Source: Antedon mediterranea
Lineage: Eukaryota > Echinodermata > Crinoidea > Comatulida > Antedonidae
NCBI RefSeq assembly: GCF_964355755.1
Contig: NC_092679.1
Span: 17,846,932 to 17,910,931 of the forward strand
Length of the DNA stretch: 64,000 bases
Direction of reading: 5' to 3'
Shown here: in pieces, positions 1-64,000 of the stretch
Numbering within the stretch: position 1 is the stretch's first letter
Layout: each line of letters opens with the position of its first letter
Notes under the pieces: model-generated
What the model was told of the DNA's origin: nothing
Databases searched by the model: none
Seen by the model: the letters and a program-made list of their open reading frames with translations, nothing else
Made by a program: the position numbers and the translations under genes

Positions 1-691
1 TAATTACACATTTCCCACATATAATATTTTTTCATTATTTTATTGAATTTATGATACTCGCAATATAATAGTAAAACTAAAAACTAAACTTTGACACTTT
101 ACATAAAACAGAACAAAATTCCTCGACAGATTTCAAGTGCCGTTTTAATCTTGGCCGGGTACCAGAGCCTTTGAAATTGTATTAGGCCTATATAAGCTGT
201 GGTAGTAAAATAGCTGAAGCCAAATACATGCATATTATTTATGCCTTTTTTTATACATGAAAGTCAACAATGCATTTCTATAACTAGTCAATTATTTCCT
301 GATTAACGTATGTCACCGCAGCCGGTAGATCGGTAGAAAAAAAAACGACCTTTATTGAACTCTGTTCTGTTTTATCATGGGAAATTGTACTGCGATTGAA
401 CATACCTTGGGCATTTGGAATATACTCGGCTACCGGTATCTCTTCCCGTCAATATCATGATTGGATTTTGGTATTGCTAGGAAATGTTTTTTATTGTGTA
501 TTAATATATTAAAAAATATAAACGTTTGCAACAAAATTGATAATAACCTGGCAATTATTCTTGGACGGCGGTTAAACAGAATTATCTTTTTTTTCTTTTT
601 TTGTATGACTTTTTTTGGTGTTTAAAGATACTGTACACCTAACTTTCTCATTTAGCGCTACACGCAATACAATTGTTTTGTTTTCTTGCAG
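1..691. other. Intron upstream of fibrinogen-domain exon
   Basis: This stretch holds no coding exon that I can support. It is AT-rich and ends in a pyrimidine-rich tract and AG (690-691), the splice acceptor of the fibrinogen exon. It is therefore most likely the last intron of that gene, whose earlier exons lie left of the window. A reverse-strand open frame at 572-754 has no recognisable protein features. Confidence 0.6.
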
Positions 692-1371
692 CTTGCCCAT
701 TACCACTACCGCCAGACTGTGCCGAACTTCTTCGCCGGGATCCATTGACACCAAGTGGGGTATACTTTATTCGTCCACGAGTTTTAAATGAAGATGTTAA
801 GGTCTACTGCGATATGGAAACAACCGGAGGAGGATGGACCGTCATTCAAAGACGCAAAGACGGCAGTCAAAACTTTGGCAGGGACTGGTTCGAATATAAA
901 CAGGGATTCGGTGACGTCAGTAGTGAATTCTGGCTGGGCAACGAAAAAATTCATTTTTTGACCTTACAGGGTCATTACGAGCTGCGCATTGATATGGAAG
1001 ACGTCAGTAAAAAAACGTCTTTTGTTGAATACTCATACTTCTGGCTGGGAAGCGAGACTAACTTTTACAGATTATATTACGACAAATTTTTAGGTGGGGT
1101 AGGGGCAACAGATAGATTATCTATACATCGGGAGAACGCATTTTCAACGATGGATAGAGATCATGATCTAGCTCCGAGCTTAAACTGCGCTAAGTTCCAC
1201 CACGGAGGGTGGTGGTACCATCAATGTAAAGACTCCAATTTAAATGGCAATTATTTCAAATCTGGAATGGCAACTGCTGATGATGGTGTCACGTGGGAGA
1301 ATATCATGATAAATGGAACAATTAAATCACTGACATTTACGGAGATGAAAGTACGACCAGATATTTTCTAG
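692..1371 (+). CDS. Terminal exon of a fibrinogen C-terminal domain protein (ficolin/angiopoietin/tenascin-like), 5' partial
   Basis: The exon encodes about 226 residues ending in a stop at 1369-1371 and is almost exactly one fibrinogen-related domain. Visible hallmarks are the N-terminal DCAELL and SGVYFIRP segments, the YCDMETTGGGWTVIQRR core, FWLGNEKIH, YELRIDM, and a DRDHDLA segment placed like the family's calcium-binding loop. These are followed by NCAKFHHGGWWYHQC with the paired cysteines and SNLNGNY. Such domains are secreted and bind carbohydrate or protein ligands in innate immunity or matrix. The exon opens after a pyrimidine-rich AG acceptor at 690-691, splitting a codon, so signal peptide and any collagen or coiled-coil region must be upstream, outside the window. 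The open frame seems to run back to 673, but those bases belong to the intron. The subfamily cannot be decided from this exon alone. Confidence 0.93.
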
Positions 1372-1480
1372 AAATTACAAAAAAGTAGGCCTATCTAGTA
1401 GCACAATTTAAATCATTAAACGTGTCGGTAAAACATTTCATAGACACTCGATATTCTGCAGATTCGTTTTAAAACAAATC

Positions 1481-1655
1481 ACCCCTAACCTGGTCAGACG
1501 CATCTAACTTGGTTAAACGCCCCTAATCTGGTAAACCGCACCTACTAATTGATTGATCAAATACACAACATCTGGTCAAAGGCACCGAGTCTGATCAAAC
1601 GTCTTAACCTGATGAAAAGATCTAACCTGATCAAACGCACTTAAACTGCTCAAAT
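1481..1655. repeat. Degenerate ~20-bp tandem repeat downstream of the fibrinogen exon
   Basis: A loosely repeated word of the form CTAACCTGATCAAACGCAC recurs about eight times at roughly 20-bp spacing, with many substitutions. It lies about 110 bp past the stop codon, so it may fall in the 3' UTR. Confidence 0.6.
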
Positions 1656-2017
1656 ACGGTTTTGTTTAAGCGATCTTAGATATTTAACTGTTTGTAACCA
1701 ACGTGATAAATTGTCTGCTGCAATATTTATAGTATTAATATTGTATTAATATAACTATATCACTGTATATTTCTATTTTTTTAGGTGCGATAAACAATAA
1801 AGGGTAATTTATATATTTGTTAGATACGTGGTGTACATCAGAGGAGTATATTAAGCTCGATCCAGGATTTGTAATTAAGTGGTTAAGTGGGTTCCTTTTT
1901 CCAAAAATGAGAAAACTTGTCACATGCTAGTTAGGCCTATTATTTACCATTGGGCCTTCTCACTGTGGTATCTAACTGAAAAGGGCACTTCAGGCAAGGG
2001 GATTCGTTCGAAACCTC

Positions 2018-2587
2018 CTCCCATACACACACCCCGGCTACGGGCTTGTATGTTGAGCATTTGATTAAACTCCCATACACACACCCCGGCTACGGGCTTG
2101 TATGTTGAGCATTTGATTAAACTCCCATACACACACCCCGGCTACGGGCTTGTATGTTGAGCATTTGATTAAACTCCCATACACACACCCCGGCTACGGG
2201 CTTGTATGTTGAGCATTTGATTAAACTCCCATACACACACCCCGGCTACGGGCTTGTAGGTTGAGCATTTGATAAAACTCCCATACACACACCCCGGCTA
2301 CGGGCTTGTATGTTGAGCATTTGATTAAACTCCCATACACACACCCCGGCTACGGGCTTGTATGTTGAGCATTTGATTAAACTCCCATACACACACCCCG
2401 GCTAAGGGCTTGTAGGTTGAGCATTTGATTAAACTCCCATACACACACCCCGGCTACGGGCTTGTATGTTGAGCATTTGATTAAACTCCCATACACCCCG
2501 GCTACGGGCTTGTATGTTGAGCATTTGATTAAACTCCCACATACACACACCCCGGCTACGGGCTTGTATGTTGAGCATTTGATTAAA
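2018..2587. repeat. 52-bp minisatellite, about 11 copies
   Basis: The unit begins ACTCCCATACACACACC, contains GGCTACGGGCTTGTATG and ends with TTGAGCATTTGATTAA. Successive copies start 52 bp apart, with a few single-base variants. The last two copies change length: one loses about 6 bp in the ACAC run and one gains 2-3 bp. Near-identity of most copies indicates recent expansion. Open frames reading through it are by-products of the repeat. Confidence 0.95.
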
Positions 2588-3417
2588 GCTATTATAATGT
2601 TAAATGTTTTGTTTTCTCATTTTTATGTATTATTAAAGAAATAAAATTGTTGGTGTATAAAATAAATAACATCGTCGTTTATGCTAAAACTGAATAACAG
2701 GGTTTAATTTTTAAAAATAAGCAATAAGTTTATTTTCTATGGGTTCAAAATAATTCACTTTAACTTGTAATAATAAGAGCAATATAAGCCTATATGAATT
2801 TTATATCTTATGTTGAATATTGTGTTTTATTACCAGAGTGACTCGCTGTTATTTCTTAATGTTTGAAATGAATTTAAACAAGAAATACTCGCTTGTTTCA
2901 AATGTTTTTGAATGTGTCATTTTATTGTCACATAATAGTTATTTTACCTGAAAGAAAATGTGGTTTTTGGGTTTCTTTTCTCTTTTTATATGTGAATAAA
3001 TATTATTTTGTTGTTACAGAAGTGAATACTCAATTTCTGTCACAAACTTTAATGTACTGTTTCGATAAGAATTCAATGAATATCTGACAGTGAATTAAAT
3101 GGGACTCATAAATACAAGAAATGCTTTGGGATTTGTAATTTCAGCATGAAATGTCCTAATAGACTCTTTTCCCAGAGGTTTTTGGGTCTAGCAGCTGGAA
3201 ATCTATAAATTATAGTGGAGTTTCCATTTTCGCAAAACTGTCGTCCTTAGAACTATAACTGCTGCTGCTTCTGATTGAGTAGTCCTAATATAATGGGACG
3301 TAGCATTTCGATTATACATCATCATCATAAGAGCAAACCATCGATGAGGGCAGCATTGATGTCACAAGAATAAGAAAAAGTCCAACGTGTGCACAAAAAA
3401 GACAGTAGTTCCATAAA
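2588..3417. other. Intergenic spacer and presumed FAM98 promoter
   Basis: AT-rich DNA between the minisatellite and the FAM98 start codon. I see no gene, TATA box at a convincing distance or repeat family here. The FAM98 5' UTR and promoter should lie in the last few hundred bases, but the sequence does not fix a start site. Confidence 0.4.
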
Positions 3418-6400
3418 ATGTCACTTCTTCAAAACGGTGTTCTCGATAGTCTTGATGACTTGGGGTAATATTTTATTTGCTATTGTTTAATTTATATTTA
3501 GATATTATTACATTTTTTCGCCTTATTATGTGTACCTTTTACACGCTTCTGAGCTAGGCCTTGCTTGTGTTGTAGCTAAGCCTAGCTAAGTTGAAGTTGA
3601 TGACATAATACTATAGGCCTAGGCTATATGTTGTGTGTCACTCCGCAATATTGTTCCAGTCCGAGTCACTTCGTCCCTTTTACATATTTAAACTAATATA
3701 GGAATTGAATTAACTATTTTTTATTTATTACTGTTTTATCCACTTTTTTTTACCAATTCAATTTGTGATCATGAATGATGTCATTGGTGTCTGATCATTT
3801 CGGCCGCCAGTCATTTCGGCCGCCGGTTATGGAATTGCCAAATTCATGAAACGCCAAAAGGACAAAATATGTATTGTTAATTTCGGCCACCAGAATTGTA
3901 ATTATTCTTGAATATGTATGACACGCCATAACTTTAAATCTACTGCAAAAACAAAATGTATTTAGTCTATTGCACAACTGATCTCTAGTTTAAATGACCA
4001 TAGGCCCTAGTTCTCTGTGGCGTTCCATAGTCTTAGACTTGATAAAGTTATTTTTTTCACTGTAATACTGTACAGTTATTTCTGGCTATTTCAATTTGGC
4101 GCGCCATACCTGGCCGCCGAAATGATCATGCCATATTTTGTCCTTTTTGGAGTTTCATGAATTTGGTCGTTCCATAACCGGCGGCCGAAATGATTGGCGG
4201 CCGAAATGCACTGTGACCATGTCATTGACATTGTCGATGATGAATTCTCTTACATACTATATAGTCCAGTCAATCTACCGATAGACCCAAAACAAATTGC
4301 AATAGTTTCCGAACCTTTTTTATTTGATTCTATATGTTCCTGGAAGAAACATTTCCAAAATCTACCAAAATCGGTTCAGTGGAACATACTTTTTTAATGG
4401 GTCAAGAGGTCATGAGGGTCAAATTCTATATTTGTATATCTCAGTAACCGCTTGGCCGAACTTGGTAATTTTGGTGTCAAACAATTCAGAAGACCCATAT
4501 TTATATTCACTCTAATGAAAGTTTTTTTATAAAAAATGACCGGAATCCATGTTTTTGACCTTTAACCTATTATTTTGGCATATTCATATCTCGGTAACCA
4601 CTGGGCGTAAACAAGCGTTTTTGGTGTCAAAATACCCAGAAGGTCTATGTTTATATTCACTCTAATGAAAACGTTTTGTGTATTATGATCAGACGACATC
4701 ATTTTGACCTTTGACATATATTCATTATTTTATATTATTTCACTAATTAAATTTTTTGTATCTCGGTGACCAATAGGCGTAACTTCGTAATTTTTGTGTT
4801 AATCAATTCAGAAGACCCTTATTTATATTCACTCTAATAAAACTTTTTACAAAAAAATGACCGGAAACTACTCTTTTGACCTTTGACCTATTATATTGGT
4901 ATATTCATATCTTTGTAACCAATGGGCGTAGATGAGCATTTTTTGTGTCAAAATATTCAAAAGGTCTATGTTTATATTCACTCTAATGAAAAAGTGTTGT
5001 GTGTTATGACCAGAAGTCATCGTTTTGACCGTTAACATATTCTTTATTTCATATCTCACTAAATATATTTTTTGTATCGCGATGACCAATAAGCGTAACT
5101 TTTGTGTTAAACAATTCAGAAGAACCATATTTATTTACTCTAATGAAACTATTTTTACAGAAAATGACCGGAAGCTTTCAACTATTATATTTATATATTT
5201 GTATCTTTGTGAACTATTGGTTTAGATGAGCATTTTTTGTGTCAAACAACTCAGAAGGATATCCACTCTAATAAAAAATGTCTGTGTATATAGTCAATGC
5301 GAAAGTAATTATTTTGACCTTAGATATCTATCCAGAAAACGTTTAGTAATTGGGGCAATATATTGGTGTTATATTTCTTCATAGATCAGCACCCAAGATA
5401 GCATTTAACTATTCATAATTCTGTTTATATTTACTTTAAAAACACACAAAACAGAAAAATATCCAAATAGGCCTGGTTGAGAATATTTACCAATCGTCTG
5501 ATTTTACAAACCCATTGTTGAATCTTCAGAATCGGTATCTTCATTATCATCTAGTGAAATGTTTGCGCATACACCTCGACACTCACTACATGCCATGGAG
5601 CAATCTAATCCATTGTTCCTACAGCTGCATTTCATATTATAGCAGCCTGTTTTGCATTTGCATTTTATGATTTGTAGGACCGATTGTGGTGCTGGGGGGT
5701 TGTCCGTCAAATATGGTATCATCCTGCCTTGGCTGATCTTCCATCCATATTTATCTGGAGGTACATTTTCTTCATTTCCAAGCCAAACTTGAACTTGTTG
5801 GTACACCCTTAGACTATGATACTTTGCCGCTGATGCCGTTGGGGGTAAAGAACGTGGATGAACTGCTTTAGTACTGCATCTAGTCTTTTCATGAAATTTA
5901 CGAAACCTCAATTCATCTAGGTTTTCATTATCACTGCTACCATACAAAGACAAAATGGCGTTATTACCCGCTGCAATTACCTCCTGTCTGTTTGCTTTAA
6001 AGGTCATAAACACTTTCGCTTGTTCAGAAAAGAAACAGTCACTTCTTACTTTAGTTACTGCTTTGATTTTCCCAATACCAAAAAATCGCGATGTCGTGTC
6101 ACATCCAAGGAACGCGTGACAAAATAGGATATATTTACAAACATCGCTGCCAAGGTCAAGTCTTGTTGCTGCAATGTTCCAACATCGTTGCACCTTTTTA
6201 GTTTCTTTCCTTTGGTTTGGCTTGAACCATACATTATGTTTGGTGTGACCACCATGGTGGATAAGGAGGACCAGGATATCTGTATCATCTGCGATGACAA
6301 CCGTGCCTATTTGTTCTGCACAGAACAGAGCCATCTTCGACACAAGATAGTCAGCGTCAGCTTCTGCGTGGTGAACAGTACAACCTTCTTTTTCAAGACT

Positions 6401-9400
6401 ATTTTCCAAAATCTTAATGAATCTTTGTTTGTTTTGAACGTTTGACAGAAATTCTTCTCTTTTGGTTTGTAAGGTCATAGATTGGTCAAAGTGTACAGCT
6501 ACACCACCACCACCACTTCTCCTTGTATGTGTACAGTCTTTTGTACTTAGTGAGTTATCGTACCCATCAAAAACAACAATGGGTTTTCCATATTTGTGAG
6601 AAACATATTTAGTGTATACTCTCATATGTCACCCCATGAAGCCCCTCTTGTCCATGGAATTTTATGAAGTAGTGCTCCTCCATCTAAGACGTACTGAATT
6701 TGATCAGGAGGTTCTGGAGCAACCTCGATTGCTGTTGACCACAAACTATCAGCTAAACTTAGCTTTATTTGCAGACCTCATCATATCTGGTGATTCAAAC
6801 AATCTAAATATATCTGATACATTACAGGGACGCAGCCAGCAAAGAATTAAAGGAGGGTCAACCAAATATGTGAGTATTTTGCGAGCGAAGCGAGCAACCA
6901 TGGGCTGGGGGCCAGGGGACCGCCAAGGGCCCCCGGTTGGGGTCCAGGGGGCGAAGGCCCCTGGAAGCTTTGGCGGTCTAGCGCAATCTAGATCATTTGA
7001 ATCGGTTTACGCACACACAAATATGACAATGTTAACACTAATAAACTGAAACAAAGAAAACAAAAAACAACTCTCATTTTCATTACAGAACATTTTTATA
7101 TTCCAGGCTGCCACAGACAAACACTTTTTTTCTTGCTTGTTTGTTGATTTGTGTAGAGAGGCTGTAAACTCAGAGGAGGAATTATTTGAACATGGAGTGA
7201 TATTATTAAATGAGAACCGTAAGGTTAGAGTTCATACACTGTGCAAGTCCAAGAAGCTATCTTGGCTCCGTGTGTGTATGTGAGACGCTTATCATACCCA
7301 GTACATACAATATTTTGTTTAAAAATATAACTTTTTTGTTCGAATGTATAGTATAGGTGATAGCTTATACATAATTGTAATAACTAACTTCTAAATTATT
7401 ATCATACATTTTACGTTAGTTACTATAACGGCGCTCTAGACATCGCGTGATGCATCATAAGTTTGGAACATTCTTCTTGGCTTGGAGACAGAATTCGCGA
7501 ATGACATTCTCTGTATTAATGTTCATGTTAAAGTGTATGTTCATGAGGCACAATCCCGAAAGCTGCTCATAAGACATGTGATTTCGCAAACAGGTTTTCG
7601 TTCTCCACCAAGTCGAAAAACTCCGCTCAGCTTCAGCAGACGTTACGGGCATAGGCCTACGCGATTAGAAGAAGCGCACGCACATTCGGGAACACATCTG
7701 GATCCGCTAATTTTACACAGTCGCTTCCATCACTGAAGCTCGGAATGAAGATGTTCGTGTCTTGGCAGATCATCGTACCAAATTCAAGTTCCTTGAAGAC
7801 TTCTTCAACATTACACTTCACGATAGACTCGGGTGCTACGCCAAATATTTTAAAGCATGGCCTGTTATCGGTAGAAAAACGGGTTTTTAACTCGGTTTGT
7901 AAATGATCAAGAAGTTGATTTGGTAATACTGCTCGGTAGTAATCTTCCACAGTATCTCCAGGATGATTTGATCTGTATTGTTGTCTCATGTTTTTATTTA
8001 TTTTTTCTAAAAAAAAGGGGGGGTCAGGACCCCCGTGACCCCCGCACTGGCTGCGCCCCTGACATTATGGCATCTTGTGCCGGCAGTTACAAGTCGTTCA
8101 AATAGAAGTAAAGGATCTACATTGACCACATCATCTTTTATCTTCAATGCGCTTTTAGAGTTCATTGTAATGGATTGGCTCTTTTTCCGAAATGTGTAGT
8201 CGGCGACCTTTTGGTTTGTCATTGATTGCACAATTTGTTGACCTACATGCTTGGCATTGTGACAGTCTACATTGATATGTGCCGTCACTCCAGTTGCAAT
8301 GTTTGTCAGTAATTTTGTACTGTCTGTATTGAATGGATTTCGCAGTGTCAGATACCTTGATATGTCTTGTACATCACTGAGGTCCTTCATCTTTCTGGCA
8401 TATGTTGTTTCTTTATGTTGTTCACTGGTAGTATACGAAACGTTAGTGAACTCTTGCATTGAATGATTGATCTTGGCGCAGACTGGAGTTGAAAGGACCC
8501 ACCCAGACAAGTCGTTAAATTTCTGTTAATCCTCGCCCTCTTGTTAGACCTCCTCTTGTTTTTATGCTACGCATAAGACACTGTTCTATGGCAAGATCAG
8601 TTGATATTCCAGCCCAACGTCTGTCAGATCGCCGCACTTATTATTTGGTCAAATTTAAAATGTTATACTCGAGACTCGAGGTTTATTCATGACACGACTA
8701 GAAAATGTTAACGGTCAAAATAATGATTTTCGGTTATATTGTACATTTGCATTTGTTTTCATTAGTCTGAGTAAATATAAACAAATATACTGGTATAATA
8801 GGTCAAAGGTCAAAAACATAATTTCTATCCATTTAAAAAAAAACTTTTTCATTATAGTGAATATAAATATGAGTCTTCTGAATCTTTTGACACAAAATTG
8901 ACGAAGTTGTGCTTAGTGGTTACTGAGATATAAAAAATGTATTTACTGAGAAATCTAAAATAATGAATATGTGTCAAAGGTCAAAATAATGACTTCCGGT
9001 CATTTTACACGGATCTTTTCCATTAGAACTAATATAAACATTGACCTTCTGAGTAGTTTGACGCAAATAACGCTCATCTACGCCCACTGGTTACTAAGAT
9101 ACGAATATACGAAAATATACAATAAAATAGATCAAAGGTCAAAAACATGCTTTCCTGTAATTTTTGGTAAAAAGGTTTCATTAGAGTACATATAAATATG
9201 GGTCTTCTGAATAGTTTGACACCAAAATCAACATGCTACGCCTAGTAGTTTTCAAAATAGAAAAATGTGTAATTTGACCCCTATGACCTTAAAACCCCTT
9301 AAAAAGTATGTTCCACTGAACCGATTTTGGTAGATTTTGGAAATGATCTTCCCAGATGCTTATAGAATCAAATAAAAAAGGTTTGGAAACTATTGCAATT

Positions 9401-12400
9401 TGTTTTGGGTTACGCCCTTTTTTGTCATAGATTGACTGGACTAATAGGAAGGCTATATTGTAATTAAATCTACTCTACAGTAATTCTAGTATCGTGTCCA
9501 TTAAACGACTTCATATACATATAATAGTCTGATATGATTATTGTAGTACTGTTTTCTTACAAAACATGGAATATAACATTTTTGTTTTTAGTTATGATGG
9601 ACCACTTACTGAAGAAGATGCATTTACACAAGCCCTTCGATCTGGTTCCAGTTCTCCTGAGTTCACCACCCTAGTGTCATGGATTGCAGGTCAACTCAAA
9701 CTCATATGCCATCTAGAAGAATCTATAGCTGCAACTACTAGTAATGTGCTTTAAGCTCTGTCTACACTATCAAACTTTATGTGACAAAAAAATGTGATGT
9801 GCCCATATATGGACATGATGATGTCATATCACTACAATGTTTGGACCTGCATATCAAACCCATACTTGGACACTCTGTGTAAACAGAGCTTTAGAATATA
9901 ATTATATTATATAAGATTATATACTTTATTGTACTCTTTTGTTTGTTGTGTAGGACCTACAGTATGTTTTAATTATGAACTTTATCTTTTTGTAAGGTGC
10001 TGAAGATTTAGAAATGTTTGAGATGGAAGTAAGCGGTTTTCTGAAAGAGATGCACTGCCCTCATGCCTGTCTTATAGAGGGCGACCTTCACGAACGCCTC
10101 GGTAATGAAGAAAATAGACTGAAACTTCTAGATTTCCTGACGACAGAATTACAGGCAGCCAAGATGATTGCGATGGATCCTTCTAATGTAAAAAATTCTG
10201 AAGAAAACGCGGAAGTAGGTGTATTTAATATTTGGGTATGGGGGGGGGGGGGGTGAGAATGGTTCCAACGTAACTCAAAATTAAGGTTACCAAAAACATT
10301 CAGAAGAAATACATCAACCAGCACACACAAGTATCATCTGTAGAATGTTCAGAACTGTTCAACATACTGTAGAGTCTCTCATTGCAATAACATACACAAT
10401 TTTAAGCATAAATACATATTTTTTATTTTGTCTATATTTCAGATTGGTTGGAATGAGTTCAGTAAATATCTTAAACGTATTTGTGTAGATCTTGCATTGT
10501 CTAAACCGCCTCCCAATGTTACAGAAGTTCAGTTATTTAACAAGTTAGAATCACAGCTACGGTCAGTCATTAGTCAAGCCCCTGATGGACAACTTGGGAA
10601 ACCTTTGATGAAGTTTTCTCTGAATATCAAGCAATGGGTAACATGTTTTTTACAAATATCTTTTTTTGCTGGTTTAAAATTCTTTTTTTAAAACATGGAA
10701 AAATACACTTTCAAGTTTACTAGTACTTTCCAGATTCCCTCTAATAATAACTGTACTGATAAAAATAAATGATTTGTTTATTTTTAGGGTGCATTGCAAG
10801 GCATAAACAACAAATTGAAGTTAGAATATCAACTAAGGAGACAAATGTTGTTAAAACGTTTGGATGTTACGGTTCAGTCTTTTTGCTGGTCAAACAAAAT
10901 ATCAGTAAGTATCTTGCACATATCTTCAATAGATTAACCTTTAGTTACTGTACATGTATAGATGTTATTTGTTGTTTATATTAGATAGTGGAGATGTAGT
11001 TTGGTGGTGTGCTTGCTTTCCAATTCCAGGGTCCATGGTTCAATCCTGAGCTAGTGCCAGGGTTGTAACTCACGACTTGTTGTAGCTCCACTCCATAAGC
11101 CTCAAATGAGACTTGGTTTATAAGCACAATAAATTATAAAAAATAGTTTATCCATCCTGTAATTGGCGAGTTGCTCGCTGTTCGATGCGTGTGAAATAAA
11201 AAAATTTAAAAATGTATTAATTTCTTCAATTTCTAAAATTGTATATTTCATTATCGCGCTGCTCCTTTAGGCAGTTGTAGTCAAGAGAACGGAATCAACA
11301 GCGCTGCAAATTAAGGGGTATTTGGTCGCATTTGCGACCTAATTTTTCTGTTTGCGACTAAAGAAACAGAATAGGTCGCGCATAGCGCGACAAGATCGTC
11401 TGCTTGTGCGAGTTGTTTCAAATTGAAGTCGGGTGTGTTTTCCCTTTTTCAAACACTGTGTAATTTAATCTCTCTACTACGGAAGGCTCAGGAGTTTCTA
11501 CTAGTCACCGCCGCCGCAAAGGTGTCAGGTTCATTCAAGCGTACAAAGCCCCTAAACATTTTACACTCGTTGTGATTGGAAGTTCGTCCATTTATTGCAT
11601 GCTGCCTTACCCAATCACACAAAAGGACACCAAACACACAGCACAGTGTGACGCGCGGACGACACAAACCTCGTGGAAAATCACCGCCGTACACACAGAA
11701 GTTAGCCAGGGCGGGCGCGGTAGATACAAAGGATTGTCGCCGCGCAGTCATCAGCATTTTTTAGGCAGTATAAATGGTTATATCATGATTAATAAATAAT
11801 GTAATTAATGATATATATAATAATATCTATTCACTATATAGATTAAACAGCAGTATTGTTTATCAGTAGATTTAATACTTTATTCCAGATTCTGATTATC
11901 GAAAATTATATATCAGAGAAAATACCGCAACTTTTCCTACGAAGTAGCTTCGTAGATAAAACAGGCTACGTTGTTGGCTTTGTATGTAGGTTACATTGTT
12001 TGGCTTCGTTAGTATAAACCTCAATAAACAACCTCACGATGTTCTTAGTAAGTAACAAGGTGTGAAAATTATTATTTAATGTGTTATTTTTGACTGGCGG
12101 AGGAGGACCAATTTGTACATTACTAAGAAATATATAATATAATAGTTTTTATTCGTAAATATTTCATTCGTGTGTGTTTTTTTACTCTCAACGGCGAATA
12201 TAAATTTCCTACAATGTAAACGTAGAGACACGATCCAACAAAATGAACTATGCCAACTAATAAAAATAATATAGCGAACGTTCAGTCGATCCAGAAACAT
12301 GCAAACAAAAAGATCGTAAACAATTCATTCTAAATATAGTATCAGAACGTTCAATAGGTCGCTCAAAAAGATTGCCGACAGAAGACCGTAATTAATACAG

Positions 12401-15400
12401 ACCTAGTTTTTTGGTCACATGTCATGAAACGCGATACTCTGTTTTACCACCGCAAACCTCTCGCATGTTTTTTTTACTCGGTACGAGGGGGATGGCTACA
12501 AAACAGTGTACCTGAATTTTGCGTCACATGAAACGTAATACAGCTCTAAACTGTTCCCACGGTTCGCACGTTTTTCCCCTCCAAATTCTGGTCGGGTCTT
12601 TTGTCGTAATAATAATTTACAAAGGCCTATGTTAAATCTTAACATGGAATATATATTTATTTTGCATATATTTTGTTGGTGTCCTAGCCAAGGTGTTGTT
12701 TTTATAATTCGCTAAAAAGGTAGGATTGAATCATGTAGGCCGCCAAAACTCTCTCTGCGTGAGCTGAGGGCCCGATTTCGTCTCGTCAGCGGATGTCCTG
12801 CCAAATTAGGACAACCGATGTGTAGGGCGGCTACAAAAATTAACGTCTAGGAATAGGATTTTAATTAGCCAACAATACATGTTTGTTTCCATTGTTTATG
12901 CTCCTAACTAAAGGCGATGACATTGGTGTTTACAAATTACTAACCCTACGAACCACAGTACGATCGACGCGTAGATATTATTATAAAATCGTAGGCATGG
13001 CAACGAACAAAACTTTGGAAATTACAGGATATGTTTAGCCATGGAGGAAATTTTTTCCTCCATGGTTTAGCGAACAATGACCTACGATCTATTTACGCGT
13101 AGGCTACGAAAGGTTACGCGTATATACAAAGCAGTAATTTCTTTCTGTACCGTAAAAATAATAGATCTTGCGTGAATATAAGTGGCGCATCAGGACCAGT
13201 GCCTAAATGTGCATAACCCAAATTAATTTAATTCTTCAGTGCTGAATTTTTATGTGCTCAGAAATCGATTGAAACAACCTATAATTACTCAAAAAACGCC
13301 CCCCCCCCCCAAAGCGGGGCCATTGGCGGCCCCCCTGACCCCCAGCCTAAGGTTGTACTGTATTTCATTTTTATACACACCCCCCCCCCCCCCCCCACCT
13401 AAACTAAAAACGGATCTGCGCGGATGGGGTTTGAGGGAAGGGGGTTAGTTGTCGATGAAAATGTGCTACTAAAAAAATTGGTGGTGCTACCAAAAATTAT
13501 TATGAGCCATCATACAAATTTGATAGTGCTACCAAGTAAAAAAGTTAATTTGCAGCCCTGATCAATTAAAGGAAACAATTACCATGCGGTAGCTTATTTC
13601 TACCTCAAAATTGGGTACAGTATTTGGAAACTCGGACTGGGCATGCTCAAACCCTAAAGCATGGCTGGGAGAAGAGAGTCTATGAGACATGTAATCTAGT
13701 CTGTAAGACCTGTTATTTATCATTGAAAAATGATCAAATCCTTCTTCTATGATAAATAGTTTTGGCAAATGGTGTGTGTATACCCCAAAGAGTCAAGCGG
13801 CGTTTTTTGTAAGAAATATTTATTGTTTTTAACAGGGTAAAGAAGATAAATTTTCTCAAGCTTATCAACCAAAGAGAATGATACTGAAGGCTCAAAGTGA
13901 TACGTCATTAGCTCATCTGTTAGCAGCAAGAGAAGGTAATGAACAACACTAGAACACGAAGCACATGAAATTTGCTAACTGGGGTTTATTTATTATTATT
14001 TATTTTTTATACTGGGTATCTTTATACTGGGTAGCCTGTAGACTCATGATAACCCCCTATTCTTTAAGGAATGAATCAGATGTGTACACTGGACCTATGG
14101 TATATAGTCCTTATCCGAGAAGACTTGTTTTACCACCAGAACCATGGGGCGAGTGAGCCTCGAACCCTTGCCAATGTTATGGCTTCGTAATACGGTCTTA
14201 ACCGCTCGGCCACTCACTAAAAATGTGTCTATTTCATTTCAGATTTAACAATGCAGAATAGGACAAGTGATAAACGAGTTAGGACCAACACACAGACACC
14301 AATAACAAAAGTGCTCATGGGAAGGGTAAGTGACATTTTAAATAATTAAATGTCATTATATCTAATAGGGACCGAGAAATGCAGTTGTTTGTTGTGACAA
14401 AAATGACTTATATTGACGCCGACAGTAACATTTTAACTGTGTATACCTAAATTTCAGGTGGGAATGTTAGCTATATTTAAAATTAAAACAATTATAATAG
14501 GCGCTATAAAAACAACTTATTAGCTATCATATATTACATTGCATCTATGCCCATTTAAAGCATGTTTACAACGGTCGAGCTATGTTAATAATTTCTCTGT
14601 GTTAATCTTTCAGGTACCAGATAGAGGAGGGCGCCCTCAAGAGGCTACACCACCACCCCCCGAGATGCCTGCATTTAAAAAGAGACAAGAAGGGGGTCAA
14701 GGAGGTATGTCATAATCAATTGTTTTGTAAATTCTTTTTGGTGGATTTATTTAGTGTTGGTAGTATTTTAATTATATGCAAATTTCTGTTATGAATATAT
14801 TTACATTATAGGTGGTAGAGGAGGCCATGGGCGAGGTGGAGCAGGAAAGGTGCAAGGAGGTAAGTTTTAAGGAACTTTTTCTTTTGTTTTTTAACAAGGT
14901 CCCCTCCAAATAAATTTCCTGTTTCTGTTACTGTAAATTGACAGTATTTCCTTCAAATATAGACCCGATAATGATTTTTAATGTAACATTTTTTTTAAAT
15001 CCAGTCAGACGAAACAAGACTTTTATTGGGGTCCTGAATCCTTACCTATAAGTCTATTCAGAACACCTGAATTTTCTGAAAACTATAGGCAATCCATGAT
15101 TGAAAACTAAAAAGCCATGATTCAAAGTAACAATGTTATATGAAATCTTTTAGGTTGGAGTAGTGGCGGTGGACAAAGCTGGGATAGTGGTGGAGGAAGC
15201 AGTTGGAATCAAGGAGGAGGCGGCTACAAAGGGAAGGGTCGGGGAGCCTACCAAGGGGGTAGAGGTGGGTACCAGGGAGGTGGGGGTGGAAACCAAGGAG
15301 GTGGGGGTGGATACCAAGGAAGTGGGGGTGGATACCAAGGAAGTGGGGGTGGATACCAAGGCGGTGGGGGATACCAAGGGGGTAGTGGAGGTTATCAAGG

Positions 15401-15446
15401 AGGGCGTGGCAACAAGAGGAGAGGAGGGCGTGGTAGCTACAATTAA
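3418..15446 (+). CDS. FAM98: FAM98 family protein (FAM98A/B-like), complete, 10 exons, 446 aa
   Basis: FAM98 proteins belong to the tRNA-splicing ligase complex with RTCB, DDX1 and CGI-99, and bind RNA through a glycine-rich tail. Coding exons: 3418-3464, 9592-9740, 9997-10214, 10443-10637, 10788-10904, 13836-13935, 14243-14325, 14614-14704, 14812-14859, 15154-15446. All borders are GT-AG and the lengths sum to 1341. Exon 1 gives MSLLQNGVLDSLDDLG and joins in frame to YDGPLTEEDAF. The conserved core follows: SSPEFTTLVSWI, EMEVSGFLKEMHCP, CVDLALSKPP, LLKRLDVTVQSFCWS, SLAHLLAARE, VLMGRVPDRGGRP and PPPPEMPAFKKRQ. The tail is GGxxGGGYQG-type repeats, richer in tyrosine and glutamine than in RGG. 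Intron 1 (6.1 kb) and intron 5 (2.9 kb) are inflated by transposons. The 3' end of the coding sequence is duplicated just past the stop. Confidence 0.95.
3786..4218. mobile_element. 433-bp foldback (MITE-like) element with 8-bp target duplication
   Basis: The left end (GGTGTCTGATCATTTCGGCC) and the reverse complement of the right end share CATTTCGGCCGCC and then about 70 bp of matching inverted sequence, including GGTTATGGAA and AGGACAAAATATG. The element is flanked by a perfect direct repeat ATGTCATT at 3778-3785 and 4219-4226. It has no coding capacity. An 8-bp duplication fits hAT, P or Merlin type transposases. It sits in FAM98 intron 1. Confidence 0.85.
4262..5330. repeat. Left inverted arm with six subterminal repeats of ~135-170 bp
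   Basis: A block of the form GTGTCAAACAATTCAGAAG, then TTTATATTCACTCTAATGAA, recurs near 4470, 4622, 4791, 4938, 5100 and 5234. The TTTTGACCTTTGACCTATTA and ATCTCGGTAACCA segments alternate between copies. Copies decay toward the inner side. Confidence 0.85.
6835..8061 (-). mobile_element. hAT-type element, 6-bp target duplication, inserted in the PIN-CXC gene
   Basis: The ends are inverted copies: CAGGGACGCAGCCAG at the left and CAGGGGCGCAGCCAG read from the right. They are flanked by ACATTA at 6829-6834 and 8062-8067. Cutting it out rejoins two halves of one recognisable protein family, which confirms the borders. It contains a truncated transposase on the minus strand and, near its left end, a GC-rich block with GCGAGCGAAGCGAGC. 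Confidence 0.88.
7455..7989 (-). pseudogene. Truncated, frameshifted hAT transposase (C-terminal part only)
   Basis: The upstream piece (7657-7989) shows MRQQYRSNHPGDTVEDYYR and continues to DVFPNVRALLLIA. A frame change then joins it to 7455-7652, which carries the hAT C-terminal dimerisation signature PVTSAEAERSFSTW, LRNHMSYEQLSGLCLMNIH. It resembles the ZMYM1-like hAT group. The catalytic N-terminal two thirds are missing, so this copy is non-autonomous. Confidence 0.85.
8690..9443. repeat. Right inverted arm of the composite transposon
   Basis: Reverse-complement counterpart of 4262-5330. It carries the same subterminal blocks in opposite orientation (AATATGAGTCTTCTGAAT near 8866, CATTGACCTTCTGAGTAG near 9038, AATATGGGTCTTCTGAAT near 9194). 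It ends AGATTGACTGGACTA at 9443 and is shorter than the left arm. Confidence 0.85.
9753..9891. mobile_element. MITE family A copy 1 (AAGCTCTGTCTACACTATC ends)
   Basis: First of 17 copies in the window of a 115-175 bp palindromic element. The ends are AAGCTCTGTCTACACTATC and its inverse, and the inner arms read GTGATGTGCCCATATATGG. The flanks are often TA on both sides, suggesting a TA-targeting transposase. This copy is in FAM98 intron 2. Confidence 0.85.
10985..11140 (+). mobile_element. tRNA-derived SINE
   Basis: The head has an A-box-like TAGTTTGGTGG and, about 45 bp on, a B-box-like GGTTCAATCC. A non-tRNA body ends in an A/T-rich AATAAATTATAAAA tail. It lies in FAM98 intron 5. The head resembles the monomer tandemly amplified at 58301-59040. 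Confidence 0.7.
11299..13560. mobile_element. 2.26-kb hAT-like non-autonomous element, 5-bp target duplication
   Basis: The left end CAGCGCTGCAAATTAA and the inverted right end CAGGGCTGCAAATTAA match at 15 of 16 positions. ATCAA flanks both sides (11294-11298, 13561-13565). No transposase is recognisable. The element includes two poly-C runs near 13298 and 13380, and a short perfect hairpin at 13039-13065. It makes up most of FAM98 intron 5. Confidence 0.75.
13039..13065. repeat. Short perfect hairpin, family B copy 1
   Basis: CCATGGAGGAAA and its exact inverse TTTCCTCCATGG are separated by 3 bases. TTTAG flanks both sides, resembling a target duplication. Confidence 0.65.
14037..14216 (-). 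mobile_element. tRNA-Leu/Ser-derived SINE, reverse orientation
   Basis: Read on the minus strand it starts GTGAGTGGCCGAGCGGTTAA (A box), continues to AGGGTTCGAGGCTC (B box), then a body with AAGTCTTCTCGGATAAGGAC. The same body occurs in the copy at 30072. The sequence between the boxes does not fold like a functional tRNA. It lies in FAM98 intron 6. Confidence 0.82.
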
Positions 15447-15540
15447 CAATGCTGAAATATATGAGGTTATCAAGGAGGGCGTGGCAACAAGAGGAGAGGA
15501 GGGCGTGTTGGCTACAATTAACAATGCTGAAATATGCTAG
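15391..15540 (+). repeat. 75-bp tandem duplication of the FAM98 3' coding end and stop codon
   Basis: The block beginning GAGGTTATCAAGGAGGGCG and running through the stop codon to AACAATGCTGAAATAT appears twice, 75 bp apart. The second copy (about 15464-15537) is past the stop at 15444-15446. It differs in a few bases, for instance GTTGGC where the first has GTAGC. Confidence 0.92.
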
Positions 15541-16640
15541 TGTACTTAATAGAAAGGCTGAAATCTAATATTTTTGTTTTGCAATAGTATCTTATTCAGG
15601 TATAAATACAGTATATTCAGAGATCTGTTTAACACATTGATGTTGATTTCATTATAAATATAAGGTGCCTTGGAAACGCATAGTACTTAATGCATTGTCC
15701 TTTTAATCTGTCTACTGTAGATCTTCATAATATGTACTATTATTTATTATCATCATTTATTACTATCTCAGTTTGTGCTGATATTCCATATTCAAGTATG
15801 ATAAGAGGATGCTTAGTACATTATGTAAAAATGTCCTTAAATGTAAATGCAGTAAGACCCCTATTAGGGGTTGTTATCCAACAAATTGTCCCTTGAAAAG
15901 GCTTTGGCTGTAATGGTAAAATATTTATTGTTTCACAGAAAAGTCTTCCTTTATACAGGTGTCCCAAAGGAGGTGTTCTACTATATTTGAATAGGCCTAT
16001 TGCGATGCACTTAAGAAAACTTAATTTCTACTGAAATGTATTTTTAAATGGTTTTAATTACTGTAATGCAAATTAAGCCTCTTTGAGAATTTGTTTTGTA
16101 TGTATTTCAGGATTAAACAAACTGTGTTACATTAATTTCTAAAAACTGCTTCTAAAGCAGATCTCTTTGGTGTGCTAAAATTCTAAAGTACATATTAGAA
16201 CAATTTTTCCTTTCACTGTTCTATAGAACAATTTATTTAAATACAGTCTACATTTTTGTTGGGATTTAAACCATACTTTTGCTGAATTCATAGTATTCTT
16301 TGCATTACCTATTATTTTCATCATACATTATGAATTTTACCTTTTAATGTCAAATAAGTTGACAGTTTATATCTACTATCATTATTTATTAATGCCAGAG
16401 TATGGCATGTGTGAGAAAAAAATATTAATAACAAAAATATAATCCAAATAGAGTACTGTATATATTTTGTGTGTAGTCTTTAGTTATGTTTTGGGCGGGT
16501 CAACTTCAACAGCATTCAATCATTTACATTTTTTAACTGTGACTTTAAAATTAATGTTATAAAATCAATGTATGAAAAAAACTTTGTCCGAACCTAAAAC
16601 TAGAGGGCGCATGTCATGTCATGAATCAACAAAAAACAAC
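15447..16640. other. FAM98 3' UTR and spacer before PSMD8
   Basis: This contains the duplicated coding end and one copy of a TIR repeat at 15849-15993. The rest is AT-rich unique-looking sequence. The FAM98 3' UTR should end here, but I see no clear AATAAA in it. The PSMD8 promoter must lie in the last few hundred bases. Confidence 0.5.
15849..15993. mobile_element. MITE family C copy 1 (GTAGAACCCCTATTAAGGGG type)
   Basis: It begins AGTAAGACCCCTATTAGGGG and ends GGTGTCCCAAAGGAGGTGTTCTACTA. These ends and internal order match the copies at 40393 and 49501. Confidence 0.55.
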
Positions 16641-19350
16641 ATGGCGACAATGAAAGAAGCAGTGTCATTATACGAAGTTTTAAGTGCAGAATGGAGAAAG
16701 AAAAAGCCAAATCTAGACAAATGTGAAGGGATACTACAAAAGCTTAAGGTAGTTTGAATATGTGTTGTGAATTAGGGGATATTTCCTCGTAATGTTATAC
16801 TTGTATTAAAGCATTTTTACTTAGGCCTGGTCTCTCGGTCAAAAGTAGAGATGCAAGTGTGAGCGCCGCCTGCAGGACCGCCGGGTCATGCATATTAATC
16901 TGCGCCCGATGTAGGCCTAGCCATGATTGTTGAGGTCAATGTTTAACATTATATTGATAACACTCCTGGTATGTTAATGAAATAGGTCACAGTTGTCTGA
17001 TCATTTTGTCGGCCGCCGGTTATGAATGCATAAATTTAAAATCTTTTTTATTTACCATGTCCGGCCGTGCCCATAAATGATTGTCTTACCGGGACAGTCA
17101 CAGTGCATTTTGGCCTCAATATAATATATACAGTATTGGCCTAGTTATCTAGTAGGGGCTGGTAAGGTATGCCTAGCTAGCTAGGCTAAATTATATAGTA
17201 ACTAATATTATAAAATATCTTTAATTTAAATGGAAAAAGTTTGTCTTTTTATTGCAGATCTCTCTCATACAGTTATCATTCTTGCCAACGGATGAATGTA
17301 AACCATCAGAAAAAGAATTGATTATTGCTAGTAAGCTAATTTGCATTTTTGGGAAAAGTATAAGGTTTAATTACAATAATGATAACTTTCTTCTCAATTC
17401 CTATAATTTACTATTCAATTTCTTGTGTTTTTAGGAGGTATTCTAGAAATCGGTGTGCAGTGGAGCGTCCTCCGCGGTGATACAGCATCTTTTGAGCGTT
17501 ATATGGCACAATTGAAACCCTACTATTTTGACTATAAGTAAGTAAACTCTAGTATCGAATCTATGACTATAGTAAAGAAAAATTTAAACATTTTGTTTGT
17601 CTTTACTCCTCTCAAAATCTAATCTGCCATTTATTTTATTAAGAGAGTCAATTTTGAAACAATACTTTTTTTATATTTTAACTTGAGTTTAAAATTATAC
17701 ATATAGCTAACAACATAAAAAGCTGTGAAAAATATGAAAATTAGCGCCCCTAATGGTTTATTATGATTTTATACACAATACAATCATAGATTTCTGTTAG
17801 CCATTTCCCTCTATTGTAGGGTGGGTGTCAAAAAGATATTGGTGGTGCGGGAAAAATATAACAGTACTTTCAGATGTTCAGTAGTTTATTGTGCTTAAAT
17901 TAAAGAAAGACTTTGAAGGTAGGTGTCCCCCTACACACCACTGCCCAGCAAAATAACATCATCTTGCACTATTATTTTTTTATCTTTTAGAGATAAAATA
18001 CCAGAATCATCATACAAGTTACAACTTCTTGGCTTAAATCTGTTGTATCTCTTATCACAAAATAGACTTGCAGAATTTCATACAGTAAGTACAGTGCTTG
18101 GAGTTTAGTACTGGCCTGGTGGGCTAGTACTAGCCTGGTGGACTAGTACTAGCCTACTGTAGTCTGGTGAGTTAGTAAGTTAAATGTCTAGTATTACCTA
18201 GCCTGTTGCGCTATAGTAGTACTAGTCTGGTGGGCTAGTACTACTTAGCCTAGTGGGCTAGTACTAGCCTAGTCTGGTGGGCTAGTACTAGCCTACTGTA
18301 GTCTGGTGAGTTAGTAAGTTAAATGTCTAGTATTACCTAGCCTGTTGCGCTATAGTAGTACTAGTCTGGTGGGCTAGTACTACCTAGCCTAATGGGCTAG
18401 TACTAGCCTAATCTGGTGGGCTAGTACTACCTAGCCTGCATAAAAATTATACTTAACTGTCTTTCAATAATTTTGCGAAACATAAGGAAACTATTGCCAA
18501 AAGATCCAACAATTCAGTAAAATATTTGACTATGAAAATTAATTTTGTTATTTTCTTATATTTTATCAGGAGTTAGAATTGCTACCAGCTACAGAAATAC
18601 TAAATAATATTTACATCAAGCACCCTGTTTCAATGGAACAGTACTTGATGGAAGGCAGTTATAATAAGGTATAAAGTATATCTTTGTTTTTAAATATTTT
18701 TCTATTTAAAAAATAAAAATAAAATACACTACATTTCTAATTGAAGTCAAGACCACTAATGTACATTAATAAAACAGGATTAACATATATTTTGGATCCA
18801 TTAGGTGTTTCTTGCTAAAGGCAACGTACCAGCGGATAGCTACAATTTCTTCATTGACATTCTACTGGATACAATTCGACTAGAGATTGCTGCATGTGCT
18901 GTCAAGGCATACGAAAGAATTGCTTTGACAGAAGCTACAAGACTTCTATTCTTTAAAACAGTAAAGGAAGCAAAAGAATTTGGTCAGGCTGTAAGTTAAT
19001 ATTATTTATTGGATATCTCCAGGGTTTTCCTGGGTTGTTTGTTTTTTTATGTCATTGGGAGAACTTTAAACATTCGCCCGCAAAAGTTTACAGCATTCCA
19101 AAATATACCCAGTTTTGTGTTTAATGAGGACACCATGCCTACATTTATTTACCAGTCAAATGATGTTGAATGCTTGGCTATTTCTCAAGTCACATTTCTG
19201 TGTCTCCTTTTTTAGCAAAACTGGAATTTAAAAGATGATGGTTACTTATACTTTACTAACGACGAGGAAAAGACGGAGGAGGTGATACCGGCACACGAAC
19301 TGGCAGAACAAACGATAGAGTATGCACGCGAATTAGAAATGATTGTATAA
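16641..19350 (+). CDS. PSMD8: 26S proteasome non-ATPase regulatory subunit 8 (Rpn12), complete, 7 exons, 265 aa
   Basis: Rpn12 is a PCI-domain subunit of the lid of the 19S regulatory particle, and its incorporation completes lid assembly. Exons: 16641-16748, 17258-17330, 17435-17537, 17991-18084, 18570-18668, 18805-18990, 19216-19350 (798 bp in total, all GT-AG, all frames continuous). Recognisable blocks are [99 protein letters not shown] and the invariant C-terminal [11 protein letters not shown] chose the ATG at 16641 ([12 protein letters not shown]) because it gives the usual length. Two further in-frame ATGs at 16572 and 16611 would lengthen the N terminus. Intron 4 holds a minisatellite and intron 1 a foldback relic. 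Confidence 0.96.
16986..17115. mobile_element. Relic related to the 433-bp foldback element
   Basis: GGTCACAGTTGTCTGATCAT followed by CGGCCGCCGGTTATG matches the reversed right end of the element at 3786-4218. A weak inverted counterpart (AGTCACAGTGCATTTTGGCC) closes it. No clean target duplication is visible. It lies in PSMD8 intron 1. Confidence 0.5.
18107..18439. repeat. Minisatellite of GGGCTAGTACTAGCCT words in PSMD8 intron 4
   Basis: Short units such as TGGTGGGCTAGTACTAGCC alternate with a longer segment (AGTTAGTAAGTTAAATGTC) that occurs twice about 140 bp apart, so the array has a higher-order duplication. Confidence 0.85.
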
Positions 19351-20334
19351 AATGGACTAGTATTCATAATTTTGCACTTTATTTGGACATTTAAGGAAGA
19401 TATTTGTGCCTGTTACATCATTTCAACTTTTGTGAAATCGGTATATTTATGTATACGTCAATGTTGTCTAGTATGACCAAATTACAAGAAGAAAAAGTAA
19501 AAAGAGTTGTGTTTTTTTTTTTTAAAGAACTGAAAATATCAGAATTGATGATAATGCGAGTGTATAGTATCATTAATATGGAAATATAAGATGGTCAAAA
19601 TATAATTCATTTGCTTATAAACAGGGATTATTTAGTCGATAAATCTGTAAAATGCACTTCTCAAAATTATACTACAGGTATAATTATTTATACAGCGGCA
19701 TTATTGAAAGATTACAACATTTTGACACGCATGCATAGTACAGGAAATTTGTAAAAAAATGGTCAAATAAAATGGTTACTATACGTCTATAAGATGATGA
19801 TAAAGCAATATATGTGCAAATATAGCATATTATTGCATAATAATAGTTGTTTAAAAAGCGCATGGTTTAGACATTTTTCGAAAAAACTATAGTACAAGAA
19901 TTTTTTTTCCAAAAATGACCAAATTTCGCCCTTTATTAGTTTTTGACATAAATTGTTACTAAAGGTCTAATAATAATAATATAGCACAATATATGTGCAT
20001 ATATAGCAAAATAATGCATAATAATAGTATTACTATTATATTACAGGGATTTTTTCGAAAAATGGCAAAATTTTGACCTTTTTTTTATTTTTCACATAAA
20101 TGGTTAGTATACGTCTATAAGATAACTATAACGCAATATATGCGCATATATAGCAATATCATTGCATAATAATATTAATTTAAAAAGTGCATATTTTGGC
20201 CATTTAAAAAAAATCCCTGTACTATAATAATAGTAATACTATTATTATGCAATAATATTGCTATATATGTGAATATATTGTGCTATAATTATCTTTTAGA
20301 CCTTTAGTAACCATTTATGTCAAACGTCTACAAT
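19351..20334. other. PSMD8 3' flank grading into diverged satellite
   Basis: The first ~300 bp should hold the PSMD8 3' UTR; an AATAAA occurs near 19766. From about 19680, fragments such as ATGGTTACTATACGTCTATAA and AGCATATTATTGCATAATAA recur with inverted partners. These are older, diverged relatives of the satellite that follows. Confidence 0.6.
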
Positions 20335-23300
20335 AGTACAGGGAAATTTTAGAAAAACGCCCGAATTTCGACCCTTTTATTTTTTGACATAAATGGTTAG
20401 TATAGTATAATAAACATGCGCAGAGTCGAATAATGCGTTCTGCGCATGTCAATTGTGCTATAGTAACTACTTTTGACATAAATGGTTACTATAGCATAAT
20501 AAATATGCGCAGAGTCGAATAATGCGTTCTGCGCATGTCAATTGTGCTATAGTAACCAGTTTTATCGAAAAATAAAAAGGTCGAAAATTTGCCATTTAAA
20601 AAAAAAAATCTCTGTACTATAGTACAGGGAAATTTTCGAAAAACGCCCAAATTTCGACCCTTTTATTTTTTGATATAAATGGTTACTATAGCATAATAAA
20701 CATGCGCAGAGTCGAATAATGCGTTCTGCGCATGTCAATTGTGCTATAGTAACTACTTTTGACATAAATGGTTACTATAGCATAATAAACATGCGCAGAG
20801 TCGAATAATGCGTTCTGCGCATGTCAATTGTGCTATAGTAACCAGTTTTATCGAAAAATAAAGAGGTCGAAAATTGGCCATTTTTTCGAAAAAAATCCCT
20901 GTACTATAGTACAGATAAATTTTCGAAAAACGCCCGAATTTCGACCCTTATATTTTTTGACATAAATGGTTACTATAGTATAATAAACATGCGCAGAGTC
21001 GAATAATGCGTTCTGCGCATGTCAATTGTGCTAGAGTAACTACTTTTCACATGAATGGTTACTATAGCATAATAAACATGCGCAGAGTCGAATAATAAGT
21101 TCTGCGCATGTCAATTGTGCTATAGTAACCAGTTTTATCTAAAAATAAAAAGGTCGAAAATTGGCCATTTTTTCGCAAAAAATCCCTGTACTATAATAGT
21201 ACAGGGAAATTTTCGAAAAACGCCCGAATTTCGACCCTTTTATTTTTTGACATAAATGGTTACTATAGTATAATAAACATGCGCAGAGTCGAATAATGCG
21301 TTCTGCGCATGTCAATTTTGCTATAGTAACTACTTTTGACATAAATGGTTACTATAGCATAATAAACATGCGCAGAGTCGAATAATGGGTTCTGCGCATG
21401 TCAATTGTGCTATAGTAACCAGTTTTATCAAAAAATAAAAAGGTCGAAAATTGGCCATTTTTTCGAAAAAATCCCTATACTATAGTACAGGGAAATTTTC
21501 GAAAAACGCCCGAATTTCGACCCTTTTATTTTTTGATATAAATGGTTACTATAGCATAATAAACATGCGCAGAGTCGAATAATGCGTTCTGCGCATGTAA
21601 ATTGTGCTATAGTAACTACTTTTCACATGAATGGTTACTATAGCATAATAAACATGCGCAGAGTCGAATAATGGGTTCTGCGCATGTCAATTGTGCTATA
21701 GTAACCAGTTTTATCGAAAAATAAAAAGGTCGAAAATTTGCCATTTTTTCGAAAAAATCCATGTACTATATAGTACAGGGAAATTTTCGAAAAACGCCCG
21801 AATTTCGACCCTTTTATTTTTGGACATAAATGGTTACTATAGTATAATAAACATGCGCAGAGTTGAATAATGCGTTCTGCGCATGTCAATTGTGCTATAG
21901 TAACTACTTTTGACATAAATAGTTACTATAGCATAATAAACATGCGAAGAGTCGAATAATGCGTTCTGCACATGTCAATTGTGCTATAGTAACCAGTTTT
22001 ATCGAAAAATAAAAAGGTCGAAAATTTGACATTTTTTCGAAAAAATCCCTGTACTATAGTACAGGGAAATTTTCGAAAAACGCCCGAATTTCGACCCTTT
22101 TATTTTTTGACATAAATGGTTACTATAGCATAATAAACATGCGCAGAGTCGAATAATGGGTTCTGCGCATGTCAATTGTGCTATAGTATACCAGTTTTAT
22201 CGAAAAATAAAAAGGTCAAAAATTGGCCATTTTTTGGAAAAAATCCCTGTACTATAGTACAGGGAAATTTTCGAAAAACGCCCGAATTTCGACCCTTTTA
22301 TTTTTTGATATAAATGGTTACTATAGCATAATAAACATGCGCAGAGTCGAATAATGCGTTCTGCGCATGTCAATTGTGCTATAGTAACTACTTTTGACAT
22401 AAATGGTTACTATAGCATAATAAACATGCGCAGAGTCGAATAATGCGTTCTGCGCATGTCAGTTGTGCTATAGTAACCAGTTTTATCGAAAAATAAAAAG
22501 GTCAAAAATTTGCCATTTTTTCGAAAAAATCCCTGTACTATAGTACAGATAAATTTTCGAAAAACGCCCGAATTTCGACCCTTTTATTTTTTGACATAAA
22601 TGGTTACTATAGTATAATAAACATGCGCAGAGTCGAATAATGGGTTCTGCGCATGTCAATCAATTGTGCTATAGTAACCAGTTTTATCGAAAAATAAAAA
22701 GGTCGAAAATTGGCCATTTTTTCGAAAAAATCCCTGTACTATAGTACAGGGAAATTTTCGAAAAACGCCCGAATTTCGACCCTTTTATTTTTTGACATAA
22801 ATGGTTACTATAGTATAATAAACGTGCGCAGAGTCGAATAATGCGTTCTGCGCATGTCAATTTTGCTATAGTAACTACTTTTGACATAAATGGTTACTAT
22901 AGCATAATAAACATGCGCAGAGTCGAATAATGGGTTCTGCGCATGTCAATTGCGCTATAGTAACCAGTTTTATCGAAAAATAAAAAGGTCGGAAATTGGC
23001 CATTTTTTGAAAAAAAATCCCTGTACTAAAAGTACAGAGAAATTTTCGAAAAACGCCCGAATTTCGACCCTTTTATTTTTTGACATAAATGGTTACTATA
23101 GCATAATAAACATGCGCAGAGTCGAATAATGCGTTCTGTGCATGTCAATTGTGCTATAGTAACTGCTTTTGACATAAATGGTTACTATGGCATAATAAAC
23201 ATGCGCAGAGTCGAAAAATGCGTTCTGCACATGTCAATTGTGCTATAGTAACCAGTTTTATCGAAAAATAAAAAGGTCGGAAATTGGCCATTTTTTGAAA

Positions 23301-25373
23301 AAAAATCCCTGTACTAAAAGTACAGGGAAATTTTCGAAAAACGCCCGAATTTCGACCCTTTTATTTTTTGACATAAATGGTTACTATAGCATAATAAACA
23401 TGCGCAGAGTCGAATAATGCGTTCTGTGCATGTCAATTGTGCTATAGTAACTGCTTTTGACATAAATGGTTACTATGGCATAATAAACATGCGCAGAGTC
23501 GAAAAATGCGTTCTGCACATGTCAATTGTGCTATAGTAACCAGTTTTATCGAAAAATAAAAAGGTCGGAAATTGGCCATTTTTTGAAAAAAAATCCCTGT
23601 ACTAAAAGTACAGGGAAATTTTCGAAAAACGCCCGAATTTCGACCCTTTTATTTTTTGACATAAATGGTTACTATGGCATAATAAACATGCGCAGAGTCG
23701 AATAATGCGTTCTGCGCATGTCAATTGTGCTATAGTAACTGCTTTTGACATAAATGGTTACTATGGCATAATAAACATGCGCAGAGTCGAAAAATGCGTT
23801 CTGCACATGTCAATTGTGCTATAGTAACCAGTTTTATCGAAAAATAAAAAGGTCAAAAATTGGCAATTTTTTGAAAAAATCCCTGTATTACAGAGTCGAA
23901 TAATGCGTTCTGCGCATGTCAATTGTGCTATAGTAACTACTTTTGACATAAATGGATACTATAGCATAATAAACATGCGCAGAGTCGAATAATGGGTTCT
24001 GCGCATGTCAATTGTGCTATAGTAACCAGTTTTATCGAAAAATAAAAAGGTCGAAAATTTGCCATTTTTTCGAAAAAATCCCTGTACTATAGTACAGATA
24101 AATTTTCGAAAACGCCCGAATTTCGACCCTTTTATTTTTGACATAAATGGTTACTATAGTATAATAAACATGCGCAGAGTCGAATAATGCGTTCTGCGCA
24201 TGTCAATTTTGCTATAGTAACTACTTTTGACATAAATGGTTACTATAGCATAATAAACATGCGCAGAGTCGAATAATGGGTTCTGCGCATGTCAATTGTG
24301 CTATAGTAACCAGTTTTATCGAAAAATAAAAAGGTCGAAAATTTGCCATTTTTTGAAAAAAATCCCTGTACTATAAGTACAGGGAAATTTTCGAAAAACG
24401 CCCGAATTTCAACCTTTTATTTTTTGACATAAATGGTTACTATAGCATAATAAACATGCGCAGAGTCGAATAATGCGTTCTGCGCATGTCAATTGTGCTA
24501 TAGTAACTACTTATCACATGAATGGTTACTATAGCATAATAAACATGCGCAGAGTCGAATAATGGGTTCTGCGCATGTCAATTGTGCTTTAGTAACCTGT
24601 TTTATCGAAAAATAAAAAGGTCAAAAAATTGGCCATTTTTTGAAAAAATCCCGTACAGAGACATTTTCGAAAAACGCCCGAATTTCAACCCTTTTATTTG
24701 TTGACATAAATGGTTACTATAGCATAATAAACATGCGCAGAGTCGAATAATGGGTTCTGCGCATGTCAATTGTGCTATAGTAACTACTTTTGACATAAAT
24801 GGATACTATAGCATAATAAACATGCGCAGAGTCGAATAATGCGTTCTGCGCATGTCAATTGTGCTATAGTAACTACTTTTAACATGAATGGTTACTATAG
24901 CATAATAAACATGCGCAGAGTCGAATTATGCGTTCTGCGCATGTAAATTGTGCTATAGTAACCAGTTTTATCGAAAAATAAAAAGGTCGAAAATTTGCCA
25001 TTTTTTGAAAAAAATCCCTATACTATAGTACAGGGAAATTTTCGAAAAACGCCAGAATTTCGACCCTTTTATTTTTTGACATAAATGGTTACTATAGCAT
25101 AATAAACATGCGCAGCGTCGAATAATGGGTTCTGCGCATGTCAATTGTGCTATAGTAACTACTTTTGACATAAATGGTTACTATAGCATAATAAACATGC
25201 GCAGAGTGGAATAATGCGTTCTGCACATGTCAATTGTGCTATAGTAACTACTTTTGACATAAATGGTTACTATAGCATAATAAACATGCGCAGAGTGGAA
25301 TAATGCGTTCTGCGCATGTCAATTGAGCTATAGTAACCAGTTTTATCAAAAATAAAAAGGTTTTACTATAGAA
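20335..25373. repeat. ~5-kb satellite of ~287-bp units made of nested palindromes, about 17 units
   Basis: The marker CGAAAAACGCCCGAATTTCG recurs at about 20358, 20644, 20931, 21221, 21508, 21795, 22081, 22279, 22564, 22766, 23053, 23342, 23630, 24110, 24400, 24675 and 25050. Spacing is mostly 286-290 bp, with some ~200-bp units that lack one subunit. Each full unit has two ~90-bp subunits. Each subunit is a hairpin with outer stem GGTTACTATAGCA and inner stem CATGCGCAGA around GTCGAATAATGCGT. The unit ends in CCCTGTACTATAGTACAGGG, itself a palindrome. It lies between the convergent 3' ends of PSMD8 and PSMC6. Repeated 60-67 aa open frames are artefacts. Confidence 0.95.
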
Positions 25374-26007
25374 CAGATTTTGTTCGAAAAATGGCAAAAT
25401 GTCAACCGTTTTATTTTTTTAGATAAATGGTTACAAAAAGCAATATATGCACATATATAGCAATATTATTGCATAACAGTATTTTAAAAAGTGCGTATAT
25501 TGCCGATTTTTTGAATATTTTCCTGTACTATTACTACAAGGACTTTTTTTAAAAATGGCCAAAATAACCACTTTTTAAAATTCAATAATTATGCTATAAT
25601 AATAATAATAATAATAGACTAAAATAAATTTGGCAATTTTTCTCAAATTTTTGTTTGTACCATAGGGAAATTGATACCACAAAAGGCAACAAAAGCCATT
25701 TTAATAGTAATGGTCAGTAGTACAGGAGTTAAGATCCACTAACTGAATCAATTAGACTTGCCCCAAGTATTTATTGTCTGAAGACATGAGCTCGTATTTA
25801 TTTTTAAAAATACTACATGAAACTGAATGTGTAAGCAAAATATCAACAACCAACATACTCCCCTTTTAACTGAAATCACCACGACTACATGAATGCACAA
25901 AATCATAATGTACATACATACTTTATCACGACTGTAGTAATTGTGACACATTTAAGAAGAAATGGCGTAAATAATTGTCCTTGACCAATGTAACCCATAC
26001 ATCTTGA
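25374..26007. other. Spacer between satellite and hAT element
   Basis: The first ~270 bp continue as diverged satellite fragments. The rest is AT-rich with no gene or repeat I recognise. It ends in the 8-bp target duplication CATCTTGA (26000-26007). Confidence 0.5.
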
Positions 26008-27907
26008 CAGCGGTGGCGCCAGGATCTTTACGGCGCGGGGGCTAGATTCCCCGACGAAGGGGCTATGCGAGCGAAGCGAGCATCGCTAGGCTGGGGGACA
26101 GGGGGACGTCAATGGCCCCCGGTGGGGTCCAGGGGGGCGAAGCCCCCGGAAGCAACGCGTTATAGCGTAATTTGAGGCCGTTTTAATCAGATTAAGGGTC
26201 AACTTTTTCCATTTTGTATGGTACATAAATAAAATACATTGCACGAGATCCGATGCGATGACTGTGTAAATCCATTCTTTCAATTATAAAAATGAAGTTT
26301 TTAAAGTTCAATATGCCTATCATAGAAAATATACGCGAACGTTATAATCGCAGAAGTGTATGCAGGTTGCTGTCTAGGAGTGCGACAATTGCGCGAGACT
26401 AACACCCATGTACTGATCTGTAAGAACATTTTGAAAAATAGAGCTGCTAGGTCCCCGGAAATTGCAATTATACATTGATATATGAAAATAAATTACAAGT
26501 CTACCAGAGAACCAGCCCACCGAGGTTGAGATAGAGCTATTAGAACATTTAAACAAGTAGAGTTGTTAGGTCCCCGGAAATTGGATTATAGTATTTCGAA
26601 AAAAAAAAGAAACAAAATATATACGTCTCCAGGACCAGCTACCATTAGGGTTGAGCTGCTAAGAAAATTGTGAAAAATAGAACTGCTAGGTACCTGGAAA
26701 TTGCACTTATATAGGCCTATATTGATAAATGAAACGAAATCGAAATGAGACGAAGTCTACATGACCAGCCCGCTATGGATGGTTGGGTGAAGCTAAGAAA
26801 ATTTTGAAAAATAGAGCTGCTAGGTCCCTGCAAAACATTGAAATATGAAACAAAATTTTAGGTCTACAGGACCAGCCCACCATGGTTGGGGTGGAGCTAA
26901 GAACATTTTGAAAAATAGAGTTGTTAGGTCCCAAAAATTTAACGTATTATACTTCGAAGCATAAAACAAAATATATACCGGTACGTCTCCAGAACCAGCC
27001 CTACCATGGATATGGAAAAAAAATTGAAAAAAAAGAGAGCTCTATGTTCCCAGACAATGCACTAACTGTATATTGTACATCGAAATATGAAACGAAATGT
27101 ATAAGTATCCATGACCAGCTCTATAATTGGGGACGATTGAGCTAAGACAATTTTGAAAACTAGAGCTGCAGGTCTTCAAAAAATACACTGTGACTTATGA
27201 CTTAAAAAATTGACCCTTTTTACCTTTTATTTGGAGGGGAATGCGTCCGCAAGCGTAGACCATTTTCCTTCGGGGAAAATCAGTTTATTTCGATGTATGA
27301 TGAGCAGTTCATGACATCAGGACATTGGAAATGTAATAACTTAGCTATAATAAGATGTTGGAAAAATGTTTGTTTAGTGATGTAGGCGAGCCTACAGTGA
27401 AACGTCTATTTTAGGTACCCCACGGTACAGGGTTAATCGTAAATAAAAAAAAAACAATAGATCGCGAACATAATGCGTACCCTTTTGCTGTATAGGGTAC
27501 GTGGATACACAGTACACAACTTAACGCTTCGGTAAAGTTCGCCTGGAAACTACAGTACACATTCTGGTCCCTGGATGGAACACGATATCACGCTTATAAA
27601 ACCGCAATGGGCCGATTTGTACAAAGGGACACCGCTAGACAAGTGCGTACCAATTGTTTATTAGATCGCTGGCAATAATGAATGCATATGAAGTGTAATA
27701 GCCCTCCGACGTACGTACTAAAAAGAACGTCGCGGTTTTCTAGGCGCTTAAGCAACGAAGTGAACGAGAATGATTTTTACTGTATATTATATTCCCCGAC
27801 AAAAAGTACTCACGTTCCCCGACGTGTGGGCTAGGCTCCACGACGAGGGGGCTACAGCCCCCGTAGCCACAACCCCCCCCCCCCCCCTCGCGCTGGCGCC
27901 ACCACTG
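26008..27907. mobile_element. 1.9-kb non-autonomous hAT element with perfect 8-bp target duplication
   Basis: The left end CAGCGGTGGCGCCAG and the inverted right end CAGTGGTGGCGCCAG match at 14 of 15 positions. CATCTTGA flanks both sides exactly (26000-26007 and 27908-27915). Near the left end is the GC-rich block GCGAGCGAAGCGAGC followed by a long G/C tract. No transposase frame is recognisable, so it would need a transposase in trans. Confidence 0.92.
26430..27185. repeat. Seven ~120-bp tandem repeats inside the 1.9-kb hAT element
   Basis: The block AATAGAGCTGCTAGGTCCC, followed after about 60 bp by CAGGACCAGCCCACC, recurs near 26437, 26557, 26675, 26812, 26915, 27034 and 27160, with substantial divergence. 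Confidence 0.85.
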
Positions 27908-27976
27908 CATCTTGAACTTATTTTCATCATCCTTAAAAAAAAAGTCAAACTGAAAGGTGAAAGGCTGAGTTCTCTA

Positions 27977-28120
27977 AAGCTGTCTATACTATCAAATGTG
28001 ATGTGCCCAAATATGGTAGTGATATGCCCAAATATGGTAGTGATATGACATCATCATGTCCATATATGAGCACATCACATTTTTTGTCACATAAAGGTTG
28101 ATAGTGTGTAGACGGAGATT
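27977..28120. mobile_element. MITE family A copy 2
   Basis: Starts AAGCTGTCTATACTATCAAA and ends TTGATAGTGTGTAGACGGAG. It carries an internal duplication of CCCAAATATGGTAGTGATATG. Confidence 0.8.
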
Positions 28121-28341
28121 TACAGTTATACATGTTATATTGTTGTGAAAGTATAGCATTTTAATAACCATCGCAATTTTAACTAAGTATCATGTACGTG
28201 GGCCTGTCAATGGCCAATTTATTTGATGCTCTTCGTGCAACTACGCCCTTTTAGTTCAGTCAAGTAACTATCAGTTCTAAAACCTCCCTTTATAATTAGA
28301 AGAATTGAAATTAAGTATTTATAAACATCATTTTTTTCCCA

Positions 28342-36012
<7,671 letters not shown>

Positions 36013-36228
36013 GTTGAAAAAAGACGTGAAAAGTAGTGATAGCGACCTCTGTCGTCAGATTTAATATGACGTTGATGGCGCACTTGTAAACAAATTCTAT
36101 GGATACCGTTCAAACAATTTTTGTTATTGTACAAAATATGTTTTTTCGTGCTTTCAATGATGGTTATTATGCATTTAGTTTGAAAGAATAGAATTATTTG
36201 TTAATAGTTATTCTTAAGGTAAACCAAT
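36013..36228. promoter_or_regulatory. Probable bidirectional promoter between PSMC6 and DNAJC27
   Basis: Only 216 bp separate the two divergent start codons, so both transcripts must begin within or very near this segment. I see no clear TATA box. The PSMC6-proximal half is less AT-rich (GTCGTCAGA, GGCGCACTTG). Sharing of elements is inferred from distance only. Confidence 0.6.
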
Positions 36229-37023
36229 ATGACAGGAAACATGTCAATCCGAGCCAAAATTATCAGCATGGGCAGCACTGAATCTGGGAAGAGCTGCATC
36301 ATCAAACGCTACTGTGAAAAAAGATTTGTAAATAAATATCTTGCAACTATTGGAATAGACTATGGAGTTACAAAAATCAGAGTAAAAGATCGTGATGTAA
36401 AGATTAATATATTTGATATGGCTGGTCATCCAATATTTTATGAAGTACGGAATGAATTTTATAAAGACACACAGGGAGCACTTTTAGTTTACGACATAAC
36501 GGACAGAAAAAGTTTCGAAGCTTTAGAATTTTGGTTAACAGAAATGAAACAGGAAATAGGTGATCCATTATACATGGATAAAATTGTGTTTGCTGTTTGT
36601 GCTAATAAGATAGATAAAAAATCTAAACGTGTTGTAGACGAGCTTGAGGGTCAGCTTTGGGCGGATAGTAAAGGATTCCTTTATTTCGAGATGTCTGCTT
36701 GTTCTGGAGAAGGCATTAATGAGATGTTTAACAAACTTTTTGACGGAGTTGTTGTCGCGTTTGAGAATGGCGGAAGAGTGAAACGAATAGAAACGACACT
36801 TGGCTACACGAAGGAGCAAGTTGAAGCTGTCAAGTGTCTCAAGAACGGGCGTAATGATTTTGAACGTCTCGGTATAAAAGCGGGGTCATCGAAAGATGAA
36901 ATCAACAAGGCTTATCGTAAACTGGCCGTGTTACTACACCCAGACAAAACAGTAGCACCGCAAAGTGAAGAAGCCTTCAAGATATTAGTCAGTGCCCGAA
37001 CAAACTTATTGAGTGGGAAATAA
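36229..37023 (+). CDS. DNAJC27: DNAJC27 / RJL: Ras-like GTPase fused to a J domain, intronless, 264 aa
   Basis: RJL proteins join a Rab-like GTPase domain to a C-terminal DnaJ domain and are linked to Ras/MAPK signalling and cilia. Residues about 8-175 are the GTPase: P-loop GSTESGKS, ATIGIDYG switch I, DMAGH at switch II (lacking the usual catalytic Gln, as is typical of RJL), NKID and the MSACSGEG G5 motif. Residues about 210-264 are a short J domain with FERLGIKAG, YRKLAVLLHPDK (HPD motif) and AFKILVSARTNLL. Length matches the family (about 270 aa). The frame is complete in a single exon, whereas the vertebrate gene has several introns, so intron loss or retroposition is possible. Start chosen at 36229; an alternative ATG lies at 36241. 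Confidence 0.96.
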   Translation: MTGNMSIRAKIISMGSTESGKSCIIKRYCEKRFVNKYLATIGIDYGVTKIRVKDRDVKINIFDMAGHPIFYEVRNEFYKDTQGALLVYDITDRKSFEALEFWLTEMKQEIGDPLYMDKIVFAVCANKIDKKSKRVVDELEGQLWADSKGFLYFEMSACSGEGINEMFNKLFDGVVVAFENGGRVKRIETTLGYTKEQVEAVKCLKNGRNDFERLGIKAGSSKDEINKAYRKLAVLLHPDKTVAPQSEEAFKILVSARTNLLSGK

Positions 37024-37141
37024 AAATAGAAAATATCATTACTGTTTATATACTCTGATCCACAAAAATGTAAAAGCAATGTGCATGGATTTTTAAGTAG
37101 CATTTATTTCCAAAAAGTGTTGATTTGCATGCAAATGAATT

Positions 37142-37166
37142 AATAAAGCACCTTTTTTTAAATAAA
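37142..37166 (+). terminator. Polyadenylation signals for DNAJC27
   Basis: Two AATAAA hexamers (37142-37147 and 37161-37166) lie about 120-140 bp after the stop codon in AT-rich sequence. Confidence 0.6.
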
Positions 37167-37431
37167 ATAATATATTGAACATATTATTACTATTTTGTAT
37201 CTGTATAAAATATACTATTTCTCTTTGGCATTATTTTACAATCAAAATGATATCTTTCTATTAATGTTGTACTGTATAATCAAAATTACTGTTGCAAAAT
37301 AAATATTTGCTAGGGGTTTCCAATATTACTGGGCTTACTGGAAGAAGACAGAATGCTTTATTGAGAAATGATTTAAAACAGGCCTACTGTATTATAGGCA
37401 CACTGCTTGTAACACCATTATTTACTGTAAT

Positions 37432-37450
37432 CATGGAGGTAACCTCCATG
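37432..37450. repeat. Short perfect hairpin, family B copy 2
   Basis: CATGGAGGT followed directly by its inverse ACCTCCATG. Confidence 0.55.
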
Positions 37451-37677
37451 CTATATAATTCATACCATAGGGATACAGTATTATAGTGATTTTAATATCT
37501 ATGTTCATACTTACCATTTCACAGTCGCGCATGAGTGATCTACAACATGAATATGATTTGCATAATATATGATGTGTTGCAATAAATTATCGCATCAAAA
37601 ATGGTGCCAGTAAAATTACAGTAGTTCTCTGTGGTTTTAATATGCAATTTTTATTTGAATAATTTTAATTCTCAAAA

Positions 37678-37740
37678 TGTCCATATATTTTTTCAAATCC
37701 ATTTTTTTCACATAACAGTTTGATAGTGTAGATAGAGCTT
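37678..37740. mobile_element. MITE family A copy 10, right half only
   Basis: Ends CAGTTTGATAGTGTAGATAG. The left half is missing. Confidence 0.65.
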
Positions 37741-38261
37741 CAATGTAGGTGCTTTAGTAAACTCACAGCATATCTTAGTAAGATCTGTTATTGTTGTAAC
37801 ATGTTGTGCAAATGCATCCAGTGTGATTATCATTGTTATTGCTATGAAGTATCATTGCCTGGCAAACCTATCAAATACATGGCAAGAAAATTGTATTCCA
37901 TCTTTTTCTTCTTCTGTGTTACATCCATTGTTACAAACATTCCAGAAATTCTGGTCACCCTTGTCGTAACATTTTATCATAATTTCTCGTACTACACCAA
38001 TGCGGGTACAACTAATTAAAAAGTTGGTCAGTGGGGGATCCAGTGGCTGTAGTCACCAATCACACTAAAGTGAAATATTTCTCTTAAATATTAAGTGTTT
38101 TCGTTAAATTGTATTCACTTAGATAGGAGATTCTCTTAATTTGTTGTTTCCCTTAGCCCAAGTGTGAAGGTGAACACGGCCGAAGGGATAGCAGAAAGGA
38201 CCCTGCTCCCAAGCCCAATATTAACCGAATCTTCATCTAGAGCCTAGACTACCTTGCTTGT

Positions 38262-38496
38262 GTTAGTATGGTTTATATACTGACCAAATGGACCTCTTGC
38301 TTATTTATGAGCGGTAACAGCAAGGGAGAAAAGAGTATTTATACCAAAAAATTATGTCCATTACAGTACACAGAATGTGGAGTGGACAGGCGGTTGAGCG
38401 GAAACCTGCTCAGGATAGATACAGATTCTATGTGGGACAAGCTATGTGGTTTTCCGCTTACCGTTACCACTCGTCTGTGTAAATTGGGAGCGGAAT
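38262..38496. mobile_element. Probable MITE with GTTTACACAGA-type ends, family E
   Basis: The right part CTTACCGTTACCACTCGTCT plus GTGTAAATTGG matches, reversed, the ends of the element at 56759-56952. Both contain a GAGCGGAAACC-type core. The left end is degenerate. Confidence 0.4.
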
Positions 38497-40084
38497 GATG
38501 ATCAACGGATCTGTGAATAAAATCAAACTCCTACTGAAAACAGTGTTGTCATTTGTTCTACATAATGAATTTATTAAAAACACTATAATCAGCTAAATAT
38601 TCATACATCATTGGGTTAAACCATGGTTTGAAACACAGTGCCATTATCTGGCTACAATATAACAAGAACACCCCTTCACAAAAACGAAGACTTCAAAGCT
38701 CAACAAACATTAAATTTTACAACAAAAATAACTTGTTTTTTTTTCTTGCTGAGCTAAATTCCTATATCGGATCCAATATTGATTTAATTTACAATTTTTA
38801 CAATCAAAGACACCACAGCTTGTGGTGGAGTCGGGGTATCAAAATAAAGTTATCTCTTGCACGCAACCAAAACATATAAACAATATGTTGTACAGTAAAA
38901 TGCACACAACTTTCATCCAAAATTACCTATGTGGAGATTATAGCAAAATGATTATTGTAGGTGCATCAAAAACCTATAGACGCTTCATCCTACAAAATTG
39001 TACTACTACACCAATCACCTTTGACCTCTATTCAGATTTTTCTTTTCTTCTGATTTTTAAGATCCAAATATACAATTCCACATTTACATAAGTAGTCAGG
39101 TGATATAAATAATCAATAATGTTAATTAACAATACAATAATGATAAAAATAATAAAATAGTATTCAATAATAATAACATAATGACTATGATTATAAAAAT
39201 AATATACTCTTATAAACAAAAACAACTGTACATACAATTATTTAAGTTTTATCAAGGTGTAACTAGTTAATTAGCATTTAGTTTTTTTAAATTTTTGTTT
39301 TTTTAATTTTTTATATCCCCTTTTTTACATGTGTTCGTAACATTATTAAGTGAATTTAATATACAGTATAACCTTTAGTTCTCTTAAATATAATGTATAT
39401 ATATAATAAATATTGTTTTATTTTTTGGTGATTCAATTAGTAAAGCTAAAAATATTGTGTTAGACTAAATTGTTTATCTAAATAATACAAATGTGACCTA
39501 AAGAATTTCTCAACATTTTGAAATTCAATAGAAAAATGTAAACAAAACAAAGTAAATATAAATTTCATAAATACATATATCAATAATGTTGTCATTTGAA
39601 ATATTTATATAAATGTATTTATAATATTTTATATAATTATTTTCAAATATACAGAATACTAATTGGTGTTTGGGAGATGTGATTTTCATTCAATTTCAAA
39701 GGAAAGGTACAGATTTCATATCAGTAACATTGTACCTTTAAATGTTCATTTTTTTGGAGAGTTCCTTTATTAACACCCTCCAAAATAAAGGACCTTGGTT
39801 AATTTCACAACTACGATCTTCAGAATAAACTTTAATACAACTGGTATAATGTTACTTGCTATGTAATGAATACATCATTCTATTTTTAACATTTTAAATA
39901 AAGGTTATAGCGCCCTCTATTTGTTAGTGCAGGGGAACGAAAGCATTGTCATTGAATTGATTATTCCTTGCATATTACATTATATAAGCTATTTATTTTA
40001 TGCAAAAAGTGCTCTTCATGCTTGCTTAATGCCTCTGATAAACTCTACCAATTAGTTTGCATAGCAGGTCATGACCTGTAACCT

Positions 40085-43000
40085 TTAACCTCTGGTGATA
40101 AGCTCATTCTCATTTGGGTGCACTCGTGAATACATCTATAAAGAAAAGAAAAAAAATTAAATATACATTGAATGTAAAAATTCATTCAAGGATGCTAAAG
40201 CTTTGTCTAAACTATCAAACTAGTTTGACAAAAAAAGTGTGTTGTGCCCAAATATGGTAGTGATATGACATCATCATATTCATATATGGGCACATCATAT
40301 TTTTTTGTCACATAAAGTTTGATAGTTGATGTCAAAAACTTGCATATCCAGGGCATGTCGACATATTCCTATCAACATACAAAAAATGCTGATAGTAGAA
40401 CATTTCCTTTGGGACACTTCTATTCAAGGAAACCTCTAGTAAGGGGACACTTATGAAACAAACAAGGGATATTATATGTTTTAACACTATGGCCAACCCC
40501 TTTTGTTCCAAAAGGTGTCCCCTTAATAGGGGTTCTACTGTATACTTATCAATACTAAAATAAGTATATCTTACCCCTAAGAAATTTCTTGGTACATAGC
40601 CCTCTTTATTGTCAGTCATCCTCTTGGCCCACCACCATTCATTCTCTTCTGCATCTCCACGCTTTAGAACATGGAACTCCTCGCCATCTTCAAAGCTTAG
40701 CTCATCAGGAGAGACGGCATCGTAGTCATAAACTGCATAAGATCTGCTTCCGTTGACCTCTCCAAGATCATTCTGTACACCTGTAACATAGAAGACAAAA
40801 TACTGTAAAATTTGTACCCGACTTTAATATTAAGGCATCTAGGCAATAGCAATGGTGGATAAAGGCCAACGAGCCCGACGAAACTTCTTGGCTCGTCGGT
40901 GGTGTCATCTTGAGATAGCGTTGTGTGTGATTTTTAGGTCATCGCAACAACTTTAAACATATTTAATTTTCTCTTGACAAGACAACTTCTTGTGCGACAT
41001 TGTTTGAGTTGGCCTTAAGAAGCAGATAATTTTATCTGAATTAGAGAATGTGCTCCCGAGGTATTCCATTCCTAAGACCCTTTTAAGTAATGTGATGCCT
41101 CATTACAGAAGCCTTGAAGAGGGATGGAAATTACAAAGCTGTTTATTTCAAGTACATTATATACAGACTAAACCGATCATAATTTTATTTTCATAAATTT
41201 ACAATTTATAAAACTGACATACAGACAAACTTACCATACAAATACTGAGAGCAATCTAGGTAGCCATCTTCACCTTCTTCGCATTTCTGAGCTGCCGTTT
41301 CCTTGTCGCTAATGGTGGCAGCAAATATACTAGCACCCTTCTCCACTAACAACTGAACCATCTCTCGGCTGTTACACGAGGCTGCACAATGTAATGGTGT
41401 CCTATGAAAGAGAAATGATTAGCAAACCAATTAGCAGCTTCGTAGATGAAAAAGTAAACAAATTTTATCATGATCACATATAGTTTAAAATAAAGAATTT
41501 AGCCACTGGCAGCACTCCATCCCGACCACCTGACAGCCCAGCTAATGAATGCGAGCTTCGCAAGCATGAACCCCCTGTCGGGAAAATTCTGCACCAACAC
41601 CGAATTTGGTAAAGAAATATAAATAGCACTCACCATCCATCACTGTCTGCAGCATTGACATCACATCCCCAGTCAAGGAGGAAGTTGACAATTTCAAAGT
41701 GACCAGCACAGATTGCATTGTGCACTGCAGTTATACCCTCGTCATTTGCTGCACTGGGGTTTAATACCTAAAAAACAATGACAGTTTTCATTAATAATTA
41801 TTATTATCTTGCTTTTCTGTGTAAATAATTATGGTGAACTCTGTTTCTATCTTAATGATAAATGAGTCCATTGGTATTTATACAGCATACCATAAAGTGT
41901 ACACTATCAAACTACTTTGACAAAATAAATGTGATGTGCCCAAATATGGTGGGGATATGTCCAAATATGGTAGGGATATATCCATATTTGGGCACATCAC
42001 TTTTTTTGTCACATAAAGTTTGATAGTGTAGACAGAGCTTAAGACTTTATTGTCAATGAATAGGGATCTTTTCCATTGATGCAAGGCAAATTTAAGTGTA
42101 CAGCCTTAAGGAAACAAATCGATAACTTATGGTAATATTATCAGAGTCAATGACAAGGACAACATACAGTTCCGAGTATAGATAAAAATAGATTATTAAT
42201 GAATACTTACATCAGGCATAATACGTCTGACAAGATCATATTCCCCTTCTAACGATGCATCCAGTAGCAATGCCAACGGATCGAACCTAACCCTCTGGGG
42301 CTTGGATACATAGTTTTTCTTAATAACGTTGCTCTTTGTAGGGACTTTCTTCAAGGCCTCAAGACCGTTTGAGTTGGCTGACTGGGAGAAGGCTGGCATG
42401 TATGGCTTGTTGTTTTCCTTTTTCTCAACTGGTTTAGGAATGGCAGGTGGTGAAGGTGGCTTAGCCACAGATTTCGCATCGAGCGATGTCTCTTTCAACA
42501 TTGCAGGTGGTTTTGTTTTCTCGGTGACAGCTTCTGCTTGTTGAGGTTGCGAAGGCATTCCAGAACCCTTGTTCATTGAATCTAACTCTTGTCTGGAGAC
42601 ACCCTGGTAGAGTATCATCTTCCTGAAGGAATCGGCAGGGTTTTGATGATCAAACTCAAACGCTGGTTTATTATCTGGTTGATAGAATGTGTTAGGATAT
42701 TTATTAAGGAATGGATAGCATTCTTTGTCTTCAGAATGCGAGAATCGTTTCTTCAGTGGTCGTGGCATCATGTGAAGCTTTTCCATTTCAACTCTGCTGT
42801 GAACAGGACCAGAGCTGTAGTTCATTCCACCAGGGTACGCATGAGGTGCGTCGCTGTCATCAGATATCTCCTCCCGTTCTTCCAACGTCTCTGGGTAATT
42901 TCCATGAGGAGGGTAGTAACCTTGATGGTGGGGCATGTTCCTTGATGGGAGAGGGAGTTGACGACCTTGGCTATCAAGAGTTTGTTGGTCATAAACAGCA

Positions 43001-46000
43001 TTGCCATCTTGGAATTCTGGTGGTGCAGGATACACTCCAACAGTGGCATCCGTTCTTTTATGATTAATAGCTGTTAACTTACTATCTACCGCTGTGCTGT
43101 TCGCTTCAGTGTAGAACGGTGTTCCAGTCTGACTGCCTGGTCTTGAGTTATAATAACTATTAGGAACACTTTGGGATGAACTGACCTGAGGATTCTGCCT
43201 GTGAGTGGTTAGTGGAGAAGGAGGTTTGGTACCTTGAGGATTGTAGACTGGTGTTTCCTTATTGGGTGAGCTTTGCATTTTGTCATAGGGTACTGTTGGT
43301 TTGACTGGGCCTGTCTGTTTAGTGTTTTGTGACATGCCAGGTTTCTGGTCATACGTCAATTTAGTTGACAAGCTCTTTGGAGGTACTTTAGGAGGCTGCT
43401 TCTTTCCAGGAGAAGGTGCAGGTTTAGTCGTAGTCGGTGGTGGTTTGGGTTTAGAATTCAGTGCAGTGTTTCCTCTCTGCGTTGGGCTTGACCTTGCCGC
43501 TGGAGGCAAGTTAGATCCAGGTAGTGTCCGCAAAGGATGTCCATCCGCCTCTTGTCGGTTCTCATTTCCAATTTGCGAAGGGGAAGTTCTTGCTTCAGTG
43601 GACTTTCCACGTATTGGCTGATTGGTCATACCAGATCCACTGGCACTATCTAAACTTGAGTTCTCAGTAAGAGATGAAGTATCACTGCCACTGTTTTCGT
43701 TGACACCTTCGGGTTGACCTCTAACCCCAGGAATACCTGATTGGTTAGGAAACGGAGCTCTTTGCCCCATCGGGCTGGCAGCTGGTGAAGCACTAGCTGA
43801 ACCAGATTGTGGCGATTGTTGCCCGTAAAACATCTGACCAACCGGAACTCTACCATTTGTCGCCTGGTACTGGTTCTGTTGGTAGTACCTGCTGTTTTGA
43901 GATGGGTATCCTCTGGTGTCAGCACCATTCGGTTTTCTACTATTGAGATAGTTTTGATTAACACCATTAGAATGGTATATACCATTCACTGAGCCATTTG
44001 GTAGAGTTCTTATATTGTTGTTGTTAGTAGAATAAGGACTAATGCTTTGTTGCATAGATCGTTTCTTCCGCAATCTTTCAGTCAGTTCTGCAATACGTTT
44101 GTCTACAACTGCCATTTCCTCCTTGCGAGTTTTTAAATATTCCTTCTGGTGTTCTACCTTGTTACTTTGTTCCTCATTGAGTTTATTCCGTAACTATATA
44201 TAAAAAAGTAAAAACAAAATTCATTATGGAAAAAAGAAGATTCAAGAACAGTTTGATTTATAAATCTCTGTCTACACTATCAAACTTTATGTGACAAAAA
44301 ATGTGACCATATATAGACACAATGATGCTATATCACTACCATATTTAGCCAAATCACACATTTTTGGTCAAACTGTTAGTGTAGACAGAGCTTTACTCTG
44401 TTACTTTCAATCTGAGAAAGAACTTCTGAAAATTCAATATTTGTTCATAAAAAATAAAATTGTGTTTGCTAGATTATTTTTTCCATTTCCTAGGAATATT
44501 TCACCTGAAAACTTGTTCAACTTTGTCTACACTATCAAACTTTATGTAACAAGAAAATGTGATGTGCCTATATATGGACACTATGATGCCATATCATACC
44601 ATATTTGAGTATATCACTATCATATTTGGGCACATCACACTTTTTTTGATAGTTTGACAGTGTAGACAGAGCTTTGAACTTTGGATGTAGAGATATTATT
44701 CAACAGATTTAACAATAACCAATTTGACAGAATGTTGCTGTAATTTACTCAAAATAGTAAGCATTTTGTTTACCATGTAAAGATTGAATTATTCTTTCTG
44801 AAACCTAATTGATACTAAAAATAAGCATCAATAAAGTACAATAAGAAAGTGACACACATGTACTTTCATAAACAACACATCAGTTATACACTTATTCAGC
44901 TTAAGTTTCTGATTTATTACATATTTATAGTTGAATATAAATTATCCACCATATTTAGCTTTCTACTCTTTGTTCAGCTCCAGCAGCAAAACAATTCTCA
45001 AGACAACCGAAGGAGGATCAAAGATTAAAGATAATTGGATCATGAAGTCAAATTGAAGGGATTGTGACCAATCACATGAGAGTTGACCTAGATTTATGTC
45101 TCTCTATGACTTGATAAATCTTACAATTTTGTACCATTGATCTAATTTAATAAATTAAGTTTAGTTCATATTAGTTTATTACCAATTTACAGGGATTATT
45201 ACTAAGCTGATTTGTTTTCAAATCAATCAAAGATAACAGTGAATGATGATGACAGAATGATATGGTTTTTGTTCAATTAAAGCTGCGTTCACACTAAGTC
45301 AAATTCCAATCTAGTGGCTAGATAAAATCCATGAAAAATGAACCGTTTTTTTTTATAGACAATATTTAATGAGGGTGATCCATCTAGCAATTGCTGATCA
45401 TTAGACCCCTCAGAGGTTCACAAGACAAACATATACACAATATGCTATATAAACAAAGTCTTATTACAAGTCGTTTGGAGTGGAGTTGTACTTTTGTCCT
45501 TAGAAAAAATCCTGACATGTGACGGGACTTAAACCCAGGACCCTTGGGGTGGTAGCCATGTATCATAACCACCAAGCCACAACTCCACTTCACACAAACC
45601 GATTCCGGATTTATTAAGAAACAAGAAACGTATGTGAGTGATTGAAAAATGTAACATATCCCAGTGTCTTCTCATACCACCCGATTGAATTTGGCTTTAA
45701 GTGCGAATGTTATAATATACATTCATTGTAGATTGATTGTTAATTTTTAGTTGTGTACATAACAATGTAAACAGAATTGCATTAGGGATTGCACTATAAT
45801 CATGGGAATAGAGATAATCTAAACAAAGATATACAACACGTTCATCGTATTCAATTATAATTAGGGCGCATCAAAATACCAGTTTTTCAACATTTTAGCG
45901 AATAATAAGCTACGTATTTTGTATTCATGTAACGATAAGTTTTGCTTTCCCAGGCAAATTTTTTTATTGTACTTAATAAAGCTAATAAAAACATTTATTA

Positions 46001-49000
46001 TAAAGAAGGCCTCTCCAAGTCAGGTAACTGCTATAGTGAATTTGTTAGAGGTACTTTCTTAAAATAAAGTTTAATGAACAAATAAAAAATTAACATAAAA
46101 TTATATAATAAAATATTACACATACCAGTAGATCTTTCCTTAGTCTGTCCAGCTCCACAGACTGCAAGGGATTTTTACTGTTGCCATTAACATAGTTAAT
46201 ATTGCCTGTACGCATATCTTCCAACTGTCTTGTCAAATCCTCGACCTTTGACACGGCGAGGGCGAGCTCTTTCTCCTTTTCAGCGAACAAAGAACGCACT
46301 TCATCCAATTCAGAAGCTGTAAAAAGTTTTAGAAACAAATTTTATTTTAGGCAGCTTTTTAAGACTTTTCCATGACACGCCAACATTGTTGTCAATGTTA
46401 TTGGGACTAGACTGGTGATATTTATAGTTTTCACATTTCAATTCTTTAAACAATTTTAAAAAGCATACTAGAGCCTTTATTCATATTAACAAAAAATATA
46501 ATACAATATTACATAATTTATTAATATCATAATAAGACTTTTATACAATATTTGATTGATTATAAAGAAAAACAAATTTATGACAACTCAAATTTCTAAC
46601 AAAGTCTAAAAAACAAGTTTGACTTACATAAATTATTATTAGTTGTCTTTGTCGTCTCGACCTGACCTCGTAATGCATGTAGCTTGCGGATTTTCTGCTC
46701 CTGCATCTCGGTTCTTTCTCTTAATTTACGCATACGGTCATTTTCCGAGGTAACATGCTAAAAGAAAAAAAATATATTAAGCTGAAAAGATTTATCTCGG
46801 AAGATATGTAGTCACGTTGGCTACATTTAACAAGGTCTGGGTAGTAGAGAAGTTAGAAAATTAATAGACAATATGTCTATACACATTATTGTATTACATT
46901 CTCTGTAGAAATTAATCTGAATTAATTGGTCTGAAATTAATGGTAAGAATGAATCAACAGTATAATATGACTACAAAGACATTTACAACTTAAATAATAA
47001 TCTATGGAATGTTTTAAGCATTTCCTAGGAATTTACTAACAAATTTAATTTACTCTTGCTAATAATTTATACAAATATTTATAGATGCAACAGATAAAAA
47101 CTGCAATGGAAATGCATTCTTTAATTCAGTTTATATTATTGTAAATGTATTTAATATTCTAAAATCAATTTAGAACAGTTAAATTGATTTTTCTCAGTGA
47201 TATTTTAGTTTCTGTATAGGCTCAATATCATATTTTGGATTGTCTTGAAAGTAGAGTTTTTACTAGATAAAATCTCTTAATTAGACTATTACCAGTTGCT
47301 TGAACAAAATTAGACCCATTTTAAAACATGGCTTCAGGATACACAACACAGTAATTTAACTAATTACCATTATTATGTATCTAAAACATATTTTGGCCTT
47401 GTAATGTACTGTTTATGAATGCATGTTTTATGGTATCTTAAAGCCCCATTCCCTACGTTTTTTAGATCTAATTTAAGATCACAAACTATATTTAATGTAA
47501 AAATAATACTATATGGTCCTATTGCGATAACTTTTTTCGTCTTTAAACGGTTAAAAATGTGAAAAATAAATCGATTTTAATAATTATAGCGGCCCGCTAT
47601 AAATCCCAAAATGCATTGCGCGCGGATTGATATTGTTGTTTTTCACCTGTAATTCGCCCACTTTTCGATCGATCGTGAAGCCAAAACAAATGGAAGACTC
47701 CTAACTTTTCAGCGAAAATACCGGGTTTTCCCCAATTTGTATCAACGGAGTCTGGCAAAAATAGAAAGACAATTAATGCAGCAACTATACAACGTCAGGC
47801 TAGGTATATAGCTAGCGTACGATGTTCGTACGTTACCAATGTTTACCAGCTAGGCCTACAAAACTAAGCCTAGCTAGGCTAGGCCTGAGACCGTCCACGA
47901 GAGGTCGATCGCCGCGAGCTACTTAGGTAGTGCATTGTTTCTCACTTTTTATCATAATTTACCATAAAACGTACATTTAAGACAAGGAATGACATGGTTT
48001 AATGTTTTTAAAGTGATATATATGTATTATTTTCCAAAAAACGTCCAAAATTGCAGGGAAGGGGTCTTTAAGCAACATTTTGTTTTCCTTTTACTTCATG
48101 AGATATTCCAATTAATATCTTAATTATCAGTCTAGTATGTTTCACAATTACTCTGTGTGGTGTTTGACAAAACTACAGTAGTACAGTTACTGTATTATTA
48201 TTTACAGGCAGAAATCTGTTATATACCTATTACCTGCTATTAACAAACACATTGGTTTATTGTTTATCAACAACACGCAAAATAATACAAATTTTGAATT
48301 ATGAAACTGTGCTTGTGCAAAGCGAAAAGAAAGATGTGTCATGTCAATTCTATTCATAGATTCAAATATCAACAATGACTGTTTAAACCGACACATTTAC
48401 ATTCTCACTGTACAAACCATTTTAAAACGTTTGCACACGAGAAAACCCATCTGCTAATCGTTCAACCATAAAGAATTCAAACGGCTACTATTATGTAACT
48501 TGTATTGACTATCAATATTCTAGTTCAGGTCATTCATTCATCGGACAATGATTAACACGATGGACACTATTTGCCGCGATGAATCATCCTGGCAAACTTA
48601 GAAATTCTCACAAACTTGAATTTATTTACAATTAATCATCTATTTGATTTAGTAAATCATTAATCAAACTAATTTAGGAATACAGTACATTTTTTTTGCA
48701 ATATTTTAGAGTTGACCAAACAGCAATACCTTAACAACAAAGTGAAATATGGTATTGTTGCAATACAGTACACATTCTAATTTACTTTAATTTACAGCGA
48801 TTTCTTTTTTCTTACTTTTTAAAATTTAATTTTCTTTTATTTTTAAGGTTCCAAGTTTTCAATTGGGTCGGGTACTTTTTCTCTCTCACAAATGTCCCTA
48901 ATTTCCACGGCAAAAAAGAATGGCAACAAATTGTATAACAACAACGAAGATATACAATACAGAGGACGTCCATTGTCAAATTGTTCTCTTTTTACTTTAC

Positions 49001-52000
49001 AGCTCTACACACTTTACTCCTGACAAAAACCAATAGTACTTTCACTTTATGATTCCACATCTGCCCTAAACAAAATGGAGGATCACTCCATAATATTTAA
49101 TTTTTCTTTAAAAGAGGTCCTAATTGTCTTGAATTAAAAAGGCCTCAAACAAAGAAGATTATGATTCAATGTTTATAATTAGCGATACATTCAGTGTCGA
49201 ATTTATAAACAAACGACTGTTCGTATCGCAGAAACAATTGCACTTAATTAAGAATAACGGTAGGAGCTCGCAATAGAGAAGTGGAGTGGAAGGATAAGGT
49301 TACATACGCTGCATGAAGGAACAACAGATGCTGGTTGCAAAGAACAAGGCATTGGTATGACTATCATCAACAGGGTACATATCGATATGATTAGCAATAG
49401 CACAGATACAATTACAACACTTAAAATTAGAACAACGAAATGGAAACAGTCAAGTAGTTTACATTAGAAGTCAATTATTAGAGTAAACAATTTATGAATG
49501 TAGAAAATCCTTTGGGACACCCTTATTAAAGGGTGTTAATGGGGTACCCCTATCAAGAAGGGACACTCCTCCTAGTAAGCAGACACTTTCTGTTTTTTTT
49601 TAACAAGGGAAATACAGGTATACAGTATTCTAACCACTACGGGTATTCAAAGGTGAACTTTTACTTTGTTGGGTCCTAATATGTCCCCTTAATACAGTAG
49701 GCTTTACTGTGATAGCATGTCTCACCATAAATCTAATACAGTAGTTTAGAAAATGTCATCAATTTACCAATGTACTAAAATCTGTTTTATATTAATCCAG
49801 CATATAAATTTATAAATTGCAGTTTGGTACACAAAAACTGTACAGTTTAGTTCAATGAAAAAAGGGGAAAATATGAGTTTTTCAATAAATTTCCTAAATA
49901 AATGATGTACAGTATATCTAAACGTGTTTATTATTTCTTAAATTCCAAAGACTAAAATGCAACAATAGTATAAATTCCAGCGAGTTTGACAATTGTTGAT
50001 GTGCATTCATTTGCAAAATTCCACATTGCCAAAAGACAAGATACAGTCACAGTAATATGCATACAGTATTATATTATACTGTATTGTAAGGACAGAACAA
50101 TCTAGAAACTTATTATTACATAATTAATATGATGTGGAGGATTCCTTCGTGATGTAACTATACTATGACCATGGAGAAATGATTTCTCTATGTTATGACT
50201 AAACCAATTAGGGAGGGTATAGTATACAGTATAATTAATGATGATACAGGATTAAATGTTACTGTACTCATACTGAATCTATCACTGTAAACAAGTAATT
50301 AATTACACTGGAATAATTTTCTATTTTAAAATATGATATTTAACCTACATTTCTTCAAACCGATATCAACAAGGGTCGTCTTTTTACAAAATATTATTAT
50401 TGGTAATCATCCCCCTTTCTCTCAACATTACTCAAAATAATAAAAGTGAAACGGAGGCGCTGTATTGTACTTTCTTGCGCTTAGTACCAATTAACCCCAC
50501 AATGCAATGTGCAAAGCATTATCGCATTCAGCAGTTAGTCACTGCATGGATTGAAAATCAGAGGATCATTTCATAAAATCATAAATTACAATTTTAATAA
50601 TATTGCTTACCTGATGTTTCTTCTCTTGTTGTTTAAGAAATTTTAAACGTTGTTGTTTAGCAGCTAGGGCTTGTTGTTGACTTTCTATCTGTTGCTGTTG
50701 CCGATTGGCCATTTGTTGTAAGTCCTGGTACGACATGTCTACGCCTTGTGGAGCCTGAAAAATACAAACAAGAACTTTATCTAATTTTTATTCAGATGAA
50801 CACACGAAAATATTGGCAAGAGATCGGAGATGAAGTGTTTTTCAGCAAAAAGTTCCAACTTGTGATACAATGAAAGCTTTGTAATAAATAACGTAATCGA
50901 AAATCCAGCATTTTAAGATCACTTCCTTAGAAAGGTACTGTAGGTGCACATTAAGTTGCAGTACTAAATAATAACATGAAAATTATATAGAAAGTACATA
51001 GAAAACCTGGAAATATGAATCTATTAATAAACATGTTTACTAAACAAAGTTTTAAAGTCTACCTTACCAACACAATCTTATCAAACATAATCCCTCTTTC
51101 AAAGATAATCTCAAGCTATAAAAAATTAGCAACATGTAACAAGCCAGCCTGAGGAACGACTGGAGATGTTACATGTGCATTGGCAACTACAGCCTATACA
51201 CAAGATGAATAATCAATTTGCAGCGCGTGCTGAACAGTAATCCACAAAAAACCGCAATGTCTCCTCAAACATCCGCTGCACATGTCTAACTAAACCACAT
51301 CTGCGCGTTTAATACACAATTCACCCGCATTTTCTCCACGGATGAACGCACAAACGTAAATACATCAAACACGTCTTTGCGCACAATTCTCCGAGGCAGA
51401 AATAATTCAATTTTCAGGTGCGTTACCAAGTACAACTAGTGGTTTGAATACAGCTTTTGTTGTTCGCTGGACAGAACAAAAACAGCTAGTATGAACGGCA
51501 AGCGCGATTGTTTATTTTAAAGCTTAAACACTTACTAAAATATGCAAATGACCTAAATAAGAATTAATCTCTTTAAAATACAACTTGTAGCATTTAGTAC
51601 AGTAGATTAATACTATTAAAAAACACCTTAAACATAAATATATATTTTGTCTTTAGTATATGTACAGGTACAGCAGTACTTAATATGCTGTATAACAATT
51701 TACTGTTACTGTGTTGAAAAATAACAAACTCTATTAATTTATAGTTTATAATAATTTTCATAATTTTTTATTTAATAACACAAAATTTAAACCTGCAGCT
51801 GACAAAACATCTGTTATTAATAGTTTCATTAATTTCTTAATCTTTTAAGCTGTAAGCGTTAATACCCTTTGAAAACAAGACACAGACATGGGTCAGAATT
51901 AATAAGCTGTTTTTCAGACAATAGAATCAAAGTATAAACTTATATCATGTAACAGTTTAAGAATTGGAAGTCAGGAAATGTAAGTGACCAAAGCAAAATC

Positions 52001-55000
52001 GTAGGTGTCACTTTACACAAAATCTGCTTGAAAAAGTGAAAGTTAATACTCAGGATTAATTCTAAGTTTGTTATTCAGGTGTTTTGTATATTTAATGTCA
52101 ATTTTATCAACTAAAATCAAAATGTTATTAGAAATAATGATTTATTATGAGAAATTATTTCTTGAAAACAAGATTCTAGGAATGATATTATACAGTATAT
52201 GAAAGTAACATTGCAACATTAATTTTTTTTAGTTTCATTTACCTTCTATGTTGTTAAATTAGGAAATCAGAAGCAATTCCAGAGTGAAATTGAAATAATG
52301 CCATAGTAAAATAATGTCAGAGTGAAATAATGTCAGAGTGAAATAATATCAGAATGAAATAATGTCAGCAGAGTAAAATAATGTCAGAGTGAAATAATGT
52401 CAGAGTGAAATAATGTCAGTGAAACAATGTCAGAGTGAAATACTGTTAGAGTGAAATAATGTTAGTGAAACAATGTCAGAGTGAAATAATGTCGGAGTGA
52501 AATAATGTCGGTGAAACAATTTCAGAGTGAAATAATGTCAGTGAAACAATGTTAGAGTGAAATTATGCCAGAGTGGAACAATGTCAGAGTAAAATAATGT
52601 TCAGTGAAACAATGTCAGAGTGAAATAATGTCAGTGAAATATGGCAGAGTAAAATAACGTCAGAGTGAAATTATGCCCAAGTAAAATAATGTCAGAGTGA
52701 AATAATGTCAATAATGTAAGAAATTTAATAGTATACAATATAAATGTATACAATATACTGTATAAAATATACTACAGTATATCAAACAATGAGTGAGATC
52801 ATACAGTAGCTACTGTAAGCAACAATAAAGTGACAATAAAACTTTTGATTGTCATTTCCTAACAGGATTTTTATACCTGTACCACCATGTTCAAAGCTTT
52901 ACTTTAATCAATGTACAACTCTAAAGTTAAACAAATATATATATCAGAACGTGCATTTTAGCTCAATTTAAATAGCAAAATACAATGGTCCCTTTTTTGC
53001 GTTCAGTCTGGCTATTGAACTCTGGTTAAAGTGGGCAATTTGATAGTTCATATCAGCCACAAGGGCGTACTAGTCATGTACTGAATGAGTTTTGAATTAA
53101 CTCACGATTACTGAAAACAATACCTGGAATTAATTACAGTACCAATGTACACTACTTACGTGCACTGGTACAGGATACTACAGTATTTGCTGTTTACAAA
53201 CTCTTCAATGAAGCTCTGTCTACACATCAAACTTTATGTGACAACAAAATGTGATGTCCCCACATATGGACATGATGATGTCATATCACTACCATATTTT
53301 GGCACATTACACTTTTTTTGTCAAATATTCATATATTCATTTGATAGTGTACACAGAGCTTTAGAGAGTATAGTGTTGACAGTACTACTGTAAATTGTTA
53401 GTTTGAAATAAGGACAAACATTCAGTAGTACATTACTGTAGGCTAACCATATTTAATTTGCATATGAATCAATCAATTTACATAATACAGGTATTGATAA
53501 GAGAGGGTTTTTCCCCTGTCAGTACAAAATATTTGTTTTTTATACTGTACATCATGATATTTTTTGTTTAATATGGAAGAAAGTACAATTGACAGATGCT
53601 GTACAATATTTGCATATTTATTTTTAGAATAAACCAGTTCGGATTCAATAAGGTACTGTAGTGGCTTTTTTTAATAGGGCATTTGATAGCTGGCACTAAC
53701 TAACTGCTAACCACATTATTACTATATGTTGATTCTCTATATACCACAAGTAGGTGGAGCATGTACATAAACTTTTACTGGTATTTTAGTTCATTATGAA
53801 ACAGGGATTTCACTGATGACTAATGAAACCTTAATTGGGTTTTTTTTTTATTACAGACAATGTCTGTGTGTAACATGTGTGATGACAGTTGACAAAACTG
53901 TACACTATTACTTACTGTAGAAAGTTCATTGATCTTACTTTACAGTATGATTACTGGACAAAATAATAGTCTATTTTGTGCATAGCTTACATGGATAAAC
54001 CGACATTGGCCTATTCTCTCTAAGAAGAGAGCTACAACTAATATTACTGTATATAAAATTAACACTTCTACTGTAGAAATATTAGATACAATGCATAATG
54101 TTATGATCTTTGGGGAGTTACAGTATAAACTTGTGAAAATTTATTGTAAGGTGATAGACACCACTGGCTAAAGTTTTCCCTTTGGAAATTGTATCATCTT
54201 TGTTGTCCTGGCAAGCAACAACAAATTGGATACTGTATCACATCCAACTAATCTAACACAAATTGATTCATTGTGGAGGAATTCCGAGAAATTGGCAACT
54301 TAAATATCAGTGGAATTAAATTCAGAATTAATTATGACACCAGCAGCAGCAGTAACATATTTTCAATCTATATATTACAATTTCTGAGAAATCATATTTT
54401 CAATTTGCTGCCTAAAATAGTCAAGTAAATTAAATATCACTGTTTAATAATATTACGACTAATATTGGAAATGTGCTCTTCTTTCATCAATATTTGGTAT
54501 GGATATTATATCGTAGGAATTACAGTACAGTAACTTAACTACTGTAAATAAACAAAAGCTGAATTTTCACTCTTGTCAATAATAAAATGTTTTACCAGGG
54601 AAGAGTAAATTCACTCTTCCCTGGTTTAACTATATCAATAGTCTAGTTAATACAGGTAAATATATTTCAAACCAGAGATTTCAATAAAATTACTTTATTC
54701 TTCTTTATAATTGGTATGTTGCTATATTGCAGATTTAAAAAAAATAAAAATCAGTTTTCAAAAAACAATAGTTTAATTCATATCCGATAACAAAACATTA
54801 AACTTATAGAAAAAATATAAAGGAAGTAATTATGAATCAAGCATGTCATAAACATATTGTTTCAGAAGTATTGTATACTCTTCTGGGAATCTACTAATTC
54901 CCTTTTCTACTTCATACAAAAACAACCTAATGTCTTCTTGGATGTTAAGTACAACTCATAAATCATGAACTCTCAATAAATAGTTCCACTTCCCCTTGAC

Positions 55001-58000
55001 GATTCCTGTACAGTAGTTGTAACTTTCATGTGTACAACCAGGGAGGTATTATACCTCCAGTGTGATGTTCCCAAATATGGCAGTGATATGACATCATCAT
55101 GTCCATATATGGGCACATCACACTTTTTTTGTCAAACTAGTTTGATAGTGTAGACAGAGCTTAAGGCCAATGGGGCACATTACTGCAGGTGTGGTACAGT
55201 AGGTAGGGTCTTTCAACTTATCGTAGGTACTGTATTAGCCCATGGCTTAACCTGCTTTTAATGATCTTAAGATATTAATTACATAATTGAATAATGATTT
55301 AAATTCATTTCAAATATTCATAAAACATGTTGGTTCTATAAACTACAGCATAATCACGTTCAGAATACAAACAATGGCCTACTGTGAAGAATCAACAATT
55401 CTTTAATGAGACACATACTTTGGACTATTGTTCAAGAACAACTGTACCATTGTACTTATTTATGGGAATCAATACAATATTTGTTGACAATATCAATAGA
55501 AATGTACAGTAAAAATCAACTATGGTGGTACAGTATGATGGTATCCTTCAGTTGACTCAACATGCAAACTAATCAAATAACTATAAACAATGCTTTCCTA
55601 ATTTTAATGTCACATGTTGATCTTGAATGTTTGTTTCTAGTCCCTAATCTTTCCCCTTGATAGGTTGACTCAACAAGCAAACTATTAAAAAAATAAAATA
55701 ACTAAATAAACAATATTCTGCTTTTCTATTTTTACTTTCATGTCAAAATTATTATGGAGATTTTGTCGTATTTCAATCCCTAAACTTCTTCAACGAAACT
55801 ACAGTATGGTATCGTTCTCTTTGTTAGATTGACTCAACAAGCAAACCTTATCAACTACAAAAACAGGAAAATGGTTATTAATTAACTTGATTGTATAAGC
55901 AAATCGTGGCTAAAGGCACTTTGGTAATGCTGTCTGTTCCTGGGTTGAGTTGTTTACATTTGGTCATGACTCAGTCGTCACATCATTTGCATATTAAACA
56001 CAGCCGCAATATGTTGCTCTTTGTATTTCACATGTTGCTCTTATTATTAAGCTCTGTCTACACTATCCCAAATATGATGGCGATATGCTCAAATATGATG
56101 GTGATATGCCCACATTTGGTAGTGATATGTCCAAATTTGGTAGTAATATGATATCATTGTGTCTATTATGGGCACATTTTTTTGTCACATAAAGTTTAAT
56201 AGTGTACAGTAGACCGAGCTTTTAGGCCTACACAATGTATTGTCCATTTTTTGGGGAAATAGATATAATGGTCTTAATTTACAAATTCATTGAATCTGTG
56301 GCTTCCCATATTTGGAAATTGTGTCCAAACATGTGCATGTCTGCTGTGTTCTATTGTTTTGTATTCTATTTATGTTTTTTTCCAACTTCCAAATACATAC
56401 TGTAATTTTAAGTTATATAACACAGTAGTACAGTACTGTATATAATAAATATAGTGTACATTGACGTCTGTACATTTTACACAAAATTACAAATCATACA
56501 TCACATGTTTGAAGTTACCCAACCATGAAATTACATTTACTGATGTTTATTAAACTGGAAATAAATATATAACTTATAAACAATTAAATAGATTACATTT
56601 AAATGCATATTTAATTACATCTCACAATTTGTATGGGAAAGATTATGAAATGGGGAGTAAACATACAGTTTAAATATTTCTTCCAGACAATAGTACTACC
56701 TACATTTCACATCTCAAAGTATAGCACTTGGAATACAGTTAGTAGTAGTGTACTGTAAAGGCCAATTTACACAGATAAGTGGTAATGAAAGCAATACAAA
56801 TTATAGATTCTATGTTATTCCTTATGACTAGTTACTTTACACACAACGCAGAGCGGACGGGGTGGTTTCCGCTCCGGATACTGTAGATACACATTCTACA
56901 GTTTGCTGAGCAGTTTTGCGCTTACCGTGACCGCTCTGTCTGTGTAAACCACATCATGGTTGTATTACTGTAACTTTTTTTAAATATTAATAGTACAATA
57001 ATCACTGATCACAATAGAATATAGAAATTAGGTATAGAATCTATACTAAATGTACATACCTGAACATAAGCCATATTACACAATTTCTTTCTTACAGTAA
57101 GTAAAGTACTATTAATTCACTTCAACAAGTAGCTCAAACTATCCTTCAAATAATTTAATTTTCCAGTGAAGACGGAGATGAATTGAAAGTTGTAGGTCCA
57201 ATACTATTATAGGCCAGAATAACAAGCAACAAAAACAGACTCAAGCCAAGCGGTTGACACACCTCCACTGGCCTTCAGGGGTTCAAACAATGCTATGGCA
57301 CAGTGACATAGAAGCGGTCCTACTAGAGTGTGTACTATGGACTGCCTCAGGGACAAACTCAAATTTTAAAATGCCATAACTGATAAATTCTTGTAAATGG
57401 GCATTTGTCAACAACTAACTAGAAGTACTGTAGATATCTAGATAATACTATCTTATACAAATAAAACAAAGTAATCGATGTACAGTACTACTGTAGGTAA
57501 ATAATTAGTAAATAATAAATTTAATGTACAGATGAAGTGTATTTACTTTTTTCCCCCGAACATTTCTTTAATCCAAAAATAAAGGCAGAAATAATGTGTT
57601 CACTCTGCTTGAAATCTACTTTTGTTTATCCATCTAAATTTGTTTGGGATGGTGGTTGGGATTAATGTGGTACTATTAATTATAGAATAGAGTTTGTACC
57701 CAGTATACATATACAGTAGTAATATTATTCTTAATTTTATAATGTTCTACAAACTGGGTTTAAATACTTCAAGACTAGTACAGTATTTGTTATCAAAATA
57801 AACATACAATGATATTGTATATACCTTGACATCAAACTATAAAAAAACAGCAGTCAGTTACAGTACCAGTGAAATTCTTTGACTCACATTTAAGTACGGT
57901 ACTTTACTAATTATAATATATTAACAATTATGATAATTTGAATCCATAATTAATGACGTATTTTGGGAACAGCACACAATAGAATGCATTGTTTATATTT

Positions 58001-61000
58001 CAGGTTGATTCATCTATTATACTATAACTATTTGACACACAGACGTCATTCCTTCAAGTAATGAAACGACAGTAGAGTACTAAGTCAGGGCGTTGGTTCT
58101 GTTGTGTGTAGGTGTATAAGATTATTAGAATATTATGCCAAGTTTAATCAAAATTCTGTTCAGTTCAACGCGTTACAGAACATTATTTAGGTTAAGTTAT
58201 TAAACTATTAAAGACATGTGGGTGGTAAGAACTTGCTGCACAAAACTACTGAATACCAAAAGAATTGGTTTGCTGTGTAATGATACTTAATAGCAAATTA
58301 GATACTGTAGGTACTGTACAGTATCTGGTATGATTTGAACCGCAACCTTCTGATCCCAAGCCTGGCACTTTAATTGAACACCACCAAACTAAAGTAGGTA
58401 CTGTACAGTACTGTATCTGGTATGATTTGAACCGCAACCTTCTGATCCCAAGCCTGGCACCTTAATAAAATACCACCAAGCTAAAGTAGGTACTGTACAG
58501 ATAATCTAGTATGATTTGAACCACAACCTTCTGATTCCAAACCTGGCACCTTAATTGAACACCACCAAACTAAAGTAGGTACTGTACAGTACTGTATCTG
58601 GTATGATTTCAACCACAACCTTTAGATCCCAAGCCTGGCACCTTAATAAAATACCATCAAGCTAAAGTAGGTACTGTACAGTACTGTATCTGGTATGATT
58701 TGAACCACAACCTTCTGATCCCAAGCCTGGCACCTTAATAAAATACCATCAAGCTAAAGTAGGTACTGTACAGTACTGTATCTGGTATGATTTGAACCAC
58801 AACCTTTAGATCCCAAGCCTGGCACCTTAATAAAATACCACCAAGCTAAAGTAGGTACTGTACAGATAATCTGGTATAATTTGAACCACAACCTTCTGAT
58901 CCCAAGCCTGGCACCTTAATAAAATACCATCAAGCTAAAGTAGGTACTGTACAGTACTGTATCTGGTATGATTTGAACCACAACCTTTAGATCATAAGCC
59001 TGGCACCTTAATTGAATACCACCAAGATAAAGTACTTTAGAAACAAAACATACTGTAAACATACTATTTATAGACGTAGTCAGTGGTTTTTGTGTAATTA
59101 TACTTTTGTACATACAGTAAATGTTATTAAATTGTTAACAAAACAATATTATGTTACAATACTTTTATTACATTACCACTAAAGAACAAAAAAAAAAATA
59201 ATTCAATACATTAAAGGTAGTAAAAAAATAAAAATCAATTTATTGGTTTAATGCATAAAAGCCTATGAGTCATTCTAACATCTAATTTTCTTTAGTATTA
59301 CTATCATTAATGGAATAATTTAATATTTTACACACTGCATATTTTTAGGATACATGGGAGAATACAATGCAATACTGTTATGTACAGTACAATGTATTTT
59401 AATGAGAAGAAATTGTCAGCTGTGAAACTGTGGGCCAGTTTCTGTGATGACAGTCAAATAAAATGCACAACTGTATAAAGTACTACACTAATATTTTCAA
59501 AACAGTATTTTTACAAAGAAAACCTTCCTTACCATAGCATTTATTATACTAATTTATAGAAAAAATGTGATCCATGAAAAATGAATTGAGATATTAGTGG
59601 CCTGAAAATGAGATCAGAGGATGAAGACAGTGCCTTAAAAGAAAAAAAAGGCAAACATAATAAAAAAAAGGTACAGTACAGTAATAAAAATAAATTGAAA
59701 TGAAAATAAAGAAAAGGAGTTAGAATTACGAAGTTATGGAAATATGTTGTACAGCACAGTAGTCCTACTATAAAATATAGAAATTCTGTAACTATTTTCT
59801 GACAATACAATAATTCCGAAAAAAAATATATTAACGTAAATGGCCAGACATTAAACAACAGGTCAAATAAAGTATGCTGAGTTTTGTGTCTGTCCTTCTG
59901 ACAACCTCTACTAATGCAATAGTAGTAATCATAAGCCTGATGTCCCTGTCTCTGAACGCATCAATGATTAACTGTTAAAAATTCTCTTTCAACGAAATAA
60001 TTTATTCTCAAGATATCTAAGCTTCCTTTAAAGATGATTCACCATGGCAACAATGATGACTATGAGGAAAAGAAAACAATAATATGGATGTCATAAATTT
60101 GGCTTTATACAAAATTGATAATGAAATTGCTACTGATGACAAGTACAATAAGTAATGGGGATTGACATTTTTGAGAGATGTATTTTATGAAAAGATACAG
60201 TGATGTACTGAATTTAAGAGGGTGTGGTCCAAACAAAATGAAGGACATGAAAAGATACAGTGATGTACTGTATTTAAGAAGAGGGTGGGGTCCAAACAAA
60301 ATGAAGGAGATGAAAAGATACAGTGATGTACTGTATTTAAGAAGAGGGTGGGGTCCAAACAAAATGAAGGACATGAAAAGATACAGTGATGTACTGTATA
60401 TAATAGGGTGGGGTCCAAACAAAATGAAAGACATGAAAAGATACAGTGATGTACTGCATTTAAGAGGGTGGGGTCCAAACAAAATGAAGGACATGAAAAG
60501 ATACAGTGATGTACTGTATTTAAGAGGGTGGGGTCCAAACAAAATGAAGGACATGAAAAGATACAGTGATGTACTGTATTTAAGAGGGTGGGGTCCAAAC
60601 AAAATGAAGGACATGAAAAGATACAGTGATGCACTGTATTTAAGAGGGTGGGGTCCAAACAAAATGAAGGACATGAAAAGATACAGTGATGTACTGTATT
60701 TAAGAGGGTGGGGTCCAAACAAAATTAAGGACATGAAAAGATACAGTGATGTACTGTATTTAAGAGGGTGGGGTCCAAACAAAATGAAGGACATGAAAAG
60801 ATACAGTGATGTACTGTATTTAAGAGGGTGGGGTCCAAACAAAATGAAGGACATGAAAAGATACAGTGATGTACTGTATTTAAGAGGGTGGGGTCCAAAC
60901 AAAATGAAGGACATGAAAAGATACAGTGATGTACTGTATTTAAGAGGGTGGGGTCCAAACAAAATGAAGGACATGAAAAGATACAGTGATGTACTGTATT

Positions 61001-64000
61001 TAAGAGGGTGGGGTCCAAACAAAATGAAGGACATGAAAAGATACAGTGATGTACTGTATTTAAGAGGGTGGGGTCCAAACAAAATGAAGGACATGAAAAG
61101 ATACAGTGATGTACTGTATTTAAGAGGGTGGGGTCCAAACAAAATGAAGGACATGAAAAGATACAGTGATGTACTGTATTTAAGAGGGTGGGGTCCAAAC
61201 AAAATGAAGGACATGAAAAGATACAGTGATGTACTGTATTTAAGAGGGTGGGGTCCAAACAAAATTAAGGACATGAAAAGATACAGTGATGTACTGTACT
61301 TAAGAGGGTGGGGTCCAAACAAAATTTAGGATATGAAAAGATACAGTGATGTACTGTACTTAAGAGGGTGGGGTCCAAACTAAATTAAGGAAACGAAAAG
61401 ATACAGTGATCAGTGATGTACTGTTTTTAAGAAGGTGGGGTCCAAAAATAAATTGAAAATATTGTAAAAGAGGCTTCGTTGAGGTGTTTAAAGACTGTAG
61501 GTAGGACAGAAAAATGTATTTTTTGTATGATGAGAACAACCATTGTTGATTTTTATCATACCTGGCAGATAATTAAAAACAACATTCCAAAAACTATTGG
61601 GTTCCTCACACAGCAACTAAACAGGTTACTTAACAGTGAGTACTATCTTTTACAGTATATAAATTACAAACCTGAAATGGGGTTGGTATTCTGTGAGTGG
61701 TGCTTAGACATTAAGTGGGGGGAGGGGGACGAATACCCATGAAACAACTTAATTACTGTACTAATCGCACACTAACAATTATAATATATACTAATATATA
61801 AAAATTAATGCATAAAATATTTAATTAATATACTGTAATATTATTATAAATTACTTTAAATGTATAAAATATTTAATAATATATTCTGTATTCTTTCAGA
61901 GGGAATCTAATTTAAGCTACCTGTACAATAAAAACTCTACAGTACTGTACCTAAATCACGGATATAAATAATTCTATAATTAATGACATCACCTGATGGG
62001 ACCAAATAAATTAAAATCTGCTGGCAGTATAATTGATTACCTGTAGGCCTACTGACCTGATTAAATGTCACTAAACTTCCTACACTGTTATTTTAAAAAC
62101 AAACTAATATACAGTATTCATAGTCTTTAATTATTCGTTGTCAAATTGTATTGTTCTGAGAGTCCCTAATGATCAGTTTTAGTAGGATGGACAACCTTTG
62201 TTAAATATTGTTGAAATAAAAAAAAAATATTTAAAATTTATAGCAGTATTTACAGGGACTGCAGTATTCAATCAGCTGTTGTGATAATACTCAAAAAAAT
62301 ATTCACAATTAACAGAACTTCTAAATAAATCCCTAAATATTAAATATGTACATTGTCATAAAATGCTTTAACAATAAAAATATGTTTTGGTTAGGGATAT
62401 ATATAGTATTCAATAGATAAAACCACAATACAAACAACACAAAGATCAATATTTAAATTTGTTCAAAAGTAACTACTGTACAATGGTATGGATGTCAGTA
62501 AAATTCAATCTATTTCCTCTCCATGACTGTATTTAAAAAACAACAAAATTAAGCATTATACAGTAAGAAATCGAGTACCGTAATCATCTTTTTCTAGTTC
62601 AAGTACCGTCTAAGCACAATTAAACATCTCAAACTGGATTAATATTCTAGATTGAAATTCTGCATGTAACCGTTCTGCCAATTGAAACATAAAATTAGAA
62701 CATTTTGAAATTGATTTTGTGTTACAGTGTTGCACAGACACAAGGGATTATATCAGTAATCAATACTTTCACAAGTAATTTTGTATACTGTTATATTCAT
62801 TCTATTATTATACTGTACAATTTTGAGGATAAATATTCATAATAATTTACCATAATATAGTTTGTCCTTCACAAAAATAAGAAGTGTTTGAACTTGATCA
62901 AATCATTGTACTACTACTACTAATATTACTTGACTATCTATTATAAATGTTTAAACTTGGTTGAGACAGGGGAGAGTGATAATAAAATTATTTCGCTCTT
63001 CCCTGGTTAAGGTAACTGTAATAATAATAATAATAATAATTATAATAATAATAAGATTTATAGTGCGCACATATCCACAAATGCAACCATGAAACTAAAA
63101 AAAAAAACGGAAGAAAAAAAACCAAAAAAATTTGCAAAACGGAAAAAAAAAAAGGGAAAAAACAAAAAAACTGTAGTGTTAGTACTTCTATCTGTAAAGA
63201 AGTGTTTACTTGAAATGTACAGTACAGTATCTGTACAGTTAGTTTTCACTATCATACTGTATATTTTCATTTTTCAAAGCGTATCGTACATACAGTAATG
63301 CAATGAGAAAATGTTTCCAAAATATCAATTTGTGATTGAAAATAACCAGGAAAGAATCTCTAAATTCTAATTTTTTCCCCTAATTTAATACTGATAATTC
63401 AATAATGAGGATTGCATAATCATTACTATACTTGATATTACGTAAACTGAGAAGGAAAACAGATCAGTTTTCCCTTTCTTTTTTGCAAGATGAGTAAAGA
63501 CTTAAAAAAAGAATCTGCCGCATCCCTTTTTTACTTTCACTACAGAATTGTTACTCGATATGCTTTCACTTATTTCCACAATTTCTCTAATTTCTCCAAC
63601 AAGGAAGAACTTTCTATCATAATAAATTTTTTTTTTTATGAATATGATGTAACAGATCAAACAGTACAGCAATAGTATAGTACATAATGTAAACATACTG
63701 TAAATTACTAATAGTAATACCATACTAATATGCACTATTATTATACATATTGTACAAACAGTCCATCAAATATTATGTGGCAGATATACAAAAGTGATAC
63801 TAGACATTTTAAGTGAAATCGGAATATTTCGGACAATTAATACAAATTCTAGATTTTCATTTTTCATTTATTTATTATTTATTTAATTTCCCAACCAACA
63901 GTAAACTCATGGTTCCCCACATACAAGCTTAGTTGCGAATGTGAAGCTACAATACATACCTCAGCCTCAATTTTATCCTGGGGCCTAAGTATAGGCCTTG
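40085..64000 (-). CDS. ASPP-family protein (apoptosis-stimulating of p53 / PPP1R13B-TP53BP2 type), 5' partial
   Basis: ASPP proteins bind p53-family proteins and PP1 through C-terminal ankyrin repeats and an SH3 domain. Exons in coding order: possibly 64000-63960, then 50754-50611, 46757-46628, 46316-46126, 44193-42211, 41767-41634, 41401-41235, 40780-40575, 40135-40085. The last eight sum to 3006 bp (1001 aa). In order they show a Gln-rich coiled coil ([20 protein letters not shown]), further coiled coil ([13 protein letters not shown]), and a long Pro/Ser-rich region in one exon with [13 protein letters not shown]. Next come RVRF, the RVxF PP1-docking motif, and [20 protein letters not shown]. 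Ankyrin repeats follow ([40 protein letters not shown]), then SH3 ([38 protein letters not shown]) and a short tail. The N-terminal Ras-association-like domain is beyond the window. Confidence 0.95.
40198..40327. mobile_element. MITE family A copy 11, right end truncated
   Basis: Starts AAGCTTTGTCTAAACTATC after TA. The inner arms are intact and the end stops within TTTGATAGT. ASPP last intron. Confidence 0.75.
40393..40541. mobile_element. MITE family C copy 2
   Basis: Ends TAGTAGAACATTTCCTTTGG and, inverted, CAGTAGAACCCCTATTAAGG. The same order of ACAC and GGGGACAC words occurs in the copies at 15849 and 49501. ASPP last intron. Confidence 0.6.
41896..42040. mobile_element. MITE family A copy 12
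   Basis: The left end is eroded (ACACTATCAAACTACTTTG). Right end TTTGATAGTGTAGACAGAGC. ASPP intron. Confidence 0.82.
44263..44393. mobile_element. MITE family A copy 13
   Basis: Left AATCTCTGTCTACACTATC, right TTAGTGTAGACAGAGCTT, TA on both sides. ASPP intron. Confidence 0.85.
44519..44674. mobile_element. MITE family A copy 14
   Basis: Left AACTTTGTCTACACTATC, right GACAGTGTAGACAGAGCTT, with an internal duplicated CATATTTGA segment. Only 125 bp from copy 13. Confidence 0.82.
45279..45713. mobile_element. Foldback element with AAAGCTGCGTTCACAC ends, interrupted by a SINE, family F
   Basis: Left end AAAGCTGCGTTCACACTAAG, then TCAAATTCCAATC. The inverted right end, reading from 45713, gives CATTCGCACTTAAAGCC, then AAATTCAATC. 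The tRNA-type SINE at 45460-45595 lies inside. ASPP intron. Confidence 0.5.
45460..45595 (-). mobile_element. tRNA-derived SINE, reverse orientation
   Basis: On the minus strand it reads GTGGCTTGGTGGTTATGATA (A box) and CCTGGGTTTAAGTCCCG (B box), with AAGTGGAGTTGT before it and a related ACTCCACTCC after. ASPP intron. Confidence 0.75.
47441..48068. mobile_element. 628-bp non-autonomous element with AAGCCCCATTCCCT ends and TA flanks, family G
   Basis: Left end AAGCCCCATTCCCTACG and inverted right end AAGACCCCTTCCCTGCA match imperfectly. Both also carry an ACGTTTTTT-type segment just inside the ends. TA flanks at 47439-47440 and 48069-48070. The middle contains GC-rich words (GCGGCCCGCTAT, TTCGATCGATCG) but no protein. 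Confidence 0.75.
49501..49712. mobile_element. MITE family C copy 3
   Basis: Starts TAGAAAATCCTTTGGGACAC and closes with GTCCCCTTAATACAGTAGGC. It parallels 40393-40541 in order and orientation. Confidence 0.55.
50168..50192. repeat. Short hairpin, family B copy 3
   Basis: ACCATGGAGAAA and the near-inverse TTTCTCTATGTT. Confidence 0.45.
52275..52712. repeat. Degenerate short tandem repeat (GTCAGAGTGAAATAAT)
   Basis: About 25 copies of GTCAGAGTGAAATAAT, 16-17 bp, interspersed with shortened GTCAGTGAAACAAT units. Confidence 0.9.
53211..53361. mobile_element. MITE family A copy 15
   Basis: AAGCTCTGTCTACACATC at the left, TTGATAGTGTACACAGAGCT at the right, followed by TA. ASPP intron. Confidence 0.85.
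54595..54624. repeat. Short hairpin, family B copy 4, with TTTA flanks
   Basis: CCAGGGAAGAGT and its inverse ACTCTTCCCTGG around a 6-base loop, with TTTA on both sides. Confidence 0.6.
55038..55060. repeat. Short hairpin, family B copy 5
   Basis: CCAGGGAGGTAT and the near-inverse ATACCTCCAG. It abuts the truncated left side of MITE A copy 16. Confidence 0.5.
55061..55162. mobile_element. MITE family A copy 16, left end missing
   Basis: Inner arm TGTGATGTTCCCAAATATGG through right end TTTGATAGTGTAGACAGAGC. The left terminus is replaced by the hairpin at 55038. Confidence 0.75.
56049..56222. mobile_element. MITE family A copy 17
   Basis: Left AAGCTCTGTCTACACTATCC, right TTAATAGTGTACAGTAGACC. 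The internal GGTAGTGATATG word is multiplied about four times. Confidence 0.82.
56759..56952. mobile_element. MITE with TTTACACAGA ends, family E
   Basis: Left AAGGCCAATTTACACAGATA, inverted right GTGGTTTACACAGACAGAGC. The arms contain GTGGTAATG and GCGGTCACGG, and the core has GTGGTTTCCGCTC. Confidence 0.6.
57240..57360 (+). mobile_element. Possible tRNA-derived SINE fragment
   Basis: CAAGCCAAGCGGTTGACAC resembles a tRNA A box, and GGGGTTCAAACAATG about 30 bp on resembles a B box. No tail or target duplication was found. Confidence 0.4.
58301..59040 (-). repeat. Tandem array of ~9 monomers, 89-92 bp, derived from a tRNA-SINE head
   Basis: AAAGTAGGTACTGTACAG recurs at 58391, 58483, 58572, 58664, 58756, 58848 and 58937 (intervals 89 or 92 bp). 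A diverged final copy is near 59029. Read on the minus strand, a monomer gives TAGTTTGGTGGTGTTCAATT (A-box-like), then GGTTGCGGTTCAAATCATAC (B-box-like), the layout of the SINE head at 10985. Confidence 0.88.
60187..61446. repeat. 60-bp tandem array, 21 copies
   Basis: The unit starts ATGAAAAGATACAGTGATG, continues TACTGTATTTAAGAGGG and ends with CCAAACAAAATGAAGGAC. Two early units are 63 bp, and from 60373 to 61393 the spacing is exactly 60. The middle copies are almost identical. Because 60 is a multiple of 3, several frames on both strands stay open for up to about 400 codons, but nothing suggests translation. Confidence 0.97.
62967..63006. repeat. Short imperfect hairpin, family B copy 6
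   Basis: CAGGGGAGAGTGATAA and the near-inverse TTATTTCGCTCTTCCCTG. Its word order matches the copy at 54595. Confidence 0.5.
63018..63054. repeat. AAT microsatellite
   Basis: About eleven AAT-type triplets with one interruption (AATTAT). Confidence 0.9.
63960..64000 (-). CDS. Candidate further-upstream ASPP exon, cut by window edge
   Basis: On the minus strand the bases end ATTGAGGCTGAG followed by the donor GTATGTA. One frame is open ([13 protein letters not shown]) and ends in phase 0, as needed to join [10 protein letters not shown] of the exon at 50754. There is no clear homology in these 13 residues, so the call rests on splice phase alone. Confidence 0.4.

Follow-up and report, generated by a model that had tools for sequence, protein, structure and literature searches.

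A recently mobile, probably non-autonomous TIR transposon of Antedon mediterranea carrying a truncated XPG nuclease-CXC gene

The window, a stretch of 64,000 nucleotides of contig NC_092679.1 of Antedon mediterranea, contained a transposon with terminal inverted repeats (TIRs) at positions 4262 to 9443 (not assigned to a strand). The element had a length of 5,182 bp, to which a nested hAT insertion contributed, and was bounded by ATA target site duplications (TSDs) at 4259 to 4261 on the left and 9444 to 9446 on the right, both read from the sequence, with the 3-bp length backed by gap-free empty sites of other copies. The left arm (4262 to 5334, plus strand) and the right arm (8700 to 9443, minus strand) had the same terminus; the outermost 16 bp at the two ends (TAGTCCAGTCAATCTA, read from 5') were perfect inverted repeats, and the longer arms were made up of subterminal repeats of 150 to 172 bp. 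Positions 4285 to 4394 paired with 9301 to 9410 at 92% over 110 nt. The original prediction of long inverted arms at 4262 to 9443, made from the letters of the window, was exact to the base. Genome-wide, a degenerate form of the 16-bp terminus occurred 225 times, compared to 5 times for a reversed control pattern. Because of this excess, and because 14 more copies shared the termini and had matching flanks, the window element is not due to chance.

Just to the left of the element, a separate 75-nt inverted repeat (87%; 3785 to 3859 and 4145 to 4219) with CGGCCGCC-type motifs was found, which is possibly a small foldback element. About 90 bp to the right, an exon-like frame at 9533 to 9754 matched DUF2465 (FAM98 family, E = 5.9e-7), and thus the element appears to adjoin or sit within a FAM98-like gene.

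One native gene was found between the arms, as had been predicted; it lay on the minus strand and was not intact. It consisted of an open frame (P0001, 374 amino acids [aa], 5504 to 6628) annotated as a FEN/XPG-type nuclease with a CXC domain and of an upstream part at about 8062 to 8637. The two were separated by a 1,237-bp nested hAT element fragment (6825 to 8061, minus strand) with CAGGGRCGCAGCCAG ends and a 6-bp TSD (ACATTA, at 6819 to 6824 and 8062 to 8067), the hAT identity of which was supported by a Pfam Dimer_Tnp_hAT match (E = 8.1e-7). Another frame break occurred near 6630, and the first catalytic-Asp strand of the nuclease was lost from P0001 through frame breakage. Within the 5' portion of this broken gene lay a linker between transposase and nuclease (8062 to 8501, minus strand) and, at the start of the retained coding part (8500 to 8637, minus strand), the end block of a transposase region (R-R-S-D-R-R-W-A-G-I-S-T-D-L...E-Q) located by tblastn with relatives.

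Searches with the window protein alone against Pfam and, with phmmer, the PDB gave no usable match, and its single-sequence AlphaFold model (mean pLDDT, 32) was unusable for fold assignment; identification of the nuclease needed a profile built from relatives. The profile of the nuclease part matched Exonuclease 1 (E = 0.001), with the FDG, AD (ADAD), D-D (DTD), and GCD motifs in register. The aspartates of DGG/FDGY, DAD, DTD, and GCD were invariant across the aligned sequences and followed the FEN order, the window copy itself being without the first strand. A weak XPG_I match was obtained for one relative (L026), and in the relatives the XPG nuclease lay within the same open reading frame (ORF) as a DUF6589 region. 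The CXC (tesmin/TSO1-like) cysteine domain (5561 to 5677, minus strand) contained eight cysteines that were invariant across relatives, one of which (L028) gave a weak Pfam TCR match. The profile match and the eight conserved cysteines bear out the predicted PIN/FEN-like nuclease and CXC gene inside the arms.

A search of the genome with the left end recovered approximately 22 copies at 96 to 100% identity, and a search with the right end recovered a matching set; these searches scored the best candidates only and may have missed copies. The window family numbered about 20 to 25 copies, approximately 1.7% apart, with the same ends and the same FEN/XPG nuclease and CXC gene. Searches with the element end and with the PIN-CXC protein, which the original prediction had proposed, thus repeatedly returned the gene between the same ends. 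In all 14 further copies that were cut out with their flanks, both termini were those of the window element, and the 3-bp flanking duplications matched except in L014, the flanks of which suited TATA (4 bp) better; the duplication was therefore short and constant in nearly all excised copies, but possibly not in this one. The mean divergence between copies within the gene was 1.7%, which indicates that the family moved recently. Longer copies (approximately 6 kb) were considered as full-length elements with a transposase and rejected, their extra length being hAT-like insertions.

Four of the 15 examined copies (L009, L011, L013, and L021) were located inside tandem-repeat arrays, which are perhaps a target preference of the family. 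For copies in such arrays, empty target sites could be read in neighboring satellite units. The joined flanks aligned with these units without gaps only when exactly 3 bp was taken as duplicated (60/60 identical for L021), and this alignment spoke against a 4-bp duplication, except possibly in L014. The mobility that had been suspected is supported by the number of young copies, their identical ends, the exact duplications of 3 bp, and the empty sites in neighboring satellite units; the window element is thus a genuine DNA transposon that moved recently.

When the genome was searched with the 374-aa protein, family copies matched at 74 to 100%, followed by a drop to relatives at 30 to 47% in much longer frames. 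These relatives had single ORFs of 1,247 aa (L026), 1,171 aa (L027), 1,247 aa (L028), and 1,547 aa (L029), as well as 1,464 aa in L030, where the frame was cut by the end of the locus. All five had the same nuclease-CXC end, preceded by 500 to 900 aa, and the domain order in full-length relatives was a DUF6589-like region, the XPG nuclease, and CXC. L028 (9.6e-7) was the sole relative above the curated Pfam cutoff for DUF6589, and L024 gave a value of 1.1e-4. In an alignment of five full-length sequences, the D of DN-x-D and the D of [FV]DQ were invariant, and the E of IEQ/IEE was present in four of the five; judged from this conservation, the three residues of the DUF6589-like region plausibly form a DDE triad with a putative catalytic role. 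The full-length relatives, with their conserved D, D, and E, thus speak against the original prediction, which had named full-length relatives with a standard DDE transposase as its refutation.

Two of the related families, family 2 (L023 with L040 and L041 to L043) and family 3 (L044 and L045), had the same TAGTCCAGTCA termini as the window family and carried the upstream transposase region together with XPG-CXC. Their 3-bp duplications matched (TAT, TTC, TAG, CTA, and ATT), except for L044, which was without a clean duplication. L023 retained the motifs DNVD, FDQ, IEQ, DGG, DDTD, and GCDTT; one internal stop preceded its end. A separate 7.74-kb family with TAGGCCATCGGG termini (TAGGCC ends) contained a complete 1,247-aa DUF6589-XPG-CXC ORF; two of its copies were 99.97% identical, with the duplications CCA and ACA, and this full-length family was probably active very recently. 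The loci of the 7.74-kb transposon were L028/L049 (C5) and L046/L048 (C8). The alternative that the nuclease gene is cargo of an unrecognized superfamily is not supported by these findings, since both the relatives with the same termini and duplication length and the recently moved full-length family carry the DDE-like part.

Among the best candidates scored in the genome, no full-length element had the exact arms of the window element and a C terminus more than approximately 50% identical. L050 to L055, which had the same 16-bp ends and different interiors, were considered as an intact transposase partner and rejected as decayed non-autonomous elements. L050 to L053 and L055 represent a further non-autonomous family of about 3.1 to 4.3 kb with these ends; their interiors retained pieces of the nuclease gene and approximately 20 aa left over from the same transposase block. 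L054, a MITE-like element of 539 bp, had TAGTCCAGTCAATCTA as its ends, and a second, 537-bp terminus pair was located approximately 17 kb from it on the same contig.

Alignment of the relatives by tblastn began at one common point in the window copy and 20 other copies, corresponding to residue 65 of the second frame of L023 (L023_2473), residue 631 of L026, and residue 520 of L027; L036 and L037 gave no tblastn match to the relatives, and L038 gave a short fragment only. The region of the relatives upstream of this point, which contains both conserved Asp motifs, had no counterpart in the window element, whereas the E block was kept. The gene of the window element therefore starts within the last transposase block, at a distance of approximately 60 bp from the right arm. 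Only L014 had a long frame free of interruptions (613 aa). The window nuclease gene is thus the broken C-terminal end of a larger, putative transposase protein. The observation that no DDE transposase is visible was correct for this copy, the sole reason being the deletion of that part.

Copies with a broken gene had also moved. The window copy, L009, and L010 contained the same 1,237-bp hAT insertion at the same position in the gene (99.6 to 99.8% identical) and lay in unrelated flanks with the duplications ATA, AAG, and GTT, respectively. Another gene-destroying hAT insertion was common to L013, L021, L022, and L033, the first three of which had the duplications TAT, AAA, and TTT. Shared insertions at unrelated sites with different duplications indicate that gene-broken copies transposed again, in trans. 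Relative to a spectrum-based neutral model, singletons in the gene had a ratio of nonsynonymous to synonymous substitutions (N/S) of 0.85, and shared substitutions had one of 0.78. The gene of the window family therefore evolves nearly neutrally, and the values slightly below 1 may reflect weak past constraint.

Taken together, the nearly neutral gene, the renewed transposition of broken copies, and the relatives with the full protein and the same termini support the interpretation, to which a probability of roughly 90% is given, that the window element belongs to a young, non-autonomous family that arose by deletion from a cut-and-paste transposon encoding a DUF6589/Academ-like DDE transposase-XPG-CXC protein. 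A deletion in a founder element would have removed the 5' region of the gene, and with it the first two putatively catalytic Asp motifs, and left both inverted ends in place. A transposase from elsewhere in the genome, probably encoded by a relative that shares the TAGTCCAGTCA termini, would bind these ends, excise the element, and insert it at a new site, duplicating 3 bp. What is left of the gene, the nuclease-CXC frame, would be a hitchhiking remnant that is dispensable in cis.

The remnant could instead be expressed from some copies and act in trans: it might serve as a helper nuclease in second-strand processing, or it might repress and thereby regulate the full-length elements. The deletion derivative would then be a functional satellite rather than a dead passenger. 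The presence of the fragment in nearly all copies and the slight deficit in N/S (0.78 to 0.85) are consistent with such a role, but these ratios are close to neutral, a complete 613-aa frame occurs in one copy only, and persistence of the fragment is explained by a divergence of approximately 1.7%, too young for decay; this role is accordingly considered unlikely. Less likely still is that the FEN/XPG-CXC protein serves as a new type of transposase, as the original prediction had suggested, one that would be free of DDE and make the element autonomous. Every copy has the nuclease-CXC gene and no other native gene between its ends, and L014 keeps its 613-aa open frame; against this, the gene corresponds to the C-terminal remainder of a truncated, originally larger protein with a DDE-like N-terminal part, relatives with the same ends carry that upstream region, gene-broken copies kept moving, and the gene is nearly neutral. 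It is scarcely credible that an old segmental repeat, or a domesticated gene lying by chance between inverted repeats, accounts for the arms and gene, even though diverged relatives occur throughout the genome: the flanks were unrelated, the duplications were exactly 3 bp, the satellites contained empty sites, and 225 termini were counted versus 5 in the control.

As a non-autonomous derivative, the element is very probably an ordinary passenger of a known kind and not a novel transposase. The "PIN/FEN-CXC" frames scattered through this genome stem in part from the C-terminal ends of transposase proteins, and such gene models therefore merit checking as transposon fragments rather than counting as host genes. 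The recently moved 7.74-kb family, with its nearly identical full-length copies, is a good object for studying the role of the XPG nuclease in transposition.

Among known systems, the nuclease resembles FEN1, EXO1, and XPG in the order of its acidic motifs, which aligned with Exonuclease 1, but it is joined here to a CXC domain and a transposase and is not a cellular repair gene. EnSpm/CACTA elements have 3-bp target duplications and subterminal repeats, both of which were also found here. However, the termini here are of the TAGTCC type (TAGTCCAGTCAATCTA) and not CACT(A/G), with CACTA/CACTG termini absent from the window element and its copies, and the protein is of the DUF6589-XPG-CXC type. 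The nucleases of AcademX elements are XPG-like, and an XPG-type nuclease was encoded with the transposase in the full-length relatives. Academ is a recognized superfamily of DDD/E transposases (PMC9587614, PMC10294476) that includes the AcademX lineage (Kapitonov and Jurka 2010; Kojima 2020, as summarized in PMC10045372); duplications are 3 or 4 bp in AcademX and 9 or 10 bp in AcademH, linked to an encoded nuclease and helicase (PMC10045372). AcademH, from the same superfamily, differs in its helicase, for which neither the window protein nor its relatives gave a match, and in its longer duplications. The CXC domain is not among the Academ features stated in the PMC articles cited here, and the window element differs from AcademX in being without the transposase part and hence non-autonomous. 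In common with AcademX, the full-length relatives are TIR DNA transposons in which a nuclease is encoded with the transposase, and duplications were 3 bp in the window copy and nearly all excised copies and in the 7.74-kb family (CCA and ACA). The full-length relatives, at 4.6 to 7.7 kb, are comparable in size to Academ elements of bivalves (mean, 5,565 bp; PMC10294476). On structure and duplication length, the full-length relatives fit the nuclease-carrying AcademX lineage of the Academ superfamily, to which they putatively belong.
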